Below are positions 1-64,000 of a stretch of 64,000 nt of DNA, piece by piece; position 1 is the stretch's first letter; every line of letters starts with the position of its first letter. The stretch is from Blastococcus saxobsidens DD2. Its GTDB lineage: Bacteria > Actinomycetota > Actinomycetes > Mycobacteriales > Geodermatophilaceae. The notes beneath the pieces were generated by a model. That model was not told where the DNA came from. It was given only the letters and a program-made list of their open reading frames with translations, and made no database searches. The DNA lies in assembly GCF_000284015.1 (NCBI RefSeq), contig NC_016943.1, positions 289,541 through 353,540 on the forward strand. Reading direction: 5' to 3'. The position numbers were made by a program, and so were the translations under genes.

Positions 1-897
1 GCCATGTCGCCCGACCGGCTGCGGCAGGTGCGCGGGCCGGGCGCCGGCATGGTCTTCCAGGACCCGATGACCTCGCTGAACCCGGTGCTCACCATCGGCC
101 GGCAGCTGGTCGAGGGCATCCGCGCGCACGGCGACGTCTCCAAGGCCGCCGCCCGCTCGCGGGCCGCGGACCTGCTGCGGGAGGTCGGGCTGCCCGATCC
201 CGACCGCGCGCTGGACCGCTATCCGCACGAGCTCTCCGGCGGGATGCGGCAGCGGGTGGTCATCGCGATCGCGCTGTCCAACTCGCCGTCGCTGCTCATC
301 GCCGACGAGGCGACGACGGCGCTGGACGTCACGGTGCAGGCGCAGATCATCGACCTGGTCGAGAAGCTGCAGGCCGACCACGGCACCGGCGTCATCTGGA
401 TCACCCACGACCTCGGGGTCGTCGCCGGCATCGCCGACCGGGTGCTGGTCATGTACGGCGGGCGGTGCGTGGAGGACGGCACCGTGGACGACGTCCTGGA
501 GCGGCCGGCGCACCCGTACACCCGCGGCCTGCTCGGCTCGCTGCCCGACCTCGCCGCACCGGTGGGCCCGGACGGCGAGGTGCCCGAGCTGACCGCGGTG
601 CCCGGCCTCCCCCCGCCGCCCACCGACCTGCCGCCGGGGTGCGTGTTCTGGCCGCGCTGCCCGGTGCGCTCGGACCCGCGCTGCGAGCACGAGCAGCCGC
701 CGCTGGCAGTCGTCTCACGAGGTCCGGGCACCGCCGGCGCGATCGCGTCCGGAGCGACGTCGTCGGGCGCCCACGAGGGCGGCGCCCACCTCCCGCACCG
801 AGCCGCCACCTGGTGCGCCGAAGGGGCTCCCGGCACGGAGAGCCACGCCGCTGGAGGGACTTCCCGTGCCGCGAGCCCCTCGGGAGGGGACCGATGA
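1..897 (+). CDS. Oligopeptide/dipeptide ABC transporter ATP-binding protein (DppD/OppD type), 5' partial
   Basis: The frame is open at the left edge, so the N-terminus with Walker A is outside the window. Visible in order are the Q-loop (FQDP), the ABC signature LSGGMRQR near nt 232-255, Walker B with catalytic Glu (LLIADEATT), the switch His (ITHD) and the Cys-containing C-terminal motif of peptide importers ([15 protein letters not shown]). It would energise import of peptides or similar solutes together with the next gene. The tail after that motif is unusually long and low-complexity (about 55 residues) and its DNA holds a long inverted repeat at 823-879. The stop overlaps the next start (ATGA), so the two ATPases are translationally coupled. 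Family assignment is secure; the substrate is unknown. Confidence 0.93.
823..879. repeat. Long imperfect inverted repeat inside the dppD-like 3' end
   Basis: Arms GGGGCTC (823-829) and GGCACGG (832-838) pair with CCGTGCC (864-870) and GAGCCCC (873-879), giving 14 base pairs interrupted by one 2x2 mismatch, around a loop of about 25 nt. It sits in the coding tail of the upstream ATPase just before the next gene's start at 894. It could be an inserted palindromic element or an mRNA structure affecting the downstream gene. Confidence 0.5.
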
Positions 898-1940
898 GCG
901 ACGACGTCCTGGTCTCCGCGCGCGGGCTCGAGGTGCACTTCCCGGTCGGCGGCGGAGGGCTGCGGGGCAAGGCCGCCGGCGTGCTGCGCGCCGTCGACGG
1001 CGTGGACCTCGACATCCTGCGCGGCGAGGCGCTGGGTCTCGTGGGGGAGTCGGGCTGCGGGAAGTCCACGCTGGGCAACGCGCTGCTGCGGCTGGTCCCA
1101 CCCACCGGAGGCACGGTCACCTTCGACGGCACCGACGTCACCTCGCTGGACCGCCGCGGCCTCAAGGAGATGCGCCGCCGGGCCGGGATGGTGTTCCAGG
1201 ACCCGTTCGCCTCGCTCGACCCGCGGCGCACCGTGGCGCAGACGGTCAGCGAGCCCCTGGAGGTGCACGGCCTGCGGTCGGGTCGCCAGGAGCGGGCCGC
1301 GCGGGTGGGGGAGCTGCTGGAGCTGGTCGGGCTGGACCCCGTCGTCGCCGGACGCTATCCGCACGAGTTCTCCGGTGGGCAGCGGCAGCGGGTCGGCATC
1401 GCCCGCGCGCTGGCGGGGGAGCCGGACTTCCTGGTCTGCGACGAGGCGATCGCCTCCCTCGACGTCAGCGTGCAGGCGCAGGTGCTCAACCTGCTGCGCC
1501 GGCTGCAGCGGCAGCTCGGGCTCACGCTGCTGTTCATCTCGCACGACCTGTCCGCCGTCCGGCACATCTCCGACCGGATCGCCGTCATGTACCTGGGCCG
1601 GGTGGTCGAGGTCGGGCCGGCGGCGGCCGTGGGCAGCGATCCGCAGATGCCCTACACGCAGGCGCTGCTGTCGGCGGTGCCGGTGCCGCACCCGGCGCAG
1701 GAGCGGGCGCGCCAGCGGATCGTGCTGACCGGCGACGTGCCCTCGCCGTCGGCGGTGCCCAGCGGCTGCCGGTTCCGCACCCGCTGCCCGTACGTGTTCG
1801 GGCCGTGCGACGACGTCGACCCGGCGCTGCAGCCGGCCGGGGCGCCCGGCCAGCTGGCCGCCTGCCATCTGCACGGCGTCGTCGGGACGCCGGTGACGAA
1901 GACCCCCGAGGGCGTCACGGCCGAGCCGTCCTCCCGCTGA
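894..1940 (+). CDS. Oligopeptide/dipeptide ABC transporter ATP-binding protein (DppF/OppF type)
   Basis: A complete 348-residue ATPase. It begins [20 protein letters not shown] and contains Walker A (GESGCGKST), Q-loop FQDP, signature [15 protein letters not shown], Walker B ([12 protein letters not shown]), switch His (ISHDL) and the C-terminal oligopeptide-importer Cys motif (CRFRTRCPY). The start was chosen at ATG 894 because it overlaps the upstream stop (ATGA) and gives the normal family length. It pairs with the upstream DppD-like ATPase as the two cytoplasmic motors of a peptide-type importer; the permeases and binding protein are probably upstream, outside the window. The next gene is convergent. 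Confidence 0.95.
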
Positions 1941-1962
1941 TCATCCGCCGGGTCGGGCCGGC

Positions 1963-3183
1963 TCAGACCGCCTCGCCGACCAGCCGGGGGCGCGCGGCGG
2001 CCAGCCCGATGGCGAGTTGCACGGTGACGACCACCAGCAGGACCACCAGCCCGGCCGCCCAGCCGCCGGTGGCCTGGTGCAGCAGCCCGATGCCGAGCGG
2101 CCCGGTGGCGGCCAGCAGGTAGCCCAGGCTCTGCGCGGACGCCGACAGCCGTCCGGTCTGGCCGACGTCCCGGGTGCGCTGGAGGATCAGCGTCATGGCG
2201 AGCGGGAACGACGCGCCGCTGCCGAGGCCGTAGAGGAGCGCCCACAGCAGCGGAGCCGCAGCGGGGGCGAGCAGCAGGCCGAGCAGGCCGGCCAGGACAG
2301 GCAGGGAGCCGACCAGCACCCAGCCGCCCTGACCCGGCCGGCGGGCGGCGAGCGGCGGCACCAGGAGGGACGCCGGCAGGCCCAGCGCGACCGCCAGCGC
2401 CAGGATCCCGCCCGCGGCGACGGGGGAGACGCCGGCCTCGGTCTCGAGGATCTCGGCCAGCCAGGTCAGCATCGAGTAGAAGGCCAGCGACTGGAGCCCG
2501 AAGAACAGCGTGACGGCGAGCGCCACGCGGTCGCGCAGCACGGCCGTGCGGGCGCCCTGAGGTGCGGGGGCCGGCCGGGAGACGTCGCGCCGCGCGCGGG
2601 TCAGGAGCGCCATGGCGACCAGCGCCGCGAGCACCAGCCCGCCCCAGAGGGCCAGGCCGGTGAGCGCGCTCCCGGCGGCGTTCGCCAGGGGCTGGGCGAG
2701 GCCGGCTCCGATGCTGGCCGAGGCGGCCATCGAGGCGACGATCATGCCGAGGACGAGGGCGCTCCGGTTGCCGTAGTCGGCGCGGGCGGCCGCGGGCAGG
2801 AGCACGTTGGCGACGGCGATGCCGCCGGTGAGCACCACGGTGCCGACGTAGAGCCCCGGGGCGCCGGCCAGGCGCAGCGCCACGCCGGCGGCGATGGCGA
2901 CGACGCCGAGGAGGACCGCACGGTGCACGCCGAACCGCGTCGCGAGCGCGGGCGCGAACGGGGAGACCAGCCCGAAGCACACCAGCGGCAGGGCGGTGAC
3001 GACGGCGAGCGCGCCGGTGGAGAGCGACAGCTCCGCGCCCAGCTCGCCCAGCAGAGGGCCGACGGCGGCGAACGGGGCGCGCAGGCACAACGCCACCAGT
3101 ACCAGGGCCACGGCCGGGAGCACCAGCAACCACCCCGAGCGGCGGGTGCCCGGAACCTGCTGCGCCTCGGTCCCCGGTGCCAT
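1963..3183 (-). CDS. MFS transporter, CynX/NimT-like
   Basis: A 406-residue very hydrophobic protein with about twelve predicted membrane segments. The first begins near residue 18 (WLLVLPAVALVLVALCLRAPFAAVG) and is followed by the LRAPFAAVGPLL pattern and a central basic cytoplasmic loop, as in the cyanate/nitroimidazole (CynX/NimT) branch of the major facilitator superfamily. Its job is probably drug or small-anion transport across the plasma membrane; the substrate cannot be read from sequence. It stands alone, convergent with the ABC ATPases with 22 bp between stops. Confidence 0.85.
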   Translation of the reverse strand: MAPGTEAQQVPGTRRSGWLLVLPAVALVLVALCLRAPFAAVGPLLGELGAELSLSTGALAVVTALPLVCFGLVSPFAPALATRFGVHRAVLLGVVAIAAGVALRLAGAPGLYVGTVVLTGGIAVANVLLPAAARADYGNRSALVLGMIVASMAASASIGAGLAQPLANAAGSALTGLALWGGLVLAALVAMALLTRARRDVSRPAPAPQGARTAVLRDRVALAVTLFFGLQSLAFYSMLTWLAEILETEAGVSPVAAGGILALAVALGLPASLLVPPLAARRPGQGGWVLVGSLPVLAGLLGLLLAPAAAPLLWALLYGLGSGASFPLAMTLILQRTRDVGQTGRLSASAQSLGYLLAATGPLGIGLLHQATGGWAAGLVVLLVVVTVQLAIGLAAARPRLVGEAV

Positions 3184-3292
3184 GGCTCCATGCTGCCCTT
3201 CGCCTCCGGGTGCCCCGCATCGGGTGCGGCGGCGGCCGGGACGACGCCCCGCGCGACCGGCGGCCGCGCACGCACTAGCCTCGACGGCGCCA

Positions 3293-3380
3293 GGAGGGCT
3301 CGCCTAGTGGCCGATGGCGGCGGTCTTGAAAACCGCTAAGAGGTAACCCCTCTTCGTGGGTTCGAATCCCACGCCCTCCG
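3293..3380 (+). tRNA. tRNA-Ser (anticodon UGA)
   Basis: Acceptor arms 3293-3299 and 3373-3379 pair perfectly (GGAGGGC with GCCCTCC), with discriminator G at 3380. The anticodon stem is 3320-3324/3332-3336 and the anticodon TGA lies at 3327-3329. A long variable arm and the T-loop GTTCGAATC follow, which is the class II serine layout. CCA is not encoded. A degraded integrase lies directly downstream, so the 3' end of this tRNA is a likely attachment site. Confidence 0.96.
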
Positions 3381-3458
3381 CTCCTGACCAGCGGGTTCGC
3401 GCTGACCGAAGAGCTCCAGTCGACGGGCGTCCGGCGCCGCCACCCGGTCGCGTGCCCG

Positions 3459-4332
3459 CTACGTGCCCGTACGGTTCGGCGTCGTGCCCGCTGCGGGGTG
3501 CCCGAGGCGGGCCGCGACCTCGGCATTGCGCTGCTCAGCCGCGTGCTGGTAGATCATCGCCGCGCGGGACGACGAGTGGCCGGCGCGCCGCATGACCTCG
3601 GCCAGGGTCGCCCCGCTCTGCGCCGCCAGGGTGAGGCCCGCATGCCGCAGATCGTGCAGATGGACGCCGGCCAGGCTGGCTGCTCGCCGGGACGTGCTCC
3701 AGGCGGCGTGGACGTGATGGGCGCGGAGGGCTCCCGTTCCTCCGCGCGAACAGCCGAGCCGTTGGCAGCGCCGGGGAGCGGGTCTTCAGGTGTCCGGCCA
3801 GTGCCGAGACCCCCTGCGGCGGGAGGTGGATGACGCGCTGGCTCCCCACCTTCGGTGGACTCTCCACGGGGCCGGCGTCCGTCTCCACGACCTGCCGCTG
3901 CACGGTCACGGTGCCGTTGTCCATGTCGATGTCGCCGATGCGGAGAGCCAGCAGCTCGCCGAGGCGCAGATGAGCCCGGAAGGCCAGGTCGACGAGGCCC
4001 CGGAGATTCTCCGGCATGTTGGCGGATAGGCGCTGCACATGGTCGAGGTCCAGCAGCGGTCGCTCGTCGCTGCGGGCCTGGCCCGCCCCCGTGATCCGAC
4101 AGGGGGTCCAGGGGAGCGCGTCGTCCGCGACGGCCGTGGCCAGGACAGCGTGGAGGAGGGCGTAGGCCTGTCTGGTCGCCGTTGGGCCGGTGGCTGCGCT
4201 GGTCTCGGCATGCCATCGCCGCACGGCTGCCGGAGTTGTGCGGTCGAGCGGCAGGCTCCCCAGCGCGGGGTCACCGAGTCCTCGACCGTCATGTTCAGGC
4301 CGGGCATGTGGTCGCAACCAGAGGGCCATCAC
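3459..4332 (-). pseudogene. Tyrosine recombinase (phage/ICE integrase), truncated and frameshifted
   Basis: Translation from about 4332 gives a core-binding region ([19 protein letters not shown]), then the catalytic domain with LRLGELLALRIGDIDMDNG carrying the first catalytic Arg. Near 3715-3760 the homology shifts to another frame, which encodes HLHDLRHAGLTLAAQSG, a GHSS box and IYQHA with the catalytic His/Arg and Tyr, and stops at 3459-3461. So at least one frameshift splits the gene, and the usual N-terminal arm-binding domain is missing. It reads toward tRNA-Ser and ends 78 bp from it, typical for an integrase whose attB is the tRNA 3' end. It is probably inactive, a scar of an integrated element. 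Confidence 0.88.
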
Positions 4333-4403
4333 TCCAGGAGGTCCGGGGCGCGGCTGCCCTGGCGGGCGATTCTTCGCTGCCTGGTCGGATTGAGAGACTT
4401 GCG

Positions 4404-5465
4404 ATGTCGAATGCCATCCCCCTGCACCACTACGGTGCGTTCATGATGGGCGGCGTCCGCTTCATGTGGTCGGCGGTCGGGGCGCGGATCGCCTACACCA
4501 CCCTGGGGTCGGGGCCGCCGCTGATCGTCATCCCACCCTGGCTGACCCACCTCGATGCGCTGACCTCCTTGTCGGGCTATCGCCGGTTCCACGAGGTCCT
4601 CGGTCGGGACCACACGGTCGTGCTCTACGACCGCTGGGGGACCGGCCTGTCCGACCGGGATCGGACGGACTTCTCGCTGGACGGGGAGGTGCAGGTCCTG
4701 GTCGACCTGGCTGATCAGCTGAGGTTCCGGCGGTTCGCCGTCCTGGGCCCGTCGCACGGCGGACCGACCGCCGTGGCCGTGGCTCATCGCCAACCGCGCC
4801 GGGTGTCCCACCTGATCCTCTACGGCACCGGCGCCCGGACACTGATCGACGCCACGACGTGGCCTCCGTTACGCGAGCTGATCCTGGCCAACTGGCCGGC
4901 CGCGACCAGAGCGATCGCCGCCCTCGCCACGCCCGGCTGCGATGCCGATGACGTGGGGGCCTTCGCGGCGGTGATGCACGCCTCGGCCACCCCTGAGATG
5001 ACCGTCGCGCTCCAGGACGCGGCAGGCTCCTACGACCTCACGGAGGCCCTGGGCCAGCTTCAGACACCCACCTTGGTGCTCAACCGGTGGGGAGATCCGT
5101 TCGTCTCACCCGAGGCGGCGCGGCGGTTGGCAGGACGGATACCCGGGGCCGTCCTCGAGTTGGTCGACGGCGAGGCACACGTTCATCTGGTCGGGGACAG
5201 CGCCGTGCTCGCCGAGCGCATCACGGCCTTCACCGGGGGCGCCCACCACAGATCGTCGGCGCAGCTGACCGCCCGCGAGGCCGAAGTGCTCCAACTCGTC
5301 GCGGAAGGCTGCACGAACGCCGAGGCGGCCCGGCGACTCCACCTGAGCGTCCGCACCGTGGAACGGCACCTGCTGAACTCCTACGCGAAGCTTGGCGTGC
5401 ACGGTCGGACGGAGGCCGTCGGGCAGTGGCTGTCCCGCCCCGGCCGGCCGGTCACCCCTGCGTAG
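4404..5465 (+). CDS. Alpha/beta hydrolase fused to C-terminal LuxR-type HTH
   Basis: About 353 residues. The N-terminal 270 residues are an alpha/beta hydrolase: an [19 protein letters not shown] opening, [10 protein letters not shown], nucleophile elbow GPSHGG (Ser), and a late GEAHVHL segment supplying the likely catalytic His. The last 65 residues ([20 protein letters not shown], then SVRTVERHL) are a GerE/LuxR DNA-binding domain. It looks like a one-piece regulator that senses or processes a small ligand. Start ATG 4404 is uncertain because the ribosome site is weak; ATG 4443 or 4464 are alternatives. It follows the integrase scar and may be former element cargo. Confidence 0.85.
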
Positions 5466-5573
5466 TCCTGCGCACGACGGGTGTCTCGCAGCCCACGGAG
5501 CCCGGTCGAGCCCGCGCAGACCTGCGCAGCCGCACCGATGCCCTCGGGAGGCGCCGGTCCCTACCGTCCCCGT

Positions 5574-7190
5574 ATGACCGACCGACCGGCATCCGAGTCA
5601 CTGCCCGAGCTCTCCGGCGCACACGTCCTCGCCCAAGCGCCCTCCATCTCCGGCGCAGCGGTGGGCACCGTCGACCCGCCCGACGGCCACGCGCCCGCCG
5701 CGGCAGATCCGGCCACCGCGCGACGCCCAGGTTCCGCGCCGTTGACGGATCACCCGAGGTCGGACACGACGGGCCTGCGCCACGACAGCCTGGACGGACT
5801 CCGGACCCGGGTCACGGGCGGGTTGATCACACCGGAGGACGACGGCTACGACGACGCGCGCCGGGTCTGGAACGCGGACATCGACCGGCGCCCGGCCGTC
5901 ATCGTGCAGTGCGCATCGGCACACGACGTCGCGGCCGCGGTGACCGTCGCCGCCGACGAAGGCGTGGAGATCGCCGTCCGCGGCGGCGGGCACAGCATGT
6001 CGGGCGCCTCGGTCGTCGACGGTGGCATGGTGATCGACCTGGGCCGACTCAACCACGTCGTCGTCGATCCGGACACCCGCCGGGCGCGCGTGGGGGGCGG
6101 TGCCCTTCTCGGCGATCTGGACGCCGCGACCCAGCAGCACGGCCTCGCCGTACCGTCCGGTGTGGTCAGCCACACCGGAGTGGGCGGGCTGACACTCGGC
6201 GGCGGCATGGGCTGGCTGACCCGCAAGGCCGGCCTCACCATCGACAACCTGGTCTCCGCCGAGATCGTGACCGCCGACGGCGAGATCCGCCACGTCTCGG
6301 CGCAGGACGATCCCGACCTGTTCTGGGCCATCCGCGGCGGCGGCGGCAACTTCGGAGTCGTGACGCAGTTCGAGTTCCGGCTCATCGAAGCCGGCCCGAT
6401 CGTGCACCTGGGTCTGCTCTTCTGGGGTCTCGACCAGGGCCGCGAGGTGCTGCGGCTGGCCCGCGAGGTCATGGCGACCCTCCCGCCCGACCTCAACATG
6501 ATCATCGCGGGGCTCCAGGCGCCGCCGGCACCCTTCGTGCCCGAACAGCACCAGCTGCAGCCCGGCTACGCCCTCCTCGTCACCGGGTTCTCCTCCGGCG
6601 ACGAGCACGAGGGCCTGCTGAACCGCATCCGTGGCGCGCTGCCGCCGGTGTGGGAGTACGTCACCCCGATGCCCTACGTCGCCCTGCAGCAGATGCTCGA
6701 CGAACCCAACGCCTGGGGCTTCCACGACTACGACAAGGGCGCCTACCTCGAGGAGCTCTCCGACGCCGCGATCGACGTCATCGTGAAGCACCTGCCCGGC
6801 AAGAGCTCGCCGCTGTCCGTGCTGCTGCTCTACCGGCTCGACCAGGCCTACTCCGAGATCCCCGACGACGCCACCGCGTTCAGCGGCGGACGCTCACCCC
6901 GCTACGCGGTGTTCATCGTCGCGGTCTGCCCGGCCCCCGACCTGCTCGTCTCCGACCGAGCCTGGGTCCGAGAGCTGTGGCAGGCACTGCAGCCGTACAC
7001 GCCCCACTTCGGGTTGTACGTCAACGCACTGACCGACGCCGATGACGACCGCGTGAGGTCGGCATACGGCCCCGACAAATACCGGCGCCTCGCCCGGATC
7101 AAAGCCGCCTACGACCCCGGGAACCTCTTCCATCACAACTCGAACATCAAGCCCGCTCAGCAGAGGGCGGGGTGGCAAGCCGGTCAGTGA
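5574..7190 (+). CDS. FAD-linked oxidoreductase (PCMH/BBE, berberine-bridge type)
   Basis: 538 residues. An about 70-residue low-complexity N-terminus precedes the FAD-binding PCMH domain: RGGGHSMSGASVVDGG, with His140 in the position used for covalent FAD attachment, then GGLTLGGGMGWLTRKAGLT. A BBE-type C-terminus ends with YDPGNLFHHNSNI, which helps bind the flavin. Family members oxidise alcohols, sugars or aromatic natural products with O2; the substrate is unknown. Start ATG 5574 is supported by a leaderless-type promoter: TACCGT at 5562-5567 lies six bases before it, while no good ribosome site is present. Confidence 0.88.
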   Translation: MTDRPASESLPELSGAHVLAQAPSISGAAVGTVDPPDGHAPAAADPATARRPGSAPLTDHPRSDTTGLRHDSLDGLRTRVTGGLITPEDDGYDDARRVWNADIDRRPAVIVQCASAHDVAAAVTVAADEGVEIAVRGGGHSMSGASVVDGGMVIDLGRLNHVVVDPDTRRARVGGGALLGDLDAATQQHGLAVPSGVVSHTGVGGLTLGGGMGWLTRKAGLTIDNLVSAEIVTADGEIRHVSAQDDPDLFWAIRGGGGNFGVVTQFEFRLIEAGPIVHLGLLFWGLDQGREVLRLAREVMATLPPDLNMIIAGLQAPPAPFVPEQHQLQPGYALLVTGFSSGDEHEGLLNRIRGALPPVWEYVTPMPYVALQQMLDEPNAWGFHDYDKGAYLEELSDAAIDVIVKHLPGKSSPLSVLLLYRLDQAYSEIPDDATAFSGGRSPRYAVFIVAVCPAPDLLVSDRAWVRELWQALQPYTPHFGLYVNALTDADDDRVRSAYGPDKYRRLARIKAAYDPGNLFHHNSNIKPAQQRAGWQAGQ

Positions 7191-7501
7191 GTTGCATGGG
7201 AAGGCGGGTGGCTGGCCATCGCAACCGCGTGGCCGGAAAGGCCGACCTCCGCCACCGCCCGTCCCACGGCGTGGGACGCGGCGAGCGGGCGTCGATCCGG
7301 GCGACGGATGATCCGCGGCGGTAGAGATGCAGGTTGCGCCGCGGTTGACCCTGCTCCGTGAATTCGCTCCGTGATCGGCCGGTGTCGATTTGTAGACAAC
7401 GATGCTGCGCTCACCTAACGTCCCGGACGACCGTCCGTGAGGGCGCCGGTGACTCCCGCCGGTCGGCTGGGCGGTCGTCCTCCGACCCAGGAGCAGCATC
7501 C
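7191..7501. other. Intergenic region upstream of the M6 protease
   Basis: About 310 bp without a convincing gene. It presumably carries the protease promoter; a short hairpin (CGGAC/GTCCG) lies near 7433-7440, and a good ribosome site AGGAG sits at 7489-7493. No RNA gene or repeat was recognised. Confidence 0.5.
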
Positions 7502-9766
7502 GTGAAGAGATCCCTGGCCGTCGTCGTCGGCGCCGCCCTGGTCATGGCGGTCCCCGTGACGGCCTCTGCCGCACCGCCCGCCGAGGGCGCCCCCGCGCCC
7601 CCCGCCCGCGCGCATGACCTGACCAGCCCGCTGGCCGACAAGCAGCGTGAGCTGCGCGCCGCCGCCCTCGAGAAGGTGCTCCGCGGCGAGGCCACCCCGC
7701 AGGGCGAGAACAAGGTCGTCCAGGTCGCGAAGGGGCAGTACGTCGAGCTGGCCCAGGAGGACAGCGACGCCATCTGGACCATCCTCGGCGAGTTCGCCGA
7801 CCTGCCGCACAACAGCATCCCGGAACCGGACCGGGCGGTGGACAACAGCACCATCTGGGCCGAGGACTTCTCGCAGCCGTACTTCGCGGAGCTGCTGTAC
7901 AGCACCGAGGCCGGCGTGAACTCGGTGGCGAACTTCTACGAGGAGCTCTCCTCCGGCCGGTACACCGTCACCGGTGAGGTCGAGGACTGGGTGCAGGTAC
8001 CCGGCACCGGCGCCTCCTACGGCGACAACGACCTGGGCGACGCGGTCACCTGGACGTTCGTCAACGACACGATGAACACCTGGTACGCGGGTCAGCTCGA
8101 CTCCGGGAAGACCGTCGCGCAGATCGACGAGTACCTGTCGCAGTTCGACGTCTGGGACCGCTACGACCACGACGACGACGGCGACTTCGACGAGGCCGAC
8201 GGCTACATCGACCACTTCCAGGCCGTGCACAGCGGCATGGGTGAGGAGGTCGGCGGCGGCGTCCTCGGTGACGACGCCATCTGGTCGCACCGCTGGTACA
8301 ACCAGACCACCGGGATCGGCGAGGGCGGGCCGACCATCGACGGCCACACCGTGCCCTTCGGCGGCGCCCGCGTCGGCCAGTCGAAGTACTGGGTCGGCGA
8401 CTACACGGTCGAGCCGGAGAACGGCGGGGTCGGCGTCTTCGCCCACGAGTTCGCCCACGACCTCGGCCTGCCCGACCTCTACGACACCTCGGGCAACAGC
8501 GGTGGCGCGGAGAACAGCACCGCCTTCTGGACGCTGATGAGCTCCGGCTCCTACGGCAACTCCGGCCAGCCGGCCGACGGCATCGGCACCAAGCCGATCC
8601 ACATGGGCGCCTGGGAGAAGCTGCAGCTGGGCTGGCTGAACTACGAGCTGGTGCAGCCGGGCGCCAAGCTCAGCACCAAGCTCGGCCCGTCGACGGCGAA
8701 CACCAAGCAGGCCCAGGCCGTCATCGCGCTGCTGCCGGACCGCGAGGTCACCACCACCGTCGGCGCGCCCCACGAGGGCACCGACTTCTGGTACTCCGGT
8801 TCGGGTGACGGCCTGGACCACGCCATGCTGGCTCCGCTGCCGGCCGGCGGCACCACCCTGACCGCCCAGGTGGCGTACGAGATCGAGCCGGACTGGGACT
8901 ACGCCTACGCGGTCTACTCCACCGACGGCGGGAAGACCGTCACCTCGCTGCAGACCAACCGGTCGACGAGCACCGACCCCAACGGCCAGAACTTCGGCCA
9001 CGGCATCACCGGCGGCACCGGTGGCGAGTGGGTCGACCTGACGGTCGACGTCAGCCAGGTCCCTGCCGGCGCGCAGATCGGCTTCCGCTACTGGACCGAC
9101 GGCGCCGTGGCGGAGCCGGGCCTGCAGGTCGACGCCGTGGAGATCGGCGACACGCCCATCACCGCCTGGACGCTGAACGGCTTCGAGCAGACCACCGGCA
9201 CGACCACGGAGGACTTCTTCAACGCCTACCTCCTGGAGAACCGCGCGTACACGGCGTACGACGACAGCCTGCGGACCGGCCCGTACAACTTCGGGAACCC
9301 GACACAGCCGGGCTGGGCGGAGCACTTCCCGTACCAGGACGGTCTGCTGATCAGCTACTGGAACAGCCAGTACGGCGACAACAACGTCGGCGCCCACCCG
9401 GGTGCCGGGCTGATCCTGCCGGTCGACGCCCACCCGGGGCTGCTCTACGAGCCGACCGACGACGAGGGCACCGACCGCACCGACGGCGAGAGCTGGCGGC
9501 CGCGGGTTCAGTCCTACGACTCCACCTTCGGGCGGCAGGCCACGGACCGGTTCACCCTGCACGACCCGGACACCGGTGTGGCCGGCACCGTCGGCGGTCT
9601 CCCGGCCGTCCCGACCTTCGACGACACGCTGGACTGGTGGGTTGCTCCGGGTGAGCAACCGGACGCCAACGGCTGGACCGGCGTCGACGTCCCGAAGACC
9701 GGCACGAGGATCACCGTCGTGAGCACCAGCGCCCACGACACCTTCATGCAGGTGCGGATCAACTGA
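7502..9766 (+). CDS. Secreted M6-family metalloprotease (immune inhibitor A type)
   Basis: 754 residues from GTG 7502, chosen because AGGAG (7489-7493) lies 8 nt upstream and the N-terminus is then a clean signal peptide (MKRSLAVVVGAALVMAVPVT, then ASA before the cleavage site). The peptidase M6 domain carries the zinc motif HEFAHDLGLPD (His315, Glu316, His319) with a downstream Asp ligand. The C-terminal half contains beta-rich immune-inhibitor-A segments. It is an extracellular zinc endopeptidase, probably for protein scavenging. A strong palindrome lies just after its stop and may end the transcript. Confidence 0.92.
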   Translation: MKRSLAVVVGAALVMAVPVTASAAPPAEGAPAPPARAHDLTSPLADKQRELRAAALEKVLRGEATPQGENKVVQVAKGQYVELAQEDSDAIWTILGEFADLPHNSIPEPDRAVDNSTIWAEDFSQPYFAELLYSTEAGVNSVANFYEELSSGRYTVTGEVEDWVQVPGTGASYGDNDLGDAVTWTFVNDTMNTWYAGQLDSGKTVAQIDEYLSQFDVWDRYDHDDDGDFDEADGYIDHFQAVHSGMGEEVGGGVLGDDAIWSHRWYNQTTGIGEGGPTIDGHTVPFGGARVGQSKYWVGDYTVEPENGGVGVFAHEFAHDLGLPDLYDTSGNSGGAENSTAFWTLMSSGSYGNSGQPADGIGTKPIHMGAWEKLQLGWLNYELVQPGAKLSTKLGPSTANTKQAQAVIALLPDREVTTTVGAPHEGTDFWYSGSGDGLDHAMLAPLPAGGTTLTAQVAYEIEPDWDYAYAVYSTDGGKTVTSLQTNRSTSTDPNGQNFGHGITGGTGGEWVDLTVDVSQVPAGAQIGFRYWTDGAVAEPGLQVDAVEIGDTPITAWTLNGFEQTTGTTTEDFFNAYLLENRAYTAYDDSLRTGPYNFGNPTQPGWAEHFPYQDGLLISYWNSQYGDNNVGAHPGAGLILPVDAHPGLLYEPTDDEGTDRTDGESWRPRVQSYDSTFGRQATDRFTLHDPDTGVAGTVGGLPAVPTFDDTLDWWVAPGEQPDANGWTGVDVPKTGTRITVVSTSAHDTFMQVRIN

Positions 9767-10135
9767 TCCGGTGACGCAGTTCAGGGCATAGGAAGCTCTG
9801 CCTACGGATACGGTGCCGAATCCGTAGGCAGAGCTTCCTATGCCTGGGTGGGCCCCTCGGCGCCCCGAGGAAGGCTCGACATGCCGGGGGGAGCGCGCCG
9901 CCCGGGCGTGACCGCGGCCCGGGAACCCGCGTTTCCGCAGGTCGACGCGGTACATGTCGACAAGACGGCGCCCCGGAGAGCGGGTCACCGACCGCCCGCC
10001 GGGCCTGCGACAACGATCAGGTGACGGGCGGTCAGAGGCGGGTCCGGGACCGCCGAGGAAGCCTGCGGAGGCCCTTAGCGTCTGCCCTGTCCGCGGCACT
10101 TCCCAGCCGCGGCGGTACGTGCTGAGGAGCGCCCC
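9767..10135. other. Intergenic region with palindromic element
   Basis: 369 bp without a gene. It holds the 60-bp palindrome at 9785-9844 and a second spaced inverted repeat, GACCGCCCG (9990-9998) with CGGGCGGTC (10025-10033), which could be an operator or attenuator for the next gene. A ribosome site GAGGAG lies at 10124-10129. Confidence 0.5.
9785..9844. repeat. Covarying palindromic element, copy 1 (terminator-like hairpin)
   Basis: A perfect 25-bp stem (9785-9809 with 9820-9844) encloses a 10-nt loop that itself has CGG/CCG complementarity. It starts 18 nt after the protease stop. A second copy at 18973-19032 has the same outline; between the copies three stem positions changed on both arms so that pairing is kept (9794/9835, 9798/9831, 9802/9827 here). 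It may be a bidirectional terminator or a dispersed palindromic repeat. Confidence 0.85.
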
Positions 10136-10966
10136 GTGGTCATGGGTTCGATGCTGGTGTGGCCGGCCTTCGCGCTGGTGGGCTTCCTCTCGTGCGTCGC
10201 CGTGGTGGTCGCGCTCGGGGCCAGCTCGACGGCCCGGTACGAGTTCGCGCGCAACGCCGCGCAGGAGTCCCGGGCGGCGGTCGCCCCGCGGGCGGACAAC
10301 CACCCCGCGGGTCGCCGTTCCCCCGCCCGGTCCGGTGCGGCCCACGACGGGCAGGGGCAGGCGCAGGCGGTCGCGGTCGCCGTCCGCCCCGCCCCCGCGT
10401 CGCAGGCCCCGACCGGCCCGGCCTGGTGGCTGGTCGACGACGCGGCGCAGGTGGTGGCCGGCCCGTTCGACGACCAGGTCGACGCCGAGTGGGCCGCCCT
10501 CGCCGGCGAGCTGGCAGCCATCGCGGTCCACGGGGTCCGGCGCGCCGACGCGACGGTCGCGCCCCGGCCCTCCGCGGTGGACCGGGCCTGGCTGACCGAG
10601 CTCGGCGACCAGCTGGACCGGCTCCCCGAGGACTGGGACGCACTGATCAGCGACACCGACCCGCTCACCACCCTGGTGGTCGAGGTCGCCGCGGCGCTGG
10701 TCGAGGCGGGGCTGCCGCTGCACGACGCGGCCGGCGGGCGCCCGGCCGGGGGGGTGTGCCTGGTGCCCGACGTCGCCTCCGGGGGCGTCCTGGTCGGCTG
10801 GCGCACGCACGACCGGATGAGCGTGCAGAACGTGCGGGGCACGACGGCCGACGCCGCGGTGCAGCAGCTGATGAACGACGCGGTCGCCTGCACCCTGGCC
10901 CAGCTGGGCTTCGTCGTCCACACGTTCGGGGAGGTCGGCTGCTCCCTGGTGACGGCGCTGCGCTGA
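10136..10966 (+). CDS. Hypothetical membrane-anchored protein
   Basis: 276 residues from GTG 10136, with GAGGAG 6 nt upstream. One N-terminal membrane segment (about residues 5-28), a Pro/Ala/Arg-rich linker to about residue 85, then a soluble alpha/beta-looking domain beginning AWWLVDDAAQVVAGPFDDQ and ending in a hydrophobic LGFVVHTFGEVG stretch. I do not recognise the family. Topology suggests a single-pass protein with a large domain on one side of the membrane. It is transcribed alone, convergent with the next gene. Confidence 0.8.
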   Translation: MVMGSMLVWPAFALVGFLSCVAVVVALGASSTARYEFARNAAQESRAAVAPRADNHPAGRRSPARSGAAHDGQGQAQAVAVAVRPAPASQAPTGPAWWLVDDAAQVVAGPFDDQVDAEWAALAGELAAIAVHGVRRADATVAPRPSAVDRAWLTELGDQLDRLPEDWDALISDTDPLTTLVVEVAAALVEAGLPLHDAAGGRPAGGVCLVPDVASGGVLVGWRTHDRMSVQNVRGTTADAAVQQLMNDAVACTLAQLGFVVHTFGEVGCSLVTALR

Positions 10967-11035
10967 GCCCGGCACCGCTGTCCGCCGGACGTGGCCGGGT
11001 CGAGGTCGCGGTCGGCTGACCGCCCGGCCCCCGGG

Positions 11036-12151
11036 TCAGCGCAGGGACCGCGCGGCCGCGGCGAGGGTGGTCACCCCCAGCCGCCCGTCGGCGAGACCGA
11101 GCGCGACGACGTCGTCGAAGACCCGCTGGTCGGCCGCGGCGGCCCGGAAGGCGGCGTCCATCAGCACCGGCCAGCGGCTCAGCCGGGACACGACGGACGA
11201 GTGCCGCAGGTGCCCGCCCAGCCGGTGGCCGAGCGCCCGCCGGTAGTGCGCTCCGGCGTCCGCGCCGGAGCCGGCGGCCGCTCCGGCCAGGGCGCCGGAG
11301 AGGACCGCGTAGAAGATCCCCTCGCCGGTCAGCGGGTTGATCAGCGCGGCGGCGTCGCCGGCGAGCAGCACCCGTCCGTCGGGCTGGCGCGGCCGGCCGG
11401 TGCTCAGCGGCAGGCGGTGGGCCTTCAGCCGGTCGGGCTCGACGCCGGGCAGCAGCCGGTGCAGGCCCTCGACGAGGCCCGCCCGGGTGGCCCCGCCGGA
11501 GACCAGCTCGCCGTACCCGACGTTGGCCCGCCCGTCGCCGAGGGGGAAGGACCAGGCGTAGGCCGGCCAGCGCTGCTCGGTGGTGGTGATGACCTGGACC
11601 CCGCGCTGCCCGGGCGGCTCCGGTGCGTAGCCGCGCAGCGCGACCGCCAGCTGGGAGGGCAGGTTGCGCCGGACGCCGACGGCGCGGCGCACCACCGACT
11701 CGGCGCCGTCCGCCCCGATGAGCACACCGGCGCTGACCGCCCCGTCCAGCTCCACGTGCCCGTCCTGCACACGCACGTCGCGCACCTGCCACCGGCGCAG
11801 CACCGCCCCTGCCTCCTGGGCTGCCGCGATCAGCCGGGCGTCGAGGACAGCGCGCGGGATCACGTAGGAGGGCCGTGCGGTGGCGCGCTCCACCGTCGTC
11901 CCGCCGGGCGAGCGCAACCGCAGCCGCGGGACGGCGGGGTACCCGTCGGTGACCGCCGCCGGCGGGACCCCGAGGTCGCCGAGGACGTCCAGCGCTTCGG
12001 CGGCGATGCCGTCGCCGCACACCTTGTCGCGGGGGAAGTCGGTGCGGTCCAGGACCAGGACGCGGGCGGAGGGGCGGTTGCGCCGGGCCGCCAGCGCGGC
12101 GGCGGCACCGGCCGGGCCCCCGCCGACGACCACCACGTCCCAGTGCTCCAC
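11036..12151 (-). CDS. FAD-dependent oxidoreductase, geranylgeranyl reductase family
   Basis: 371 residues. N-terminal Rossmann FAD fingerprint (VVVVGGGPAGAAAALAARR), the KVCGDGI motif typical of geranylgeranyl-reductase-like flavoproteins, and the second FAD motif GRVLLAGDAAALINPLTGEG near residue 270. Enzymes of this group reduce isoprenoid double bonds, for example in menaquinone side chains or polyprenyl lipids, so a link with the nearby menB gene is plausible but inferred. Start GTG 12151 is preceded by TAGCGT at a seven-base distance (leaderless-type), and gives the FAD motif at residue 5. Confidence 0.9.
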   Translation of the reverse strand: MEHWDVVVVGGGPAGAAAALAARRNRPSARVLVLDRTDFPRDKVCGDGIAAEALDVLGDLGVPPAAVTDGYPAVPRLRLRSPGGTTVERATARPSYVIPRAVLDARLIAAAQEAGAVLRRWQVRDVRVQDGHVELDGAVSAGVLIGADGAESVVRRAVGVRRNLPSQLAVALRGYAPEPPGQRGVQVITTTEQRWPAYAWSFPLGDGRANVGYGELVSGGATRAGLVEGLHRLLPGVEPDRLKAHRLPLSTGRPRQPDGRVLLAGDAAALINPLTGEGIFYAVLSGALAGAAAGSGADAGAHYRRALGHRLGGHLRHSSVVSRLSRWPVLMDAAFRAAAADQRVFDDVVALGLADGRLGVTTLAAAARSLR

Positions 12152-12249
12152 GGACCCGACGCTAGGCAGCGCCGTCCCCGGGCGCGCGCCGGAGCCCCTC
12201 CCCGGCCGGTCTACGGGCGACTTTCCGTACCGAGTGCCCCCCGTGTCGG

Positions 12250-12828
12250 TCAGGGCGCCGGGGGAGGGGCGCTGGTCCACTTCCGCGGCGGGTGCTCGTA
12301 GGTCTCCACGAACCGCAGCAGCTCCCCGGTGTCGCCGACCACGCCGAGGGCGTCCAGCCGCCGGGCATCGAGGTAGCCGTCGTCGACCATGCGCCGCAGC
12401 TGGGCCAGCAGGGGTTGCCAGAAGCCGTCGACGTCGAGCAGCGCCGCGGGCTTGGCGTGCAGCCCGAGCATCCCCCACGTCCAGGCCTCGAACAGCTCCT
12501 CGAGGGTGCCGGCCGCGCCGGGCAGCGCGACGAAGGCGTCGGCCAGCTCGGTCATCCGCGCCTTGCGCTCGTGCATCGACCCGACGACGTCCAGCCGCGG
12601 CAGCCCCCGGTGGGCCACCTCGTCGTCGACCAGGTGCTGCGGCATGACGCCGATGACCTCGCCGCCCGCGGCCAGCGCGGCGTCGGCGACGGTGCCCATC
12701 ATCCCGACGTGCCCGCCGCCGTAGACGATGCCGACGCCGGCCTCCGCCAGCGCGGTGGCGAAGCCCGCGGCCGCGGCGGTGTGCGACGCCGGCCCGGCGT
12801 GGGACCCGGTGAAGACGGCGATCCGCAC
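12250..12828 (-). CDS. LOG family protein (TIGR00730; putative phosphoribohydrolase)
   Basis: 192 residues. It begins MRIAVFTGS, then [20 protein letters not shown], and SMHERKARM, all standard in LOG proteins, which cleave nucleoside 5'-monophosphates to free base and ribose 5-phosphate. The signature PGGxGTxxE reads PGAAGTLEE here: the second Gly is Ala and the catalytic Glu is kept. It lies 7 bp downstream of the MaoC-like gene on the same strand, so the two are probably co-transcribed. Confidence 0.92.
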
Positions 12829-12835
12829 GCCGCGG

Positions 12836-13294
12836 TCAGCCGCCGTAGTAGCGGTAGACCGGCTCGGCGATGCAGACCGGCTTGTCCCCGCCGTCGCGCT
12901 CGACGACGCAGGAGAAGGTCAGCTGCTTGCCACCGGCGACCTCCTCGACCTTCGCCAGCGTGGCGGTGAGCCGCACTCGCGAGCCGACCGGCACCGGGGA
13001 GGGGAACCGGACCTTGTTCAGGCCGTAGTTCACACCCATGACCGTGTCTGACACGGCGATCACCTGGCCGAGCAGCGGGACCAGCAGCGACAGGGTGAGG
13101 TAGCCGTGCGCGATGGGCCCGCCGAACGGGCTCTCCTTCGTCGCCCGCTCCACGTCGACGTGGATCCACTGGTGGTCACCGGTGGCGTCGGCGAAGAGGT
13201 TCACGTGGTCCTGGGTGACCTCGTACCAGTCGCTGGTGCCCAGCTCGGTACCGATCAGCCCGTCCAGCTCGGCCATGGTCGTGGTGGTGGTCAC
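12836..13294 (-). CDS. MaoC-like enoyl-CoA hydratase/dehydratase
   Basis: 152 residues from GTG 13294, which has AAGGA 8-9 nt upstream. Hot-dog fold protein with the hydratase-2 motif: [14 protein letters not shown] supplies the Asp and His, followed by [15 protein letters not shown]. Such proteins hydrate trans-2-enoyl-CoA thioesters or act as dehydratases in fatty-acid metabolism. It leads a short minus-strand unit with the LOG gene. Confidence 0.92.
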
Positions 13295-13436
13295 GTCGTC
13301 GGTCCTTCCCCGGGGTGGGTGATGTCTTCTGCGGACAGTCTGTCTCTGCTCACCATGCGTGGGCAGAGTCCGACTTTCCCGAGGGATACCTTGCCGGGCC
13401 GGGTGCGACGGCGCGCGACCGGGTTCACTGGGCGGC

Positions 13437-13913
13437 GTGCTGAGCGCGACCGACGGCTGGACCACGTGCGCCCAGGGGCACCGGCACTGGGGCCGGGCCG
13501 GTGCCGCCGGGCTGCTGATCCACCGCGACGGTCCCGGAGGCGCCGAGCTGCTGCTGCAGCACCGCGCGCTGTGGTCGCACCACGGCGGCACCTGGGGCAC
13601 CCCGGGCGGCGCCCTGCACGCCGGCGAGTTGCCGGCCGCGGGAGCGCTGCGGGAGGTGGGGGAGGAGCTGGGCCTGCAGCCGGGCGACGTCGTGCTCGGG
13701 GCCTCCTCGGTCGACGACCACGGCGGGTGGGCGTACACGACGGTCCTGGCCCGGCCGGCGCGGCCGTTCGAGGCGGCGGAGCTGCGGCTGGACGGCGAGA
13801 GCGTCGGAGTGGCGTGGCTGCCGCTCGCGTCCCTGCGGGAGGTACCGCTGCATCCCGGCCTCGCCGCGTCGCTGGACCGGCTCCGGCCACTTCTGGACAC
13901 CGCCGGCGAGTAG
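13437..13913 (+). CDS. NUDIX hydrolase
   Basis: 158 residues from GTG 13437. A complete Nudix box lies at residues 58-80 (GALHAGE, seven residues, REVGEELGL), with an upstream TWGTPGG strand. It hydrolyses a nucleoside-diphosphate-linked substrate with Mg2+. The sequence alone does not tell whether it is a housecleaning MutT type or an ADP-ribose/coenzyme type. The start keeps a short N-terminus; the ribosome site is weak. Confidence 0.9.
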   Translation: MLSATDGWTTCAQGHRHWGRAGAAGLLIHRDGPGGAELLLQHRALWSHHGGTWGTPGGALHAGELPAAGALREVGEELGLQPGDVVLGASSVDDHGGWAYTTVLARPARPFEAAELRLDGESVGVAWLPLASLREVPLHPGLAASLDRLRPLLDTAGE

Positions 13914-13999
13914 ATCGAGCGGGAGTGGGCACTGCCGCCGCACCTCCCCGGTCGGCCCCGCCCATCGGGGACCGCGTCCGCACGACGAAGGAGCCGGCC

Positions 14000-14821
14000 C
14001 TGTCCCGACCCCGCCACCGTTCGTCCCGGACCGCGCGCCGCGGCACGCGGTCCTCCGGGGCAGGCCGCCACGAGCGCCGGTCCCGGCGTGCCGGGCTGCT
14101 GCTGGCGCTCGCGCTGGCCTGCGCCGGCGTGCTCATCGCCGTGCCCGTGGTGCTCCTGTCCGCGTGGGATTCCGGCAGCGACAGCTCGCCGTCCTCCCGC
14201 GGTGCGGGCGGTGTGTTCAGCGGCGGGGGTGACGGCGGCGGCGCCGGAGGCGGCGGTCCCGGTGGCGGTTCCGACGACGGAGCCGTTCCCGGCGCCACGA
14301 CGGAGGCCGCCCGGACGCGCGACCCCGGAGGGACGCCGGTGGACGCCGCGGGCAACGCCTCGGGCACGCCGGGCGCCGCCGGTGGTGGCGCCGGGACCGG
14401 CGGTTGGAGGACCGGGAGCGGCGGGTCGACGGGCGGGACCAGCGGGTCCACGACCGGCGGCGCGGGCGCCCCGGCCGTCGGTGGGTCGAGCGGCGGCCGG
14501 TCGGGCGGCGGCACCGCGAATGCCGGCGGGGGCCAGGCGCCGGCTCCGGCGTACGACGGCGGGACCGCCGCCGGCGCACCGGCTCCCCAGCCCGGCCCGG
14601 CGCTGCAGCCCGCGCCGCAGCAGCCCGCCCCGGCGCTGCAGCCCGCGCCGCAGCAGCCCGCCCCGGCGCTGCAGCCCGCGCCGCAGCCGCCGGCCCCGGC
14701 CCCGACCCCGGAGCCGGAGACCGACGCCAACGACGTCCCCTGCCCGTGCCGGGTGGTGAACGGCGTCCTGGTCAGCCTCTCCAGGGTGACCGACGACGTC
14801 ACCGGCAGCCTGCTCGGCTGA
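14000..14821 (+). CDS. Membrane-anchored, Gly/Pro-rich low-complexity protein
   Basis: About 273 residues. Basic N-terminus (RPRHRSSRTARRGTRSS), one membrane segment (LLLALALACAGVLIAVPVVLL), then long Gly/Ser and Pro/Ala/Gln-rich stretches including three 11-residue repeats of the PALQPAPQQPA type, and a C-terminal piece with a CPC motif (NDVPCPCRVVNGVLV). Probably cell-wall-spanning or surface exposed; no enzymatic domain. The start is uncertain: a good site GAAGGAG (13987-13993) points to CTG at 14000, and the only other in-frame candidate is GTG 13925 without a ribosome site. Confidence 0.7.
   Translation: MSRPRHRSSRTARRGTRSSGAGRHERRSRRAGLLLALALACAGVLIAVPVVLLSAWDSGSDSSPSSRGAGGVFSGGGDGGGAGGGGPGGGSDDGAVPGATTEAARTRDPGGTPVDAAGNASGTPGAAGGGAGTGGWRTGSGGSTGGTSGSTTGGAGAPAVGGSSGGRSGGGTANAGGGQAPAPAYDGGTAAGAPAPQPGPALQPAPQQPAPALQPAPQQPAPALQPAPQPPAPAPTPEPETDANDVPCPCRVVNGVLVSLSRVTDDVTGSLLG
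14597..14695 (+). repeat. Three 33-bp tandem repeats in a Pro/Gln-rich coding region
   Basis: Units at 14597-14629 and 14630-14662 are identical; 14663-14695 diverges at its end. Each encodes 11 residues of the PALQPAPQQPA type. Such repeats are prone to length change by slippage. Confidence 0.9.
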
Positions 14822-14936
14822 AGCCGGCGTCTCCCTCCTCGTCGACCCGGGCTGTCGCGACCCCAGCGGTGCAGCGCGGGAGCGGTGACCACGGGCCTGG
14901 GGTCGCGGTCGGGCGCGGTCTCGCTAGGTTCGGTGC

Positions 14937-15827
14937 ATGAGCGCCCGCGACGACGTCTCCGAGATTTTCGACAGCTCCGCCTGGCGGCCGGTCGAGGGCT
15001 TCGACTTCGAGGACATCACCTACCACCGCGCCGTCGACGCCGGCGTCGTCCGCATCGCCTTCGACCGGCCCGAGGTGCGCAACGCCTTCCGGCCGCAGAG
15101 CGTCGACGAGCTGATCGCCGCCCTGGAGCACGCGCGGCTGTCCACCGACGTCGGCTGCGTGCTCCTCACCGGCAACGGGCCCAGCCCGAAGGACGGCGGC
15201 TGGGCCTTCTGCTCCGGCGGCGACCAGCGGGTGCGCGGGAAGTACGGCTACGAGCACGACAAGGGGCGCTCGAGCGGCCGGCTGCACATCCTCGAGGCGC
15301 AGCGGCTGATCCGCTTCATGCCCAAGGTCGTCATCTGCGTCGTCCCCGGGTGGGCGGCCGGCGGCGGGCACAGCCTGCACGTCGTCTCCGACCTGACCCT
15401 GGCCAGCGCCGAGAACGCCCGGTTCAAGCAGACCGACGCCGACGTCGGCAGCTTCGACGGCGGCTTCGGCTCGGCCTACCTGGCCCGCCAGGTCGGGCAG
15501 AAGTTCGCCCGCGAGATCTTCTTCCTCGGCGACGAGTACACCGCCCAGGACGCGCACGCGATGGGCATGGTCAACCGCGTCGTCCCGCATGCCGACCTGG
15601 AGCGCACCGCGCTGGAGTGGGGGAAGAAGATCGTGGCGAAGAGCCCCACGGCGCAGCGGATGCTCAAGTACTCGTTCAACCTGATCGACGACGGGCTGGT
15701 CGGTCAGCAGTTGTTCGCCGGCGAGACCACCCGGCTGGCCTACATGGCCGAGGAGGCCGTCGAGGGCCGGGACGCGTTCCTCGAGAAGCGCGACCCCGAC
15801 TTCACCCGGTTCCCCTGGCACGTGTGA
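14937..15827 (+). CDS. menB: 1,4-dihydroxy-2-naphthoyl-CoA synthase
   Basis: 296 residues, crotonase superfamily, full length. It converts o-succinylbenzoyl-CoA to 1,4-dihydroxy-2-naphthoyl-CoA in menaquinone synthesis. Diagnostic stretches are the CSGGDQRVRG oxyanion-hole region, the VPGWAAGGGHSLHVVSDLT loop, FDGGFGSAYLARQVG, and a C-terminus ending in RFPWHV. The start at ATG 14937 is preceded by TAGGTT (14925-14930) six bases upstream with no ribosome site, so the mRNA is probably leaderless. Confidence 0.96.
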   Translation: MSARDDVSEIFDSSAWRPVEGFDFEDITYHRAVDAGVVRIAFDRPEVRNAFRPQSVDELIAALEHARLSTDVGCVLLTGNGPSPKDGGWAFCSGGDQRVRGKYGYEHDKGRSSGRLHILEAQRLIRFMPKVVICVVPGWAAGGGHSLHVVSDLTLASAENARFKQTDADVGSFDGGFGSAYLARQVGQKFAREIFFLGDEYTAQDAHAMGMVNRVVPHADLERTALEWGKKIVAKSPTAQRMLKYSFNLIDDGLVGQQLFAGETTRLAYMAEEAVEGRDAFLEKRDPDFTRFPWHV

Positions 15828-15883
15828 ATCGGCGCCACGGGGGGACTCCCGGGGCCGGAAGAACAGACGAAGAGGAGGTCGCT

Positions 15884-16216
15884 GTGATCGTCGAGGTGGT
15901 GACGGGCGCCGACGAGCGTCCGGAGGCGCGGGTGGTCGACGTCGACGACCTGGGGCGGCTGCACCTGGCCCTGGGCGTGGTCACCGACGAGGAGGCCGCC
16001 GAGGCGCTGGAGCGCTCGGGCCTCGGCCGGTTGCAGGACGAGGACACCGCGTTCCTCGACGTGGCGGCCCTCCGCGCCGCCGCCGAGCCACGCGCCGGAG
16101 GCCCCGGCTGGTCGGCGGAGTGGGATCGGATGATCACCGCGGCCCGCGGCAAGGGATGGCTGTCCGAGGACGGCGCCAGCCTCCAGGTGCACGTGGAGAG
16201 CGCCGCCGGCGCCTGA
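15884..16216 (+). CDS. Small conserved-looking hypothetical protein
   Basis: 110 residues from GTG 15884, with a near-perfect ribosome site AGGAGGT at 15873-15879. Acidic, soluble, no membrane segment. Features are VVDVDDLGRLHLALGVVTDE near the start and a Trp-containing C-terminal part (GWSAEWDRMITAARGKGWL). I do not recognise the family. It follows menB by 56 bp and may be co-transcribed with it. Confidence 0.75.
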   Translation: MIVEVVTGADERPEARVVDVDDLGRLHLALGVVTDEEAAEALERSGLGRLQDEDTAFLDVAALRAAAEPRAGGPGWSAEWDRMITAARGKGWLSEDGASLQVHVESAAGA

Positions 16217-16258
16217 GCGCAACCCTGCGGGCGCACCCCTGTGACCTGCGGGAAGTCA

Positions 16259-16278
16259 TCGCTACTTATCGGTAGCGA
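16259..16278. promoter_or_regulatory. Candidate TetR operator
   Basis: Perfect 7-bp inverted repeat TCGCTAC / GTAGCGA with a 6-bp spacer, 72 bp upstream of the TetR start at 16351. Size and position fit autoregulation by that TetR protein. Confidence 0.55.
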
Positions 16279-16350
16279 GATCATTGTGGTCCTCCCGCCG
16301 AGACGCCAGGATGGCCCCGTGCATACGACCAGCCGTGCCGGAACGGCGTC

Positions 16351-16944
16351 ATGACGGGCGCGCCTGGACGGCCGCTGAGCGCGGAACTGTCCGAGCAGCT
16401 GCTCGCCGTCTCCGTCGACATCCTGGCCGACGAGGGATGGGGCAGGCTCAACAGCGACCGCATCGCGGCCCGCGCCCGGGCCGGCAAGGCGGGCATCTAC
16501 CGCCGGTGGCCGACCATGGCGGCGCTCGCCCGTGCGGCTGTGAGCCGGTTCGAGCTGGTGGCGTTGCCCGACGACGGCGGCTCGGTGCGGGAGGACCTGC
16601 TCGGTCTGCTCAACGCGCGGTGGACGCAGCCGCTGAGCCGCGAGGAGCGGGCGGTGGCCAGCCTCGTGGGTGCCGCGCGGCACGACGAGGAGCTGCGCGC
16701 CGGGCTCGACGAGGCCCTGGTGCAGCCCCTGACGGCGGCCGTCGGGAAGATCTGCGCTCGCGCCGAGGAGCGAGGTGAACTGGTCCGTCACGAGCGGATG
16801 CGGCTGCTGACGTCGGTCCTGGAGGCGTTCTGGTGGCAGCGCTACCGGATGGCCGAGCCGTTCGGTCCCGACCAGATCGAGCTGGTCGTCGACGAGGTCC
16901 TGATGCCGCTGGTCCGGCCGGTGGGCGAGCGCGTTCCCGCCTGA
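16351..16944 (+). CDS. TetR family transcriptional regulator
   Basis: 197 residues. The N-terminal HTH includes SVDILADEGWGRLNSDRIAA and ARAGKAGIYRRWPTMAAL, the standard TetR DNA-binding layout, followed by a helical ligand-binding domain of the TetR_C type. No target gene is adjacent on its own strand: the next gene is a convergent second TetR. A candidate operator lies at 16259-16278, so at least autoregulation is likely. Confidence 0.92.
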   Translation: MTGAPGRPLSAELSEQLLAVSVDILADEGWGRLNSDRIAARARAGKAGIYRRWPTMAALARAAVSRFELVALPDDGGSVREDLLGLLNARWTQPLSREERAVASLVGAARHDEELRAGLDEALVQPLTAAVGKICARAEERGELVRHERMRLLTSVLEAFWWQRYRMAEPFGPDQIELVVDEVLMPLVRPVGERVPA

Positions 16945-16953
16945 CCTCGGCGC

Positions 16954-17652
16954 TCAGCCGGTGCGGTGTGCCGGCTGCGCCGCGACCGCCCGCGGCTCCA
17001 GGCCCAGCTGGGCGTGCAGGCCGCTCATGAGGCGGTCGGCCAGCGCCCGCACCTCCGCGGCGGGGTCGCGGTCGGCTGCCTCCTCCGCGACCAGCCGCTG
17101 CTCGGTCGCGACCACCCGGGACACCGCGAGCCACAGGGCTGCGGCCAGCGGGGCGGCCATCCGCGGGCAGAACAGCACCGGTGACGTGGCCAGGCCGGGC
17201 TCGGGGTCGGTCTCCCAGGCCTCGGCCAGTGCGGCCGCCAGCCGTGGCTCGGCCTCGAACAGCACCCGCTGCTCGTAGGCGGCCAGGGCCGGGCTGGTCC
17301 GCACCACCTCGGTGAAGGCGCGCCCCTCCGGACTCAGCTGCAGGCCCACGAACCGTGCGGCGCCATCGGCCAGGTGATCGGCCAGCGCCGCCAGGGGGGA
17401 CACCCCGGCCGGCCGGTTCCGGACCGCGTCGGCCGGACCGTGCGACCACGGGATGCGCCCGTCGAAGAAGAGCTCTTCCTTGGTCGGGAAGTGGTTGAAG
17501 ACCGTCTGCACGGCGACGTCGGCACGGCGGGCGATGTCGGCGATGGTCACGGCGTCGAAGCCCTGGTCGGCGAACATCGCGTGCGCCACCGCGCGGATGT
17601 GCGCCCGCGTCCGTGCCTTCTTCGCCGCCCGGCGGTCGGTGCCCTCGTTCAC
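16954..17652 (-). CDS. TetR family transcriptional regulator
   Basis: 232 residues from GTG 17652. HTH region TIADIARRADVAVQTVFNHFPTK is classic TetR, with FNHFPTKEELFFDG at the end of the recognition helix. The C-terminal ligand domain is Ala-rich and unassigned. It is divergent from the alcohol dehydrogenase at 17831, and a 16-bp palindrome in between (17693-17708) is a good candidate site for repression of both genes. Confidence 0.93.
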   Translation of the reverse strand: MNEGTDRRAAKKARTRAHIRAVAHAMFADQGFDAVTIADIARRADVAVQTVFNHFPTKEELFFDGRIPWSHGPADAVRNRPAGVSPLAALADHLADGAARFVGLQLSPEGRAFTEVVRTSPALAAYEQRVLFEAEPRLAAALAEAWETDPEPGLATSPVLFCPRMAAPLAAALWLAVSRVVATEQRLVAEEAADRDPAAEVRALADRLMSGLHAQLGLEPRAVAAQPAHRTG

Positions 17653-17692
17653 GGCGCCGAGCCTAGGTACCCGGGAGGCTCGCGCCGCGCAT

Positions 17693-17708
17693 TACCGACC
17701 GGACGGTA
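17693..17708. promoter_or_regulatory. Candidate TetR operator in divergent promoter region
   Basis: TACCGACC followed by GGACGGTA forms a near-perfect 16-bp palindrome with one mismatched pair. The ACCG...CGGT form with a CCGG core is common among actinobacterial TetR operators. It lies between the TetR gene and the alcohol dehydrogenase gene. Confidence 0.65.
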
Positions 17709-17830
17709 TGTCGTGCACACCGCATCGCGGGGTGGATGTGGGTGCCCGCTGCCGGCCAGGCACGATGTCCCGCGAGGTGCCCCGCTGCAGACGCCGGCGG
17801 CGCCGGACGACTGCGAGGAGGAGCCGCCAA

Positions 17831-18946
17831 GTGCGGACGAGAGCTGCGGTACTGCGCGAGCCGGAGACCGAGTACGAGTTCGTCGAGCTGGAGGTCCTCG
17901 ACCCCGACCCCGGCGAGGTGCTGGTCGAGATGGCCTACGCCGGGCTCTGCCACTCCGACGAGCACCTCCGGCACGCCAACCCGGGCGGGCGGTACCCGAT
18001 CGTGGGTGGGCACGAGGGCTCCGGCGTCGTCCAGGCGGTGGGCGCCGGCGTGACCGGCGTGGCCCCCGGCGACCACGTCGTCACCAGCTTCCTGCCGGCG
18101 TGCGGGCACTGCCGGTTCTGCGCCTCCGGCCGCTCCAACCTCTGCGACAAGGGCGCCACCATCGCCACCGGCCAGCTGCCCACCGGCACGTTTCCCTACC
18201 GGCTGGACGGCGAGCCGCTCGGCGGGTTCTGCATGATCGGCGCCTTCGCCCGGCACACGCTGCTCAGCGAGTTCTCCTGCGTGCGGATCGACCCCTGGCT
18301 GCCGCTGGACACCGCCGCGCTGGTCGCCTGCAGCGTGCCGACGGGCTGGGGTTCGGCGGTCTACTCCGGCGGGGTGCGGCCAGGGGACACGGTCGTCGTC
18401 GTCGGCCTCGGCGGGGTGGGCGTGAACGCCGTCCAGGGCGCGGTGCACGCCGGCGCCATGCACGTGATCGGCGTCGACCCGGTGGCGATGAAGCGCGAGT
18501 TCGCCGAGTCGCTGGGCGCCACCCGCACGGTGGCCGACGCCGGCGAGGCGGTCGGGCCGGCCCGCGAGCTGTCCCGCGGCACCGGCGCCGACGTCGTGGT
18601 CGTGACGGTCGGGAAGATGTCGGGCGAGGTCTACCGGGCGGCGTCGGCCTGCCTGGGCAAGGGCGGAACGCTCGTGCTCACCGCTCTGGCCGACCGGCCC
18701 GAGGAGGGCCGCGCGGTGCTCAACGGCCAGGTCACCACCGTGTTCGAGCACCGCGTGCAGGGCGCGATGTTCGGCTCGTGCAACCCGTTCACCGACATCC
18801 CGCGGCTGCTGCGGCTGCACGAGGAGGGCCGGCTGGAGCTCGACCGGCTGATCACCCGCCGGTACTCCCTCGACGAGGTCAACCAGGGGTACCGCGACCA
18901 GGCCGCCGGCGAGACGGTGCGCGGCCTCCTCGACCACTCCCGCTGA
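17831..18946 (+). CDS. Zinc-dependent alcohol dehydrogenase, NDMA-dependent type
   Basis: 371 residues from GTG 17831, with an AGGAGGAG ribosome site. Medium-chain dehydrogenase: catalytic zinc region (AGLCHSDEHL, GGHEGSGVV), structural zinc cysteines CGHCRFCASGRSNLC, and NAD Rossmann motif VVGLGGVGVNAV. The combination with GKMSGEVYRAASACLGKGG and MFGSCNPFTDIPRLL resembles the actinobacterial NDMA-dependent (mycofactocin-associated) alcohol dehydrogenases with tightly held nicotinamide. The divergent TetR is the likely regulator. Confidence 0.9.
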   Translation: MRTRAAVLREPETEYEFVELEVLDPDPGEVLVEMAYAGLCHSDEHLRHANPGGRYPIVGGHEGSGVVQAVGAGVTGVAPGDHVVTSFLPACGHCRFCASGRSNLCDKGATIATGQLPTGTFPYRLDGEPLGGFCMIGAFARHTLLSEFSCVRIDPWLPLDTAALVACSVPTGWGSAVYSGGVRPGDTVVVVGLGGVGVNAVQGAVHAGAMHVIGVDPVAMKREFAESLGATRTVADAGEAVGPARELSRGTGADVVVVTVGKMSGEVYRAASACLGKGGTLVLTALADRPEEGRAVLNGQVTTVFEHRVQGAMFGSCNPFTDIPRLLRLHEEGRLELDRLITRRYSLDEVNQGYRDQAAGETVRGLLDHSR

Positions 18947-18972
18947 GCCCGGCGCCGCCGCCCGCCCGTCAG

Positions 18973-19032
18973 GGCATAGGAGGCTATGCATACGGATTCG
19001 GCACCGAAACCGTATGCATAGCCTCCTATGCC
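18973..19032. repeat. Covarying palindromic element, copy 2 (terminator-like hairpin)
   Basis: A perfect 23-bp stem (18973-18995 with 19010-19032) with a 14-nt loop whose TTCGG/CCGAA can extend the helix past one A-A mismatch. It starts 26 nt after the dehydrogenase stop. It differs from copy 1 at 9785-9844 by paired changes (18982/19023, 18986/19019, 18990/19015) that keep the helix. Confidence 0.85.
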
Positions 19033-19086
19033 TAGGTAGTGGCGGGGGCCGGTTGGGGAGTGCGCCGAGTGGGCAGCCTGCGGCGC

Positions 19087-19752
19087 ATGAGTGAGCCCCG
19101 CATCGCCGTCCTCGACGTCGACGGCACCCTGGTCGACACCAACTACCAGCACGCCCTGGCCTGGTACCGGGCGCCCCGGTCGTTGGGGGAGACCTATCCG
19201 ATCTGGCGGATCCACCGGCTGATCGGGATGGGCGGCGACCGGCTGCCGGCGGCGCTGGGTGGCGACGACGTCGAGGCGCGGATCGGCGACGACGCCCGCG
19301 AACGGTGGACGGAGGAGTTCGACCGGCTGATCGACGAGGTGGCGCCGCTGCCGGGCGCCCGCGAGCTGATCGAGGGCCTGCGCGAGCGCGGGCACCGGGT
19401 GGTGCTGGCCAGCTCGGGCAAGGCCAAGCACGTCGACCACTTCCTCGACCTGCTCGGCGTCCGGGACCTGGCCGAGGCGTGGACGACCAACGACGACGTC
19501 GAGTCCAGCAAGCCCGCCCCCGACCTGCTGCAGGTGGCGCTGACGAAGCTGGGCGAGCCCGCGGACGCGCCGAGCGTCGTGGTCGGCGACTCGGTCTTCG
19601 ACGTCGAGGCGGCGAAGAACGCCGGGATGCCGGCGCTCGTCGTGCGGTCCGGCGGGTTCGGGGACGACGAGCTGCGCGAGGCCGGGGCGGTCGACGTCTT
19701 CGACACCCCGGGCGACCTCGCCGCGGCGCTGGACCGGATACCGCCGGCGTGA
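19087..19752 (+). CDS. HAD-superfamily phosphatase
   Basis: 221 residues. HAD motif I LDVDGTLVDT (Asp10 nucleophile, Asp12), a helical cap, motif II LASSGK, motif III Lys (SSKPAPDLL) and motif IV VVGDSVFDVEAAKNAG. Phosphoglycolate-phosphatase/beta-phosphoglucomutase-like; the substrate is unknown. Its stop overlaps the next start (GTGA), so it is coupled to the Gfo/Idh/MocA oxidoreductase. Confidence 0.92.
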   Translation: MSEPRIAVLDVDGTLVDTNYQHALAWYRAPRSLGETYPIWRIHRLIGMGGDRLPAALGGDDVEARIGDDARERWTEEFDRLIDEVAPLPGARELIEGLRERGHRVVLASSGKAKHVDHFLDLLGVRDLAEAWTTNDDVESSKPAPDLLQVALTKLGEPADAPSVVVGDSVFDVEAAKNAGMPALVVRSGGFGDDELREAGAVDVFDTPGDLAAALDRIPPA

Positions 19753-20705
19753 CCGTGCGGGTCGGGCTGGTGGGCGCGGGCGGCGTCGGCGCCCGGCACG
19801 CCCGCACCCTGGCCGGCTTCGACGACGTGGAGCTGGTCGGCCTCGCCGACGCCGTGCCCGGGGCGGCGGACGCCCTCGCCGCGGCACTCGGCGTGCCGGT
19901 CCTCGACTCGGTCGAGCAGCTCCTGCGCGCCCGGCCGGACGCCGTCTGGCTGTGCGTCCCGCCGTTCGCGCACGGCGACCTGGAGCTGGCCGTGACCGCC
20001 GCCGGGCTGCCCTTCTTCGTCGAGAAGCCCCTGGCGGCCGATCTCGCCGTCGCCGAGCGCGTGGCCGAGGCGGTGACCGCGGCCGGTCTGCCCACCGCGA
20101 CCGGCTACCACTGGCGTCACCTGGACACGGTGGCCCGTGCCCGGGACGAGCTGACCGGCCGCACGCCCCGGCTGGTGAGCGTCACCTGGCAGGACAAGGT
20201 CCCGCCGCCGGCCTGGTGGTCCAGCACCGCGCTGGGCGGCGGGCAGGTGGTCGAGCAGGTTACGCACGTGCTCGACCTGGCCCGGGTGCTGGCGGGGGAG
20301 GTCGACGAGGTGCAGGCGATCGCGGCGCCGTCGTCGGCTCCGGACCGCGACGTCGCCGACGCCACCGCCGCCGTGCTGCGCTTCACCTCCGGCGCGGTGG
20401 GCACCCTCGCCGCCACGTGCGCCCTCCCGGCGAGGGGCGGGGCCGGGATCGACGTGGCCGCCGACGGCCTGCTGCTCCAGCTCACCGAGACCTCGCTGCG
20501 GATCACCGGGGCCGACGGCGTGCGCGAGGCCGCCCCGTCCGTCGACGCGCGGACGGCGGTGGACCGGGCCTTCGTCGACGTCCTCACCGGCCGTCCCGCC
20601 CCCGCGGGGCTGGTCGACCACGCCGAGGCGCTGCGCACCCACCGCCTCGCCTGGGCGGTCGCGGAGGCGGCGCGGACCGGTGCTCCGGTGCGCCCCCGGC
20701 CCTGA
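19749..20705 (+). CDS. Gfo/Idh/MocA family oxidoreductase
   Basis: 318 residues from GTG 19749, overlapping the HAD stop by 4 nt. Rossmann motif GLVGAGGVGARHA at the N-terminus, FVEKPLA with the conserved EKP Lys, then a C-terminal alpha/beta domain with GGQVVEQVTHVLDL, whose His is in the usual catalytic place. An NAD(P)-dependent dehydrogenase acting on a sugar or inositol-like substrate; specificity is not readable. Confidence 0.92.
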   Translation: MTVRVGLVGAGGVGARHARTLAGFDDVELVGLADAVPGAADALAAALGVPVLDSVEQLLRARPDAVWLCVPPFAHGDLELAVTAAGLPFFVEKPLAADLAVAERVAEAVTAAGLPTATGYHWRHLDTVARARDELTGRTPRLVSVTWQDKVPPPAWWSSTALGGGQVVEQVTHVLDLARVLAGEVDEVQAIAAPSSAPDRDVADATAAVLRFTSGAVGTLAATCALPARGGAGIDVAADGLLLQLTETSLRITGADGVREAAPSVDARTAVDRAFVDVLTGRPAPAGLVDHAEALRTHRLAWAVAEAARTGAPVRPRP

Positions 20706-20708
20706 TGC

Positions 20709-21881
20709 CTATCCGGCCCGCGCGTAGGAGACGCCCGCCCGCCGCAACACCTCACCGTAGAGCCGCTCGTAGCGGTCGGTCATGACCGCCGGCGCGAACC
20801 GGCGGCGCGCCTCCGCCGCGCAGACCGCCGGGTCGATGTCGCCGACCCGGTGCAGCGCAGCGGCGAACCCGGCCTCGTCGGAGGCGAGGAAACCGGTCCG
20901 CCCGTGCTCCACCAGGGAAGGCAGGCACCCGCGGGCCATCGCCACGACCGGGGTCCCGGCGGCGAGGGCCTCGCACACGGCGGTCCCGCCCGGCTCCTCC
21001 CAGCGGATCGGGAAGAGGACGGCGCGGGCCTCGCGGAGCAGCCGCGTCTTGTCCGCTCCGGTGACCGAGCCGATCCAGCGCGCGCGGTCCCCGTCCAGCA
21101 GCGGCCGGACGTGTGCGGTGAACCACGCCAGGTCGGGGTGGGTGTGCACCGGGTGGTCCGGGTCGGCGAGCGCCGCATCCAGCGCCGCCGCGTCGGGCAG
21201 CCCCGCGACCGGCCCGGCGAGCACGAGCGGCAGCCCGGCCGTCCGGCAGGCGCGCACCGCGGTGTCCACGCCCTTGAGCGCGCACATCCGGGCCAGCAGC
21301 AGCGCGTAGTCCGACCGGTCCGCGGTCGGCAGCGGCGGTTCGGAAGGGATCGGGACGGACAGCGGCACCGAGCCGACCGTCTGGCGCCGCACGGCATCCG
21401 GCCCCCGCGCGACCTGGGTGTCCGAGACGCCCGCGAAGAACACCCGCCCCCTGCCGTCGAAGCGCTCGTAGAAGTCGGCGTTGCGGCGCAGGTCCCAGTG
21501 CAGCGTCGCCAGCACCGGGGGAGCGGCCTCCCCGAGCGCGGCCAGCACCGCGGGCCCGACGACCTCCAGGTGCGTGTGGACGAGGTCGAACGGCTCCCCG
21601 GCGTCCGCATGCTTTCGGAGCGCGGCGAGGACGGCGACGGCGTGGGCGTGGGCGATCCCCACGACCTCGGGGTACGGACCGGCCAGCCGGGCGAACTGGC
21701 CGGTGGGAAAGGCGCTGACCAGTCCGTCGGCCGGCAACCGGGAGTCGCCCACGGTCGCGAGGACGACCACGTGCCCGCGGGCGCGCAGTTCGGCGGTGAG
21801 CGTGGCGACGACGTTCTCCAGCCCGCCGTAGCCGTTCGGTGGCACCGGCAGCCAGGGGCCGGCGTCCATCAGGATCCTCAT
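20709..21881 (-). CDS. Glycosyltransferase, GT4 type
   Basis: 390 residues. Begins MRILMDAGPWLPVPPNGYGG, which includes the N-terminal donor-loop style of GT-B enzymes, and ends with the EX7E-like region (WEEPGGTAVCEALAAGTPVV) that binds the nucleotide-sugar diphosphate. It is the last gene of a minus-strand unit; its ATG overlaps the stop of the GpgS-like gene (ATGA). A role in glycolipid or compatible-solute synthesis is inferred from these neighbours. It converges with the Gfo gene, with 3 bp between stops. Confidence 0.9.
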   Translation of the reverse strand: MRILMDAGPWLPVPPNGYGGLENVVATLTAELRARGHVVVLATVGDSRLPADGLVSAFPTGQFARLAGPYPEVVGIAHAHAVAVLAALRKHADAGEPFDLVHTHLEVVGPAVLAALGEAAPPVLATLHWDLRRNADFYERFDGRGRVFFAGVSDTQVARGPDAVRRQTVGSVPLSVPIPSEPPLPTADRSDYALLLARMCALKGVDTAVRACRTAGLPLVLAGPVAGLPDAAALDAALADPDHPVHTHPDLAWFTAHVRPLLDGDRARWIGSVTGADKTRLLREARAVLFPIRWEEPGGTAVCEALAAGTPVVAMARGCLPSLVEHGRTGFLASDEAGFAAALHRVGDIDPAVCAAEARRRFAPAVMTDRYERLYGEVLRRAGVSYARAG

Positions 21882-22837
21882 GCGCCCCGCCGGTGCTGTT
21901 CCGCCGCCCGGACCGACCGCATCGGGGGCCGCTCCAGCACTCCGACGTCCCAGTTCACCGCCTCGATGCCGTCGCCGCTGCCCAGGAACTGGAGCAGTTC
22001 GGCCGACGACGGCCCGGCGGACGGCCGCCGGGCCAGCGCCGTCTGCAGGATCTGCCCGGCCATGCGACCGAGCGCCGCGTCGGGCTGGTGACCGTGCCGC
22101 CGGGTGCCGAGGTCGACCTGGGCCATGGCGTCCACCCCGGCCTCCTCCAGGATGTCGACCAGCAGACCGAGTTCCACGCCGTAGCCGGAGACGAACGGCA
22201 CCGACTCGAGCAGCGCGCGGCGGCCGGCGTACTCGCCGGACAGCGGCTGCACGAAGCCGGCCAGCTCCGGCCACCAGGCGTTGAGCAGCGGCCGGGCGAG
22301 CAGCTCGGTGACCCGCCCGCCCCCGGAGGGCACCAGGCCCTCAGGGGTGTCGAGCGGCCGGTCGTACAGGCCTTTCACGTAGCCGACGCCGGGGTCGGCC
22401 AGCAGCGGACCGACCAGGCCGACGACGAACCGCGGGTCGAACGCGACGAGGTCGGCGTCGACGAAGACCACCAGGTCACCGGTGGTGACGGCGAGGGACT
22501 TCCACAGCGCCTCCCCCTTGCCCGGGACGCGGCCGTGCTCGGGCAGGACCGTGTCGACGTGCACCACCCGGGCCCCCGCACGCGCGGCGACGGCCGCGGT
22601 GCGGTCGGTGGAGCCGCTGTCCATGACGACCAGCTCGTCGATGAGCGGGTGGTCCTCGATCAGCCAGGTCCGGAGGGCGGCGACGATGGCGCCGACCGTG
22701 CGTTCCTCGTCCAGTGCGGGCAGGACGACGCTGATCGTGCAGCCCGCTCGTCGCTTGGCGGCCAGCACGTCCGCCGGCTGCCAGGCGCTCGCCGAATAGG
22801 TGCGGTGGTGGAGCCAGCGTCGAACGTCCGCCCGCAT
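21878..22837 (-). CDS. Glucosyl-3-phosphoglycerate synthase-like glycosyltransferase (copy 2)
   Basis: 319 residues, GT-A fold. Features: ISVVLPALDEERTVG, the metal-binding DADL, KGLYDRPL, then PLSGEYAGRRALLESVPF and GYGVELGLLVDI, all characteristic of GpgS, which moves glucose from a nucleotide sugar onto 3-phosphoglycerate (first step to glucosylglycerate or methylglucose lipopolysaccharide). It is clearly paralogous to the gene at 23869-24834. The different loop around the phosphoglycerate site could mean another acceptor. Confidence 0.88.
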   Translation of the reverse strand: MRADVRRWLHHRTYSASAWQPADVLAAKRRAGCTISVVLPALDEERTVGAIVAALRTWLIEDHPLIDELVVMDSGSTDRTAAVAARAGARVVHVDTVLPEHGRVPGKGEALWKSLAVTTGDLVVFVDADLVAFDPRFVVGLVGPLLADPGVGYVKGLYDRPLDTPEGLVPSGGGRVTELLARPLLNAWWPELAGFVQPLSGEYAGRRALLESVPFVSGYGVELGLLVDILEEAGVDAMAQVDLGTRRHGHQPDAALGRMAGQILQTALARRPSAGPSSAELLQFLGSGDGIEAVNWDVGVLERPPMRSVRAAEQHRRGA

Positions 22838-22941
22838 GCACGTCCCCCCGGTCGGGCGCCGGGTCCGCACCGGCGCGGGACCCCCGTCGGCGCAGCATGC
22901 CGGAGACGACGCGTTCCGTCGCCCCTCCCGTGCGTGGGGTC

Positions 22942-23781
22942 TCAGCGGCCGGGCTGCGCCGGCGGGGTCCGGCGGCGGAGCGCCTCGTCGGGGCGGTCGG
23001 TGATCAGCGCGTCGACGCCGAGGGTGAGCAGGAAGTCGATGTCGGCGGGGGAGTTCGCCGTCCAGACGTGCACCTCCTTGCCGGCGGCGTGCGCCTGGGC
23101 GACGTAGCCGGGGTCGGCGCGCACCAGCGCCAGCCCGGGGCCGACCGCGGTCATCGACCCGGACAGCAGGTCGGTGCGCACCGGGCGCAGCCGCTTGCCG
23201 ATCAGCTGCACCGTCGGCACGCCCGGCGCGAGAGCGGTCACCCGGCGCACCGCGAGCTGGGAGAAGCTCATCACCCGGAACGCCGGCTTCCCGCCCCACT
23301 CGGCCGGCCGGTCGCCGCGGAGCAGGCCGAACCGGCGCAGGGTCCGCAGAAGTTCGGCCTCGACGCGGAACGCGTGCCGGGTGGGGTGCTTGGTCTCGAT
23401 GGCCAGCCGCACGGTGCCGGGGGTGGCGGTCACGTACTCGAGCAGCCGGTCCAGGGTCAGCACCAGGCCGTTCTCCACGTCCGGCTCGTCGGTGACGGCG
23501 ACGATCTCGTCGTCCTTCCACCGGTCGAACCGGCTGCGGCGGGCCCCGAAGCGGAACTGCTCGAGCTCGGCGAGGTGCAGCGCGGAGACGACGCCGCGGC
23601 CGTTGGAGGTGCGCCGGACCCTTCGGTCGTGGACGCAGACCAGCACGCCGTCGCGGGTCATCCGGACGTCGCACTCGACCGCGTCGGCGCCGAGCACCGC
23701 CGCGTTGCGGAAGGCGGCCAGCGTGTGTTCCGGCGCCTCCGCGGTGGCCCCGCGGTGGGCGACGACCTCGGGGGCGCTCAC
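22942..23781 (-). CDS. Glycerophosphodiester phosphodiesterase
   Basis: 279 residues from GTG 23781. TIM-barrel GDPD: VVAHRGATAEAPEHTLAAF with the catalytic His-Arg and Glu, ECDVRMTRDGVLVCVHD with second His and metal ligands, and a C-terminal VHVWTANSPADIDFLLTLG. Hydrolyses glycerophosphodiesters to glycerol 3-phosphate and alcohol. No signal peptide, so probably cytosolic. It sits between the two GpgS paralogues in the same operon. Confidence 0.93.
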   Translation of the reverse strand: MSAPEVVAHRGATAEAPEHTLAAFRNAAVLGADAVECDVRMTRDGVLVCVHDRRVRRTSNGRGVVSALHLAELEQFRFGARRSRFDRWKDDEIVAVTDEPDVENGLVLTLDRLLEYVTATPGTVRLAIETKHPTRHAFRVEAELLRTLRRFGLLRGDRPAEWGGKPAFRVMSFSQLAVRRVTALAPGVPTVQLIGKRLRPVRTDLLSGSMTAVGPGLALVRADPGYVAQAHAAGKEVHVWTANSPADIDFLLTLGVDALITDRPDEALRRRTPPAQPGR

Positions 23782-23868
23782 CTGCGCGAGGCGGACAGGA
23801 CGGGAGGAGCGACCGGCACGCGGCGATCCTCCCCGCCCGCGGTGGAGACCGCGACCGTGGGGGTGACC

Positions 23869-24834
23869 TCAGCCGGCCAGCCGGGCGCGGTACTCCGGGA
23901 CGGTGCCCATCGGCGGCCGCTCGTCGACGGCGACGCTGCTGGTACGGGGCACGAAGCCGGCGCCGTCGTGCCGGAACCGGGTCAGCAGCCCGCTGGCATC
24001 CGGCGCGGACGCGGCCCGGGCCAGCACGGTGGCGACCACCTGCCCGGCCATCTCGCCGAGCGCCTCGACGCCCTGCGAGGTGTGCCGCCGCTCGCCGAGG
24101 TCCACCTGGGCCAGCGAGGCCAGCCCGCCGAGCCGCAGCAGATCGACCAGCAGCCCCACCTCCACGCCGTAGGACGCGACGAACGGCACCTGCTCCAGGG
24201 CGGTGCGCCGGCCGGCGTACTCGCCGCCGAGGGGCTGGACGACCCCGGCGAGCTCGGGCCACAGCGCGTTGAGCAGCGGGCGGGCGGTCAGCTCGGTCAC
24301 CCGGCCCCCGCCGGCGGGCAGCACGACGTCCCCGACCTGCAGCGGCCGGGTGTAGCAGCCCTTCACGTAGTCGACCTGCGGGTCGGTCAGCAGCGGGCCG
24401 AGCAGCCCGGGCACGTAGTGGGCGACGTCGCCGAGCAGGTCGGCGTCGAGGAAGACGACGAGGTCGCCGGTGGTGGCGGCCAGCGACTTCCACAGCGCCT
24501 CGCCCTTGCCGCGGCGGGTGCCGTGGGCGGGCAGCACGTCGGTGGTGGCGACGACGGAGGCCCCGGCGGCGCGGGCGACGGCGGCGGTGGCGTCGGTGCT
24601 GTCGGAGTCGACGACGACGAGCTCGTCGACCAGCGGCGTCCGGCGCATCCAGTGCGCGCGCAGGTCGGCGACCAGCCGGCCCACGGTCGCCTCCTCGTTG
24701 CGCGCGGGGAGGACGACGCTGATCCGGTGGCCGCCGCGGTGCTTGGCGTGCAGCAGGGCCGCGACGTCGATCCGGTCGAGCGACGTCGCCGTGGTGGTGC
24801 GGTCGGCGAACCAGGCGCGGGCGTCGGGTCTCAC
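23869..24834 (-). CDS. Glucosyl-3-phosphoglycerate synthase-like glycosyltransferase (copy 1)
   Basis: 321 residues. Same architecture as its paralogue: ISVVLPARNEEATVG, DADLLG, KGCYTRPLQ, PLGGEYAGRRTALEQVPF and SYGVEVGLLVDLL, the GpgS signature set. Its N-terminus aligns with the paralogue at GTG 24834, which was therefore chosen although GGGGAG abuts it; GTG 24867 is the alternative. First gene of the four-gene minus-strand unit. Of the two copies this one looks closer to canonical GpgS. Confidence 0.88.
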   Translation of the reverse strand: MRPDARAWFADRTTTATSLDRIDVAALLHAKHRGGHRISVVLPARNEEATVGRLVADLRAHWMRRTPLVDELVVVDSDSTDATAAVARAAGASVVATTDVLPAHGTRRGKGEALWKSLAATTGDLVVFLDADLLGDVAHYVPGLLGPLLTDPQVDYVKGCYTRPLQVGDVVLPAGGGRVTELTARPLLNALWPELAGVVQPLGGEYAGRRTALEQVPFVASYGVEVGLLVDLLRLGGLASLAQVDLGERRHTSQGVEALGEMAGQVVATVLARAASAPDASGLLTRFRHDGAGFVPRTSSVAVDERPPMGTVPEYRARLAG

Positions 24835-25044
24835 CTCCCCACTGTCGACCAGGCCGGCTCCGGGCACCAGGGCGGGTCGGGGCTGTTCACCTCGCCGTCA
24901 CGGGGACGTTCCGTGCCGGTGGTCGGGGGTGGCCCGGTTCGTGGCTCCTGCGGTGCTGCAGGTGCGTCCCCGTTCCGTCATCCGATCGGGGGGCCGCGTC
25001 CGGCCGAGTCGCGGTGCGCTCGGGCAGCGCCCACGATGTGCGGC

Positions 25045-25311
25045 ATGACCACTGGGCAGCTGCCCCGAGGAGTGCCCGTGCCCCGTGCGACGGCCGATCA
25101 GCGGCGGCGGGTGGCGCTGCTGCTGGAGACCGCCGACGTCCTGGCCGAACGGGCCCGGCGCACCGATGACACGGTCCAGGCCGAGGTGCTGCTGCGCCGC
25201 TCGGCGCAGCGCCGGGCGCAGGCGGCCCGCCTCGCGGCCGGCCGCGCCCTGCCCGTCCCCGACCGCCCCGTGCCGGTTTCCGACCGCCGCCGGCAGGTCG
25301 GCCCGGCCTAG
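25045..25311 (+). CDS. Small basic hypothetical protein
   Basis: About 88 residues, Arg/Ala-rich, helical (RRRVALLLETADVLAERARR, then QAEVLLRRSAQRRAQAARLA). High G+C at third positions suggests it is coding. ATG 25036 is an alternative start; no clear ribosome site. No recognised family and no membrane segment. It lies alone between the GpgS operon and the broken TasA-like gene. Confidence 0.5.
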   Translation: MTTGQLPRGVPVPRATADQRRRVALLLETADVLAERARRTDDTVQAEVLLRRSAQRRAQAARLAAGRALPVPDRPVPVSDRRRQVGPA

Positions 25312-25483
25312 CGGGTGGGGGCGCGTCATCGGCCTGACCGGCCGGGAGGTGCGCCACGGGGCACCGTCGGCATCCTGCGGTTCTCTTGCGGATCGCTGGG
25401 CGCAACCGTGCGGTCGGCCGCGCAGGCTCGTCCCTGCCGCCGGGTGGATCAGCCGCCCGGTCAGCAGCAGGGGGGACCGCACC

Positions 25484-25838
25484 GTGATCAGCCGGATCAG
25501 CACCGCCGCCGAGCGCAGCTCTGCCGCGAAGCTCGTCGGCACCCTGGGCGTCCTCGCCGCGGCGGCCACCGTCGCCGGTCTGGGCAACCTACGGCGGCTT
25601 CACCGACACCGAGGCCGTGGACGCCCAGGTGGGCACGGGGGTGCTGTCGATCGACCTGGACGCAGCCGCGGGCATGACCACCGTGCCGTTCACCAGCGGG
25701 GCGCTGTTCCCCGGCGGCGTCGACCACCTGCTGGCCAGCATCTCGTTCCCCGAGACCGCAGGCGAGGACCTGGTCGGCCAGGCCAGCCGGATCGCCTTCA
25801 CCTTCACCGCCGCCCAGCGCGACGGCGCCACCCGCTGA
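25484..25838 (+). pseudogene. TasA/camelysin-like SipW-type secreted protein gene, frameshifted and internally shortened
   Basis: GTG 25484 opens a signal-peptide-like sequence (KLVGTLGVLAAAATVAGLG). After codon 34 the expected start of the mature protein (TYGGFTDTEAVDAQVGTGVL) appears only one base out of frame: removing one A at 25586/25587 restores it. The restored frame ends with DHLLASISFPETAGEDLVG and FTFTAAQRDGATR and stops at 25836-25838. From memory of the family, about 80-100 middle residues are missing. So both a frameshift and an internal deletion are indicated; a sequencing error could explain the first only. Confidence 0.7.
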
Positions 25839-25928
25839 CCCGGGCGCGGTAGCGGCGGGTACCGGGCCCACGGGGGGCCCGGTCCCCGCGGCTACGGGCG
25901 GCGTTGACACCAAGCGCCGCCCTGTGGG

Positions 25929-26303
25929 TCACTCGCGGCCAGGCTCGCGACCCATGCCGAGGAAGTCGCGGAGCCACTGGTCGACGCGCCGCATGGTGTC
26001 GGCGCCCGCGGTCCCCGTGCGTCGCGTGATCCGAGTCGTCGAGATCGTCCGCGGCTGCTCGGTCATGGCGAAGCTCGGCTTGGAGAGGCCGGTGCGGTCA
26101 CCCTCGACGAGCACGTGGTGGGGCCAACCTCGGTCCACTGACGTGATCGGGACGACGATCGCCAGATCGCGGACGCTGGCCAGGTAGTCCGTGCTGGACA
26201 CGACCACGGCGGGTCGGGTGCCACGCTGTTCCCGCCCCGCGGTCGGGTCGAAGTCGACCCAGATGATGGCGCCACGCGCGAGCGAGGAAGCCGTGTCCGT
26301 CAC
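25929..26303 (-). CDS. Type II toxin, MazF/PemK family
   Basis: 124 residues from GTG 26303. Begins with the MazF hallmark RGAIIWVDFDP, then REQRGTRPAVVVSS, VPITSV, and TEQPRTIS, so the mRNA-cutting fold is complete. The start overlaps the antitoxin stop (GTGA). It should be an endoribonuclease neutralised by the upstream ribbon-helix-helix protein. It is the first of five toxin-antitoxin modules around the formate dehydrogenase genes. Confidence 0.93.
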   Translation of the reverse strand: MTDTASSLARGAIIWVDFDPTAGREQRGTRPAVVVSSTDYLASVRDLAIVVPITSVDRGWPHHVLVEGDRTGLSKPSFAMTEQPRTISTTRITRRTGTAGADTMRRVDQWLRDFLGMGREPGRE

Positions 26304-26533
26304 GGGTGGAGACCGTCGTCAGCCAACGAGTCCCATGCCTCGGTCTCCTCGCGGTAGGACGCGTCCGTGCTCGCGTAGGCCTCGCGGACGGCCTCGAACC
26401 GCGCCCGCCGGTCTGCCTCGTCGAGGAGTTCGGCGATCACTTCGGCGGCGGTCATCCGTTGCCGACCTGCCCGTGCGGCGATGCGTTCGCGCAGGCTCCG
26501 CGGCACCTTGATGGTGGTAACCGTGTCAGGCAT
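26300..26533 (-). CDS. Ribbon-helix-helix antitoxin (MazE partner)
   Basis: 77 residues from ATG 26533. N-terminal ribbon-helix-helix (TTIKVPRSLRERIAARAG, TAAEVIAELLDEAD) for DNA binding and an acidic C-terminal tail (ASYREETEAWDSLADDG) that would bind the toxin. TATCCT lies seven bases upstream of the ATG without a ribosome site, so the operon mRNA is probably leaderless. It is divergent from the formate dehydrogenase alpha gene, with about 178 bp between. Confidence 0.9.
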   Translation of the reverse strand: MPDTVTTIKVPRSLRERIAARAGRQRMTAAEVIAELLDEADRRARFEAVREAYASTDASYREETEAWDSLADDGLHP

Positions 26534-26711
26534 ACTGACGAGGATACCCACGAATCTTCCGGAGCGAAGTCTGACGCCTCGGTGGAGCGACCCGAAGGCC
26601 GCCCCATGGGTCGCCGACGGTGCGCCCCTCGAGGGAGCCGGTCCCCCGTCGGACGGACACGATCCGATTGTGGGCTCGGCCGGCGCGCCACCGCGGGAGC
26701 CTGATGGCAGA

Positions 26712-29700
26712 GTGACGCGGGTGAAGACCTGGCTCGAGAGCTGGCCGGTGTACCGGCAGCTGACTGGTTCGGACCCGCTGGGGCGCGGCAAGGCCGCGCG
26801 CAGCAAGGCGACCGAGGCGGTGGTGTCGCGCACGGCGACCGCTGACCGCGTGGTGAAGAGCGTCTGCCCGTTCTGCGCGGTGGGTTGCGCGCAGAACGTC
26901 TACGTGAAGGACGAGCAGATCGTCCAGATCGAGGGCAACCCCGATTCGCCGGTCAACCGCGGCCGGCTCTGCCCCAAGGGCAGCGCCAGCAAGCAGCTGG
27001 TCACCAGCCCGAGCCGGGTGACCACGGTCAAGTACCGCCGTCCCTACGGGACGGACTGGGAGGACCTGGACCTCGACACGGCCATGGAGATGATCGCCGA
27101 CCGCGTGCTCGACGCCCGCCGCAAGACCTGGCAGGACGAGGACGGACCAGCGGACAACCGGCGCCGGGTCAACAGAACGATGGGGATAGCGAGCCTCGGA
27201 GGGGCGACCCTCGACAACGAGGAGAACTACCTCATGAAGAAGCTCTACAGCGCCATGGGCGCGATCCAGATCGAGAACCAGGCGCGCATATAGCACTCGT
27301 CGACGGTGCCCGGTCTGGGTGCCTCGTTCGGTCGTGGCGGTGCCACGAACACTCAGCAGGACCTCGCGAACTCCGACTGCATCGTCATCGAGGGTTCGAA
27401 CATGGCCGAGTGCCACCCGGTGGGTTTCCAGTGGGTGACCGAGGCCAAGGCGCGCGGCGCGAAGGTCATCCACATCGATCCGCGCTTCACCCGCACCAGC
27501 GCGATCGCCGACCTGCACGTGCCGCTGCGCGCGGGCAGTGACATCGCGTTCCTCGGTGGGCTGATCAACCACGTGCTGAACAACGACCTGTACTTCAGGG
27601 AGTACGTCGTCGCGTACACGAATGCGGCGACGATCCTGCGCGAGGAGTTCCAGGACGCCGAGGACCTCGACGGCCTGTTCTCCGGCTACGACCCCGAGCA
27701 GCGCACGTACGACCAGGAGAGCTGGCAGTACGCGCCGGTCGAGTCGGGCGACGACGGCATCAACGAGGACCAGCCGGCCGAGGCGCAGCACCAGGACGAG
27801 CTCTCCCAGCAGGAGTCGGTCAAGCACGCCGACCAGGCGCAGGCCGCCGGCTCCGGTGGGCCGGCGCTGCACTCGAAGGGCCAGCGCGACGAGACCCTGC
27901 AGCACCCGCGCTCGGTGTTCCAGGTGCTCAAGCGGCACTACGCCCGCTACACGCCGGAGATGGTGGCCGAGACCTGCGGCATCGAGCCGGAGGTGTTCCT
28001 CGAGGTCGCCGAGTGGGTGACGGCGAACAGCAACCGCGAGCGGACGACGGCGTGGGTGTACTCGGTCGGCTGGACCCAGCACACCGTCGGCGCGCAGTAC
28101 ATCCGCACCGCCTCGATCCTGCAGGCGCTGCTCGGCAACATGGGGCGCCCCGGCGGCGGGATCCTGGCGCTGCGCGGGCACGCGAGCATCCAGGGCTCCA
28201 CCGACATCCCGACGCTGTTCAACATCCTGCCCGGCTACCTGCCGATGCCACACGCCGATCAGCACGACTCGCTGGACGAGTACGTGGCCGACGCCGAGGG
28301 GGCCGGCGGCTTCTGGGGCAACAAGCGTTCGTACATGGTGAGCCTGCTCAAGGCCTGGTGGGGTGATGCGGCGACGGCGGAGAACGACTTCGCCTTCGAT
28401 TACCTGCCGCGGATCAACGGCGACCACAGCTCCTACCGCACGATCAGCGACATGGTCGAGGGCAAGGTCCCCGGCTACTTCCTGGTGGGGGAGAACCCGA
28501 CGGTCGGGCACGCCAACGGGCGCATGCAGCGCTTCGGGCTGGCCAACCTCGAGTGGCTGGTCGTCCGCGACCTGCAGTTCATCGAGTCGGCCACCTTCTG
28601 GAAGGACGGGCCGGAGATCGAGACCGGCGAGCTGGTCACCGACCAGATCGCCACCGAGGTCTTCCTGATGCCCGCCGCGACGCACGTGGAGAAGGAGGGC
28701 ACCTTCACCCAGACGCAGCGGATGCTGCAGTGGCGGGACAAGGCGGTGGAGCCGCCGGGCGAGTGCCGCAGCGACCTGTGGTTCTTCTTCCACCTGGGCC
28801 GGATGCTGCGCGAGCGGCTGCAGGGCTCCACCGACCCGCGGGACCGTCCGCTGCTCGACCTCACCTGGGACTACCCGACCCACGGCGAGAAGGCCGAGCC
28901 GGACGCCGACGCCGTCCTCCGCGAGATCAACGGCTTCGGGCCGGACGGCGAGCTGCTGTCGACCTACATGCAGATGAAGGACGACGGCTCCACGAGTGGT
29001 GGCTGCTGGATCTACACCGGCGTCTACGCCGACGGGGTGAACCAGGCGCGGCGGCGGAAGCCGCACCACGAGCAGACCCCGGTGGCGCTGGAGTGGGGCT
29101 GGGCCTGGCCGCTGAACCGCCGCGTGCTCTACAACCGCGCCTCGGCCGACCCCGAGGGCAAGCCGTGGAGCGAGCGCAAGAAGTACGTGTGGTGGGACGC
29201 CGACGCGGGTCGCTGGACCGGTGAGGACGTCCCCGACTTCGAGGCGACCAAGCGACCGGACTACGTGCCGCCGCCCGGCGCGAAGGCGCAGGACGCGATC
29301 GGCGGCGCCGACCCGTTCGTGATGCAGAGCGACGGCAAGGCGTGGCTGTACGCGCCCAAGGGCCTGATGGACGGGCCGCTGCCGACGCACTACGAGCCGG
29401 CCGAGTCGCCGATGGACAACCCGCTGTACTCCGTCCAGTCGAACCCGACCATGGAGGAGATCCGGGCGCCGTGGAACCGCGGAAACCCGCCGCGCAGCGA
29501 GGTCTTCCCGTACGCGTTCACCACCTACCGGCTGACCGAGCACCACACGGCCGGCGCAATGAGCCGCACGCTGCCCTACCTGGCCGAGCTCCAGCCGGAG
29601 TTCTTCGTCGAGGTGAGCCCCCAGCTGGCCGCCGAGCGCGGGCTGGACAACGGCGGCTGGGCGACGGTCGTCACCGGCCGGGCAGCGGTGGAGGCGCGGG

Positions 29701-30008
29701 TGCTGATCACCGAGCGGATCCGGCCGCTGAAGCTCAAGGACGGTCAGGTCATCCACCAGATCGGCATCCCGTACCACTGGGGTGAGCGCGGCATCTCGAC
29801 CGGCGACTCCGCCAACGACCTGCTGGGCGTGGTCATGGACGCGAACACGCACATCCAGGAGAGCAAGGCCGCCACCTGCGACATCCGGCCCGGCCGGCGT
29901 CCGCGGGGCCCGGCGATGGTGGAGTTCCTCGAGGGGTACCGACGTCGCGCGGGCATGGAGTCCGGCGCCGTCCCGGTGGGCGGACGGGCGCCGGTGGAGA
30001 CGGGATGA
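26712..30008 (+). CDS. fdhA: Formate dehydrogenase major (alpha) subunit; selenoprotein with in-frame UAG as the Sec codon
   Basis: 1098 residues if UAG at 27291-27293 is read through. Mo/W-bisMGD oxidoreductase oxidising formate to CO2. [4Fe-4S] cysteines Cys52, Cys55, Cys59 and Cys87 (CPFCAVGC, then RLCPKG). The sequence around residue 194 is NQARI-UAG-HSSTV, which aligns with NQARV-U-HAPTV of E. coli FdnG, so the amber codon is exactly at the catalytic selenocysteine. Homology continues unbroken for about 900 codons afterwards (FGRGGATNTQ, then IEGSNMAECHPVGF, to the C-terminal molybdopterin domain). A bSECIS-like hairpin follows at 27301-27326. No Tat signal is visible. Start GTG 26712 is uncertain (GTG 26721 possible). 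The beta and membrane subunits follow after an inserted MazEF module. Confidence 0.93.
27291..27293 (+). other. In-frame UAG at the catalytic selenocysteine position
   Basis: TAG codon 194 of the formate dehydrogenase alpha gene, in the place where homologues have UGA (Sec) or a Cys codon. Reading as selenocysteine would need a tRNA-Sec with CUA anticodon and SelB; such tRNAs have been reported for Geodermatophilus and Blastococcus. Neither gene is visible in this window. Confidence 0.9.
27301..27326 (+). promoter_or_regulatory. Bacterial SECIS-like hairpin
   Basis: Upper stem GGTGCCC (27305-27311) pairs with GGGTGCC (27317-27323), two of seven pairs being G-U. The apical loop is GGTCT (27312-27316). 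A lower stem CGA/TCG (27301-27303 with 27324-27326) is separated by one bulged C at 27304. Eleven nucleotides lie between the UAG and the upper stem, as between UGA and the upper stem in E. coli fdhF, and the GGUCU loop is the one bound by SelB there. Confidence 0.85.
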
Positions 30009-30010
30009 GG

Positions 30011-30355
30011 TCAGAGGCCCAGGACGAAACGCAACCCATCGTCGACCTGTTGCATGACGGCCAGGGGCAGGAGACCGATGGCCGGCTCGATAAAGGCCTT
30101 GTCCACGGCCACCAGCGCGGTCACGTTGATCACCGACGTGCGGGGAAGTCCGCTGTCGTGCGGCTCGATGACGACGTTGCCCGGCACGGCACCGAGCCGC
30201 TCATTCCCGGTCACGATGGCCGCAAGAACGGTCGCCAGGCGGCTCTCGGTGTAGCGATCGATCTGAATGACGACGATCGGCCGTCGCCAGCCGGGTTCGC
30301 TACGCCGAGGTTCGCCGAGGTCTGCCCAGTGGATGCTGCCTCGCTGGATCACCAC
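30011..30355 (-). CDS. Type II toxin, MazF/PemK-like
   Basis: 114 residues from GTG 30355 (GTG 30352 possible). RGSIHWADLGEPRRSEPGWRRPIVVIQ is the MazF N-terminal barrel, with LPRTSVINVTALVAVDK in the usual place of the second conserved block. Its stop is only 2 bp from the fdhA stop and it reads antisense between fdhA and fdhB. Start overlaps the antitoxin stop. Probably an mRNA interferase; if inactive it would still interrupt the fdh operon. Confidence 0.88.
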   Translation of the reverse strand: MVIQRGSIHWADLGEPRRSEPGWRRPIVVIQIDRYTESRLATVLAAIVTGNERLGAVPGNVVIEPHDSGLPRTSVINVTALVAVDKAFIEPAIGLLPLAVMQQVDDGLRFVLGL

Positions 30356-30597
30356 TCGTCGTCGGCAGTGAGCTCCAGCAACATCCGGCGGCCATGCGCG
30401 GCGGCGACCGCGTTGCTGTCGTCGTCACCCGCGGCATCCAGTGCCGCGTTGATGCGCTCGGTGATGTCGTCGTCGATTTCGCGCAGGTATCGCTCGGCCG
30501 CCTGGCTGAAGAACTGGGAGCGGTTCAGGCCGAGGTCTCTGGCCTTCCGGTTCACCTGCTCGAGGATGTGGTCTGGAACCGAGATCGCTGTCTTCAC
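30349..30597 (-). CDS. Ribbon-helix-helix antitoxin (MazE-like)
   Basis: 82 residues from GTG 30597. TAISVPDHILEQVNRKARDL and NRSQFFSQAAERYLREI form the ribbon-helix-helix; the acidic rest would cover the toxin. CATACT lies seven bases upstream of the start and no ribosome site is seen, again a leaderless-type arrangement. Its promoter is divergent from fdhB, whose start is only 45 bp away, so its operator may also influence fdhB. Confidence 0.88.
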   Translation of the reverse strand: MKTAISVPDHILEQVNRKARDLGLNRSQFFSQAAERYLREIDDDITERINAALDAAGDDDSNAVAAAHGRRMLLELTADDEW

Positions 30598-30642
30598 GAC
30601 CACGAGTATGACCGGGTATAACTCGATGGGCAAGGTGTGCGC

Positions 30643-31704
30643 GTGACCCAGATCAGCTCAGCCAGTCCGGCCCTGACCGGCAACGATCCGAAGAACCGGC
30701 TGTTCGGGCCGCTGCCCGACGTGTCGGCGGAGGCCGGTTACGTGGAGGAGCACCCCAAGCGGGTCGGCTTCTTCACCGACACCTCGGTCTGCATCGGCTG
30801 CAAGGCCTGCGAGGTCGCCTGCAAGGAGTGGAACACGCTCCCGATGGACGACTCGCACGGCGAGCGGGACGCGCTCGGGCTGTCGGGGATGTCCTACGAC
30901 AACACCGGCATGCTGGGCGCGAACTCGTGGCGGCACGTGGCCTTCATCGAGCAGTCGCGCACCGTCGACCTGCCGATGCCCGGCGTGGGGCTGCCCGGGG
31001 CGGCGGCGCGGCAGGACACCGTCGCGCCCGACCTCAGCAGGCCGAACAGCCTGGCGGACGCGCAGCAGTCCAGCGTGCTCAACGCCGAGGCGCTCACCGA
31101 GTTCGACCCGCAGACCACTCAGTCCGGTGACCGCGAGGTCCGCTGGCTGATGAGCTCCGACGTGTGCAAGCACTGCACGCACGCCGGCTGCCTCGACGTC
31201 TGCCCGACCGGTGCGCTGTTCCGCACCGAGTTCGGCACCGTGGTCGTGCAGCAGGACATCTGCAACGGCTGCGGCTACTGCGTGCCGGCCTGCCCGTACG
31301 GCGTCATCGACCAGCGCAAGGACGACGGCCGGGTCTTCAAGTGCACGATGTGCTACGACCGGCTCACCGACGGGCTGCAGCCGGCGTGCGCCACCGCGTG
31401 CCCCACGCAGTCGATCCAGTTCGGCGACCTCGACGAGCTGCAGGCCCGGGCCGACGCCCGGCTGGCGACGCTCCGGGAGCAGGGCGTGGAGACCGCCCGG
31501 CTGTACGGGCGCGACGAGAACGACGGCGTCGGCGGGGCGGGGGCGTTCTTCCTGCTGCTCGACGAGCCGGAGGTCTACGGCCTGCCGCCGGACCCGATCG
31601 TCACCACGCGCGACCTGCCGGCCATGTGGAAGGCGGCCGCCACGGGCGCGGCGATGATCATCGGGATCGCGGCCACGGCCGTGTTCGGCTCGCGGAGGAA
31701 CTGA
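30643..31704 (+). CDS. fdhB: Formate dehydrogenase beta subunit, four [4Fe-4S] clusters
   Basis: 353 residues from GTG 30643 (AAGG 5-8 nt upstream; GTG 30637 possible). Four ferredoxin cysteine groups are visible: CIGCKACEVACKEW, CKHCTHAGCLDVCP, CNGCGYCVPACPYG, and CTMCYDRLTDGLQPACATAC. Together they carry electrons from the alpha subunit to the membrane. A C-terminal hydrophobic helix (MIIGIAATAVFG) anchors it. It stands 634 bp after fdhA because of the inserted MazEF module, and 2 bp before the membrane subunit. Confidence 0.95.
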   Translation: MTQISSASPALTGNDPKNRLFGPLPDVSAEAGYVEEHPKRVGFFTDTSVCIGCKACEVACKEWNTLPMDDSHGERDALGLSGMSYDNTGMLGANSWRHVAFIEQSRTVDLPMPGVGLPGAAARQDTVAPDLSRPNSLADAQQSSVLNAEALTEFDPQTTQSGDREVRWLMSSDVCKHCTHAGCLDVCPTGALFRTEFGTVVVQQDICNGCGYCVPACPYGVIDQRKDDGRVFKCTMCYDRLTDGLQPACATACPTQSIQFGDLDELQARADARLATLREQGVETARLYGRDENDGVGGAGAFFLLLDEPEVYGLPPDPIVTTRDLPAMWKAAATGAAMIIGIAATAVFGSRRN

Positions 31705-31706
31705 GC

Positions 31707-32768
31707 ATGACGGAAGGCATCGCGACGCCCGGGGCCGGCTGGCGCCGCGCCGACGGCTGGGTCGGGAAGAAGAAGGACGGCGGCGGCAAGCGCCGGCGCA
31801 GCGGCCGCCGGGCGGTCGGCGAGGTCGCGATGGTGGACGACGCGGAGTTCACCTCGTACTACGGCCGGCCGATCATCAAGCCGCCGGTGTGGAAGACCCC
31901 GGACGTGCCGCTGTACCTGTTCCTCGGGGGCGCGGCGGGCTCGTCGTCGATCCTGGCGGCGTTCGCCGACCTGACCGACCGGCCGACGCTGACCCGGGTG
32001 GGCCGGCTGGTGGCCGGTGGCGCGTCGGTCGCGTCGGTGGGCTGGCTGATCCACGACCTGGGCCGGCCGGAACGGTTCCTGCACATGCTGCGGGTGCTGA
32101 AGCCGACGTCGCCGCTGTCGGTGGGCACCTACATCCTGTCGCCGTTCAGCGCCGCGACCGGCGCGACGGCCGCGGTCGAGCTGCTGGGCTGGTTCCCGCG
32201 GCTCAAGCGGTTCGGCGGCGCCGTGGGGGCCCTGTTCGGCGGGCCGATGGCCACCTACACCGCGGTGCTGCTCAGCAACACCGCCGTGCCGTCGTGGCAC
32301 GAGGCGCACGAGCAGCTGCCGTTCGTCTTCGGCGGATCGGCGATGGCGGCCGGCGGCGGGCTGACCATGCTCTTCACGCCGGTGGACGAGGCGGGGCCGT
32401 CGCGGAAGATGGCGATCGCCGGTGCGGTGATCGAGCTGGCCGCGATGCACAAGGTGGAGAACGACCACGGGATCGTGAGCGAGCCGTACCACGAGGGCCG
32501 GGCCGGGACGCTGATGCGGGCGGCGAAGACGTGCACCGCTGCGGGTGCGGGGCTGACCGCGATCGCCGGGCGCACCCGGGTCGGCGCCATCGCGTCCGGG
32601 ACGTTGCTGGCGGCCGGGTCGCTGCTCACCCGGTTCGGGGTGTTCGAGGCCGGCCTGGCCAGTGCTCGCGATCCGAAGTACACCGTCGTCCCGCAGCGGG
32701 AGCGGATGGCCGCCCGCGAGGCGGCCAGGGCCCTCGGCGAGGGAGAGGCCCGCTCGGCCACCCGCTGA
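31707..32768 (+). CDS. NrfD/PsrC-like membrane subunit of formate dehydrogenase
   Basis: 353 residues. Long basic cytoplasmic N-terminus (about 50 residues, KKKDGGGKRRRSGRRA), then about eight membrane segments (LYLFLGGAAGSSSILAAFAD, WLIHDLGRPERFLHML and others), typical of NrfD/PsrC quinone-binding subunits that replace the cytochrome b gamma subunit. It would pass electrons from the beta subunit to menaquinone. Start ATG 31707 lies 2 bp after fdhB. Confidence 0.9.
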   Translation: MTEGIATPGAGWRRADGWVGKKKDGGGKRRRSGRRAVGEVAMVDDAEFTSYYGRPIIKPPVWKTPDVPLYLFLGGAAGSSSILAAFADLTDRPTLTRVGRLVAGGASVASVGWLIHDLGRPERFLHMLRVLKPTSPLSVGTYILSPFSAATGATAAVELLGWFPRLKRFGGAVGALFGGPMATYTAVLLSNTAVPSWHEAHEQLPFVFGGSAMAAGGGLTMLFTPVDEAGPSRKMAIAGAVIELAAMHKVENDHGIVSEPYHEGRAGTLMRAAKTCTAAGAGLTAIAGRTRVGAIASGTLLAAGSLLTRFGVFEAGLASARDPKYTVVPQRERMAAREAARALGEGEARSATR

Positions 32769-32882
32769 CCCGGCACCCGCGACCGTCCCACCGGCACAGG
32801 TGGACCGTCGGCCCTGGGGGATGCCGCACGTTCCCGGCGCCGATGACGTGTCCGATCGGGCGCGGACGGGGAGGTAGGGCAG

Positions 32883-33086
32883 GTGGAGATTCTCCTCGTG
32901 CTCCTGCCGGCGCTGCTGGTGGTCGTCGTCGGCTACTCCGTCGTCTACACGCTGTGGGAGGCGGCCGGGCTCCCGGGCGACCCGGAGACGGCCGGCTGGA
33001 TCACCGGATTCCTGCTCCTCGCGGTGGTGACCGGGCTGCTGCTGTCCTGGCGCCGCCGGGTCCGGCGGCGACGGAGACGGACCTGA
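32883..33086 (+). CDS. Small two-helix membrane protein (paralogue 1)
   Basis: 67 residues from GTG 32883 with GGGGAGG upstream. Helix 1 LLVLLPALLVVVVGYSVVYT, a conserved loop WEAAGLPGDPETAGW, helix 2 FLLLAVVTGLLLSW, and an Arg-only tail (RRRVRRRRRR). A near-twin lies at 34947-35150. I know no function. Because it follows the NrfD-like gene by 114 bp it could be an accessory subunit, but the second copy has no such neighbour. Confidence 0.75.
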   Translation: MEILLVLLPALLVVVVGYSVVYTLWEAAGLPGDPETAGWITGFLLLAVVTGLLLSWRRRVRRRRRRT

Positions 33087-33111
33087 GACGAAGCCGTTCG
33101 CGGTGCTGCTC

Positions 33112-33522
33112 TCAGGCAGGATCCGCCGGATCGAGGGCCGGGGTGACATCGGTCGCCGAGAAGTCGGTGCCCGTGAAGAGCAGTGGTTCGCCCGTGGCGC
33201 GGGCCAGCGCGTAGCTGAAGCAGTCGCCGAAGTTCAGGCGGGCGGCGTGGCCGCTGCCCTTGCCGAAGTCGCGATAGGCCCGGCGGGCGATGTCCGCATG
33301 CGACCGCGTGACCGGTTCGACGGTGATGGGCACCGCGGCCACGAGGTCGTCGAAGCGGCCACTGAGCACCGGGTCACGGTTGGCGTCCACCACGACAGCG
33401 GTCTCCAGGTAGGTCGCCGCCGAGGTGCGAGCCTCGTCCGCGGTGGCCAGTGCCTGGATGTAGCGGTCGGCGTCCGGTTCTCCGCGCAGGATCGCGACGA
33501 CAGCGGACGTGTCGACGATCAT
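33112..33522 (-). CDS. PIN-domain ribonuclease toxin (VapC)
   Basis: 136 residues. MIVDTSAVVAILRGEPDAD carries the first acidic residue; Glu in TYLETAVVVD and Asp in LNFGDCFSYALA complete the PIN metal site, followed by LLFTGTDFSATD. Such toxins cut tRNA or rRNA. Its ATG overlaps the antitoxin stop. Start ATG 33522 was chosen since the family starts right at this MIVDTS strand. Confidence 0.93.
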   Translation of the reverse strand: MIVDTSAVVAILRGEPDADRYIQALATADEARTSAATYLETAVVVDANRDPVLSGRFDDLVAAVPITVEPVTRSHADIARRAYRDFGKGSGHAARLNFGDCFSYALARATGEPLLFTGTDFSATDVTPALDPADPA

Positions 33523-33782
33523 CGGGGCAGGCCGGTCTCGTCGTAGAGCAGGTCGCCGTGGTCGCTGCTGCGATAGGGCTCGACCCACCGATCGGCTGCA
33601 TCCCCGGCAATCCTCTGGAGCAGGGCGGTGCGGTCGGCCGCCGCGGCGGTGCCCCGGCGTTGAATCCGATCGAGACGTTCGCGCACCGCCACGGTGATGG
33701 CCCGCGTGAGGTTCTCGCCGGTTGCGTCGGCGAGTTGGCGGGCGAGCTCCTCGGTTTCCGGGTTCTTGATGTTGAGGCCCAT
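33519..33782 (-). CDS. VapB-type antitoxin
   Basis: 87 residues. MGLNIKNPETEELARQLADA is the N-terminus of the PSK/VapB antitoxin family, followed by ENLTRAITVAVRERLDR. The C-terminal tail (WVEPYRSSDHGDLLYDETGL) would block VapC. TAGAGT six bases before the ATG suggests leaderless transcription, and an inverted repeat at 33783-33809 overlaps that -10 box, fitting autorepression by the complex. Confidence 0.92.
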   Translation of the reverse strand: MGLNIKNPETEELARQLADATGENLTRAITVAVRERLDRIQRRGTAAAADRTALLQRIAGDAADRWVEPYRSSDHGDLLYDETGLPR

Positions 33783-33809
33783 GGTAGAACTCTATCCGAG
33801 TGATCTACC
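33783..33809. promoter_or_regulatory. Candidate VapBC operator overlapping the -10 box
   Basis: GGTAGA (33783-33788) and TCTACC (33804-33809) are inverted repeats around the reverse-strand -10 box TAGAGT (33789-33794) of the vapB gene starting at 33782. Confidence 0.55.
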
Positions 33810-33929
33810 CTTCTGCATGTCGCCAAGCCGTCCCGGAGTGACCGGCCCGGTGGCCGACGGACGCGACGCGCTGCATGTCGGTCCCGGAGGGTCGCGGATG
33901 GCCTTCGGGACGACGATGCGGCCGAGGCT

Positions 33930-34331
33930 TCAGCCGCCACCGTCGAGCAGCATCGCGACGTCATCGTGGAGCGCTGCTAGGGCGCGGTCGAAGGTGGCCA
34001 GTCGACCGCCTCGCGAGCGGGTCAGCCCGGCCAGGTAGGCGTCGGTCACCTGTCGGTGCCCGACCACCCCGCGCATGTCGATGACGTCGTAGCCGAGTTC
34101 GTCGGGCCAGAACTCATGCCCATCCGCCGCTCGCAGGGCGCGCACCACATCGAGGGCCTGCCGCGCGGTCGCCCCGCCGCGGAGCAGGAATCGGGCGAGT
34201 GCCCCCTGGGTCACGGGGCAGGTCGCGAAGGGCTCCGATCGCTGCGTGAACCAGGCCTCCGTGAGGTCGTGGTGGACGTGGTCGGCGACGGTGAGTGCGG
34301 TGAGTGCGTTCGCGTCGAGCAGGACCGTCAT
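33930..34331 (-). CDS. PIN-domain toxin (VapC), second module
   Basis: 133 residues. MTVLLDANALTALTVADHVH with Asp6, FDR/DD acidic residues near the end (RLATFDRALAALHDDVAML), and a middle ILE/ALARFL block: a VapC-like PIN toxin of the TIGR00028 style. The start overlaps the antitoxin stop (ATGA). Not closely similar to the other two PIN toxins nearby, so this is not a recent duplication. Confidence 0.9.
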   Translation of the reverse strand: MTVLLDANALTALTVADHVHHDLTEAWFTQRSEPFATCPVTQGALARFLLRGGATARQALDVVRALRAADGHEFWPDELGYDVIDMRGVVGHRQVTDAYLAGLTRSRGGRLATFDRALAALHDDVAMLLDGGG

Positions 34332-34555
34332 TCGTCGTCGTCCAGCGAGCGCACCTCGTCGCTGGTGACCACTCGGCCGAGCGAGGCGACCTGCAAGCCG
34401 GTGCGGCGGCTCGTGCTGACCTTGACCGGTCCGGGTGCAGCCAGGGCGGCGCGGAGCAGCCGGGTGACCGTGTCGCTCAACGAGCTGTTGGAGTCGCGAG
34501 CAATGGCGGCTGCCACCCGGTGGATGTCCTCCGGGAGGTCGATGGTGGTACGCAC
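34328..34555 (-). CDS. Ribbon-helix-helix antitoxin (VapB-like), second module
   Basis: 75 residues from GTG 34555 (GTG 34561 possible). RTTIDLPEDIHRVAAAIARD and SLSDTVTRLLRAAL form the ribbon-helix-helix; the rest is an acidic toxin-binding tail (SDEVRSLDDDE). TACGCT lies six bases before GTG 34555 with no ribosome site. An 8-bp inverted repeat at 34573-34602 sits just upstream of the promoter. Confidence 0.88.
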   Translation of the reverse strand: MRTTIDLPEDIHRVAAAIARDSNSSLSDTVTRLLRAALAAPGPVKVSTSRRTGLQVASLGRVVTSDEVRSLDDDE

Positions 34556-34572
34556 CGCCACAGCGTAGCGTC

Positions 34573-34602
34573 GTGATGCAATCCGCGGACCATATGCATC
34601 AC
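34573..34602. promoter_or_regulatory. Candidate operator of VapBC module 2
   Basis: GTGATGCA (34573-34580) and TGCATCAC (34595-34602) form a perfect 8-bp inverted repeat with a 14-bp spacer, immediately upstream of the antitoxin promoter. Confidence 0.5.
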
Positions 34603-34687
34603 TGTGCTCACCAAGTTGTGGGCGGCCGGCGCCGAGTGGGCGATGGAGGAGACAGCGCCCACCCCTGTGCGGACGGCCGGTCACCGG

Positions 34688-34707
34688 ATGCCGCACGAGT
34701 GCGGCAT
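34688..34707. repeat. Perfect 9-bp inverted repeat
   Basis: ATGCCGCAC (34688-34696), GA, GTGCGGCAT (34699-34707). It is too compact for a normal terminator loop and looks more like a protein-binding dyad; the adjacent divergent genes are the vapB-like antitoxin and the second small membrane protein. Confidence 0.5.
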
Positions 34708-34773
34708 CGGGCGTGGTGGCGGTATGCGTCGAGGGACCATGTGCGCGGTCGGTTGCCCGGGCAGTCGCGTACA

Positions 34774-34822
34774 CGGCGGGACGTCGGCGGTCGCCACCCG
34801 GTGGTGTCGCGGCGCGGCGGGC
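34774..34822. repeat. 49-bp palindromic repeat, copy A
   Basis: Matches copy B (36002-36050) at 43 of 49 positions by eye, including a 35-nt block with one difference. Its terminal arm is degraded compared with copy B. Intergenic. Confidence 0.75.
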
Positions 34823-34946
34823 TTCCCCCCGGCTGCACCTCGGACCGGCCGTGCTCACGTCGGTGGTCGGAGCCTTGCCGGGTGTGACCCGCTCGTCGCG
34901 GGTAGCCGCCCGGAGGACCGGCCGGCGCAGCCCGTGAGGAGGAGGT

Positions 34947-35150
34947 GTGGAGACCATCGTCTTCCTGGTGCCGGCGCTGCTCGTGGTCGTCCTCGGCTAC
35001 TCCGTCGGGTACGCGGTGTGGGAGGCGGCCGGACTCCCGGGTGATCCGGAGGTGGCCGGCTGGACCGCCGGTGTCGTTCTCCTCGCCGTCCTGACGTGGC
35101 TGCTGGTGTCCTGGCGTCGCCGGGTCCGGCGGCGGGGAAGGCGAGGCTGA
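34947..35150 (+). CDS. Small two-helix membrane protein (paralogue 2)
   Basis: 67 residues from GTG 34947, with AGGAGGAGG immediately upstream. Same layout and length as the protein at 32883: helix VFLVPALLVVVLGYSVGYAV, loop WEAAGLPGDPEVAGW, helix VVLLAVLTWLLVSW, Arg-rich tail. The shared loop and tail show the two genes arose by duplication. Function unknown. It lies between two VapBC modules, without an enzyme partner. Confidence 0.75.
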   Translation: METIVFLVPALLVVVLGYSVGYAVWEAAGLPGDPEVAGWTAGVVLLAVLTWLLVSWRRRVRRRGRRG

Positions 35151-35219
35151 GCGGCGGACGGTGGGCACAGGATGCGATCACCTCCGGCGCGGCTGGTCAC
35201 CGGGCCCGGCTCGACCGCC

Positions 35220-35621
35220 TCAGCTGGTCGACGCCAGCACGTCGATCCCTTCGTCGCGGGCCGCGGCCGCCAACCGTTCGTCGTAGGTGACCAGCTGCGT
35301 GGCGCGGATGCCGATGGCGGACGCCAGATGGATGGCGTCGAGCGAGCGCAGTGTGGCCGGGCCGATGGTCCTGGCCCGGTCGAGGACGACGGGTCGCAGC
35401 GGAAACTCGTCGATGCCCGAGAGCGCGGCTTCGGTCAGCCGGTCGAGGTCGGGAACGTCGGCACGGCGCAGAGCGCGTTCCACCTCCACCCAGGTGAGTG
35501 CCGAGGAGGTGAGCAGATCGACGGCGGCCGCCGACCGGCTGAGCAGTTCCCGTACGGCTGCCGACTCCGGCTCGATGATGACCCGCTTGAGCAGCGCACT
35601 GGTGTCGAGGTAGACGATCAA
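35220..35621 (-). CDS. PIN-domain toxin (VapC), third module
   Basis: 133 residues. MIVYLDTSALLKRVIIEPES carries Asp6; the Glu in WVEVERAL, the Asp in LRSLDAIHLASAI and the Asp in LVTYDERLAAAA complete the PIN active site. A well-conserved VapC. The start overlaps the antitoxin stop by 4 nt. Confidence 0.94.
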   Translation of the reverse strand: MIVYLDTSALLKRVIIEPESAAVRELLSRSAAAVDLLTSSALTWVEVERALRRADVPDLDRLTEAALSGIDEFPLRPVVLDRARTIGPATLRSLDAIHLASAIGIRATQLVTYDERLAAAARDEGIDVLASTS

Positions 35622-35884
35622 CGGAGGTCGGCGTCGGGCTCGAGCAGGTCTCCGGTGGTGACGCCCGGTGGCAGGCGCACCGTGGGCGCCACGTCACAGA
35701 ACGGCGTTCCGGGGCGGACCGATCCGGCCGCACGGGCGCGCGCGCGATCCGATTCGCCGGAATCCAGGCCGAGGTACCGGTCGAGTGCCTCACGGATGAG
35801 TTGCTGCTGCGGCCGCCCCGTGGCCGCCGCGGCCTGGCGCAGTGCCTCCGCTGCCGCGTCGCTCAACCGCAGGTTGGTGGCCAT
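35618..35884 (-). CDS. Ribbon-helix-helix antitoxin (VapB-like), third module
   Basis: 88 residues from ATG 35884. MATNLRLSDAAAEALRQAAA and QQQLIREALDRYLGLD form the DNA-binding fold; the Pro-rich tail (VRLPPGVTTGDLLEPDAD) would occupy the toxin groove. TACCAT lies seven bases upstream of the start. Overlapping inverted repeats at 35894-35924 lie across and behind this box. Confidence 0.9.
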   Translation of the reverse strand: MATNLRLSDAAAEALRQAAAATGRPQQQLIREALDRYLGLDSGESDRARARAAGSVRPGTPFCDVAPTVRLPPGVTTGDLLEPDADLR

Positions 35885-35893
35885 GCGCGCGAT

Positions 35894-35924
35894 GGTACCG
35901 CTCTGGCACAGTTCGGTACCAGAG
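35894..35924. promoter_or_regulatory. Candidate operator of VapBC module 3
   Basis: Two interlocked inverted repeats: GGTACCG (35894-35900) with CGGTACC (35914-35920), and CTCTGG (35901-35906) with CCAGAG (35919-35924). They overlap the antitoxin -10 box. Confidence 0.55.
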
Positions 35925-35967
35925 TGATGAGCCGGTCCTCCGTGCTGCTCGAGGGGTGGACCGGGGA

Positions 35968-36765
35968 CTACGCACCGGGCGGGTTCGCGAAGAGCTCCGT
36001 GCGGCGGGACGTCGGCGGCCGCCACCCGGTGGTGTCCCGCCGCGGAGGCAGCGACGGCCGGTCGGCCGGTTCGGCCTGCGGGACGACGGTGCCCCGGCTC
36101 GGCGCCAGGTCGGCCGGGTCGACGGTGATCGAGCGGAACATGCCGTGGACCAGGGCCGGTGCGAGATCCGGGCGGGCCCGGGACATCTCCTCCTCCGCCA
36201 TCTGCGCAACGAGGACACACGGGGTGCTGGCGGGCGAGCCCAGATAGGGCCGGGACGCCGCCCCCACCATCGGGTGCCAGGGCACGCCCATCGCGCGGAG
36301 CAGCCGGCGCACCCGGTCGTCGACGATGGTGACCAGACCCGGGACGTCGCAGTTGCGGGCGTACCGCCAGAGGCCGTGGCACAGGGCGACGCTGACCTCG
36401 GCACCCGCGGCGCCGGCGCGGTAGCGGGGGTCCACGGCCAGGCTCCCGACGTCCCACACCGTCCCGGGGGCGAGCCCGACGGTGCCCAGGCTGTCGGCCA
36501 CGGGCAGCTGCCACGGCTCGCCCGCCACGTCGAGCAGCGTCTTCACCGGGTCCGCGGCGGCGACGATCAGCCGTGCGGTGCCCAGGGCGGCGCCGCTCTG
36601 GTCGTCGATCACGACGACGAACCGCGACCGCGCCTCGTAGGGGCCGTACTCCTGCTCCATGACCTCGGGGGTGTTGCCGAACGCCTGCAGGAAGACCTGG
36701 GCCTCGACCTGGCGTGCGGCGTCCCGCTCGGCGGGGGACTGCGCCACGAGGAGCCGAAGGGCCAT
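35968..36765 (-). CDS. N-acyltransferase resembling autoinducer (AHL) synthase / FeeM-type GNAT
   Basis: 265 residues. The N-terminal half (VEAQVFLQAFGNTPEVMEQE, SRFVVVIDDQSGAALGTARL) and the middle (WDVGSLAVDPRYR, then VDDRVRRLLRAMGVPWHPM) resemble LuxI/FeeM-like acyltransferases that join an acyl thioester to an amine. The last about 25 residues are encoded by copy B of a palindromic repeat and look like an added tail. It starts 1 bp after the stop of the AdoMet-decarboxylase-like gene, so the two form an operon. Assignment is by pattern only. Confidence 0.6.
   Translation of the reverse strand: MALRLLVAQSPAERDAARQVEAQVFLQAFGNTPEVMEQEYGPYEARSRFVVVIDDQSGAALGTARLIVAAADPVKTLLDVAGEPWQLPVADSLGTVGLAPGTVWDVGSLAVDPRYRAGAAGAEVSVALCHGLWRYARNCDVPGLVTIVDDRVRRLLRAMGVPWHPMVGAASRPYLGSPASTPCVLVAQMAEEEMSRARPDLAPALVHGMFRSITVDPADLAPSRGTVVPQAEPADRPSLPPRRDTTGWRPPTSRRTELFANPPGA
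36002..36050. repeat. 49-bp palindromic repeat, copy B
   Basis: Contains perfect arms GCGGCGGGAC (36001-36010) and GTCCCGCCGC (36034-36043). It lies inside the 3' end of the acyltransferase gene and is translated as PPRRDTTGWRPPTSRR. Copy A is at 34774-34822. Confidence 0.75.
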
Positions 36766-36766
36766 G

Positions 36767-37156
36767 TCAGACGGACTTCGCGACGACGGTGCGGGCGGCG
36801 AAGAAGTCGGCGGTGAACGCCACGGCGACGTCCGGGTCGAAGGCCTTGCACGTGTAGATGTCCACCGAGAAGAACAGCCGCGGCTGCTCCCAGGCGTAGA
36901 AGTGCGCGCCCGACGTCTCCCAGTGGATCCAGCCGGCCCAGCCGTACAGGTCGGAACGGTGGGTCACCGGCTCGAGGAGTTGCACCATGTCCACCTCGCG
37001 GGACAGCGCCGAGAGGTACGTCCGGATCTGGGCGTCGTCCACGGGCCGGGCGGGAATGCCCTCGATCACCAGGCGCTGCCGGACGATCTCCGGCGCGAGG
37101 TCGCGCCAGGCGACGGGTCGGGAGAGCAGCTTTCGGGCGGGGGAGGGCGGCGTCAC
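36767..37156 (-). CDS. S-adenosylmethionine decarboxylase-like protein
   Basis: 129 residues from GTG 37156. The C-terminal part WETSGAHFYAWEQP, then LFFSVDIYTCKAFDPDVA, resembles the ESHxxxHTWPE...VDIFTCG core of the small bacterial AdoMet decarboxylases (SpeH), which cut themselves at Ser to make a pyruvoyl group. Here the Ser context is ETSG instead of ESH, so autocleavage is uncertain. The paired downstream acyltransferase also belongs to a fold that can use AdoMet, suggesting a shared pathway. Homology assignment is tentative. Confidence 0.6.
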   Translation of the reverse strand: MTPPSPARKLLSRPVAWRDLAPEIVRQRLVIEGIPARPVDDAQIRTYLSALSREVDMVQLLEPVTHRSDLYGWAGWIHWETSGAHFYAWEQPRLFFSVDIYTCKAFDPDVAVAFTADFFAARTVVAKSV

Positions 37157-37244
37157 GTGCCCATAGTCCCCAGTCGACCGCGCACCGTGCTGACCGGCAC
37201 CGGCGTGTCGCGCCGAGTGCGGATCGCATCCGTGACATCCCCGG

Positions 37245-39563
37245 TCAGTCGGACGCGCGACCCTGGCTGAAGTCGGGGATCAGCGCCTCGTCGACGAGAC
37301 CGGAGTCGGAGGCGGCCAGCCAGCGGAGGAAGTCGTCGACCGGCATGGGGCGGGCGATGGCGTACCCCTGGGCGACGTCGCAGCCGAGGCCGGCGAGCGT
37401 GGTGCTGATCGCCAGGCTCTCGACGCCCTCGGCCACCAGGCTCAGGCCCAGGGCATGGGCGAGCGCGACGGTGCTCTGCACGATGGCCGCCGCCCGGGGG
37501 TCGCGGTCGACGTCGGCGGTCAGGCTGCGATCGAGCTTGAGCTCGTCGGCCGGCAGGTGCCGCAGGTAGGCCAGCGAGCTGTAGCCAGTGCCGTAGTCGT
37601 CGATCGACGTGCGGACGCCGGAGGCGCGCAGGTCGGCGAGCACCGTGCGGCCGCGCTCGGGGTCGGCCATGAGGGTGTCCTCGACGACCTCCAGCGTGAG
37701 CGCCCGCGCGGGTAGGCCGTGCCGGTGCAGCGCGGCGGCCACCTTGCCGGCGAGATCGAGGTCGGTGACGTTCGCCGCCGACAGGTTGACCGACACCGGC
37801 ACCTCGCGCTCGGGCCACCAGCGGGCGGCCGCAGCGAGCGCCAATTCGAGCACGCGGTCGGTCAGCGGCCGCAGGAGCCCCGCCTGCTCGGCCGCCGGCA
37901 GCAGCGCGGCGGGGGAGAGCAGCCCGCGGGTGGGGTGGTCCCACCGGACCAGCGCCTCGGCGCCCACGATGCGGCCGTCGCGCATGTCCATCTGGGGCTG
38001 GAGGTAGACCCGCAGCTCGTCCCCGTCCAGCGCCGTCCGCAGTTCCTCCATGGTGCGCAGCCGGTCGCTGCCGGAGGTGCCGGTGACGGGGTCGGGCACG
38101 AAGACGTGCACGCCTTCGCGGGTGCGCTTGGCGCTGTACATGGCGACGTCGGCGCAGTGCAGCAGCTCCTCGACGGTCGCCGCCGGTGCCGGCGTGGTCG
38201 CGACGCCGATGCTCACGCCGACGTGCAGCCGGACGTCGGCCACCGTGAAGGGGGCGAGCAGCAGGTCGCACAGCCGCCCGGCGAGCGCGCGTGCCTCGGC
38301 GGGCTCCGCGGCCGGCATCAGGACGGCGAACTCGTCGCCGCCGAGCCGGGCCAGCAGGTCATCGGCACGCAGGGAGCTGCGCAGCCGCGGGCCGATCTGG
38401 CGCAGCAGGTCGTCGCCGGCGGAGTGGCCGAGGCTGTCGTTGATCTCCTTGAACCCGTCGAGGTCGAGGATCAGGAGAGCGGCGGGCCGCTCCGGGGTGG
38501 CCGAGGTGACGACGCGCTGGGCGTGCTCGAGCAGCGCGCGGCGGTTGGCGAGCCGGGTGAGCTCGTCGGTCCGTGACTCGAGCTTGACCTGGTTGTAGCC
38601 GCGGACCTCGCGGAAGGTCACGGCGATGCGGACGACGCCGGCCAGCACGCAGCCGAGGGCGAGCCAGCCCGCGACGTCGGGCACGGGCTTCGACCACGGG
38701 CTCAGCACGACGAGGCCGGCCACGAGCGAGGCGAGCGGCACGGCGAGCAGCCGCCAGCCGATGCGGGAATCGGTGTCGTCGACGGGGGCCGGCCGTTCGA
38801 CCGCGCCGTCGGCGGCCGCGGCGGTCAGGACGATGCAGAGGAGCCAGCCGAGTTCGAGCGGGCCGCCGTCGACGTAGGTGCCCTGCACCTTGAGGGCGAA
38901 CAGGATGATGTCCGAGGCGCAGAGGGCGGCCAGCCCCGCGCCGAGCAGCACGAAGGTGCGGTCGAGGCGCACGCCGAGGATGCCGCCGACGGCCATGAGC
39001 ACGGCGATGAGGAGGACCGTCGTGATCGGTGCCACGAGGTCGACCGCGGCCACCGGCGTCCCGCCGGGGTCGGTGCGGAGATAGGGGCCCAGCAGGAAGG
39101 CGACCCCGGCGGACAGGCTGCCGAGGGCGGCCACGACGCCGTCGAGCCACATGCTGGGGTGGAAGCGCGGCACCCGGGCGCGGATCAGCACGACGAGGGG
39201 CACGTACACGAGCAGGTAGGCCGCGAACGAGACGACGTGCGAGAGCGCGGAGGACGGCTCGTTGCCCTGCAGGCCGGCGGAGAGCACGCGCAGCACGTTG
39301 CCGATCGCGCCGAGGGTCAGCGCGGCGGCGAGTGCGGCCCACAGGATCCGCTCGGTGCGCACCCGGCGCGCCGCCAGCACGCACGCCGCCGCGGCGGCGA
39401 GGTAGGGCAGGTTGTAGAGGACGACGTCGTACGTCCGGTCCCACGCCGCGCCGGCCGGGCGCGGCCCGATGCCGGTGGCGAACAGCGCGACCAGGCCGAT
39501 GGTCACGAACAGCGCGGGGCCGGGACGCCGGCGCGCGGCCGCGTCCTGATTCCGCTGGTCCAT
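37245..39563 (-). CDS. Membrane-bound GGDEF-EAL protein (c-di-GMP turnover)
   Basis: About 772 residues from ATG 39563 (GTG 39599 possible). N-terminal about 320 residues hold about nine hydrophobic segments and form a membrane sensor. The GGDEF domain has an intact LGGDEFAVL with an I-site-like RADD five residues earlier; the EAL domain has GAEALVRWDHP, VNLSAANV, DDYGTGYSSL and a downstream DELKLD with the catalytic Lys. Both cyclase and phosphodiesterase activities look possible. c-di-GMP commonly controls exopolysaccharide, and a large such locus starts 2 kb away. Confidence 0.94.
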   Translation of the reverse strand: MDQRNQDAAARRRPGPALFVTIGLVALFATGIGPRPAGAAWDRTYDVVLYNLPYLAAAAACVLAARRVRTERILWAALAAALTLGAIGNVLRVLSAGLQGNEPSSALSHVVSFAAYLLVYVPLVVLIRARVPRFHPSMWLDGVVAALGSLSAGVAFLLGPYLRTDPGGTPVAAVDLVAPITTVLLIAVLMAVGGILGVRLDRTFVLLGAGLAALCASDIILFALKVQGTYVDGGPLELGWLLCIVLTAAAADGAVERPAPVDDTDSRIGWRLLAVPLASLVAGLVVLSPWSKPVPDVAGWLALGCVLAGVVRIAVTFREVRGYNQVKLESRTDELTRLANRRALLEHAQRVVTSATPERPAALLILDLDGFKEINDSLGHSAGDDLLRQIGPRLRSSLRADDLLARLGGDEFAVLMPAAEPAEARALAGRLCDLLLAPFTVADVRLHVGVSIGVATTPAPAATVEELLHCADVAMYSAKRTREGVHVFVPDPVTGTSGSDRLRTMEELRTALDGDELRVYLQPQMDMRDGRIVGAEALVRWDHPTRGLLSPAALLPAAEQAGLLRPLTDRVLELALAAAARWWPEREVPVSVNLSAANVTDLDLAGKVAAALHRHGLPARALTLEVVEDTLMADPERGRTVLADLRASGVRTSIDDYGTGYSSLAYLRHLPADELKLDRSLTADVDRDPRAAAIVQSTVALAHALGLSLVAEGVESLAISTTLAGLGCDVAQGYAIARPMPVDDFLRWLAASDSGLVDEALIPDFSQGRASD

Positions 39564-39793
39564 GTCGGGGACAACGGCGGCGGAGCGGGGGAGATGCACC
39601 GGTGCGGCCCCTGGATCACCCGGAGGGGGGAGTCGCGCCGCTCGACCGATCCCGGCGGTGCCGGTCGGCGTGCATCGTCACGAACGCTTTCCCGACTGCC
39701 GATGACGTATGCGTGGAGCACTGGCATGGGGGGGAAGGGCTGCCGCCGCGGGTGGCCCGTCATGGTGCCGACGCCGGGCCGGAGCCCGCGTCG

Positions 39794-40093
39794 ATGAGCG
39801 TCACCGTCGTGCTCCGCGGCCCGGAGGCCGCGGGATACGGCCGCCACGCTGCGCCGCTGTCCGCCTACGGTCCCTCGGACGTCCATCGCGTGCTTCCGGT
39901 GTCGCCCACCGGCTCTCGAGTGCCCGAGCAGACCGACTCCGGGGACGCTCTGGTGGAGGTCATCGACTCCGCAGGCCGGGCCGAGGTCGCCGTCGCGGGC
40001 GGCGTAGTCGCCGGTGCCCGGTCGTCGGGTGAGGTGTCGATGAAGACCACCGGCTTCTGGGCGCGGCTGCGCCTGCTGCCCAAGGCGGCGTAA
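39794..40093 (+). CDS. Possible small hypothetical protein
   Basis: 99 residues from ATG 39794, with GGAG about 10 nt upstream. Soluble, Val/Ala/Ser-rich (MSVTVVLRGPEAAGYG, then DALVEVIDSAGRAEVAVAGG), ending RLRLLPKAA. No family recognised, and an open frame exists on the other strand too, so it may not be a gene. The flanking 39564-39793 and 40094-40187 show nothing else. Confidence 0.3.
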   Translation: MSVTVVLRGPEAAGYGRHAAPLSAYGPSDVHRVLPVSPTGSRVPEQTDSGDALVEVIDSAGRAEVAVAGGVVAGARSSGEVSMKTTGFWARLRLLPKAA

Positions 40094-40187
40094 CGCACGG
40101 ACGGTGGACGGCCCGGCCGCGGCGCCGGGCCCCGGAGCCGCCGGCTGTCAGCACCTCACCGTGGAACCGACCGGGACGTGCGCACGG

Positions 40188-40988
40188 TCAGACCAGGCGG
40201 TTGCCCACCGACTGCTGCCAGGCCATCTCGTCGATGACGGCGCGCTTATCGACGTCGTCGAACCGCACCTTCTTCCACCGGTGCCCCTGGTCGGTGCCGG
40301 CGGAGCCGCTGCGGTGCCACTCGCCCTTGCGGGTCAGGAACCAGGACCGGCCGTGGAAGTCGGGCCCGGTGAACAGCCAGCCCGATAGCCGGCCGAGGCC
40401 GTTCCGCTGCCTCTGGGGGGCGCCGGCGTAGGGGAGGAGGTAGAGGCAGGCGTCGGTGAACTCGGCGGCGGTCAGCCGGCGCAGGACGTGGACCGCCGAG
40501 CGGATCTCCTGCTCGGTCCGCGGCTCGCTGCGGACGTAGAGGTTCCAGACCGCGTCCTCGTCGGCGAGTTCGAGCAGCGTGGTGCGCTGCCGGAGGCGTT
40601 CGGCCTCCGCGGCTGCCGCGGCCTCGCGGGCCTGGCGCTCCTCGGCGGCCGCGGCGTTGCGCGCCCGGAGCCGGGCGTTGGCCAGGTCGCGGTCGCAGAC
40701 CCGCCAGCCCTGCCAGAGGCCCGAGTGGTCGGCGCACACCATGCGGGTGCACTCGGAGCACTCGCCCACCGCCGGCTCGCCGCACCGGCACATGGTCGGT
40801 CCGGCGTCGTCGCTGCGGGTCTGGATGTAGACCGTGCCGCAGCGGGTCGACTCCGCCGGCTCGGCCGCCGGCGTTGTCTCCGCGCCGACGGCGACGGGCT
40901 GGGCGGCTGGCACGACGGCGTCGCAGCGCCAGTAACCGGTCAGGATCTGCGTGCGTGTGTCCGTCGCCCCACAGGAGGGACATGGCAT
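40188..40988 (-). CDS. Zinc-ribbon hypothetical protein
   Basis: 266 residues. N-terminal CPSCGATDTRTQ...WRC zinc ribbon, then a second Cys/His group (MCRCGEPAVGECSECTRMVC, ADH) of B-box/zinc-finger appearance, a long Ala/Arg/Glu helix (about residues 110-145, coiled-coil-like), and a C-terminal domain ending VIDEMAWQQSVGNRLV. No known function recognised. ATG 40988 has TACGCT six bases upstream and no ribosome site: leaderless-type. Confidence 0.8.
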   Translation of the reverse strand: MPCPSCGATDTRTQILTGYWRCDAVVPAAQPVAVGAETTPAAEPAESTRCGTVYIQTRSDDAGPTMCRCGEPAVGECSECTRMVCADHSGLWQGWRVCDRDLANARLRARNAAAAEERQAREAAAAAEAERLRQRTTLLELADEDAVWNLYVRSEPRTEQEIRSAVHVLRRLTAAEFTDACLYLLPYAGAPQRQRNGLGRLSGWLFTGPDFHGRSWFLTRKGEWHRSGSAGTDQGHRWKKVRFDDVDKRAVIDEMAWQQSVGNRLV

Positions 40989-41444
40989 GACGGCAGCGTA
41001 GGAGCGGTGGGGCCGCGCAGGCCCCGGATCGCTCACGTGTCGGACACACGGCGGCACGCCCATCACAACCGCCACGGGCGCGCGATGCAGCTCCATCCAG
41101 GAACCACTGGATGGCACCGGCCACGTGACAGGTCCTTCCGCGGCTGTTCGGCGGGTCGCTGGCCACCTGCAGGGATGCAGCTGCCCTACGTGTCCGAGGA
41201 CGGCCGCCGCTATCGCCATGGTGGCTGCCTGATCGGTCTGGCCAGCGCGGAGCGCGCCGCACGCCGTGGCCGCCAGCGTGCCGGCCGCTCCGACGAGAAC
41301 ACCGCAACCGGCACCGACGCGGGGAAGACGCCGCTATCAGTCACGCCGACCCGCCGGTCAGTTCGACGTCATGTCCGGGCGGGCGCCCGGCCGGAACGTT
41401 AATAACTCATGTACGTGGAATGCCACGCTCGTCGATGAGGGATC
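40989..41444. other. Intergenic region at the left border of the polysaccharide locus
   Basis: 456 bp without a convincing gene. It holds a GC hairpin (CCGGGCG 41375-41381 with CGCCCGG 41384-41390) followed by an AT-rich stretch around 41398-41412 that may be the promoter of the next genes. Confidence 0.5.
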
Positions 41445-41570
41445 ATGTGCGGCGTGACGCGGTATGCCGACTTCGACAGCTGGCTGGCTCGGCCGATCCC
41501 CCCATCGGAGGCGGTGCTGCAGTTGGATGGTGTGGAGACCCGGCTGGCCCAGTCGGGGGCGTTGCGGTGA
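41445..41570 (+). CDS. Small ORF coupled to the aminotransferase gene
   Basis: 41 residues, beginning MCGVTRYADFDSWLARP and ending in QLDGVETRLAQSGALR. Its TGA overlaps the GTG of the next gene (GTGA), like most junctions in this locus, and GATGAGG lies 4 nt upstream. It may be a leader peptide for translational coupling or the remnant of a larger gene; it matches nothing I know. Confidence 0.4.
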   Translation: MCGVTRYADFDSWLARPIPPSEAVLQLDGVETRLAQSGALR

Positions 41571-42718
41571 GCGCCGCTCACGAGGCGCGTCAGCGCATCC
41601 TCCTGTCGCCCCCGGACGTCGGTCCACGGGAGGAGGAGCTGGTCGTCGAGGCGGTGCGGTCCGGCTGGATCGCGCCGCTGGGGCCCATGGTGGACGCTTT
41701 CGAGCAGGCGATGGCCGAGCGCACCGGTCGCCGGCACGCGGTGGCGCTCTCGTCCGGGACGGCGGCGCTTCATCTCGCGCTGCTGGAGGCAGGCGCGGGG
41801 CCGCGCACGGTGGTCATCGTCCCGACGATGACGTTCGCGGCCACGGCGAACGCGGTCGTGTACACGGGAGCGGAACCCTTCTTCGTGGACTGCGACAAGG
41901 AGACCGGCAATCTCCACCCGGAGCTCCTCGAGCGCGCGCTGCGCGAGCTGCGGGCGGCAGACGAGACGGTCGCCGCCGTCATCCCGGTTGATCTGCTGGG
42001 TCGTTGCGCCGACTACACCGCGCTGCTGCCGATCTGCGAGCGGTTCGGCGTGACAGTGGTGTCCGATGCGGCGGAGTCGTTCGGCTCCTCCCACGCCGGC
42101 CGTCCGGCCGGGTCCTTCGGCAGCACGGCCGCATTGTCGTTCAACGGCAACAAAGTGATGACCACCAGCGGTGGCGGCATGCTGCTCACCGATGACACGG
42201 CGACGGCCGATCGGGTGCGGTACCTGAGCACCCAGGCGCGGCAGCCGGCAGTGCACTACGAGCACACCGAGGTCGGCTACAACTATCGCCTGAGCAACCT
42301 GCTCGCCGCCGTCGGCATCGCCCAGCTGGAGCGGCTCGATGAGATGATCGGTCGCCGCCGCGCGCTGCGCCGGCAGTACGCAGAGCTGCTGGGAAGCGTG
42401 TCGGGCGCGCGCGCCTTCCAGCACCCCGGTGACGAGTCCGACAACTGCTGGCTCACCGCGGTCGTCATCGATCCGGCCGAGGCCGGCTGGTCGGCCGACG
42501 ACCTGCGGTCGACCCTCGACCACGCCGACATCGAGTCCCGGCCGCTGTGGAAGCCGATGCACCGCCAGCCGGTGTTCGCGCACGCGCGCACGCTGCTGAC
42601 CGGTGCCGCCGACGGGCTCTTCGCCACAGGCCTGACGCTGCCCAGCGGGTCGTCCCTGTCGGCCGCGCAGGTCGACCGCGTCATAAGCGCGATCTCCGCG
42701 TTCCTGGACCGTCGGTAG
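41567..42718 (+). CDS. DegT/DnrJ/EryC1/StrS aminotransferase (nucleotide-sugar type)
   Basis: 383 residues from GTG 41567. PLP-dependent fold type I: ALSSGTAALHLAL, PTMTFAATANAVVYTGAEP, VVSDAAESFGSSHAGRPAG with the PLP-contacting Asp, and SFNGNKVMTTSGGGML with the Schiff-base Lys. Such enzymes transaminate keto-sugars bound to UDP/dTDP to give amino sugars for surface polysaccharide. PMHRQPVF and the C-terminus fit the PglE/WecE-like branch. First clear gene of the polysaccharide cluster. Confidence 0.94.
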   Translation: MSAAHEARQRILLSPPDVGPREEELVVEAVRSGWIAPLGPMVDAFEQAMAERTGRRHAVALSSGTAALHLALLEAGAGPRTVVIVPTMTFAATANAVVYTGAEPFFVDCDKETGNLHPELLERALRELRAADETVAAVIPVDLLGRCADYTALLPICERFGVTVVSDAAESFGSSHAGRPAGSFGSTAALSFNGNKVMTTSGGGMLLTDDTATADRVRYLSTQARQPAVHYEHTEVGYNYRLSNLLAAVGIAQLERLDEMIGRRRALRRQYAELLGSVSGARAFQHPGDESDNCWLTAVVIDPAEAGWSADDLRSTLDHADIESRPLWKPMHRQPVFAHARTLLTGAADGLFATGLTLPSGSSLSAAQVDRVISAISAFLDRR

Positions 42719-42723
42719 GCGGG

Positions 42724-42753
42724 CCGGCCCTCCACGTCCGTCGGACGGGCCGG
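42724..42753. terminator. Bidirectional GC hairpin between convergent genes
   Basis: CCGGCC (42724-42729) pairs with GGCCGG (42748-42753), and CGTC (42735-42738) with GACG (42744-42747); a TCCA bulge lies on the left arm. It sits between the stops of the aminotransferase and the polymerase. No U-run, as usual for actinobacterial terminators. Confidence 0.6.
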
Positions 42754-42770
42754 GCGCGATCAGGCGTCGG

Positions 42771-44204
42771 TCAGCGGAGCATCTGCTCCCGCGGCGCCGG
42801 TCGACCCCGGCTCGCGCTGCGGTGGCGGCGGAGCTCACGCAGGGTGGGCAGGCACAGCAGCGCGAGCACGAACGGGTAGGCGAGGACGCGTTGCCGCGCC
42901 AGGATCCCGAAGTTGCCGAAGGTCGAGAACACGTAGACGAAGGCCACCGTGTACGCCAGGCACAGCACGACGAACGGCCGGCCGGCACGGTAGGCCCAGA
43001 CCGTGCGCAGGCGGCCCCAGGAGGCGATGGCCAGCCCGAGGAGCAGGACGCCTTCGGCGGAGGTGAGCAGGGACTGCAGGTTGCCGGCCTCCCACGGGAA
43101 AGGACGGAAGAGCACGGTGAGGACAGCGGCGGGCAGGTCCAGCGGCGAGCGCACCGGCTGGGCGTCGAAGTTGGACCCGCCGGTCCCCGTGTTGCGTTCC
43201 GTCTCGGCGAGCACGGTCTCGACCGAACCGGCGGAGACGTCCTCCACGTCGAAGAACGCCGCCGCCTGCTGAGCGATCAGCGCACCGGCGGCCAGGAGCG
43301 CCACGAGGGTGACCGCGCGCGTCACCGGCGTGAGCACGGTGCGGCGCACGTCCCGGCGGAAGAGGAAGCCTGCGACGGTGGCCACAAAGATGAGTGCGGT
43401 CAGGTGGGGGCGCACCAGGGCAGAGCCGCCCAGTCCGAGCGCCAGTGGGAGCACAGCACCGCGCGTGCCCGTCAGGAGCCGTGCGGCACCCAGGGTTGCC
43501 ACGCCGAGGCACAGGCACATCCAGGCTTCTTTCCCGATCCCGGAGGGCCAGAAGATCATGGAGGGCAGCAGGAAGACGAGCAGCGCGTACCGCCGGTGAT
43601 TGCCCTCGGGCATGGCGGTTCGGAAAGCCCGGTAGAAGGCGTACAGGCCCCAGAAGCCGAGCCAGGCGAAGACCAGGTAGCCGCCGAGCAGCGTGGGGCC
43701 GGTGACCGTGTACACGATGCCGGTGAGCAGGATCAGGAAGCCGGTTCCGACCAGCGGCACCCCGAGATCGATGACGAACGAGCCCGAACGCAGTTGTTCG
43801 GCGACCGCCGCACCCTGGAGGTCGTATCGACTGGCGTCCGCGGCGCCGTCGTAGAGGACGAAGGCGACGGCCCAGCGTGCGAGCGCACCCAGGATCTTCA
43901 GGCCGAACGCGAACACGATGACGCGGCGCACCCACTGGTCTCTCTCGCGACGGAGCACTCCCGCGAGCAGCGGCCAGCTCACGGCCAGCAGGCCGGGGCC
44001 GACGACCAGCGCGCCCCAGACGTCGTAGGTGGAACGCGTCATGCCCGCGGCCAGCACGATGGCGTAGGCCGCGATCGCGGCCAGCCCCAGGCCGGCAGTC
44101 CAGCCGGCCGGCCGGATCCGTTCGAGCCGGCGGCCGAGCCGGGCAGCGAGGTGCCCGGCCGGGACCTGCTGGCCGACGGGGCCCGGCGAGGAGCGGTGCG
44201 CCAT
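42771..44204 (-). CDS. Polytopic membrane protein, probable polysaccharide polymerase
   Basis: 477 residues from ATG 44204. About ten to twelve membrane segments with a periplasmic loop (about residues 290-360, NTGTGGSNFDAQPVRSP) in the middle, as in Wzy/oligosaccharide repeat-unit polymerases. LPSMIFWPSGIGKEA is a conserved-looking loop known from EpsG/Wzy-like proteins. It would link repeat units after flipping. It follows the chain-length/kinase gene by 70 bp on the same strand. Individual sequence is too variable for a firm name. Confidence 0.75.
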   Translation of the reverse strand: MAHRSSPGPVGQQVPAGHLAARLGRRLERIRPAGWTAGLGLAAIAAYAIVLAAGMTRSTYDVWGALVVGPGLLAVSWPLLAGVLRRERDQWVRRVIVFAFGLKILGALARWAVAFVLYDGAADASRYDLQGAAVAEQLRSGSFVIDLGVPLVGTGFLILLTGIVYTVTGPTLLGGYLVFAWLGFWGLYAFYRAFRTAMPEGNHRRYALLVFLLPSMIFWPSGIGKEAWMCLCLGVATLGAARLLTGTRGAVLPLALGLGGSALVRPHLTALIFVATVAGFLFRRDVRRTVLTPVTRAVTLVALLAAGALIAQQAAAFFDVEDVSAGSVETVLAETERNTGTGGSNFDAQPVRSPLDLPAAVLTVLFRPFPWEAGNLQSLLTSAEGVLLLGLAIASWGRLRTVWAYRAGRPFVVLCLAYTVAFVYVFSTFGNFGILARQRVLAYPFVLALLCLPTLRELRRHRSASRGRPAPREQMLR

Positions 44205-44274
44205 TGCGGGGCCGACCGTCAGCGGGCCGGCGAGGACGCGGGCCGCACACCGGGGGCGCTGGTCGACCGCGGGT

Positions 44275-45729
44275 TCACGATTCCGCCCTGTGGGCGGAGG
44301 CGCCGGTGTCCCTCCGAGGGAACTCGGAGTTCGTGAGGGCACCGGAGCGGTGCGCGATCCGCTCGCCGAGGTTCCTCACGCTCGCGCGCCAGCCGATGAA
44401 GGCGGCACCGACGACCGGGACGCGGAGGCGGGCCAGCAGTTCGCTGGCCCGCTCGGCCTGGTCGCGCGTCACCCGTCCGCTCCGGCAGGTCACCAGCACG
44501 GTGTCCACGTAGGGCATCAAGTCCATGGCGTCGTTCCCGAGCAGCATGGGCGGGCTGTCGACGATGACGACGTCGGCCAGCCCGCGGGCGTCGGACAGCA
44601 GGCCGGCGATCCGCGTCGGCAGGGCGGGTGGCTGATCGATCATCGTTCCGGCCGGCACCATGCGGACGCCGTCGACGGCAGAGGGACGGCACAACGTGCG
44701 CAGCTCGTGCTCACCTTCCTCGGCATGGACCAGGTCCGACAGCCCCGGCCCGTTGATCACGTCGAGGTACCGATGCGCGTCCGGCCGGCGGAAGTCGAAG
44801 TCCAGGACGAGTGTCTGCTGGCCGCTCTCGGCCAGCGCGGCGGCGAGGTTGACCGCGGTCGTGGTCTTGCCCTCGCCCGCTCGCGCGCTGGTCACCAGGA
44901 TGATCTGCGGCCTGCCACGCTCGCTCGTCGGGCCGACCAGTTGATCGGCGTCGGCCGGGAGGAGCACCCGGCTGGGGATGAGCAGGACCGAGGACCGCAG
45001 GGACCGGAAGGCTTCGGCGGCCGTCGAAGCTGGATCGGTCTTGACGATGACCCCTCGGGACGATCGGGCCGACCGGGGCAGCCGCGGGACCTCCGCGAGC
45101 ACCGGCACCCGGTAGGCGCGCTGCACGTCGATGCGGTCGCGGACGCTCGTGTCGAAACGCTCCACGAGCAGCGCCAGTGCGCTGCCGAGGACGAGCCCCA
45201 CCACCAGGCCGAGCACGAGCCGGCCGCTCTGGGTCGTCGGCCCGCTCAGCAAGCTGTCGTCGTTCGGCAGCGGCGTGGCGCGCTCGAGGAGTTCGATCGG
45301 TGGAACGCCGGCAACGGCGCCGGTGGTCCGATCGGCGACCTCGGCGAGAGTCGCCTCTGCGAAGGTGTTCGCGATGAGAGCGGCCTGTTCGGGGTCGGTG
45401 GAGGTGGTGGAGATCTGCACCGCCCCGGTCTCTGCGTCGGGAGACACCTGCACCAGCGCGCTGAGCTCGGTGGGCTCGCCGGCGTAATCGAGCTGCTCAG
45501 CGACCGCGACGGGCACCGGTCCGGTCGTCACCAGGAGTGCGGTGAACTCCGGCCCCAGGGCCCCGTCGACGGGTTGCAGCAGGGTCGCCGTCGCCGTGTA
45601 GGAGCGGGCACCGAGCCCGGATGCCTCCGGCTGCACCAGGAGCAGCACGACGAGGGCGGAGAGCAGCCCCGACGCGAGGATGATCTTCCAACGGCGCCGC
45701 AGCACCTTCAGGTAGTCGGTGGACTCCAT
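44275..45729 (-). CDS. Polysaccharide co-polymerase with BY-kinase domain (Wzz-Wzc type)
   Basis: 484 residues. N-terminal Wzz domain with two membrane segments (about residues 15-33 and 172-192), and a cytoplasmic ATPase: Walker A SARAGEGKTTTAVNLA, Walker A' LVLDFDFRRPD, Walker B VVIVDSPPML. It regulates chain length and polymerase/export assembly. The usual C-terminal tyrosine cluster is missing: no Tyr follows the ATPase domain (tail TNSEFPRRDTGASAHRAES), so control by tyrosine phosphorylation is doubtful. A GAGGAG ribosome site precedes ATG 45729. Confidence 0.92.
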   Translation of the reverse strand: MESTDYLKVLRRRWKIILASGLLSALVVLLLVQPEASGLGARSYTATATLLQPVDGALGPEFTALLVTTGPVPVAVAEQLDYAGEPTELSALVQVSPDAETGAVQISTTSTDPEQAALIANTFAEATLAEVADRTTGAVAGVPPIELLERATPLPNDDSLLSGPTTQSGRLVLGLVVGLVLGSALALLVERFDTSVRDRIDVQRAYRVPVLAEVPRLPRSARSSRGVIVKTDPASTAAEAFRSLRSSVLLIPSRVLLPADADQLVGPTSERGRPQIILVTSARAGEGKTTTAVNLAAALAESGQQTLVLDFDFRRPDAHRYLDVINGPGLSDLVHAEEGEHELRTLCRPSAVDGVRMVPAGTMIDQPPALPTRIAGLLSDARGLADVVIVDSPPMLLGNDAMDLMPYVDTVLVTCRSGRVTRDQAERASELLARLRVPVVGAAFIGWRASVRNLGERIAHRSGALTNSEFPRRDTGASAHRAES

Positions 45730-46047
45730 GGCTCCTCGGTACCGTCCGGTGCTTGGCCCCCGCTCCGTTCCCCGCGGGTCGTCCCAGCCGACGCACCGCG
45801 ACGTCGGAGCAGGTTCGAACGGAAAATTACGTCACCGGGGCGTCTGCCAACACCCCAAGTCCCCGAATGAGTTGCGCGGCACCGCCCCCGGGCGAGCTGT
45901 AGCCCCCGACAACGCCGATGTCGGGCAGCGGATCCCCCGGTGGATAGTCACCACCGGCACCGACGCGTGGACGTCCCCGGGGGCGCAGGACGGGCCGCCG
46001 CCCGCAGCCGTACCGGGCGCCATCGGCGGCGCAGCGTGCGACGCGGC
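45730..46047. other. Intergenic region between the BY-kinase and GNAT genes
   Basis: 318 bp with no gene. It holds the kinase promoter (AT-rich at about 45818-45830) and a hairpin CCCGACA (45905-45911) / TGTCGGG (45919-45925), a candidate terminator for the asnB-GNAT transcript. Confidence 0.5.
45905..45925 (-). terminator. Candidate terminator downstream of the GNAT gene
   Basis: A perfect 7-bp stem with a 7-nt loop about 123 nt after the GNAT stop on the reverse strand. No U-run. Confidence 0.35.
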
Positions 46048-47013
46048 TCAGAACAGCTCGACATCCCCCAGCGCCAGGCTCAAGCCGCCTGCCTCCGGGG
46101 GTGCGGCCGCGATCTCCCGCACGGTCAGCTGGGGCCCGACCTTCGGGACGGGCACCCCGACGGCGCCCGATGCCTGCGGCAGTGCGAGCACGTGGGTGGC
46201 CCCGGTGGACCGGGCGACCTCCAGGGTGAGGCGGATGCCCTGCCGGCGGCTGGGGGCGAACGAGTCGAGGACGGCGGCCTCCACCGCGGAGCCGCGCCGC
46301 CGAACGCGCACCACGCCGACCCCCTCGCGCGGATCACGGCCCAGCCGGACGACGCGGTAGTGCAGGTCGGGAAGGCCCGCGTATCGCCAGCGGAGGTACC
46401 CGGCCGACCGGCGCGTGGTGAGCTGGGCGCTCGGCCGGTCCAGGAGCCCGATGACGTCGTCGTCCAGGCCGTCCCCCGCCGGCTGCCCGGCGCTCGACGG
46501 CAAGGAGCCCAGGTCGGCGGGACGCCGGTTCCGGGCCATCGCAGCCCACCCGGCGGCGCCGTTGCCCCACGCGGCGACGGGCAGCCGGCCCCTCGGCTGC
46601 CATCCCATCGACAGGTAGCCGGGGCGGGAGAGGTCATTCGGGGTGTTGAAAACGAAGTCGACCCCTTCCCGCGCCATGTCGTCGAGCGCCTGGAGCGTCA
46701 GGCGGCGGAACAGCCCCTGCCCGCGGAACTCGCGGTCGGTCACGGTGTCGACGGCTCGGACCGCAGCCTGTGCCCCTCCAGCGGGCGTCACGAACTGCCA
46801 GCGCAGGAAGATACGGACGGCCACGATCCGATCGCCCTGGGCTGCCACCCACCTCGGGGACGGCCCAAAGGGGTTGCCTTCGTGCTTCCAGTCCCACATG
46901 CGGGCGGCGTGGCCGCCGTCGCCCCAGCCCATCTCCCTCGCGACCAGCTGTCGGATCCCGGCGTCATCGAGTGCCGTCGCCCTGCGCAGGACGAGCGGGT
47001 CAGGCTGCGTCAT
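46048..47013 (-). CDS. GNAT-family acetyltransferase (polysaccharide-associated, copy 1)
   Basis: 321 residues. GNAT core: RRATALDDAGIRQLVAREMG, then WDWKHEGNPFGPSPRWVAAQ, a TDREFRGQGLFRRLT acetyl-CoA pyrophosphate-binding loop, and NTPNDLSRPGYLSMGW. Similar in layout to the protein at 61933-62841. It probably acylates a sugar or amino group of the polymer or its precursor. Its ATG overlaps the asnB stop (ATGA). Confidence 0.87.
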   Translation of the reverse strand: MTQPDPLVLRRATALDDAGIRQLVAREMGWGDGGHAARMWDWKHEGNPFGPSPRWVAAQGDRIVAVRIFLRWQFVTPAGGAQAAVRAVDTVTDREFRGQGLFRRLTLQALDDMAREGVDFVFNTPNDLSRPGYLSMGWQPRGRLPVAAWGNGAAGWAAMARNRRPADLGSLPSSAGQPAGDGLDDDVIGLLDRPSAQLTTRRSAGYLRWRYAGLPDLHYRVVRLGRDPREGVGVVRVRRRGSAVEAAVLDSFAPSRRQGIRLTLEVARSTGATHVLALPQASGAVGVPVPKVGPQLTVREIAAAPPEAGGLSLALGDVELF

Positions 47014-48926
47014 CCCACGACGTCCTTCTGCTCGGCCAGCCACGACTGCAGCATCACGACGGACCAGAGGCGGTACGTGTGGTCCGCGCGCCCCGCCAGG
47101 TGTGCCCGCCAGGCCCGCTGCACCGGCTGGGGGTCGATGATCCCGGATCCGGCCAGGGCCTCGGGCGACAGTCGTTCCTCCGCCCACCCGCGGAGGGGCC
47201 CGGTGAGCCAGCGCCCCACGGGTGGGTCGAATCCGGCCTTCGGCCGGTCGATCATGTCGGCCGGCAGGTGCCGGCTCAGCACCTCCCGTAGGACCCACTT
47301 GCCTCGACCGTCACGAACCATCGCCTCGGTCGGCAGCCGCCACGACCACTCCACCAACCGGTGGTCGAGGAGCGGGACCCTGGCCTCGAGGCCGACCGAC
47401 ATCGTGGCCCGGTCGACCTTGGTCAGCATGTCGTCGGGGAGCGTCACGGCCTGGTCCCTCAGCATGAGCCCCCGGAGAGATGGCTCCGGGGCCCTGGCCG
47501 GCGTCGGACCGGCACCCAGGATCGGTGGCTGCGGCCAGATCGCCGCGAGACTCATCCACGCGTCGCCGAGGTCCCGGCTGCCGAGGACATCCGCCGCCCG
47601 GTGCGCCTTGCTGCCGAGATCCGGGATCGTCGCGAGGCGGGGGAGCACCCGCGTGCCGAGACGCTGCCATGCCCGGGGGGGAACGGCTCGGACACCTCGT
47701 GCTGCGGCGACACGGAGCACGTGCGGCACTCGAGCGGCGGAGATGACGACCCGCTGCGCCGCGACGTACCGGTTGTAGCCGCCGAACAGCTCGTCGCCGC
47801 CATCCCCGCTCAGGGCGACGGTGGCGTACTCACGTGTGGCGCGCGCCAGGGCGAGGAGCGCCAGGGCGGAGGGGTCGGCGAAGGGCTCGTCGTACACGCG
47901 ACCGAGGTCGTCCACGCCCCGCATGACGTCCTGCGGTCGAAGCCTCACGGTCGTGTGGTCGGTGCCGAGGTGGCGTGCCACCTCCCCGGCTGCATCCGAC
48001 TCGTCGAGGTCCCCGCCCCCCGCCATCCCGACGGTGAAGGTCCGGATCGACTGCCCCGTGGACGTGGCCAAGGCGGTCACCAGGGCGGAGTCGATCCCGC
48101 CGGACAAGAAGGTCCCCAGGGGGACGTCGGACTCCAGGCGCAGGGAGACCGCGTCCGTGAGGAGCTCCTCGGTCCGCTCGACCAGCTCCTCCTCGGACCC
48201 CGTGAACGGGTCTGCAGAGCCGGCGAGCGCAACGGAGGAGATGCTCCAGTACGGTCCCAGACGTGGTTGCGCATCGCCGTGCCGGAAGCGCAGCACGTGG
48301 CCCGGCTCCAGACGGTGCACGCCCTTCCAGACGCTCGCGGCGCCCGGCACGAACGACCAGTGCAGCATCTCGGCGAGCACGTCCCGGTCCAGCTCCCGGT
48401 CGACGATCGGCAGCTGGACGAGGGAACGCACTTCCGACCCGAAAGCCAGGACGCCGCGCTGATGGGTCCAGTACAGCGGCTTCTCGCCGAGACGATCTCG
48501 GGCCAGGATGAGGGTCCGCTCCTGGCGATCCCAGACGGCGAGGGCAAACATGCCGTTCACCTGCGACAGCGTCTCTTCCGGACCCCACGTGGCCCAAGCC
48601 TCCAGGAGTACCTCCGTATCCGAGTGCCCCCGGAAGGTGACACCCTCGGAGGCCAACTGCTTGGCCAGGGCGCGGAAGTTGTAGATCATCCCGTTGAAGA
48701 CGAGGACATGGCGGCCGTTCCGGGAGGTCATAGGCTGATGACCAGCAGGCGAGAGATCCACGACGGCGAGCCGCCGGTGTCCCAGGCCGACTCGGTCGTC
48801 GAGGAACACGCCCTGGTCGTCGGGACCACGGTGGGTGACCGAGCTGACCATGGTGCCGAGGTGGTGCCGCATGGCCTCGGTGGTCAGGACGCCGTCGAAG
48901 TCGAGCAACCCCACGATGCCGCACAC
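47010..48926 (-). CDS. Asparagine synthase, glutamine-hydrolysing (AsnB type)
   Basis: 638 residues from GTG 48926, with AGGAGG 6 nt upstream. N-terminal glutaminase with Cys2 (MCGIVGLLDFDG), RLAVVDLSPAGHQPM and NGMIYNFR; C-terminal synthetase with the ATP pyrophosphatase loop LSGGIDSALVTAL and SGDGGDELFGGYNRY. In polysaccharide loci such proteins amidate a uronic acid or similar group rather than make asparagine. It is complete, so a classical AsnB reaction is also possible. Coupled to the GNAT gene downstream; divergent from the GT4 gene. Confidence 0.94.
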   Translation of the reverse strand: MCGIVGLLDFDGVLTTEAMRHHLGTMVSSVTHRGPDDQGVFLDDRVGLGHRRLAVVDLSPAGHQPMTSRNGRHVLVFNGMIYNFRALAKQLASEGVTFRGHSDTEVLLEAWATWGPEETLSQVNGMFALAVWDRQERTLILARDRLGEKPLYWTHQRGVLAFGSEVRSLVQLPIVDRELDRDVLAEMLHWSFVPGAASVWKGVHRLEPGHVLRFRHGDAQPRLGPYWSISSVALAGSADPFTGSEEELVERTEELLTDAVSLRLESDVPLGTFLSGGIDSALVTALATSTGQSIRTFTVGMAGGGDLDESDAAGEVARHLGTDHTTVRLRPQDVMRGVDDLGRVYDEPFADPSALALLALARATREYATVALSGDGGDELFGGYNRYVAAQRVVISAARVPHVLRVAAARGVRAVPPRAWQRLGTRVLPRLATIPDLGSKAHRAADVLGSRDLGDAWMSLAAIWPQPPILGAGPTPARAPEPSLRGLMLRDQAVTLPDDMLTKVDRATMSVGLEARVPLLDHRLVEWSWRLPTEAMVRDGRGKWVLREVLSRHLPADMIDRPKAGFDPPVGRWLTGPLRGWAEERLSPEALAGSGIIDPQPVQRAWRAHLAGRADHTYRLWSVVMLQSWLAEQKDVVG

Positions 48927-48992
48927 GGCAAGCCTCCTACGAGTCCCGGACCAGAGCCCCGGACCACCCTAGCCGTCAGTGACGCATCGCCC

Positions 48993-50231
48993 GTGCCTGG
49001 AGAACGCGTCCGGGTCCTGTGGGTGATCAAGGGTCTGGGGGCCGGGGGTGCGGAGCGGCTGCTCGTATCGCTCGCGAGGGTCTCGGACAGGAGGAGGTTC
49101 CACCTGACGGTCGCGTACGTGCTGCCGCACAAGGATGCACTCGTCAGCGAACTGGCCGCCGCCGGCGTGGAGGTGGTCCCCCTCCTGACGGAGGCGCCGC
49201 GGGGCGCGCTGCGCCGCAACGTCGCGTGGGCGCGGAAGCTGCGCCAGCTCCTGAAGCGCGGCGACTACGACGTGGTCCACACCCACTCCCCGGTCGTCGC
49301 GGGCGTGACCCGGCTGCTCAGGCTCACCCTCGGGAAGAGGACGCGGCCGGCCATGGTCTCGACCGAGCACAACAGCTGGAACTCCTACGTGCCTGCGACG
49401 CGCTGGCTTAACGCCGTGCTCCACAGGAGAGACGATCTCCGCTTCGCGGTGTCCACCGAGTGCCGCAACTCGATGTGGCGTCGGTGGCGCCCGGAAGTCG
49501 AAGTACTGGCGCACGGAGTCGTGCTTGAGGACTACACCACGGCGCCCGGCCGCCGCGAGGAGGTGCGAAAGGAGTTGGGCATCGATCCCGCCGGCATCGT
49601 CATCTGCACCGTGGCGAACCTGCGGCGGGAGAAGGGCTACCCCGAGCTGCTGGACGCTGCCGCAGTCATCACGCAGGCCGACTCCCGGGCCGTGTTCCTC
49701 GCGGCCGGTCAGGGCGCGCTGGCGGACATGTTGCACCGGGAGCACGAACGGCTCCGCCTCGGCAACCGGTTCCGGTTCCTGGGGCAGGTCGACGACGTGC
49801 CCAACTTGCTGACAGCGGCCGACATCTTCGTGCTGCCCTCGCGCTACGAGGGTCAGCCGATCGCGATCATGGAAGCGCTGTGCGTGGGTCTTCCCGTGGT
49901 CGCCACCAGGGTCGGCGGGATACCGGAGCAGGTGCGGCACGGCGTCGAGGGGCTCCTGGTCCCCCCGCGCGACACGCACGCCCTGGTGGCGGCGCTGACC
50001 ACGTTGATCGAGGACGAGGAGCGTCGACGACGGATGGGGCTCGCGGCGCGCGACCGTGGGCAGGCGTTCGACATCCGACTCGCCTGCCGGCGGCTGGAGA
50101 GGGGGTACATGGAACTGGCGTACGGGCGGGCGACGGTGCACGGACCCGGCCGCCAGGGTGCTCCCCGGATCCTGCGACCACGGGGGGCTGCTGCGTCGTT
50201 CCGCCGGCTGCGGGATCGCGCGCGGCGCTGA
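48993..50231 (+). CDS. Glycosyltransferase, GT4 type
   Basis: 412 residues from GTG 48993 (GTG 49021 possible). VLWVIKGLGAGGAERLLVSLARV is a textbook N-terminus; VSTEHNSWNSY lies in the acceptor domain, and the donor domain has TVANLRREKGYPELLDA, VLPSRYEGQPIAIMEALCVGLPVV with the EX7E motif. Retaining transferase for a repeat-unit sugar. The C-terminal about 45 residues are basic and may associate with the membrane. Confidence 0.92.
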   Translation: MPGERVRVLWVIKGLGAGGAERLLVSLARVSDRRRFHLTVAYVLPHKDALVSELAAAGVEVVPLLTEAPRGALRRNVAWARKLRQLLKRGDYDVVHTHSPVVAGVTRLLRLTLGKRTRPAMVSTEHNSWNSYVPATRWLNAVLHRRDDLRFAVSTECRNSMWRRWRPEVEVLAHGVVLEDYTTAPGRREEVRKELGIDPAGIVICTVANLRREKGYPELLDAAAVITQADSRAVFLAAGQGALADMLHREHERLRLGNRFRFLGQVDDVPNLLTAADIFVLPSRYEGQPIAIMEALCVGLPVVATRVGGIPEQVRHGVEGLLVPPRDTHALVAALTTLIEDEERRRRMGLAARDRGQAFDIRLACRRLERGYMELAYGRATVHGPGRQGAPRILRPRGAAASFRRLRDRARR

Positions 50232-50253
50232 CGGTTCGGCAGGGGGTGGAGCG

Positions 50254-51222
50254 CTACCGACGCTTCGCGGACGGGCCCTGGAGCCAGCCGGGTCGACGCA
50301 GGCGCAGGCTGCTGTCCGACGGTGTGCGATGGCCACGGCGGTACGGAGACGTCTGGGTCGAGGACTGCCAACCCTCCGCCCAGACCGACAGAGCCGTGAC
50401 GTCGGCGAGTGCGAAGCGTCGCCACACGGAGGTCACGGCCCGCGCGAGGAGCGCGTGGGCGTTCCAGACCTTCGACAGGTGCATGAGCCGAGGCTGCAGC
50501 CACTCGCCGAACAACACCAGCTCCGCGAGGTCACGGTGCGCGACGAGCGACGATGAGCCGGCCACCACCATCCCGCAGGCGTGCAGCAGCCGCTCCTCAT
50601 CGGCCAACGTCCGCAGGCTCCGGCCACCGAGCCGGAACTCGCGTCCCTCGCCCCAGAGGCCGGCCGGGTCGACCTCCACCCCGGGGACGGGCATCGGGAG
50701 GGCGTCGTGCAGGTCGAGCCGGAGTCCGGTGGGTCCGGTGAGCGTGGTGCCGGGTACGGCCGCCGCGTCCGACGGCCGCTCCGTCCAGCCGGTGCCCCGG
50801 AGCAGTTCGGTCGCGTCCGGGAGTTGCGGTGGTTGCACCAGGAGGCTGAGCCGGTGGAAGGGCCGCATCGCCGGGTCGCGGTACTGCAGCTGCGCTGCAG
50901 CGGTGCCCCCCAGTACCCGGAACGGGACGCCCGCCTGGTCCAGCAGCTCAGCCACCGAGAGCAGCGCGTGCTCGAGCCGCAGGCAGGTGGCCATGTCCTG
51001 CGTGTGCGTCTCTGCCAGCGCAGCCGTGGCCGCCGGTGGCAGGACCAGCTCCTCGCGCTGGACCGTACCGAGCAGAAGGCCCGCGAGCCGGTGTGGCCGC
51101 ACGGCCGCGACCAGGTCTCCTGCCAGCGGCTCGTGGATCTCCCGCTGGGGGAGCTCCCGGAGCGATCCTGGCAGCCCCGCGGCGGCCACCGCGGTCAGGA
51201 CGTCGTCGGGCGGGGGGCTCAC
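50254..51222 (-). CDS. Nucleotidyltransferase-like protein (PF14907 type)
   Basis: 322 residues from GTG 51222, overlapping the PqqD-like stop. VPFRVLGGTAAAQLQYRDPAMRPFHRLSLLV is the nucleotidyltransferase-like core (GGTA, then paired acidic residues replaced by RLSLLV), LHDALPMPVPGVEVDP and a C-terminal helical part follow. The family occurs beside PqqD-like proteins in polysaccharide and peptide-modification loci. The expected DxD is not clear, so catalysis is uncertain. Confidence 0.78.
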   Translation of the reverse strand: MSPPPDDVLTAVAAAGLPGSLRELPQREIHEPLAGDLVAAVRPHRLAGLLLGTVQREELVLPPAATAALAETHTQDMATCLRLEHALLSVAELLDQAGVPFRVLGGTAAAQLQYRDPAMRPFHRLSLLVQPPQLPDATELLRGTGWTERPSDAAAVPGTTLTGPTGLRLDLHDALPMPVPGVEVDPAGLWGEGREFRLGGRSLRTLADEERLLHACGMVVAGSSSLVAHRDLAELVLFGEWLQPRLMHLSKVWNAHALLARAVTSVWRRFALADVTALSVWAEGWQSSTQTSPYRRGHRTPSDSSLRLRRPGWLQGPSAKRR

Positions 51223-51515
51223 TCCGGGACGACCTCGAGAGACCGGCACCGTTCGAGGTCGGCCAGGGCGCCGAGCACCTCGGCCTCGACATCGCTGCGG
51301 TCCCGCCCCGTCGCCGCCGACTGGTGCTCGACCAGGTCGTCGATCGGCACGTCGCCCACGAGCTGCGACCACACCCGGGCGCCCGCGCCGGTGACTGGAA
51401 CCAGCCGCCCCTCGGAGCGCAGCAGGTAACCGGTTGCGGTGGAGCGGAACAACAGGCCGGGCCGCCGCCGGACGACCGCGCCGGCCCTGATCCCCGGGCC
51501 GTGGTCGCCGGTCAC
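51219..51515 (-). CDS. PqqD-like peptide-recognition (RRE) protein
   Basis: 98 residues from GTG 51515. Contains the PqqD winged-helix pattern: RRRPGLLFRSTATGYLLR, GARVWSQLVGDVPIDDLVE, then VEAEVLGALADLERCRSLE. PqqD domains bind leader peptides in RiPP pathways, but in exopolysaccharide loci stand-alone copies accompany nucleotidyltransferase-like and AsnB proteins with unknown roles. Its start overlaps the dehydrogenase stop and its stop overlaps the nucleotidyltransferase start. Confidence 0.88.
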   Translation of the reverse strand: MTGDHGPGIRAGAVVRRRPGLLFRSTATGYLLRSEGRLVPVTGAGARVWSQLVGDVPIDDLVEHQSAATGRDRSDVEAEVLGALADLERCRSLEVVPE

Positions 51516-52816
51516 AAGGTGACCACGGTGGGCCGGCGACTCCCGTTCGTTGCATTGCGGGCGTCGAACAGCAGCTTCGCGTGCTCCGCCACCATGTCGA
51601 CGTCGTAGGTGGAGTGCGGGGTCAGGAGCAGGACGATGTCGGCCGCGGCGAGGGAGGTGCGCGAGAGGCTGGAGCCGCGCAGTGACAGCCCGTGCTCCCG
51701 GATTTCCGTGACGAAGGGGTCGTGGAAGGTGACCTTCGCACCCTTGCTGACGAGACGGGCGAGCACCTCGATGGCTGCCGATTCCCGCAGGTCACCCACG
51801 TCGGGCTTGTAGGTGACGCCCAAGGCGAGGATGTTCGCCCCCTTCACCGCCTTGCCGTGGTCGCTCAGCGCCTCGATGACCCGCGAGGTGACGTAGGTCG
51901 GCATGTGCGCGTTGATGTCCTGCGCCGTCTCCACGAGGCGGAACGGCCGCCCGGTGTCCCGTCGCGACTGCCAGGCCAGGTAGGTGGGGTCGAGCGGGAT
52001 GCAGTGCCCGCCCACGCCGGGTCCGGGGTAGAAGGGCATGAAGCCGAAGGGCTTCGTCGCCGCCGCCCGGATGACCTCCCAGACGTCGATCTGCTGCTCC
52101 GAGCAGAGCGTCGCCAGCTCGTTCACCAGGGCGATGTTGACCATCCGGAACGTGTTCTCGAGCAGCTTCGCCATCTCCGCGGCCCGGCAGCTCGACAGCA
52201 CCTCCACCTCGTCCACGAGCTGGTCGTAGAACATGCCGGCGGTCTGCGAGGAGGGCTCGTCGATCCCGCCGACGACCCGCGGGGTGTTGCGCAACCCGTA
52301 CTTGACGTTGCCGGGGTCGATGCGCTCCGGCGAGTAGGCCAGCAGGAAGTCGCGCCCGGCGCGCAGGCCGTGCGCCTCGAGTAGGGGGCGGAGCACCTGC
52401 TCGGTGGTGCCGGGATACGTGGTGGACTCCAGCACCACGAGGCTGTCCCGGCGGAGGTGCCCGGCAACCGCCCGTCCGGCGTCCTCGATGAACCGCAGGT
52501 CGGGGCGGTGCTCCACGACCGGCGTCGGGACGCAGATGACGACCACGTCGCAGTCGGCGAGGGCGGCGGCATCGGTCCCGAAGAAGAGCCGACCGGCCTC
52601 CACCGCGTTGGCGAACAGCGCGTCGTCCACCCCGGGGACGACGTTCGACCCTGCGGCGAGCTGCTGGATTCGGTCGGTGTCCACGTCGACCGCCCGGACG
52701 GTCATCCCCTCGACGGCGGCCGACGCGGCCAGCGACAGCCCGACGTAGCCCTGGCCCACGACGCCGATCACCGCTTCGCGGCGGGTGATACGACGCTGGA
52801 GCTGCTGCGTTTTCAT
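51512..52816 (-). CDS. Nucleotide-sugar dehydrogenase (UDP-glucose/UDP-ManNAc 6-dehydrogenase family)
   Basis: 434 residues. NAD-binding IGVVGQGYVGLSLAASAAVEG, CVPTPVVEHRPDL, STTYPGTTEQV, the catalytic Cys in GPGVGGHCIPLDP, and LGVTYKPDVGDLRESAA in the C-terminal domain. It oxidises C6 of a UDP-sugar to the uronic acid; the substrate choice (UDP-Glc, UDP-GlcNAc or UDP-ManNAc) is not decided by sequence. Its ATG overlaps the CapD stop. Confidence 0.94.
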   Translation of the reverse strand: MKTQQLQRRITRREAVIGVVGQGYVGLSLAASAAVEGMTVRAVDVDTDRIQQLAAGSNVVPGVDDALFANAVEAGRLFFGTDAAALADCDVVVICVPTPVVEHRPDLRFIEDAGRAVAGHLRRDSLVVLESTTYPGTTEQVLRPLLEAHGLRAGRDFLLAYSPERIDPGNVKYGLRNTPRVVGGIDEPSSQTAGMFYDQLVDEVEVLSSCRAAEMAKLLENTFRMVNIALVNELATLCSEQQIDVWEVIRAAATKPFGFMPFYPGPGVGGHCIPLDPTYLAWQSRRDTGRPFRLVETAQDINAHMPTYVTSRVIEALSDHGKAVKGANILALGVTYKPDVGDLRESAAIEVLARLVSKGAKVTFHDPFVTEIREHGLSLRGSSLSRTSLAAADIVLLLTPHSTYDVDMVAEHAKLLFDARNATNGSRRPTVVTL

Positions 52817-54873
52817 GCCCGATTCCCATTCATCGTGGTGAGCTCACCGGCGGACTGCGCGGCTGTGATCAGAGGTGAGGTGCCTCGGTGGTCGTCGAAG
52901 GCCTGGCCGTGCAGCGGACCGAGGGGGGCCATACCGGCAGCGGCCGGCTCGACCGGCGAGTCGGGGGACAGCGGGCCCATCGGAACGACGAAGTTCGGCT
53001 GCGGGGCGACCTCGGCGGCTTCGTTCCGCTCCAGCAGGGCGGCGCGGACCCCTGCGCCGTCCTCCGCGTCCGCCAGGCGGCGCAACAGGTCCACTCGCGC
53101 GGCCAGCGCACGGTCGGAGGGCAGCACCGGATCAAGGCGCAGCACGCTGGGGTGCTCGGTCGGCCGCGCCCCCTCCTCCGGAATGCTCAATTCCTCGTGC
53201 AATTTCTCGCCGGGACGTGTTCCGGAAATGCGGATCTCGACGTCCGTACCCGGTCGGCGACCGGACAGGCGGATCATCCGGTGGGCGAGATCGATGATGC
53301 TGACGGGCTGTCCCATCTCGAGCATGAACAACTCACCGCCGCGACTCATCGCGGCCGCCTGCAGAACCAGCTGGACGGCTTCCGGAATGGTCATGAAGTA
53401 GCGGGTCATCCGGGCGTCGGTGACCGTGACCGGGCCGCCCGCCTGGATCTGGCGGGAGAACGTCGGGATGACGCTGCCGCGCGAGCCGAGCACGTTGCCG
53501 AAGCGGACACCGCACCAGGCTCGGCCGGAGTTCCGGGCGCTGGTCAGGACGAGGTCCTCCGCGACGCTCTTCGAGGCGCCCATGACGCTGCTCGGGCGCA
53601 CCGCCTTGTCGGTGGAGATGAGCACGAGGGACGGGACGTCGACCGCCGCGGCGGCCGCGACGACGTTCCCGGTGCCGACCACGTTGGTCATCACGGCCTC
53701 GCTGGGCGCCGTCTCCAGCATGGGCACGTGCTTGTGCGCGGCGGCGTGGAAGACCACGTCGGGCCGGTGTCGCGCGAAGGCCCGGTTCAGCCGCTCCGCG
53801 TCGCGGATGTCGACGAGCTCGGGCACTGCCGTGGGCGGCAGCGTGGCGAGGGCGTCGTGCAGATGCGTCTCGTCGTGGTCGAGCAGGACCAGGCGCTCCG
53901 GGGCGCACCTGGCGACCTGGCGGCAGATCTCGGAGCCGATCGAGCCGCCGGCGCCCGTGACCAGGACCCGACGCCCCTGCAGCATCGAGGCGATCCGGAC
54001 CAGGTCGGTGCCGACGGGCTCGCGGCCGAGCAGGTCGTCGATCCGCAGGTCGCGCACGTCCTGCAGCCGGAGGCCCGAGCGGACCAGCTCGTCGCCGCCC
54101 GGCAGGACCCGCAGGACCACGCCGGAATCGTCGGCCAGCCCGGCGATGCGCTCCACGACGGCGGTGGGCGTCTCCGGGTCTGCCAGCACGATCTGGTGGA
54201 CGTCCAGCTCGGCGAGGAGCCGTGGGAGCTCGCTCAGGCCGCCCAGGACGCGCACCCCGGAGAGCAGCCGCCCCCAGGTGCGGGCGTCGTTGTCGAGTAC
54301 CGCCACGGGCAGGAGCCCGGTGTGCCCGTGGGTCTGCATCTGGCGGATGAGCTCCGCGCCCGTCCGGCCGGCGCCGATGACGAGCACGCGCATGCCGGTG
54401 TCGGCCTCGGCCTGTTCCGATCGCCGGCGGAACGACACCAGGCGCGTCTGGAACCTCGCCAAACCCACGAACATGGTCGCGACGAGGCCGGACACCAGTG
54501 CGACGGTCAGCGGCACGAACCGGGGTACCAGGTCGATCGCGACCATGATGAGGGTGGCGGCCCCTCCTGCGACCAGGACCCGCCGCGCCTCGACCACGCT
54601 CGCGTACCGCCACAGGTGCCCGTACACGCCGGCCGCGGCGTTGACCCCGACGAACACGGCGATCGCGAGAGGGACGAAGCTCAGGAGACCCGCCCAGGCA
54701 TCCGACGGGACCGCGCCGTCGTACCGGAACAGCAGGGACAGCACCAGCGCGGCCGTGAGCAGGACGGTGTCCTGCAGCGGAAGCACCAGGGCCGGGCGGG
54801 TTCTCGCGAGACGGCCGAGGAGGCTGACCGGAACCGACGGACTGGCGTCGTGCGGACCTCTGACCGATCCCAC
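52813..54873 (-). CDS. Polysaccharide biosynthesis epimerase/dehydratase, CapD/WbpM type
   Basis: 686 residues from GTG 54873. Four N-terminal membrane segments (about residues 25-125), a CoA-binding-like Rossmann domain (VLVIGAGRTGAELIRQMQ) and a second SDR domain with GAGGSIGSEICRQVAR, NVVGTGNVVAAAAAV and STDKAVRPSSVMGASKSVAE (the Met in place of Tyr in YxxxK of this class, with Lys kept). It makes a UDP-4-keto-6-deoxyhexose or epimer for the amino-sugar precursor. First gene of the minus-strand set 50254-54873. Confidence 0.92.
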   Translation of the reverse strand: MGSVRGPHDASPSVPVSLLGRLARTRPALVLPLQDTVLLTAALVLSLLFRYDGAVPSDAWAGLLSFVPLAIAVFVGVNAAAGVYGHLWRYASVVEARRVLVAGGAATLIMVAIDLVPRFVPLTVALVSGLVATMFVGLARFQTRLVSFRRRSEQAEADTGMRVLVIGAGRTGAELIRQMQTHGHTGLLPVAVLDNDARTWGRLLSGVRVLGGLSELPRLLAELDVHQIVLADPETPTAVVERIAGLADDSGVVLRVLPGGDELVRSGLRLQDVRDLRIDDLLGREPVGTDLVRIASMLQGRRVLVTGAGGSIGSEICRQVARCAPERLVLLDHDETHLHDALATLPPTAVPELVDIRDAERLNRAFARHRPDVVFHAAAHKHVPMLETAPSEAVMTNVVGTGNVVAAAAAVDVPSLVLISTDKAVRPSSVMGASKSVAEDLVLTSARNSGRAWCGVRFGNVLGSRGSVIPTFSRQIQAGGPVTVTDARMTRYFMTIPEAVQLVLQAAAMSRGGELFMLEMGQPVSIIDLAHRMIRLSGRRPGTDVEIRISGTRPGEKLHEELSIPEEGARPTEHPSVLRLDPVLPSDRALAARVDLLRRLADAEDGAGVRAALLERNEAAEVAPQPNFVVPMGPLSPDSPVEPAAAGMAPLGPLHGQAFDDHRGTSPLITAAQSAGELTTMNGNRA

Positions 54874-55140
54874 GTCCCCCCCTGGGCGATGGGACGCCGA
54901 CCCGACCCGGTGCCCAGATCGTCGGCGCGCTAAACAAAGACGAACGGACCTTAACGGCACGAACTCGTGCCGCGGAAGCCCCTAAAACGTTCAACTCGAG
55001 CAACTTAAATGACATCGTGTATTCAATCCAGTGCGCTTAGTTACTGTTATTGCCGTCGACTCCTCATGTCGCTACTGAGCGCGTGGATACAAACGCAAGA
55101 AGTGACTCCGCTCGGTGACGTGGACGGCTATCGTGCTGCC
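54874..55140. promoter_or_regulatory. AT-rich divergent promoter region
   Basis: 267 bp between the CapD-type gene and the deacetylase, conspicuously AT-rich at about 54931-55080 for this genome. It contains GGCACG (54956-54961) with CGTGCC (54966-54971), a candidate regulator site, and at its right end TATCGT (55129-55134) as a -10 box for the deacetylase gene. Confidence 0.6.
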
Positions 55141-55923
55141 GTGCGAACAGGCCTCAAGCGTGTACTGGGTGCGGTACCGGGCCGCGAGGCCTCCGGGTGC
55201 ACCGTGTTGATCTACCACCGGGTGGGTGGCGGCTCGCCGGACGAGCGGGATCTGGCCGTGGCGGACTTCGAGGCGCAGCTCGACGAGCTCGCCAGCCACG
55301 ACGTGCTGCGGCTCGACGATGCCCTGGACCGGATCGAGCGGGGCGACACGTCCCCGTCCGTGGTCCTCACCTTCGACGACGGCTTCCGGGACGTGTACGA
55401 GCACGCCTGGCCCCGGCTCCGGGAAGCCCGCCTGCCGAGCACGCTGTACTTGGCCACCGCGTTCGTCGGTGGGACGATGCACTGGGACGGCTCGACGGCG
55501 AAGGCGGCGGGGCCGGCCCTGGAGTGGGCGCACATCGAGGAGATGGCGTCGACGGGCCTGGTCACCGTCGGCGCGCACACCCACAACCACGCGCGTCCCG
55601 AGCTGCTGACCACCGAGGAACTGGACTTCTGCGACTCGGCGATCGAGGAACGGCTGGGAACACGACCCCGGCACTTCGCCTACCCGTGGGGCGTCGCCGT
55701 CCCGCGCATGGAGGAGGAGCTGCGGAGGCGGTACCGCTCGTCCGTCACCGGAGAACTCGGCCGCAACCAGCCCGGCGTGGACCTCGCGCGGCTGCGCCGC
55801 GTGCCCGTGCGCCGCACCGATCCGATCGGCTTCTTCCGGGCCAAGCTGCGCGGGTCACTCGGCCCCGAAAAGGCTTATGCCGGGATGGTGGCGCTGGCCA
55901 AGAGGAGCGGTGCGCGTGCCTGA
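55141..55923 (+). CDS. Polysaccharide deacetylase (NodB family)
   Basis: 260 residues from GTG 55141, which lies six bases behind TATCGT and has no ribosome site (leaderless-type); an earlier ATG at 55009 is in frame but lies in AT-rich DNA. TVLIYHRVGG, the metal motif LTFDDGFRDVYEHAW and VGAHTHNHARPELL (H...H ligands), then FAYPWG: a CE4-type deacetylase. It acts on N-acetyl sugars of the polymer or a lipid intermediate. It overlaps the next gene by 8 nt. Confidence 0.92.
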   Translation: MRTGLKRVLGAVPGREASGCTVLIYHRVGGGSPDERDLAVADFEAQLDELASHDVLRLDDALDRIERGDTSPSVVLTFDDGFRDVYEHAWPRLREARLPSTLYLATAFVGGTMHWDGSTAKAAGPALEWAHIEEMASTGLVTVGAHTHNHARPELLTTEELDFCDSAIEERLGTRPRHFAYPWGVAVPRMEEELRRRYRSSVTGELGRNQPGVDLARLRRVPVRRTDPIGFFRAKLRGSLGPEKAYAGMVALAKRSGARA

Positions 55924-57082
55924 ACTCCCGGTGCTGCGTGGGCCCGGTGGTCGGCCGCTGCGCGTCGCTCACCTGACCACCGTCGACATGAGCCTGGCTC
56001 TCCTGCTGGGGCGCGAGCTGCAGGCCGACGTGGAGACTGGCCTGGAGACGTTCGCGTTGAGTGCTCCCGGGCCGTTCGCGTCGGATGTGGAGAAGACCGG
56101 GGCGACGCACGTGCCGGTTCCTGGTCTCACCCGGTCCTGGCAGCCACGGCAGGACCTGCGCGCCGCCCGAGAGCTGGTGTCGGTCCTGAAGGGCTTGCGG
56201 CTCGATGTCCTGCACACCCACAATCCGAAGACCGGTGTGATCGGCCGGCTTGCCGGCCGGGCAGCAGGTGTGCCGGTCATCGTGAACACCTGCCACGGGT
56301 TGTGGGCCGGGCCGGGCGACCCCTGGCGTCGGCAGGCGATGGTTCTGGGCGCCGAGGCACTCGCGGCGCAGGCCTCGCATGCCGAGCTCTACCAGAACGC
56401 GGCCGACCGGCACCGGCTGCGGCGGTTCGTCTCGCCGAGGCGCTCGCGGGTGGTCGGGAACGGCATCGACCTCGAGCGGTTCCGGCCCGATCCGGCCGGG
56501 CAGGAGCGCGTACGCGCCGAGCTCGGCATCGGCTCCGCCGAGCTCGTCGTCGGAGCCATCGGGCGACGGGTGCAGGAGAAGGGGATCGCCGAGTTCGTGG
56601 CGGCCGCGCGCGCGCTCGGTGAGCGGGCACGGTTCCTGTGGATCGGCCCGGAGGATCCGGACAAGCCGGATGCCTTGGCGGAGGAGGACCCGGCCGTTCG
56701 ATGGGTCCCGGCCCGATCGGACATGCCGGGGGTGTACTCCGCCCTTGACGTCTTCGTGCTGCCGTCGTACCGGGAGGGTTTCTCGCGCTCGGGCATGGAG
56801 GCGGCTGCGTGCGGCCTGCCCATGGTGCTCAGCGACATCCGCGGCTGCCGCGAGGTGGGCGACCACGAGAGGCACCTGCTGCTGGTCCCACCTCGGGACG
56901 CCGACGCGCTGACAGGTGCCATCGCACGGCTGCTCGACGACGCGGCGCTGCGCGCCCGGCTGGGTGCGGCGGCGGGGGAGCGGGCCCGGGCAGAGTTCGA
57001 CCAGGTGGGGATCGCAGCGGAGTCGCTGCGGACGTACGCCGCGGTGGCCCGCCGCCGCGGTCTCGGATGGGCCGAGCAGTGA
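55916..57082 (+). CDS. Glycosyltransferase, GT4 type
   Basis: 388 residues from GTG 55916, with AGAGGAG 8 nt upstream. LRVAHLTTVDMSLALLLGRE at the N-terminus, LDVLHTHNPKTGVIGRLAGR, and a donor domain with GRRVQEKGIAEFVAAARAL and VLPSYREGFSRSGMEAAACGLPMV (EX7E). The THNPK motif recalls PglA/CapM-like transferases that add the second sugar to a lipid-linked first one. This fits the next gene, the initiating transferase. Confidence 0.93.
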   Translation: MPELPVLRGPGGRPLRVAHLTTVDMSLALLLGRELQADVETGLETFALSAPGPFASDVEKTGATHVPVPGLTRSWQPRQDLRAARELVSVLKGLRLDVLHTHNPKTGVIGRLAGRAAGVPVIVNTCHGLWAGPGDPWRRQAMVLGAEALAAQASHAELYQNAADRHRLRRFVSPRRSRVVGNGIDLERFRPDPAGQERVRAELGIGSAELVVGAIGRRVQEKGIAEFVAAARALGERARFLWIGPEDPDKPDALAEEDPAVRWVPARSDMPGVYSALDVFVLPSYREGFSRSGMEAAACGLPMVLSDIRGCREVGDHERHLLLVPPRDADALTGAIARLLDDAALRARLGAAAGERARAEFDQVGIAAESLRTYAAVARRRGLGWAEQ

Positions 57083-57738
57083 CCGTCACCGCTCGGCCGT
57101 ACCGGGGCGGGGAAAGCGCTCGGCGCGCCGTGGACCTCGCGCTCGCGACGGTCGCAGGGGTCGTGCTCGGCCCGGTGGCGGTAGCGGCGGCCGTCCTCGT
57201 CCGCTGGCGGATGGGGCCGCCGGTGCTGTTCCGACAGCAGCGCAGCGGGCTGCACGGGGCCGAGTTCTCGATCCTCAAGCTCCGCACCATGCGGGCGGAG
57301 GACTACCCGGGTGAGCCGGACCCCGATCGCCTGACCACAGTGGGTAACGTACTGCGGACGACGAGCCTCGACGAATTGCCCCAGCTGTGGAACGTGCTCC
57401 GCGGCGACATGGCGCTCATCGGGCCGCGACCCACGCTCCCCGAGCAGGTCGAGCGCTACAGCGATCGTCAGCGGGGTCGGCTCGCCGTCCGTCCTGGTCT
57501 CACGGGCTGGGCGCAGGTCCTGGCCCGCAATAGCATCAGCTGGCCAGAGCGCATCGAGCTCGACCTCTGGTATGTCGAGCACCGCAGCTGGTCACTGGAT
57601 GCGCGCATCCTGCTGCTCACGGCGTGGCGCTTGCTGCGTCCGAGCGGCGTGACCGCGGTCGGCGGGATCAATCCGGGATTTCCGCTGCCGGAGGACCTGA
57701 TCGGTCTGCCGACGTGTCAGTACTCACGCGAGGCCTAA
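57079..57738 (+). CDS. Initiating sugar transferase (undecaprenyl-phosphate phosphosugar transferase, PglC-like)
   Basis: 219 residues from GTG 57079, overlapping the upstream stop by 4 nt (ATG 57067 possible). One membrane segment (VDLALATVAGVVLGPVAVAA), then FRQQRSGLHGAEFSILKLRTM, TSLDELPQLWNVLRGDMALI with the catalytic Asp-Glu pair, GPRPTLPEQVERY and RPGLTGWAQV. It loads the first phosphosugar onto undecaprenyl phosphate at the membrane; the small size fits the PglC class. Confidence 0.95.
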   Translation: MTVTARPYRGGESARRAVDLALATVAGVVLGPVAVAAAVLVRWRMGPPVLFRQQRSGLHGAEFSILKLRTMRAEDYPGEPDPDRLTTVGNVLRTTSLDELPQLWNVLRGDMALIGPRPTLPEQVERYSDRQRGRLAVRPGLTGWAQVLARNSISWPERIELDLWYVEHRSWSLDARILLLTAWRLLRPSGVTAVGGINPGFPLPEDLIGLPTCQYSREA

Positions 57739-57814
57739 CTTCACCTCAAGCGCATTGCAGTACGTAAGCCCATGGTGGACCGGTGGGTCAGCGGAGCCGC
57801 TCCGGTCTGTCCCG

Positions 57815-59302
57815 TCACCGCCCCGCGACGACGAGGCGAGCGTCCCGCAGGAGCACTCGAACCGTGGCTCGTGCGACCAGGAAGCCACCCCCCAGGTAGC
57901 TGGTCGCGCCGACGAGCACAAGAACGACTAATTCCACGGCCGTGGGCGTGCTGGACGGCAGCAGGACGTCGCAGGTGATCACAGCGGCACTCATCAGCAC
58001 TGACAGCCCGATGTACGTCGCGACCGGCCGGGCCACGAGACGCCATCCGAGCAGCAGGTGCCTGCTCACGAGAATTTCCTGGAGACAGACGGTCGTCAGG
58101 GATGCAGTAACGACGGCGCCGGCTACTGCGACGATGTCTCCCCACACGGCTACGGCGATCGTTGCGCCGACGACTGTCGCGCCGGCGCGGAACCCGAGCA
58201 CGAGAACGTGGCGTCGAACTGAGCGCTGGGCCACCGAGACGATGTTGACCGATGTCGTGTAGAGATCAATCAGGGCACCGAGAGCGAGAATTCGCAGCGG
58301 GTCCACTGCGCCGGACCATGACGCACCGAAGAAGAGGAGGATCAAAGGCTCCGCGCAGAGGCTGATACCGACGAACACGGGCATTCCCAAGCCGAGCAGC
58401 ACCGGCAGCGTCTTATGCCAGAGCTGGGCAGTGCTACGCAGGTCGCCGGCTCGCATATAGGTCGGCAGCATGACTTGACGGACGACGTCCGTGATCCGTA
58501 GGCGGATGATGTTCGGAAGGACGTAGGCCACGTAGTAGACCCCGAGCGCAGGTCCGCCGATGCCGGCACTCACAAGCCAGTAGTCGGCGTTCTTCTGGAC
58601 ATAGGAGAACGCCATGCCCAGTGTCAGCCCTGACGTGAAAGACAGGTCGCGACGGATCAGCCCCATCGAGATGCGCGTGTCAGGCAGCCAGCGCGCGGCA
58701 GTAATGGAGACGGCGAAGCCCGCGGCCGCCCCGCAGACGTTCCCGATGATGACCGCCCACGCTCCGAGGCCGGCGAATGCCAAGACGACCTCGAGAACCA
58801 GGTATGTGAGGGATCCGGCGAGCAGGGCCGCATTCATCCTCGTGAACTTGCGGCTTCGCTGCAGCAGTGCCTGAGGAACCAGTTGCATGAGACCGAACAA
58901 GAAGGAGAAGGACAACACAGCCAGGTACGGACCGGCGTCGGGCTGGCCCAGCAACGACGCGAGCGGTCGTGCGGCGAGGGTCATCACCAAGACGGCCGCC
59001 ACGCCGGTGCCTGCGCACAACCAGAAGTAGGAGGAGGCAGCCGTCCGGAGGCCGTCGGTTCGCGTGACGATGGCCGCGTTGATGCCGCTGAGTGACAGCA
59101 GGGACAACAAGCCCAGTAAGCTCTGCGCGAGCGCCACGATCCCAAACTCGCCCGTGGTGAGCAGCCGGGCGAGGATCACCGTCGCTGCCAGACTTCCCAG
59201 CTGGACGATGGTGTGTGCCACGAGCGTGGTGCGTGCTCCACGCCGGGCGACCTGTCCGGTGGTGGTCGGTGCAGACCGATCCGAGTCGGAGGAGGCGCTC
59301 AT
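57815..59302 (-). CDS. Polysaccharide flippase (Wzx/MATE-type)
   Basis: 495 residues with about 14 membrane segments; opens RTTLVAHTIVQLGSLAATVI, with NAAIVTRTDGLRTAASSYFW, AFAGLGAWAVIIGNVCGAAA, and YVQKNADYWLVSAGIGGPAL. These are typical of lipid-linked oligosaccharide flippases (Wzx, MATE/MOP superfamily). Codons show more A/T in third positions than its neighbours, suggesting acquisition from elsewhere. It is convergent with the transferase gene; 64 bp separate it from the upstream pyruvyltransferase gene. Confidence 0.93.
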   Translation of the reverse strand: MSASSDSDRSAPTTTGQVARRGARTTLVAHTIVQLGSLAATVILARLLTTGEFGIVALAQSLLGLLSLLSLSGINAAIVTRTDGLRTAASSYFWLCAGTGVAAVLVMTLAARPLASLLGQPDAGPYLAVLSFSFLFGLMQLVPQALLQRSRKFTRMNAALLAGSLTYLVLEVVLAFAGLGAWAVIIGNVCGAAAGFAVSITAARWLPDTRISMGLIRRDLSFTSGLTLGMAFSYVQKNADYWLVSAGIGGPALGVYYVAYVLPNIIRLRITDVVRQVMLPTYMRAGDLRSTAQLWHKTLPVLLGLGMPVFVGISLCAEPLILLFFGASWSGAVDPLRILALGALIDLYTTSVNIVSVAQRSVRRHVLVLGFRAGATVVGATIAVAVWGDIVAVAGAVVTASLTTVCLQEILVSRHLLLGWRLVARPVATYIGLSVLMSAAVITCDVLLPSSTPTAVELVVLVLVGATSYLGGGFLVARATVRVLLRDARLVVAGR

Positions 59303-59366
59303 GCTGCGTCGGCCTGCATAGCCGTTGGCATCGACTGCCGTCCCGGATCGTCCACCGCTGTCAGCC

Positions 59367-60779
59367 CTAGTCCCTCACCGGAAGAGGCCGACGGTGCTGC
59401 GCCAGGGCCGCGAAGTGCGCGGCTACGGGGTTGCCGTTCTTCCGCAGTCGTTCCATGGCTTCCTGGACCTGAGCTCGGGCAGCTGACTCGCCTGCCATCT
59501 CCGTCATTTGCGCGGAAAGCCGGGAGCCCGTCGTGTCCCTGAGGGGCATGACCCAGGAACCCGGCAGACCCAGTGACTCGTAAACCCCCTCCGTCTTCGT
59601 CCCGGCGCTGGAGACGGCCACGGCCGGCGTGCCGGCGATGAAAGCGAAGATCGCCGAGTGCAGGCGCGTGGCCAGGAGCACCTCGGCGCGGGCGTACAGC
59701 GCGATCAGTCCGGTTGGCGTCCACCCCTCCTCGAGCACCGTGGCCGGGGCGCCCAGTGCGTCGGCGAGCCGGTGGGCGTGGCTTCGCTCCGCTTCGTCGT
59801 GAATGGCGATCACGATTCGGTCCACGTGTGACCGGTCGAGCGCGTTGCGGCTGGCTTCCTCCACGGCCCGGAACATTTTCTCGTTCGGCGCCGCCTCGGG
59901 GATGTGGCGCAGAGTCAGGACAAGGAAACGCTGTCCTTGTAGGCCCGCCTTCGCGAGCGCCTTCTCCTGAGCGGCAAGACTGGGCGGGGCCATGTGCAGC
60001 ACCCCGTCCGTGGCGGACACGACACGATCGCGAGGGACTCCGAGAGCGAGCGCTTCATCGAAGCTCCGCGGGTCACGAGCGATGACGAGGTCGAGTCGCC
60101 GGAGAACGTGCCGGACCACGGCTCGGGGGATGGAGTGGGAGAACGGGCCGACCGTCGTCGGAAACGTTGCGGTGGGCACCCCATGACGTGCGGCGTAGAG
60201 CAGCGGGTAGATGGTGCTCACCATCGACAGGGTCGACCTGATGCTGTCGCGATCGACGAAGACGTAACCGCCTTTGCTCACGACGAGGTCCGCATTTCGG
60301 AGCGCCTTGAGAGCAGGCGGATCCGAGTCACGTCCGGGCAGCACGAGACTGGCAATTAGCCGCGCCACCCGGCGGATGCCCGCCAACGGTCCCGACCGGG
60401 GGAAGGGCGACGGGAGCCAGCGGAGCTCGGGGTAGGCGCTGGTCGTGAGCTGGTGACTTCGATCGATCGGCCGTCGGTTGTCAATCGGTAGCGCAGCGAC
60501 CTGGGCGCCGGGGGATGCGACGAGCAGGGCCTCCAGCGTCGCGGCCGTGATGGCCGCTCCTCCCACGTTCGTATCACCGAAGACATTGGTTATCACGAAG
60601 CGCTTCGGTGCGGACTCCTGGCGCTGCTGTGCGCGGCGAGCCCCTTCGAGACTCCGTGAACTCGTGCGTACCTGGTTCTTCCATCGCCCGAAGGACCGGA
60701 TCGCCGTACCGAGCAGGGCAACGGGTCGCCGGAACACATGATCGACCACTCGCAAGTCACCCTCCCGTGCCGTTGTCAT
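59367..60779 (-). CDS. Polysaccharide pyruvyl transferase family protein
   Basis: 470 residues. N-terminal basic leader of about 60 residues, then the domain: FVITNVFGDTNVGGAAITAA, DLVVSKGGYVFVDRDS, TTVGPFSHSIPRAVVRHVL, DLVIARDPRSFDEAL and LLATRLHSAIFAFIAGTPAV. This GT-B-like family adds pyruvate ketals to sugars (CsaB/WcaK-like). It would give the polymer negative charge. Divergent from the second deacetylase gene. Confidence 0.92.
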   Translation of the reverse strand: MTTAREGDLRVVDHVFRRPVALLGTAIRSFGRWKNQVRTSSRSLEGARRAQQRQESAPKRFVITNVFGDTNVGGAAITAATLEALLVASPGAQVAALPIDNRRPIDRSHQLTTSAYPELRWLPSPFPRSGPLAGIRRVARLIASLVLPGRDSDPPALKALRNADLVVSKGGYVFVDRDSIRSTLSMVSTIYPLLYAARHGVPTATFPTTVGPFSHSIPRAVVRHVLRRLDLVIARDPRSFDEALALGVPRDRVVSATDGVLHMAPPSLAAQEKALAKAGLQGQRFLVLTLRHIPEAAPNEKMFRAVEEASRNALDRSHVDRIVIAIHDEAERSHAHRLADALGAPATVLEEGWTPTGLIALYARAEVLLATRLHSAIFAFIAGTPAVAVSSAGTKTEGVYESLGLPGSWVMPLRDTTGSRLSAQMTEMAGESAARAQVQEAMERLRKNGNPVAAHFAALAQHRRPLPVRD

Positions 60780-61021
60780 GCCTGGTGGAGGCTAGCGTGG
60801 CGTTCCGGCGCGTCACCCCTTTGGTTCCTGACCGCTGTGCGGCCCAACAGCTGGCTGAACTCGGTAGCCGGCCGTCGGGTCGGTCGTGCGGGGCGGCTCG
60901 ACCAGCGCCGGGTCGGGGACGGCCACCCCCGATCAAACGTCTTCGTGCGCCGCGTCCGGGGCCGCCGGCACCGGCGTCCCGGCCCGGCACTCCCCGCCGA
61001 TCGTCATGGCAAGATCGCCGC

Positions 61022-61936
61022 ATGCTCTCGGATCGGCAGCTGGCGACGAGGACCCTCGCGTCTGCGCTGCAGGTTGCGCCCGTCACGGCGGCTGCCAGGC
61101 GGCTCAGTTCCGGTCGGCTGCGCGTGGTGGCGTACCACGGAGTCTCCGATCCCCGGGCGCTGGTCGATCAGATCGCCGCACTGAGGCGGAGGTACCAGCT
61201 CGTCACCGGAGACGACATCGCGAGGGCCGTCGCGACGGGGGAGAAGCTGCCGCCCGCATCGTTGTGGTTGACCTTCGACGACGGGCACCCGGACGCATTC
61301 GCGGTGGCTGACCTCCTCGCCGAGGAAGGCGTCTCGGCATGCATGTTCGTCTGCCCCGGGACGTTGGACACCCGCGTTCCGTTCTGGTGGCAGGTCGTGG
61401 ACCACGCCGGCGGGGCGGGAGTCATCGCTCCAGGGGAGCAGACACAGTTCTCCCGGGCGCGGCTGAAGATGCTCCCCGACCCCGAGCGGCGCGCTGAGGT
61501 CGCCGTCCTCGAGGAACGTCTGCGCGACCGACTCGGGCAACCGCTGACCGTGGAACAGGCGACGCAGCACGACCTGCGTCGTTGGTGCGAAGCCGGCCAC
61601 GAGATCGGAAACCACACCTGGGACCACCCGTGCCTGCCGAGGTGCACCGATCCCGAGCAGCGCCGCCAGCTCGTCCAGGCCCACGAGACGCTGGTCAGCT
61701 GGGGCATCGCCCCGCGGTTCTTCGCCTATCCCAACGGCGACCTGGGGGAGGAGGCCGAACGGACCGCCCAGGAGCTGGGGTACGTCGCGTCGTTCCTGTT
61801 CGATCACCGGCTGACGAGGCTGGACGAGAGCTCCCACCGCCTGTCACGCCTCCGGCTGGACGCGTCGGCGAGCGTGGGCCGGGCGCGGTCCATCGCCTCC
61901 GGCGCGCACTCGGCCGCCTTCGGGATCCTGCGGTGA
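61022..61936 (+). CDS. Polysaccharide deacetylase (NodB family), second copy
   Basis: 304 residues. RLRVVAYHGVSD, LWLTFDDGHPDAFAVADLLAE with metal Asp, GNHTWDHPCLPRCTDPEQRR with His ligands and FFAYPNGDLGEEAE. An inserted helical segment (about residues 120-170, WWQVVDHAGGAGV) separates the motifs, unlike the copy at 55141. Target is again an N-acetyl sugar. Its stop overlaps the GNAT start (GTGA). Confidence 0.92.
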   Translation: MLSDRQLATRTLASALQVAPVTAAARRLSSGRLRVVAYHGVSDPRALVDQIAALRRRYQLVTGDDIARAVATGEKLPPASLWLTFDDGHPDAFAVADLLAEEGVSACMFVCPGTLDTRVPFWWQVVDHAGGAGVIAPGEQTQFSRARLKMLPDPERRAEVAVLEERLRDRLGQPLTVEQATQHDLRRWCEAGHEIGNHTWDHPCLPRCTDPEQRRQLVQAHETLVSWGIAPRFFAYPNGDLGEEAERTAQELGYVASFLFDHRLTRLDESSHRLSRLRLDASASVGRARSIASGAHSAAFGILR

Positions 61937-62841
61937 GCAAGGCAGCAGACCGGCCCTCGTACGACGTCGTGCTGGTCGAGGACGTCCCGAGGCAGCAGAT
62001 CGTCGAGTTGCTGCAGGCGGCGTTCGGACCTGCCAAGACGGCGGACCACTACACCTGGAAGCACGTCGAAGGCCCGTGGGGTCCCTCCCGAGGATGGGTG
62101 GCGGTCGACGGGGACGCCGTGCTGGGCGCGCGGCTGATCGTCCCGTGGCGCCTGGCGCTGGACGGAAGGAGCTTCGCCGCGTCCCGGGCCATGGACGGAG
62201 CGGTCACTCCCGCAGCGCGGGGCCGCGGCGTCTTCAGTGGTCTGGTCAGGCGCGAGATGTCCCACCTCGCAGCAGCCGAGCGCTGGCACGTCCTCTACTC
62301 GACCTCTGTCCCCGCCAGTCGGGAGGCGTACCGCCGGCTGGGTTGGACGATCCTGGAGCCCCGGCCGTCCGTGCTGTCGGTGCGTCTTCCACGACGCCCG
62401 GCGCTGGTGGAGGAGATCGATCCCCGGACGGTGCAGCCGACGATCCCCGCCGGCCGGCTCCACACCGACTGGGACGCCCGCGGCCTGGGATGGCGAGTGG
62501 ATCCGCGCTCCGGTCATCGGTACGAGGCGGTCCAGCTCCGGAACGGCGGCAGCCGCCTGCTGTACCGGCGCACGACCCTGCGCGGCGTCCCCGTCCTGGT
62601 CGTCGTGGTGAGGACCGGTCCACCCGAGGAGCAGTCGGCGCTCCTCGGGGCCGCGTGCGCTCGAGGACGGTGCGGTGCGGTGATCCTGCAGGCGCTCGAT
62701 CCAGCGACGTCCGCGAGGCCGCGGGTGGTATCGGGGAGCACCGTCTCGGTGTGGCAGCAGGAGGGCCCGGACGCTCCGGTCGACGCGAGGGCCGGCGGCA
62801 ACTGGACGTTCACCGGTGCAGACCTGGAAGGGGTCCTGTGA
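61933..62841 (+). CDS. GNAT-family acetyltransferase (polysaccharide-associated, copy 2)
   Basis: 302 residues from GTG 61933. Same plan as the protein at 46048-47013: HYTWKHVEGPWGPSRGWVAV, then AMDGAVTPAARGRGVFSGLV with the acetyl-CoA loop, YSTSVPASREAYRRLGW, and a long C-terminal half without known domain. Likely acylates a sugar residue. Overlaps the genes on both sides by 4 nt, so it is part of a coupled chain deacetylase-GNAT-GT4-GT4. Confidence 0.87.
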   Translation: MSKAADRPSYDVVLVEDVPRQQIVELLQAAFGPAKTADHYTWKHVEGPWGPSRGWVAVDGDAVLGARLIVPWRLALDGRSFAASRAMDGAVTPAARGRGVFSGLVRREMSHLAAAERWHVLYSTSVPASREAYRRLGWTILEPRPSVLSVRLPRRPALVEEIDPRTVQPTIPAGRLHTDWDARGLGWRVDPRSGHRYEAVQLRNGGSRLLYRRTTLRGVPVLVVVVRTGPPEEQSALLGAACARGRCGAVILQALDPATSARPRVVSGSTVSVWQQEGPDAPVDARAGGNWTFTGADLEGVL

Positions 62842-63932
62842 TCACCTCCGCGCACGTGGGGCCGCCGAAGCTGCGGGTTCTGCACGTCCTGACGTCGACG
62901 CAACGTCGCGGCGCGGAGTCGTTCGCCCTCAGCGTGCAGCGTGGCCTGCGGGAGCGGGGGCACGACACCCGGCCGGTCGCGCTCGTCGGCGCGTCGCATC
63001 CCCCCACCCTCCCCGTCGATCCACTGGGGGCGACCCATCTGGGGCCGGCGACGCTCATGGGCCTGCGCCGTGCGGCGGCCGATGTCGATGTCGTCGTCGC
63101 GCACGGGTCCCGCACCTTGCCGGCCTGCGCCCTCGCCCTGTGCTTCTCCAGGGTCCCGGTCGTCTACGTCAACATCGGTGACCCACTTTTCTGGGCGAAC
63201 ACGCCGCTCCGTCGTGCCCGAGTGCGACTGATGTTCCGCCGTCTCGCTGCCGTGGCGGCTCGCACCGAGGCCTCGCGGAAGGCGTTGATCGACCATCTGG
63301 GCATGCGGCCCGCCGCGGTCCGCGTCATCGGCAACGGCCGGCGTTCGAGCGACTTCCCGCCGACCGACGAGCACCGGAGAGCCGCTGCTCGCAAGGCGCT
63401 TGGGCTTGATGGCGCCGGGGATGTCGTGGTCCACGCGGGAGCCTTGGCGCCGGAGAAGCGGGTCGACGTCCTCATCGACGCCGTCGGTCGCATGGACTCG
63501 TCGACCCGGCTGGTGCTGGCGGGTGACGGGCTCCTCCGAGCGGAACTGGAGAGGCAAGCGCGCGCCGTTCTCGGTGACCGCGCCGTATTCCTGGGCGTGC
63601 GGAACGACGTTGCTCAGGTGTTGGCGGCCGCGGACGTCCTGGCGCTGGCGAGCGACAGCGAAGGCCTGCCTGGCGTGGTGATCGAGGCCGGGCTCGTGGG
63701 GATCCCGGTCGTGGCCACGGCCGTCGGCTTCACCTCATCCGTCGTCGTGGACGGCGTCACGGGGGTCCTGGTTGAACCCGGGGATCCCGTGCGCATGGCC
63801 CGCGCGGTCGAGACCGCGCTGACCGCCGCGGAGGAGATGGGCGCGGCCGGTCGCAGGCACTGCATGGAGCAGTTCGAGATGGAGCGGATCCTCGACGCCT
63901 GGGAGTCGCTGCTGCACGAGGTGGCGCGGTGA
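62838..63932 (+). CDS. Glycosyltransferase, GT4 type
   Basis: 364 residues from GTG 62838. LRVLHVLTSTQRRGAESFAL, then VVVAHGSRTLPACALAL and VVYVNIGDPLFW in the acceptor half. The donor half has VHAGALAPEKRVDVLIDAV, ALASDSEGLPGVVIEAGLVG (EX7E-type) and GVLVEPGD. Retaining transferase for a repeat-unit sugar. Start and stop overlap the neighbours by 4 nt. Confidence 0.92.
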   Translation: MITSAHVGPPKLRVLHVLTSTQRRGAESFALSVQRGLRERGHDTRPVALVGASHPPTLPVDPLGATHLGPATLMGLRRAAADVDVVVAHGSRTLPACALALCFSRVPVVYVNIGDPLFWANTPLRRARVRLMFRRLAAVAARTEASRKALIDHLGMRPAAVRVIGNGRRSSDFPPTDEHRRAAARKALGLDGAGDVVVHAGALAPEKRVDVLIDAVGRMDSSTRLVLAGDGLLRAELERQARAVLGDRAVFLGVRNDVAQVLAAADVLALASDSEGLPGVVIEAGLVGIPVVATAVGFTSSVVVDGVTGVLVEPGDPVRMARAVETALTAAEEMGAAGRRHCMEQFEMERILDAWESLLHEVAR

Positions 63933-64000
63933 CCGATGAGCTCCACGTGGTCCACGTCATCAACCGGCTCTCGCCGTCCGGCGGCGCCGAGGTCTCCCTG
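63929..64000 (+). CDS. Glycosyltransferase, N-terminus only (3' partial)
   Basis: 24 residues visible from GTG 63929 to the window edge: VVHVINRLSPSGGAEVSL, the typical glycine-rich opening of GT4 enzymes. It overlaps the previous stop by 4 nt. The rest lies outside the window. Confidence 0.8.
   Translation, partial: MTDELHVVHVINRLSPSGGAEVSL

Follow-up and report, generated by a model that had tools for sequence, protein, structure and literature searches.

UAG as the selenocysteine codon of a formate dehydrogenase gene in Blastococcus saxobsidens DD2, its distribution in the Geodermatophilaceae, and a genome with two tRNA-Sec genes

The reading of UAG as selenocysteine has been in print since 2016. 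Mukai et al. reportedly used labelling or mass spectrometry in that year for Geodermatophilus and Blastococcus. Three Geodermatophilaceae genomes are described in PMC5330540 (citing Mukai et al. 2016) as carrying tRNA-Sec(CUA), UAG formate dehydrogenases and selenoproteins with the UGSC motif, in agreement with the initial annotation of the present locus, which had named a 2016 report for Geodermatophilus and Blastococcus. For B. saxobsidens DD2 the same text adds an AhpC with UAG, and UAG selenocysteine in Blastococcus is also named in PMC5133445. An amber nonsense suppressor tRNA is reported in three Blastococcus strains (PMC9686282), and this is probably the CUA tRNA-Sec. One record in our collection (L060) belongs by name to B. 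haudaquaticus DSM 44270, one of those strains. The find presented here is real, but with the variant in print since 2016 it is not new and its interest is modest.

The window is the whole stretch of 64,000 nucleotides that was analysed. It contains the following features of a formate dehydrogenase locus, identified from profile matches, alignments and the reading frame.

26721 to 30008, forward strand: fdhA, formate dehydrogenase alpha subunit with selenocysteine and one in-frame UAG (NF041513 match with read-through, alignments to 1kqf and 1h0h, frame)
27291 to 27293, forward strand: UAG selenocysteine codon of fdhA (letters, frame, alignment, same codon in relatives)
27305 to 27323, forward strand: SECIS hairpin GGUGCCC-GGUCU-GGGUGCC, seven pairs, loop 27312-27316 (pair counts over 70 distinct sequences)
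30637 to 31704, forward strand: probable fdhB, the enzyme's iron-sulfur subunit, with an uncertain start (TIGR01582 FDH-beta, Fer4_11)
31674 to 32768, forward strand: probable NrfD-type membrane subunit, with an uncertain start (PF03916 NrfD, 40.4 bits, cut-off 25.8)

The letters at 27291-27293 are TAG in the fdhA frame, the position at which an ORF in the mechanical list (26481-27293) terminates, and no other stop occurs in that frame between the TAG ending at 27293 and TGA at 30006-30008. The single in-frame TAG noted in the initial annotation is thus present in an otherwise open frame. The start is likely GTG 26721, from which the gene comprises 1096 codons with the final stop counted, rather than the 1098 first given. 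The homology said to continue beyond the TAG is indeed extensive: NF041513, a model of actinobacterial formate dehydrogenase, scores 336 bits ahead of the codon and 1584 bits behind it, and with the UAG read through it matches over its full length with 1948 bits against a cut-off of 1400. In phmmer alignments the UAG residue falls opposite X, the selenocysteine position, of both Escherichia coli FdnG (1kqf) and 1h0h, bearing out its assignment to the selenocysteine site of FdnG-type enzymes. The context NQARI-U-HSSTV compares with NQARV-X-HGPTV in 1kqf and HQARI-X-HSATV in 1h0h; HAPTV, quoted earlier for FdnG, was a slight error.

The probable fdhB matches TIGR01582 with 182 bits, under the cut-off of 334.7, and Fer4_11 with 88.1 bits. 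Genes for PemK/MazF-like toxins (Pfam PF02452) lie on both sides of fdhA on the reverse strand, at 25929-26303 and at 30011-30355, the latter placed between fdhA and fdhB and opposite to them in strand. Small ORFs within 33112-35621 are, by eye, candidate PIN toxins. A crude estimate of stop usage in the window, from 27 picked frames, gives 20 TGA, six TAG, one of which is the fdhA selenocysteine codon, and one TAA.

The hairpin begins 11 nt behind the UAG and its loop 18 nt behind, within the range of 16-37 nt quoted in PMC10778597. Pair counts were made on 121 loci representing 70 distinct sequences (56 TAG, 14 TGA), with loci L171 and L172 of genome G079 left out. Over these 70 sequences the seven pairs form in 98.6% of pair cells, as against 30-62% for slid partners. 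Three of the seven are invariant and uninformative, and the outermost is broken in six of the 70. The one freely varying pair, which joins the wobble positions of a valine and a glycine codon, occurs as five pair types and holds in all 70 sequences, a count to be set against at most 45 in 2000 shuffles; the shuffles ignore kinship and overstate the case, the changes however being at silent sites. Sixty-nine of the 70 share the loop GGTCT. When the single sequence is folded the hairpin appears, with a stability equal to that of shuffled sequences (z -0.04). The Rfam SECIS_1 model has no match in this genome and none in 14 control genomes either, so that result says little. All 14 UGA relatives outside the Geodermatophilaceae carry the same hairpin, and since it is common to the UGA and UAG versions it is mainly codon and anticodon that have changed.

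The genome is a single contig (C1) of 4,875,340 bases. Outside the window, at about C1:1521746-1526402, it carries selD, tRNA-Sec(CUA), selA and selB, so that the tRNA and the three sel genes that the proposed reading called for are present and adjoining. The tRNA gene is 96 nt long with anticodon CUA, an encoded CCA end and a G before it, sits between selD and selA and scores 65.3 bits with the Rfam tRNA-Sec model (cut-off 47), the top score in this genome. The products of selA (418 bits), selB (280.8 bits, the match covering model positions 1-341 of 581 only) and selD are all above curated cut-offs. The other five matches to the tRNA-Sec model are three tRNA-Ser, one tRNA-Tyr and one tRNA-Leu; none has the anticodon UCA, and there is no second tRNA-Sec among them. 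We caution that this model is unspecific, with matches in all 14 control genomes, above cut-off in five of them, and that it also scores tRNA-Ser, one of which lies in the window (3293-3381, 49.7 bits, above cut-off). The call therefore rests on score, anticodon and neighbours jointly. At gathering scores, Rfam models identify only that tRNA-Ser across the window.

Four further genes in the genome carry a UAG within a selenocysteine motif:

C1:2909259-2912543: second fdhA, with TAG and hairpin
C1:130325-130606: AhpC-like gene, GDW-U-PYC at the UAG
C1:2694250 and C1:3436124: two UGSC genes, U being the first letter of UGSC

Each of the four can form a stem of 7 or 8 pairs at 11-14 nt behind its UAG, judged on pairing alone, and in one UGSC gene there are competing pairings against the stem. 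Only the fdhA, AhpC-like and UGSC families were searched and the count is a minimum.

A survey of 112 family genomes places the locus in context. CUA tRNA-Sec is found in 101 genomes, UCA only in seven (G066, G068, G069, G070, G072, G073 and G074, from three genera, with assemblies of 190-550 contigs) and no readable tRNA-Sec in four (G067, G071, G097 and G098, which are 72-82% complete, G067 and G098 giving weak matches only). Among the 101, one genome (G058) has both CUA and UCA genes and another (G036) has the CUA tRNA twice. The anticodon arm reads GGCCTCTAAAGCC in all 102 CUA tRNA genes read and GGTCTTCAAAACC in all eight UCA genes read; the two differ in the last stem pair, U-A versus C-G, and in two anticodon bases. 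The switch may have passed through an anticodon UUA, able to read UAA and UAG. No UUA tRNA-Sec was seen among the tRNA-Sec genes read in the survey. Outside the family, an exact search for the CUA pattern, which may miss diverged tRNAs, returned two of 394 class genomes, both Blastococcus and the only family members in that listing.

Matches to fdhA occur in 100 of the 112 genomes, as 129 rows, 117 of which span the selenocysteine residue, and each of the 117 has exactly one stop, TAG. Direct reading of the codon, done for 41 of these rows and for 66 loci in a second, named collection, gives TAG every time; this collection overlaps the survey, such that the counts are not independent. The seven UCA-only genomes have no fdhA match at the survey threshold; the anticodon is seen there, the codon not. 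The best 80 of 440 relatives in the named collection divide into 66 TAG and 14 TGA loci, and the 14 outside the family (from Streptomyces, Amycolatopsis, Nocardioidaceae and other Actinomycetota) are all TGA. Two TAG records labelled as a Frankiales MAG (L033) and 'Bacillus sp. AZ43' (L057) fall within Geodermatophilaceae branches of the tree, and these labels look wrong or too coarse.

In a FastTree tree of 104 fdhA rows the distribution of TAG takes a minimum of two changes to explain. A single main clade holds 82 of the TAG rows. It does not include eight TAG copies found in family genomes (L163-L170), five of them adjoining four TGA rows with weak support of 82. These eight indicate that fdhA copies of differing descent carry the codon of the host genome. 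They may have arrived with UGA and then switched, or the four TGA rows may have reverted after leaving the family; the tree fits either. Two further copies, both in G079 (L171 on contig C12 and L172 on C4), are without the selenocysteine codon and hairpin stretch, at about residues 177-208 and 186-202. Both have a frame change at the gap, with an identical right-hand end, and the gap may go back to a deletion common to both or to an error in the assembly.

Seen directly in the sequence are the codon and its protein surroundings, the hairpin with its covariation, the CUA tRNA, selA, selB and selD and the family-wide TAG. We regard it as practically certain that the UAG at 27291 encodes selenocysteine, in keeping with the membership of the UAG code variant first suggested, to which the tRNA, the sel genes and the TAG of relatives lend support. 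How such a codon might be read can be sketched from the known bacterial pathway, on which our account of charging, delivery, competitor, the meaning of other UAGs and the finished enzyme is modelled. Seryl-tRNA synthetase would load serine onto tRNA-Sec(CUA), and SelA would convert the seryl- to selenocysteyl-tRNA using selenophosphate from SelD. SelB, bound to the SECIS hairpin with its loop 18 nt behind the codon, would then deliver tRNA-Sec(CUA) to the ribosome. The competitor at the codon would be release factor 1 and not release factor 2. A UAG without such a hairpin would still terminate proteins, which makes this a context-dependent recoding with no general reassignment of UAG.

Is the TAG an accident? 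Does it specify some other residue? Or is it mainly a regulated stop? A stop in mid-frame resembles a broken gene, and the G079 copies of fdhA are broken at this very stretch, as might be expected of a nonsense mutation or sequencing error in a gene that otherwise uses UGA or cysteine. Against this stand 107 loci from many species that have TAG at this residue and preserve the hairpin, the one TAG in 117 of 117 spanning family rows, and an apparently complete selenocysteine gene set with a matching anticodon. Such an origin is exceedingly improbable, and both pseudogene and sequencing error were ruled out as candidates by the TAG in relatives, which also answers the concern raised over a sequencing slip at 27291. 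That the codon specifies pyrrolysine, or an ordinary amino acid through a suppressor tRNA, is suggested by names: ARAGORN labels the CUA gene tRNA-Pyl, by its anticodon, and PMC9686282 describes an amber tRNA in three Blastococcus strains as a nonsense suppressor. The best PylS match in the genome is however 20 bits against a cut-off of 178.15, a threshold that one control genome passes. In addition the 96-nt tRNA has the genome's best tRNA-Sec score, with selD and selA as its neighbours on either side; the codon stands at the selenocysteine position, and UGA relatives have the same hairpin. We give this explanation next to no credence, and pyrrolysine itself was ruled out, PylS never exceeding its cut-off here.

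The remaining alternative is that the UAG acts mostly as a stop, yielding a 190-residue N-terminal fragment, with read-through rare or dependent on conditions such as selenium supply. Release factor 1 has to compete at any recoded UAG, which speaks for this reading. The frame behind the UAG, however, is 63-91% identical to relatives in the family survey, an indication that the long product is under selection. We consider a predominantly regulated stop improbable, and it would modify the selenocysteine reading rather than contradict it.

The genome with both tRNAs, G058, a Geodermatophilus, merits separate consideration. Its fdhA (L173) has TAG, and its CUA tRNA occurs with selA, selB and selD on contig C11. 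A second contig, C17 (69 kb), has a GC content of 69-82% nearly throughout, falling to 59-65% at 1 to 6 kb, and this low-GC stretch contains the following.

G058 contig C17, about 1169-2157: tRNA-Sec(UCA) and a UGA-interrupted AhpD-like gene (L100 / L161)

The tRNA-Sec(UCA) scores 81.8 bits, the top score of the survey. The gene is an ORF 0.3 kb away on the opposite strand, with an in-frame TGA in RCFY-U-MESH. Its protein matches TIGR01926, a peroxidase-related enzyme, with 112.6 bits (cut-off 81.8), and NF041238, which has CFYUT in its name, with 51.8 bits, below the cut-off of 175. TIGR01926 with CxxU is listed among selenoproteins in PMC13188914. Up to 7 pairs could form a stem 10 nt behind the TGA. 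There is no second selA, selB or selD on C17. Searches for a donor gave weak matches without stops in two of the 394 class genomes, plasmid matches all below 60% identity and no matches among viral contigs.

We suggest, tentatively and from sequence, that G058 may use two selenocysteine codons: the native UAG with tRNA-Sec(CUA), and UGA from a low-GC island with its own tRNA-Sec(UCA) and an AhpD-like CFY-U gene with a hairpin. A UGA selenoprotein would then have crossed the code barrier together with its tRNA, to be served by the SelA, SelB and SelD of the host. The island lies near the start of C17 beside what appear by eye to be transposase-like ORFs, and a misjoin is possible; the TGA could also simply terminate a gene that is no longer functional. 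A literature search, which reached its sources in part, found no report of a genome with CUA and UCA tRNA-Sec together, and this genome is the sole part of our results that may be new.

What do these observations contribute? They describe a natural case in which the selenocysteine codon has shifted between stop codons, in a family that displays stages: UCA-only genera, CUA genera, and fdhA copies of differing descent with the codon of the host genome. There is a practical aspect in that annotation splits UAG selenoprotein genes at the UAG, and tools or papers label the tRNA as pyrrolysine or suppressor. The family-wide survey is an extension of a known system; the two-tRNA genome is a lead worth following which, if true, would open the question of how one SelB copes with two different stop codons.

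Comparison with known systems serves to place the locus. Aeromonas salmonicida, as described in PMC5133445 and PMC10778597, also has a non-UGA selenocysteine codon with a matching tRNA, but that codon, UGU, is a sense codon whereas here it is a stop codon. The pyrrolysine system shares the UAG codon and the CUA anticodon; here by contrast no PylS is above cut-off, and tRNA, neighbours and protein site are of selenocysteine type. Bacterial UGA selenocysteine, of the E. coli fdnG/fdhF type, has the same selA, selB, selC and selD, the hairpin directly behind the codon and the catalytic position, and differs in that UAG and CUA here replace UGA and UCA, presumably with release factor 1 as competitor. 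Closest is the published UAG system of the Geodermatophilaceae, which has the same CUA anticodon, UAG formate dehydrogenases, UGSC proteins and AhpC, belongs to the same bacterial family and was probably described from this very strain, B. saxobsidens DD2, among others. There is no difference in kind, and the count now stands at 101 of 112 genomes, with seven that are UCA-only and one that has both tRNAs.
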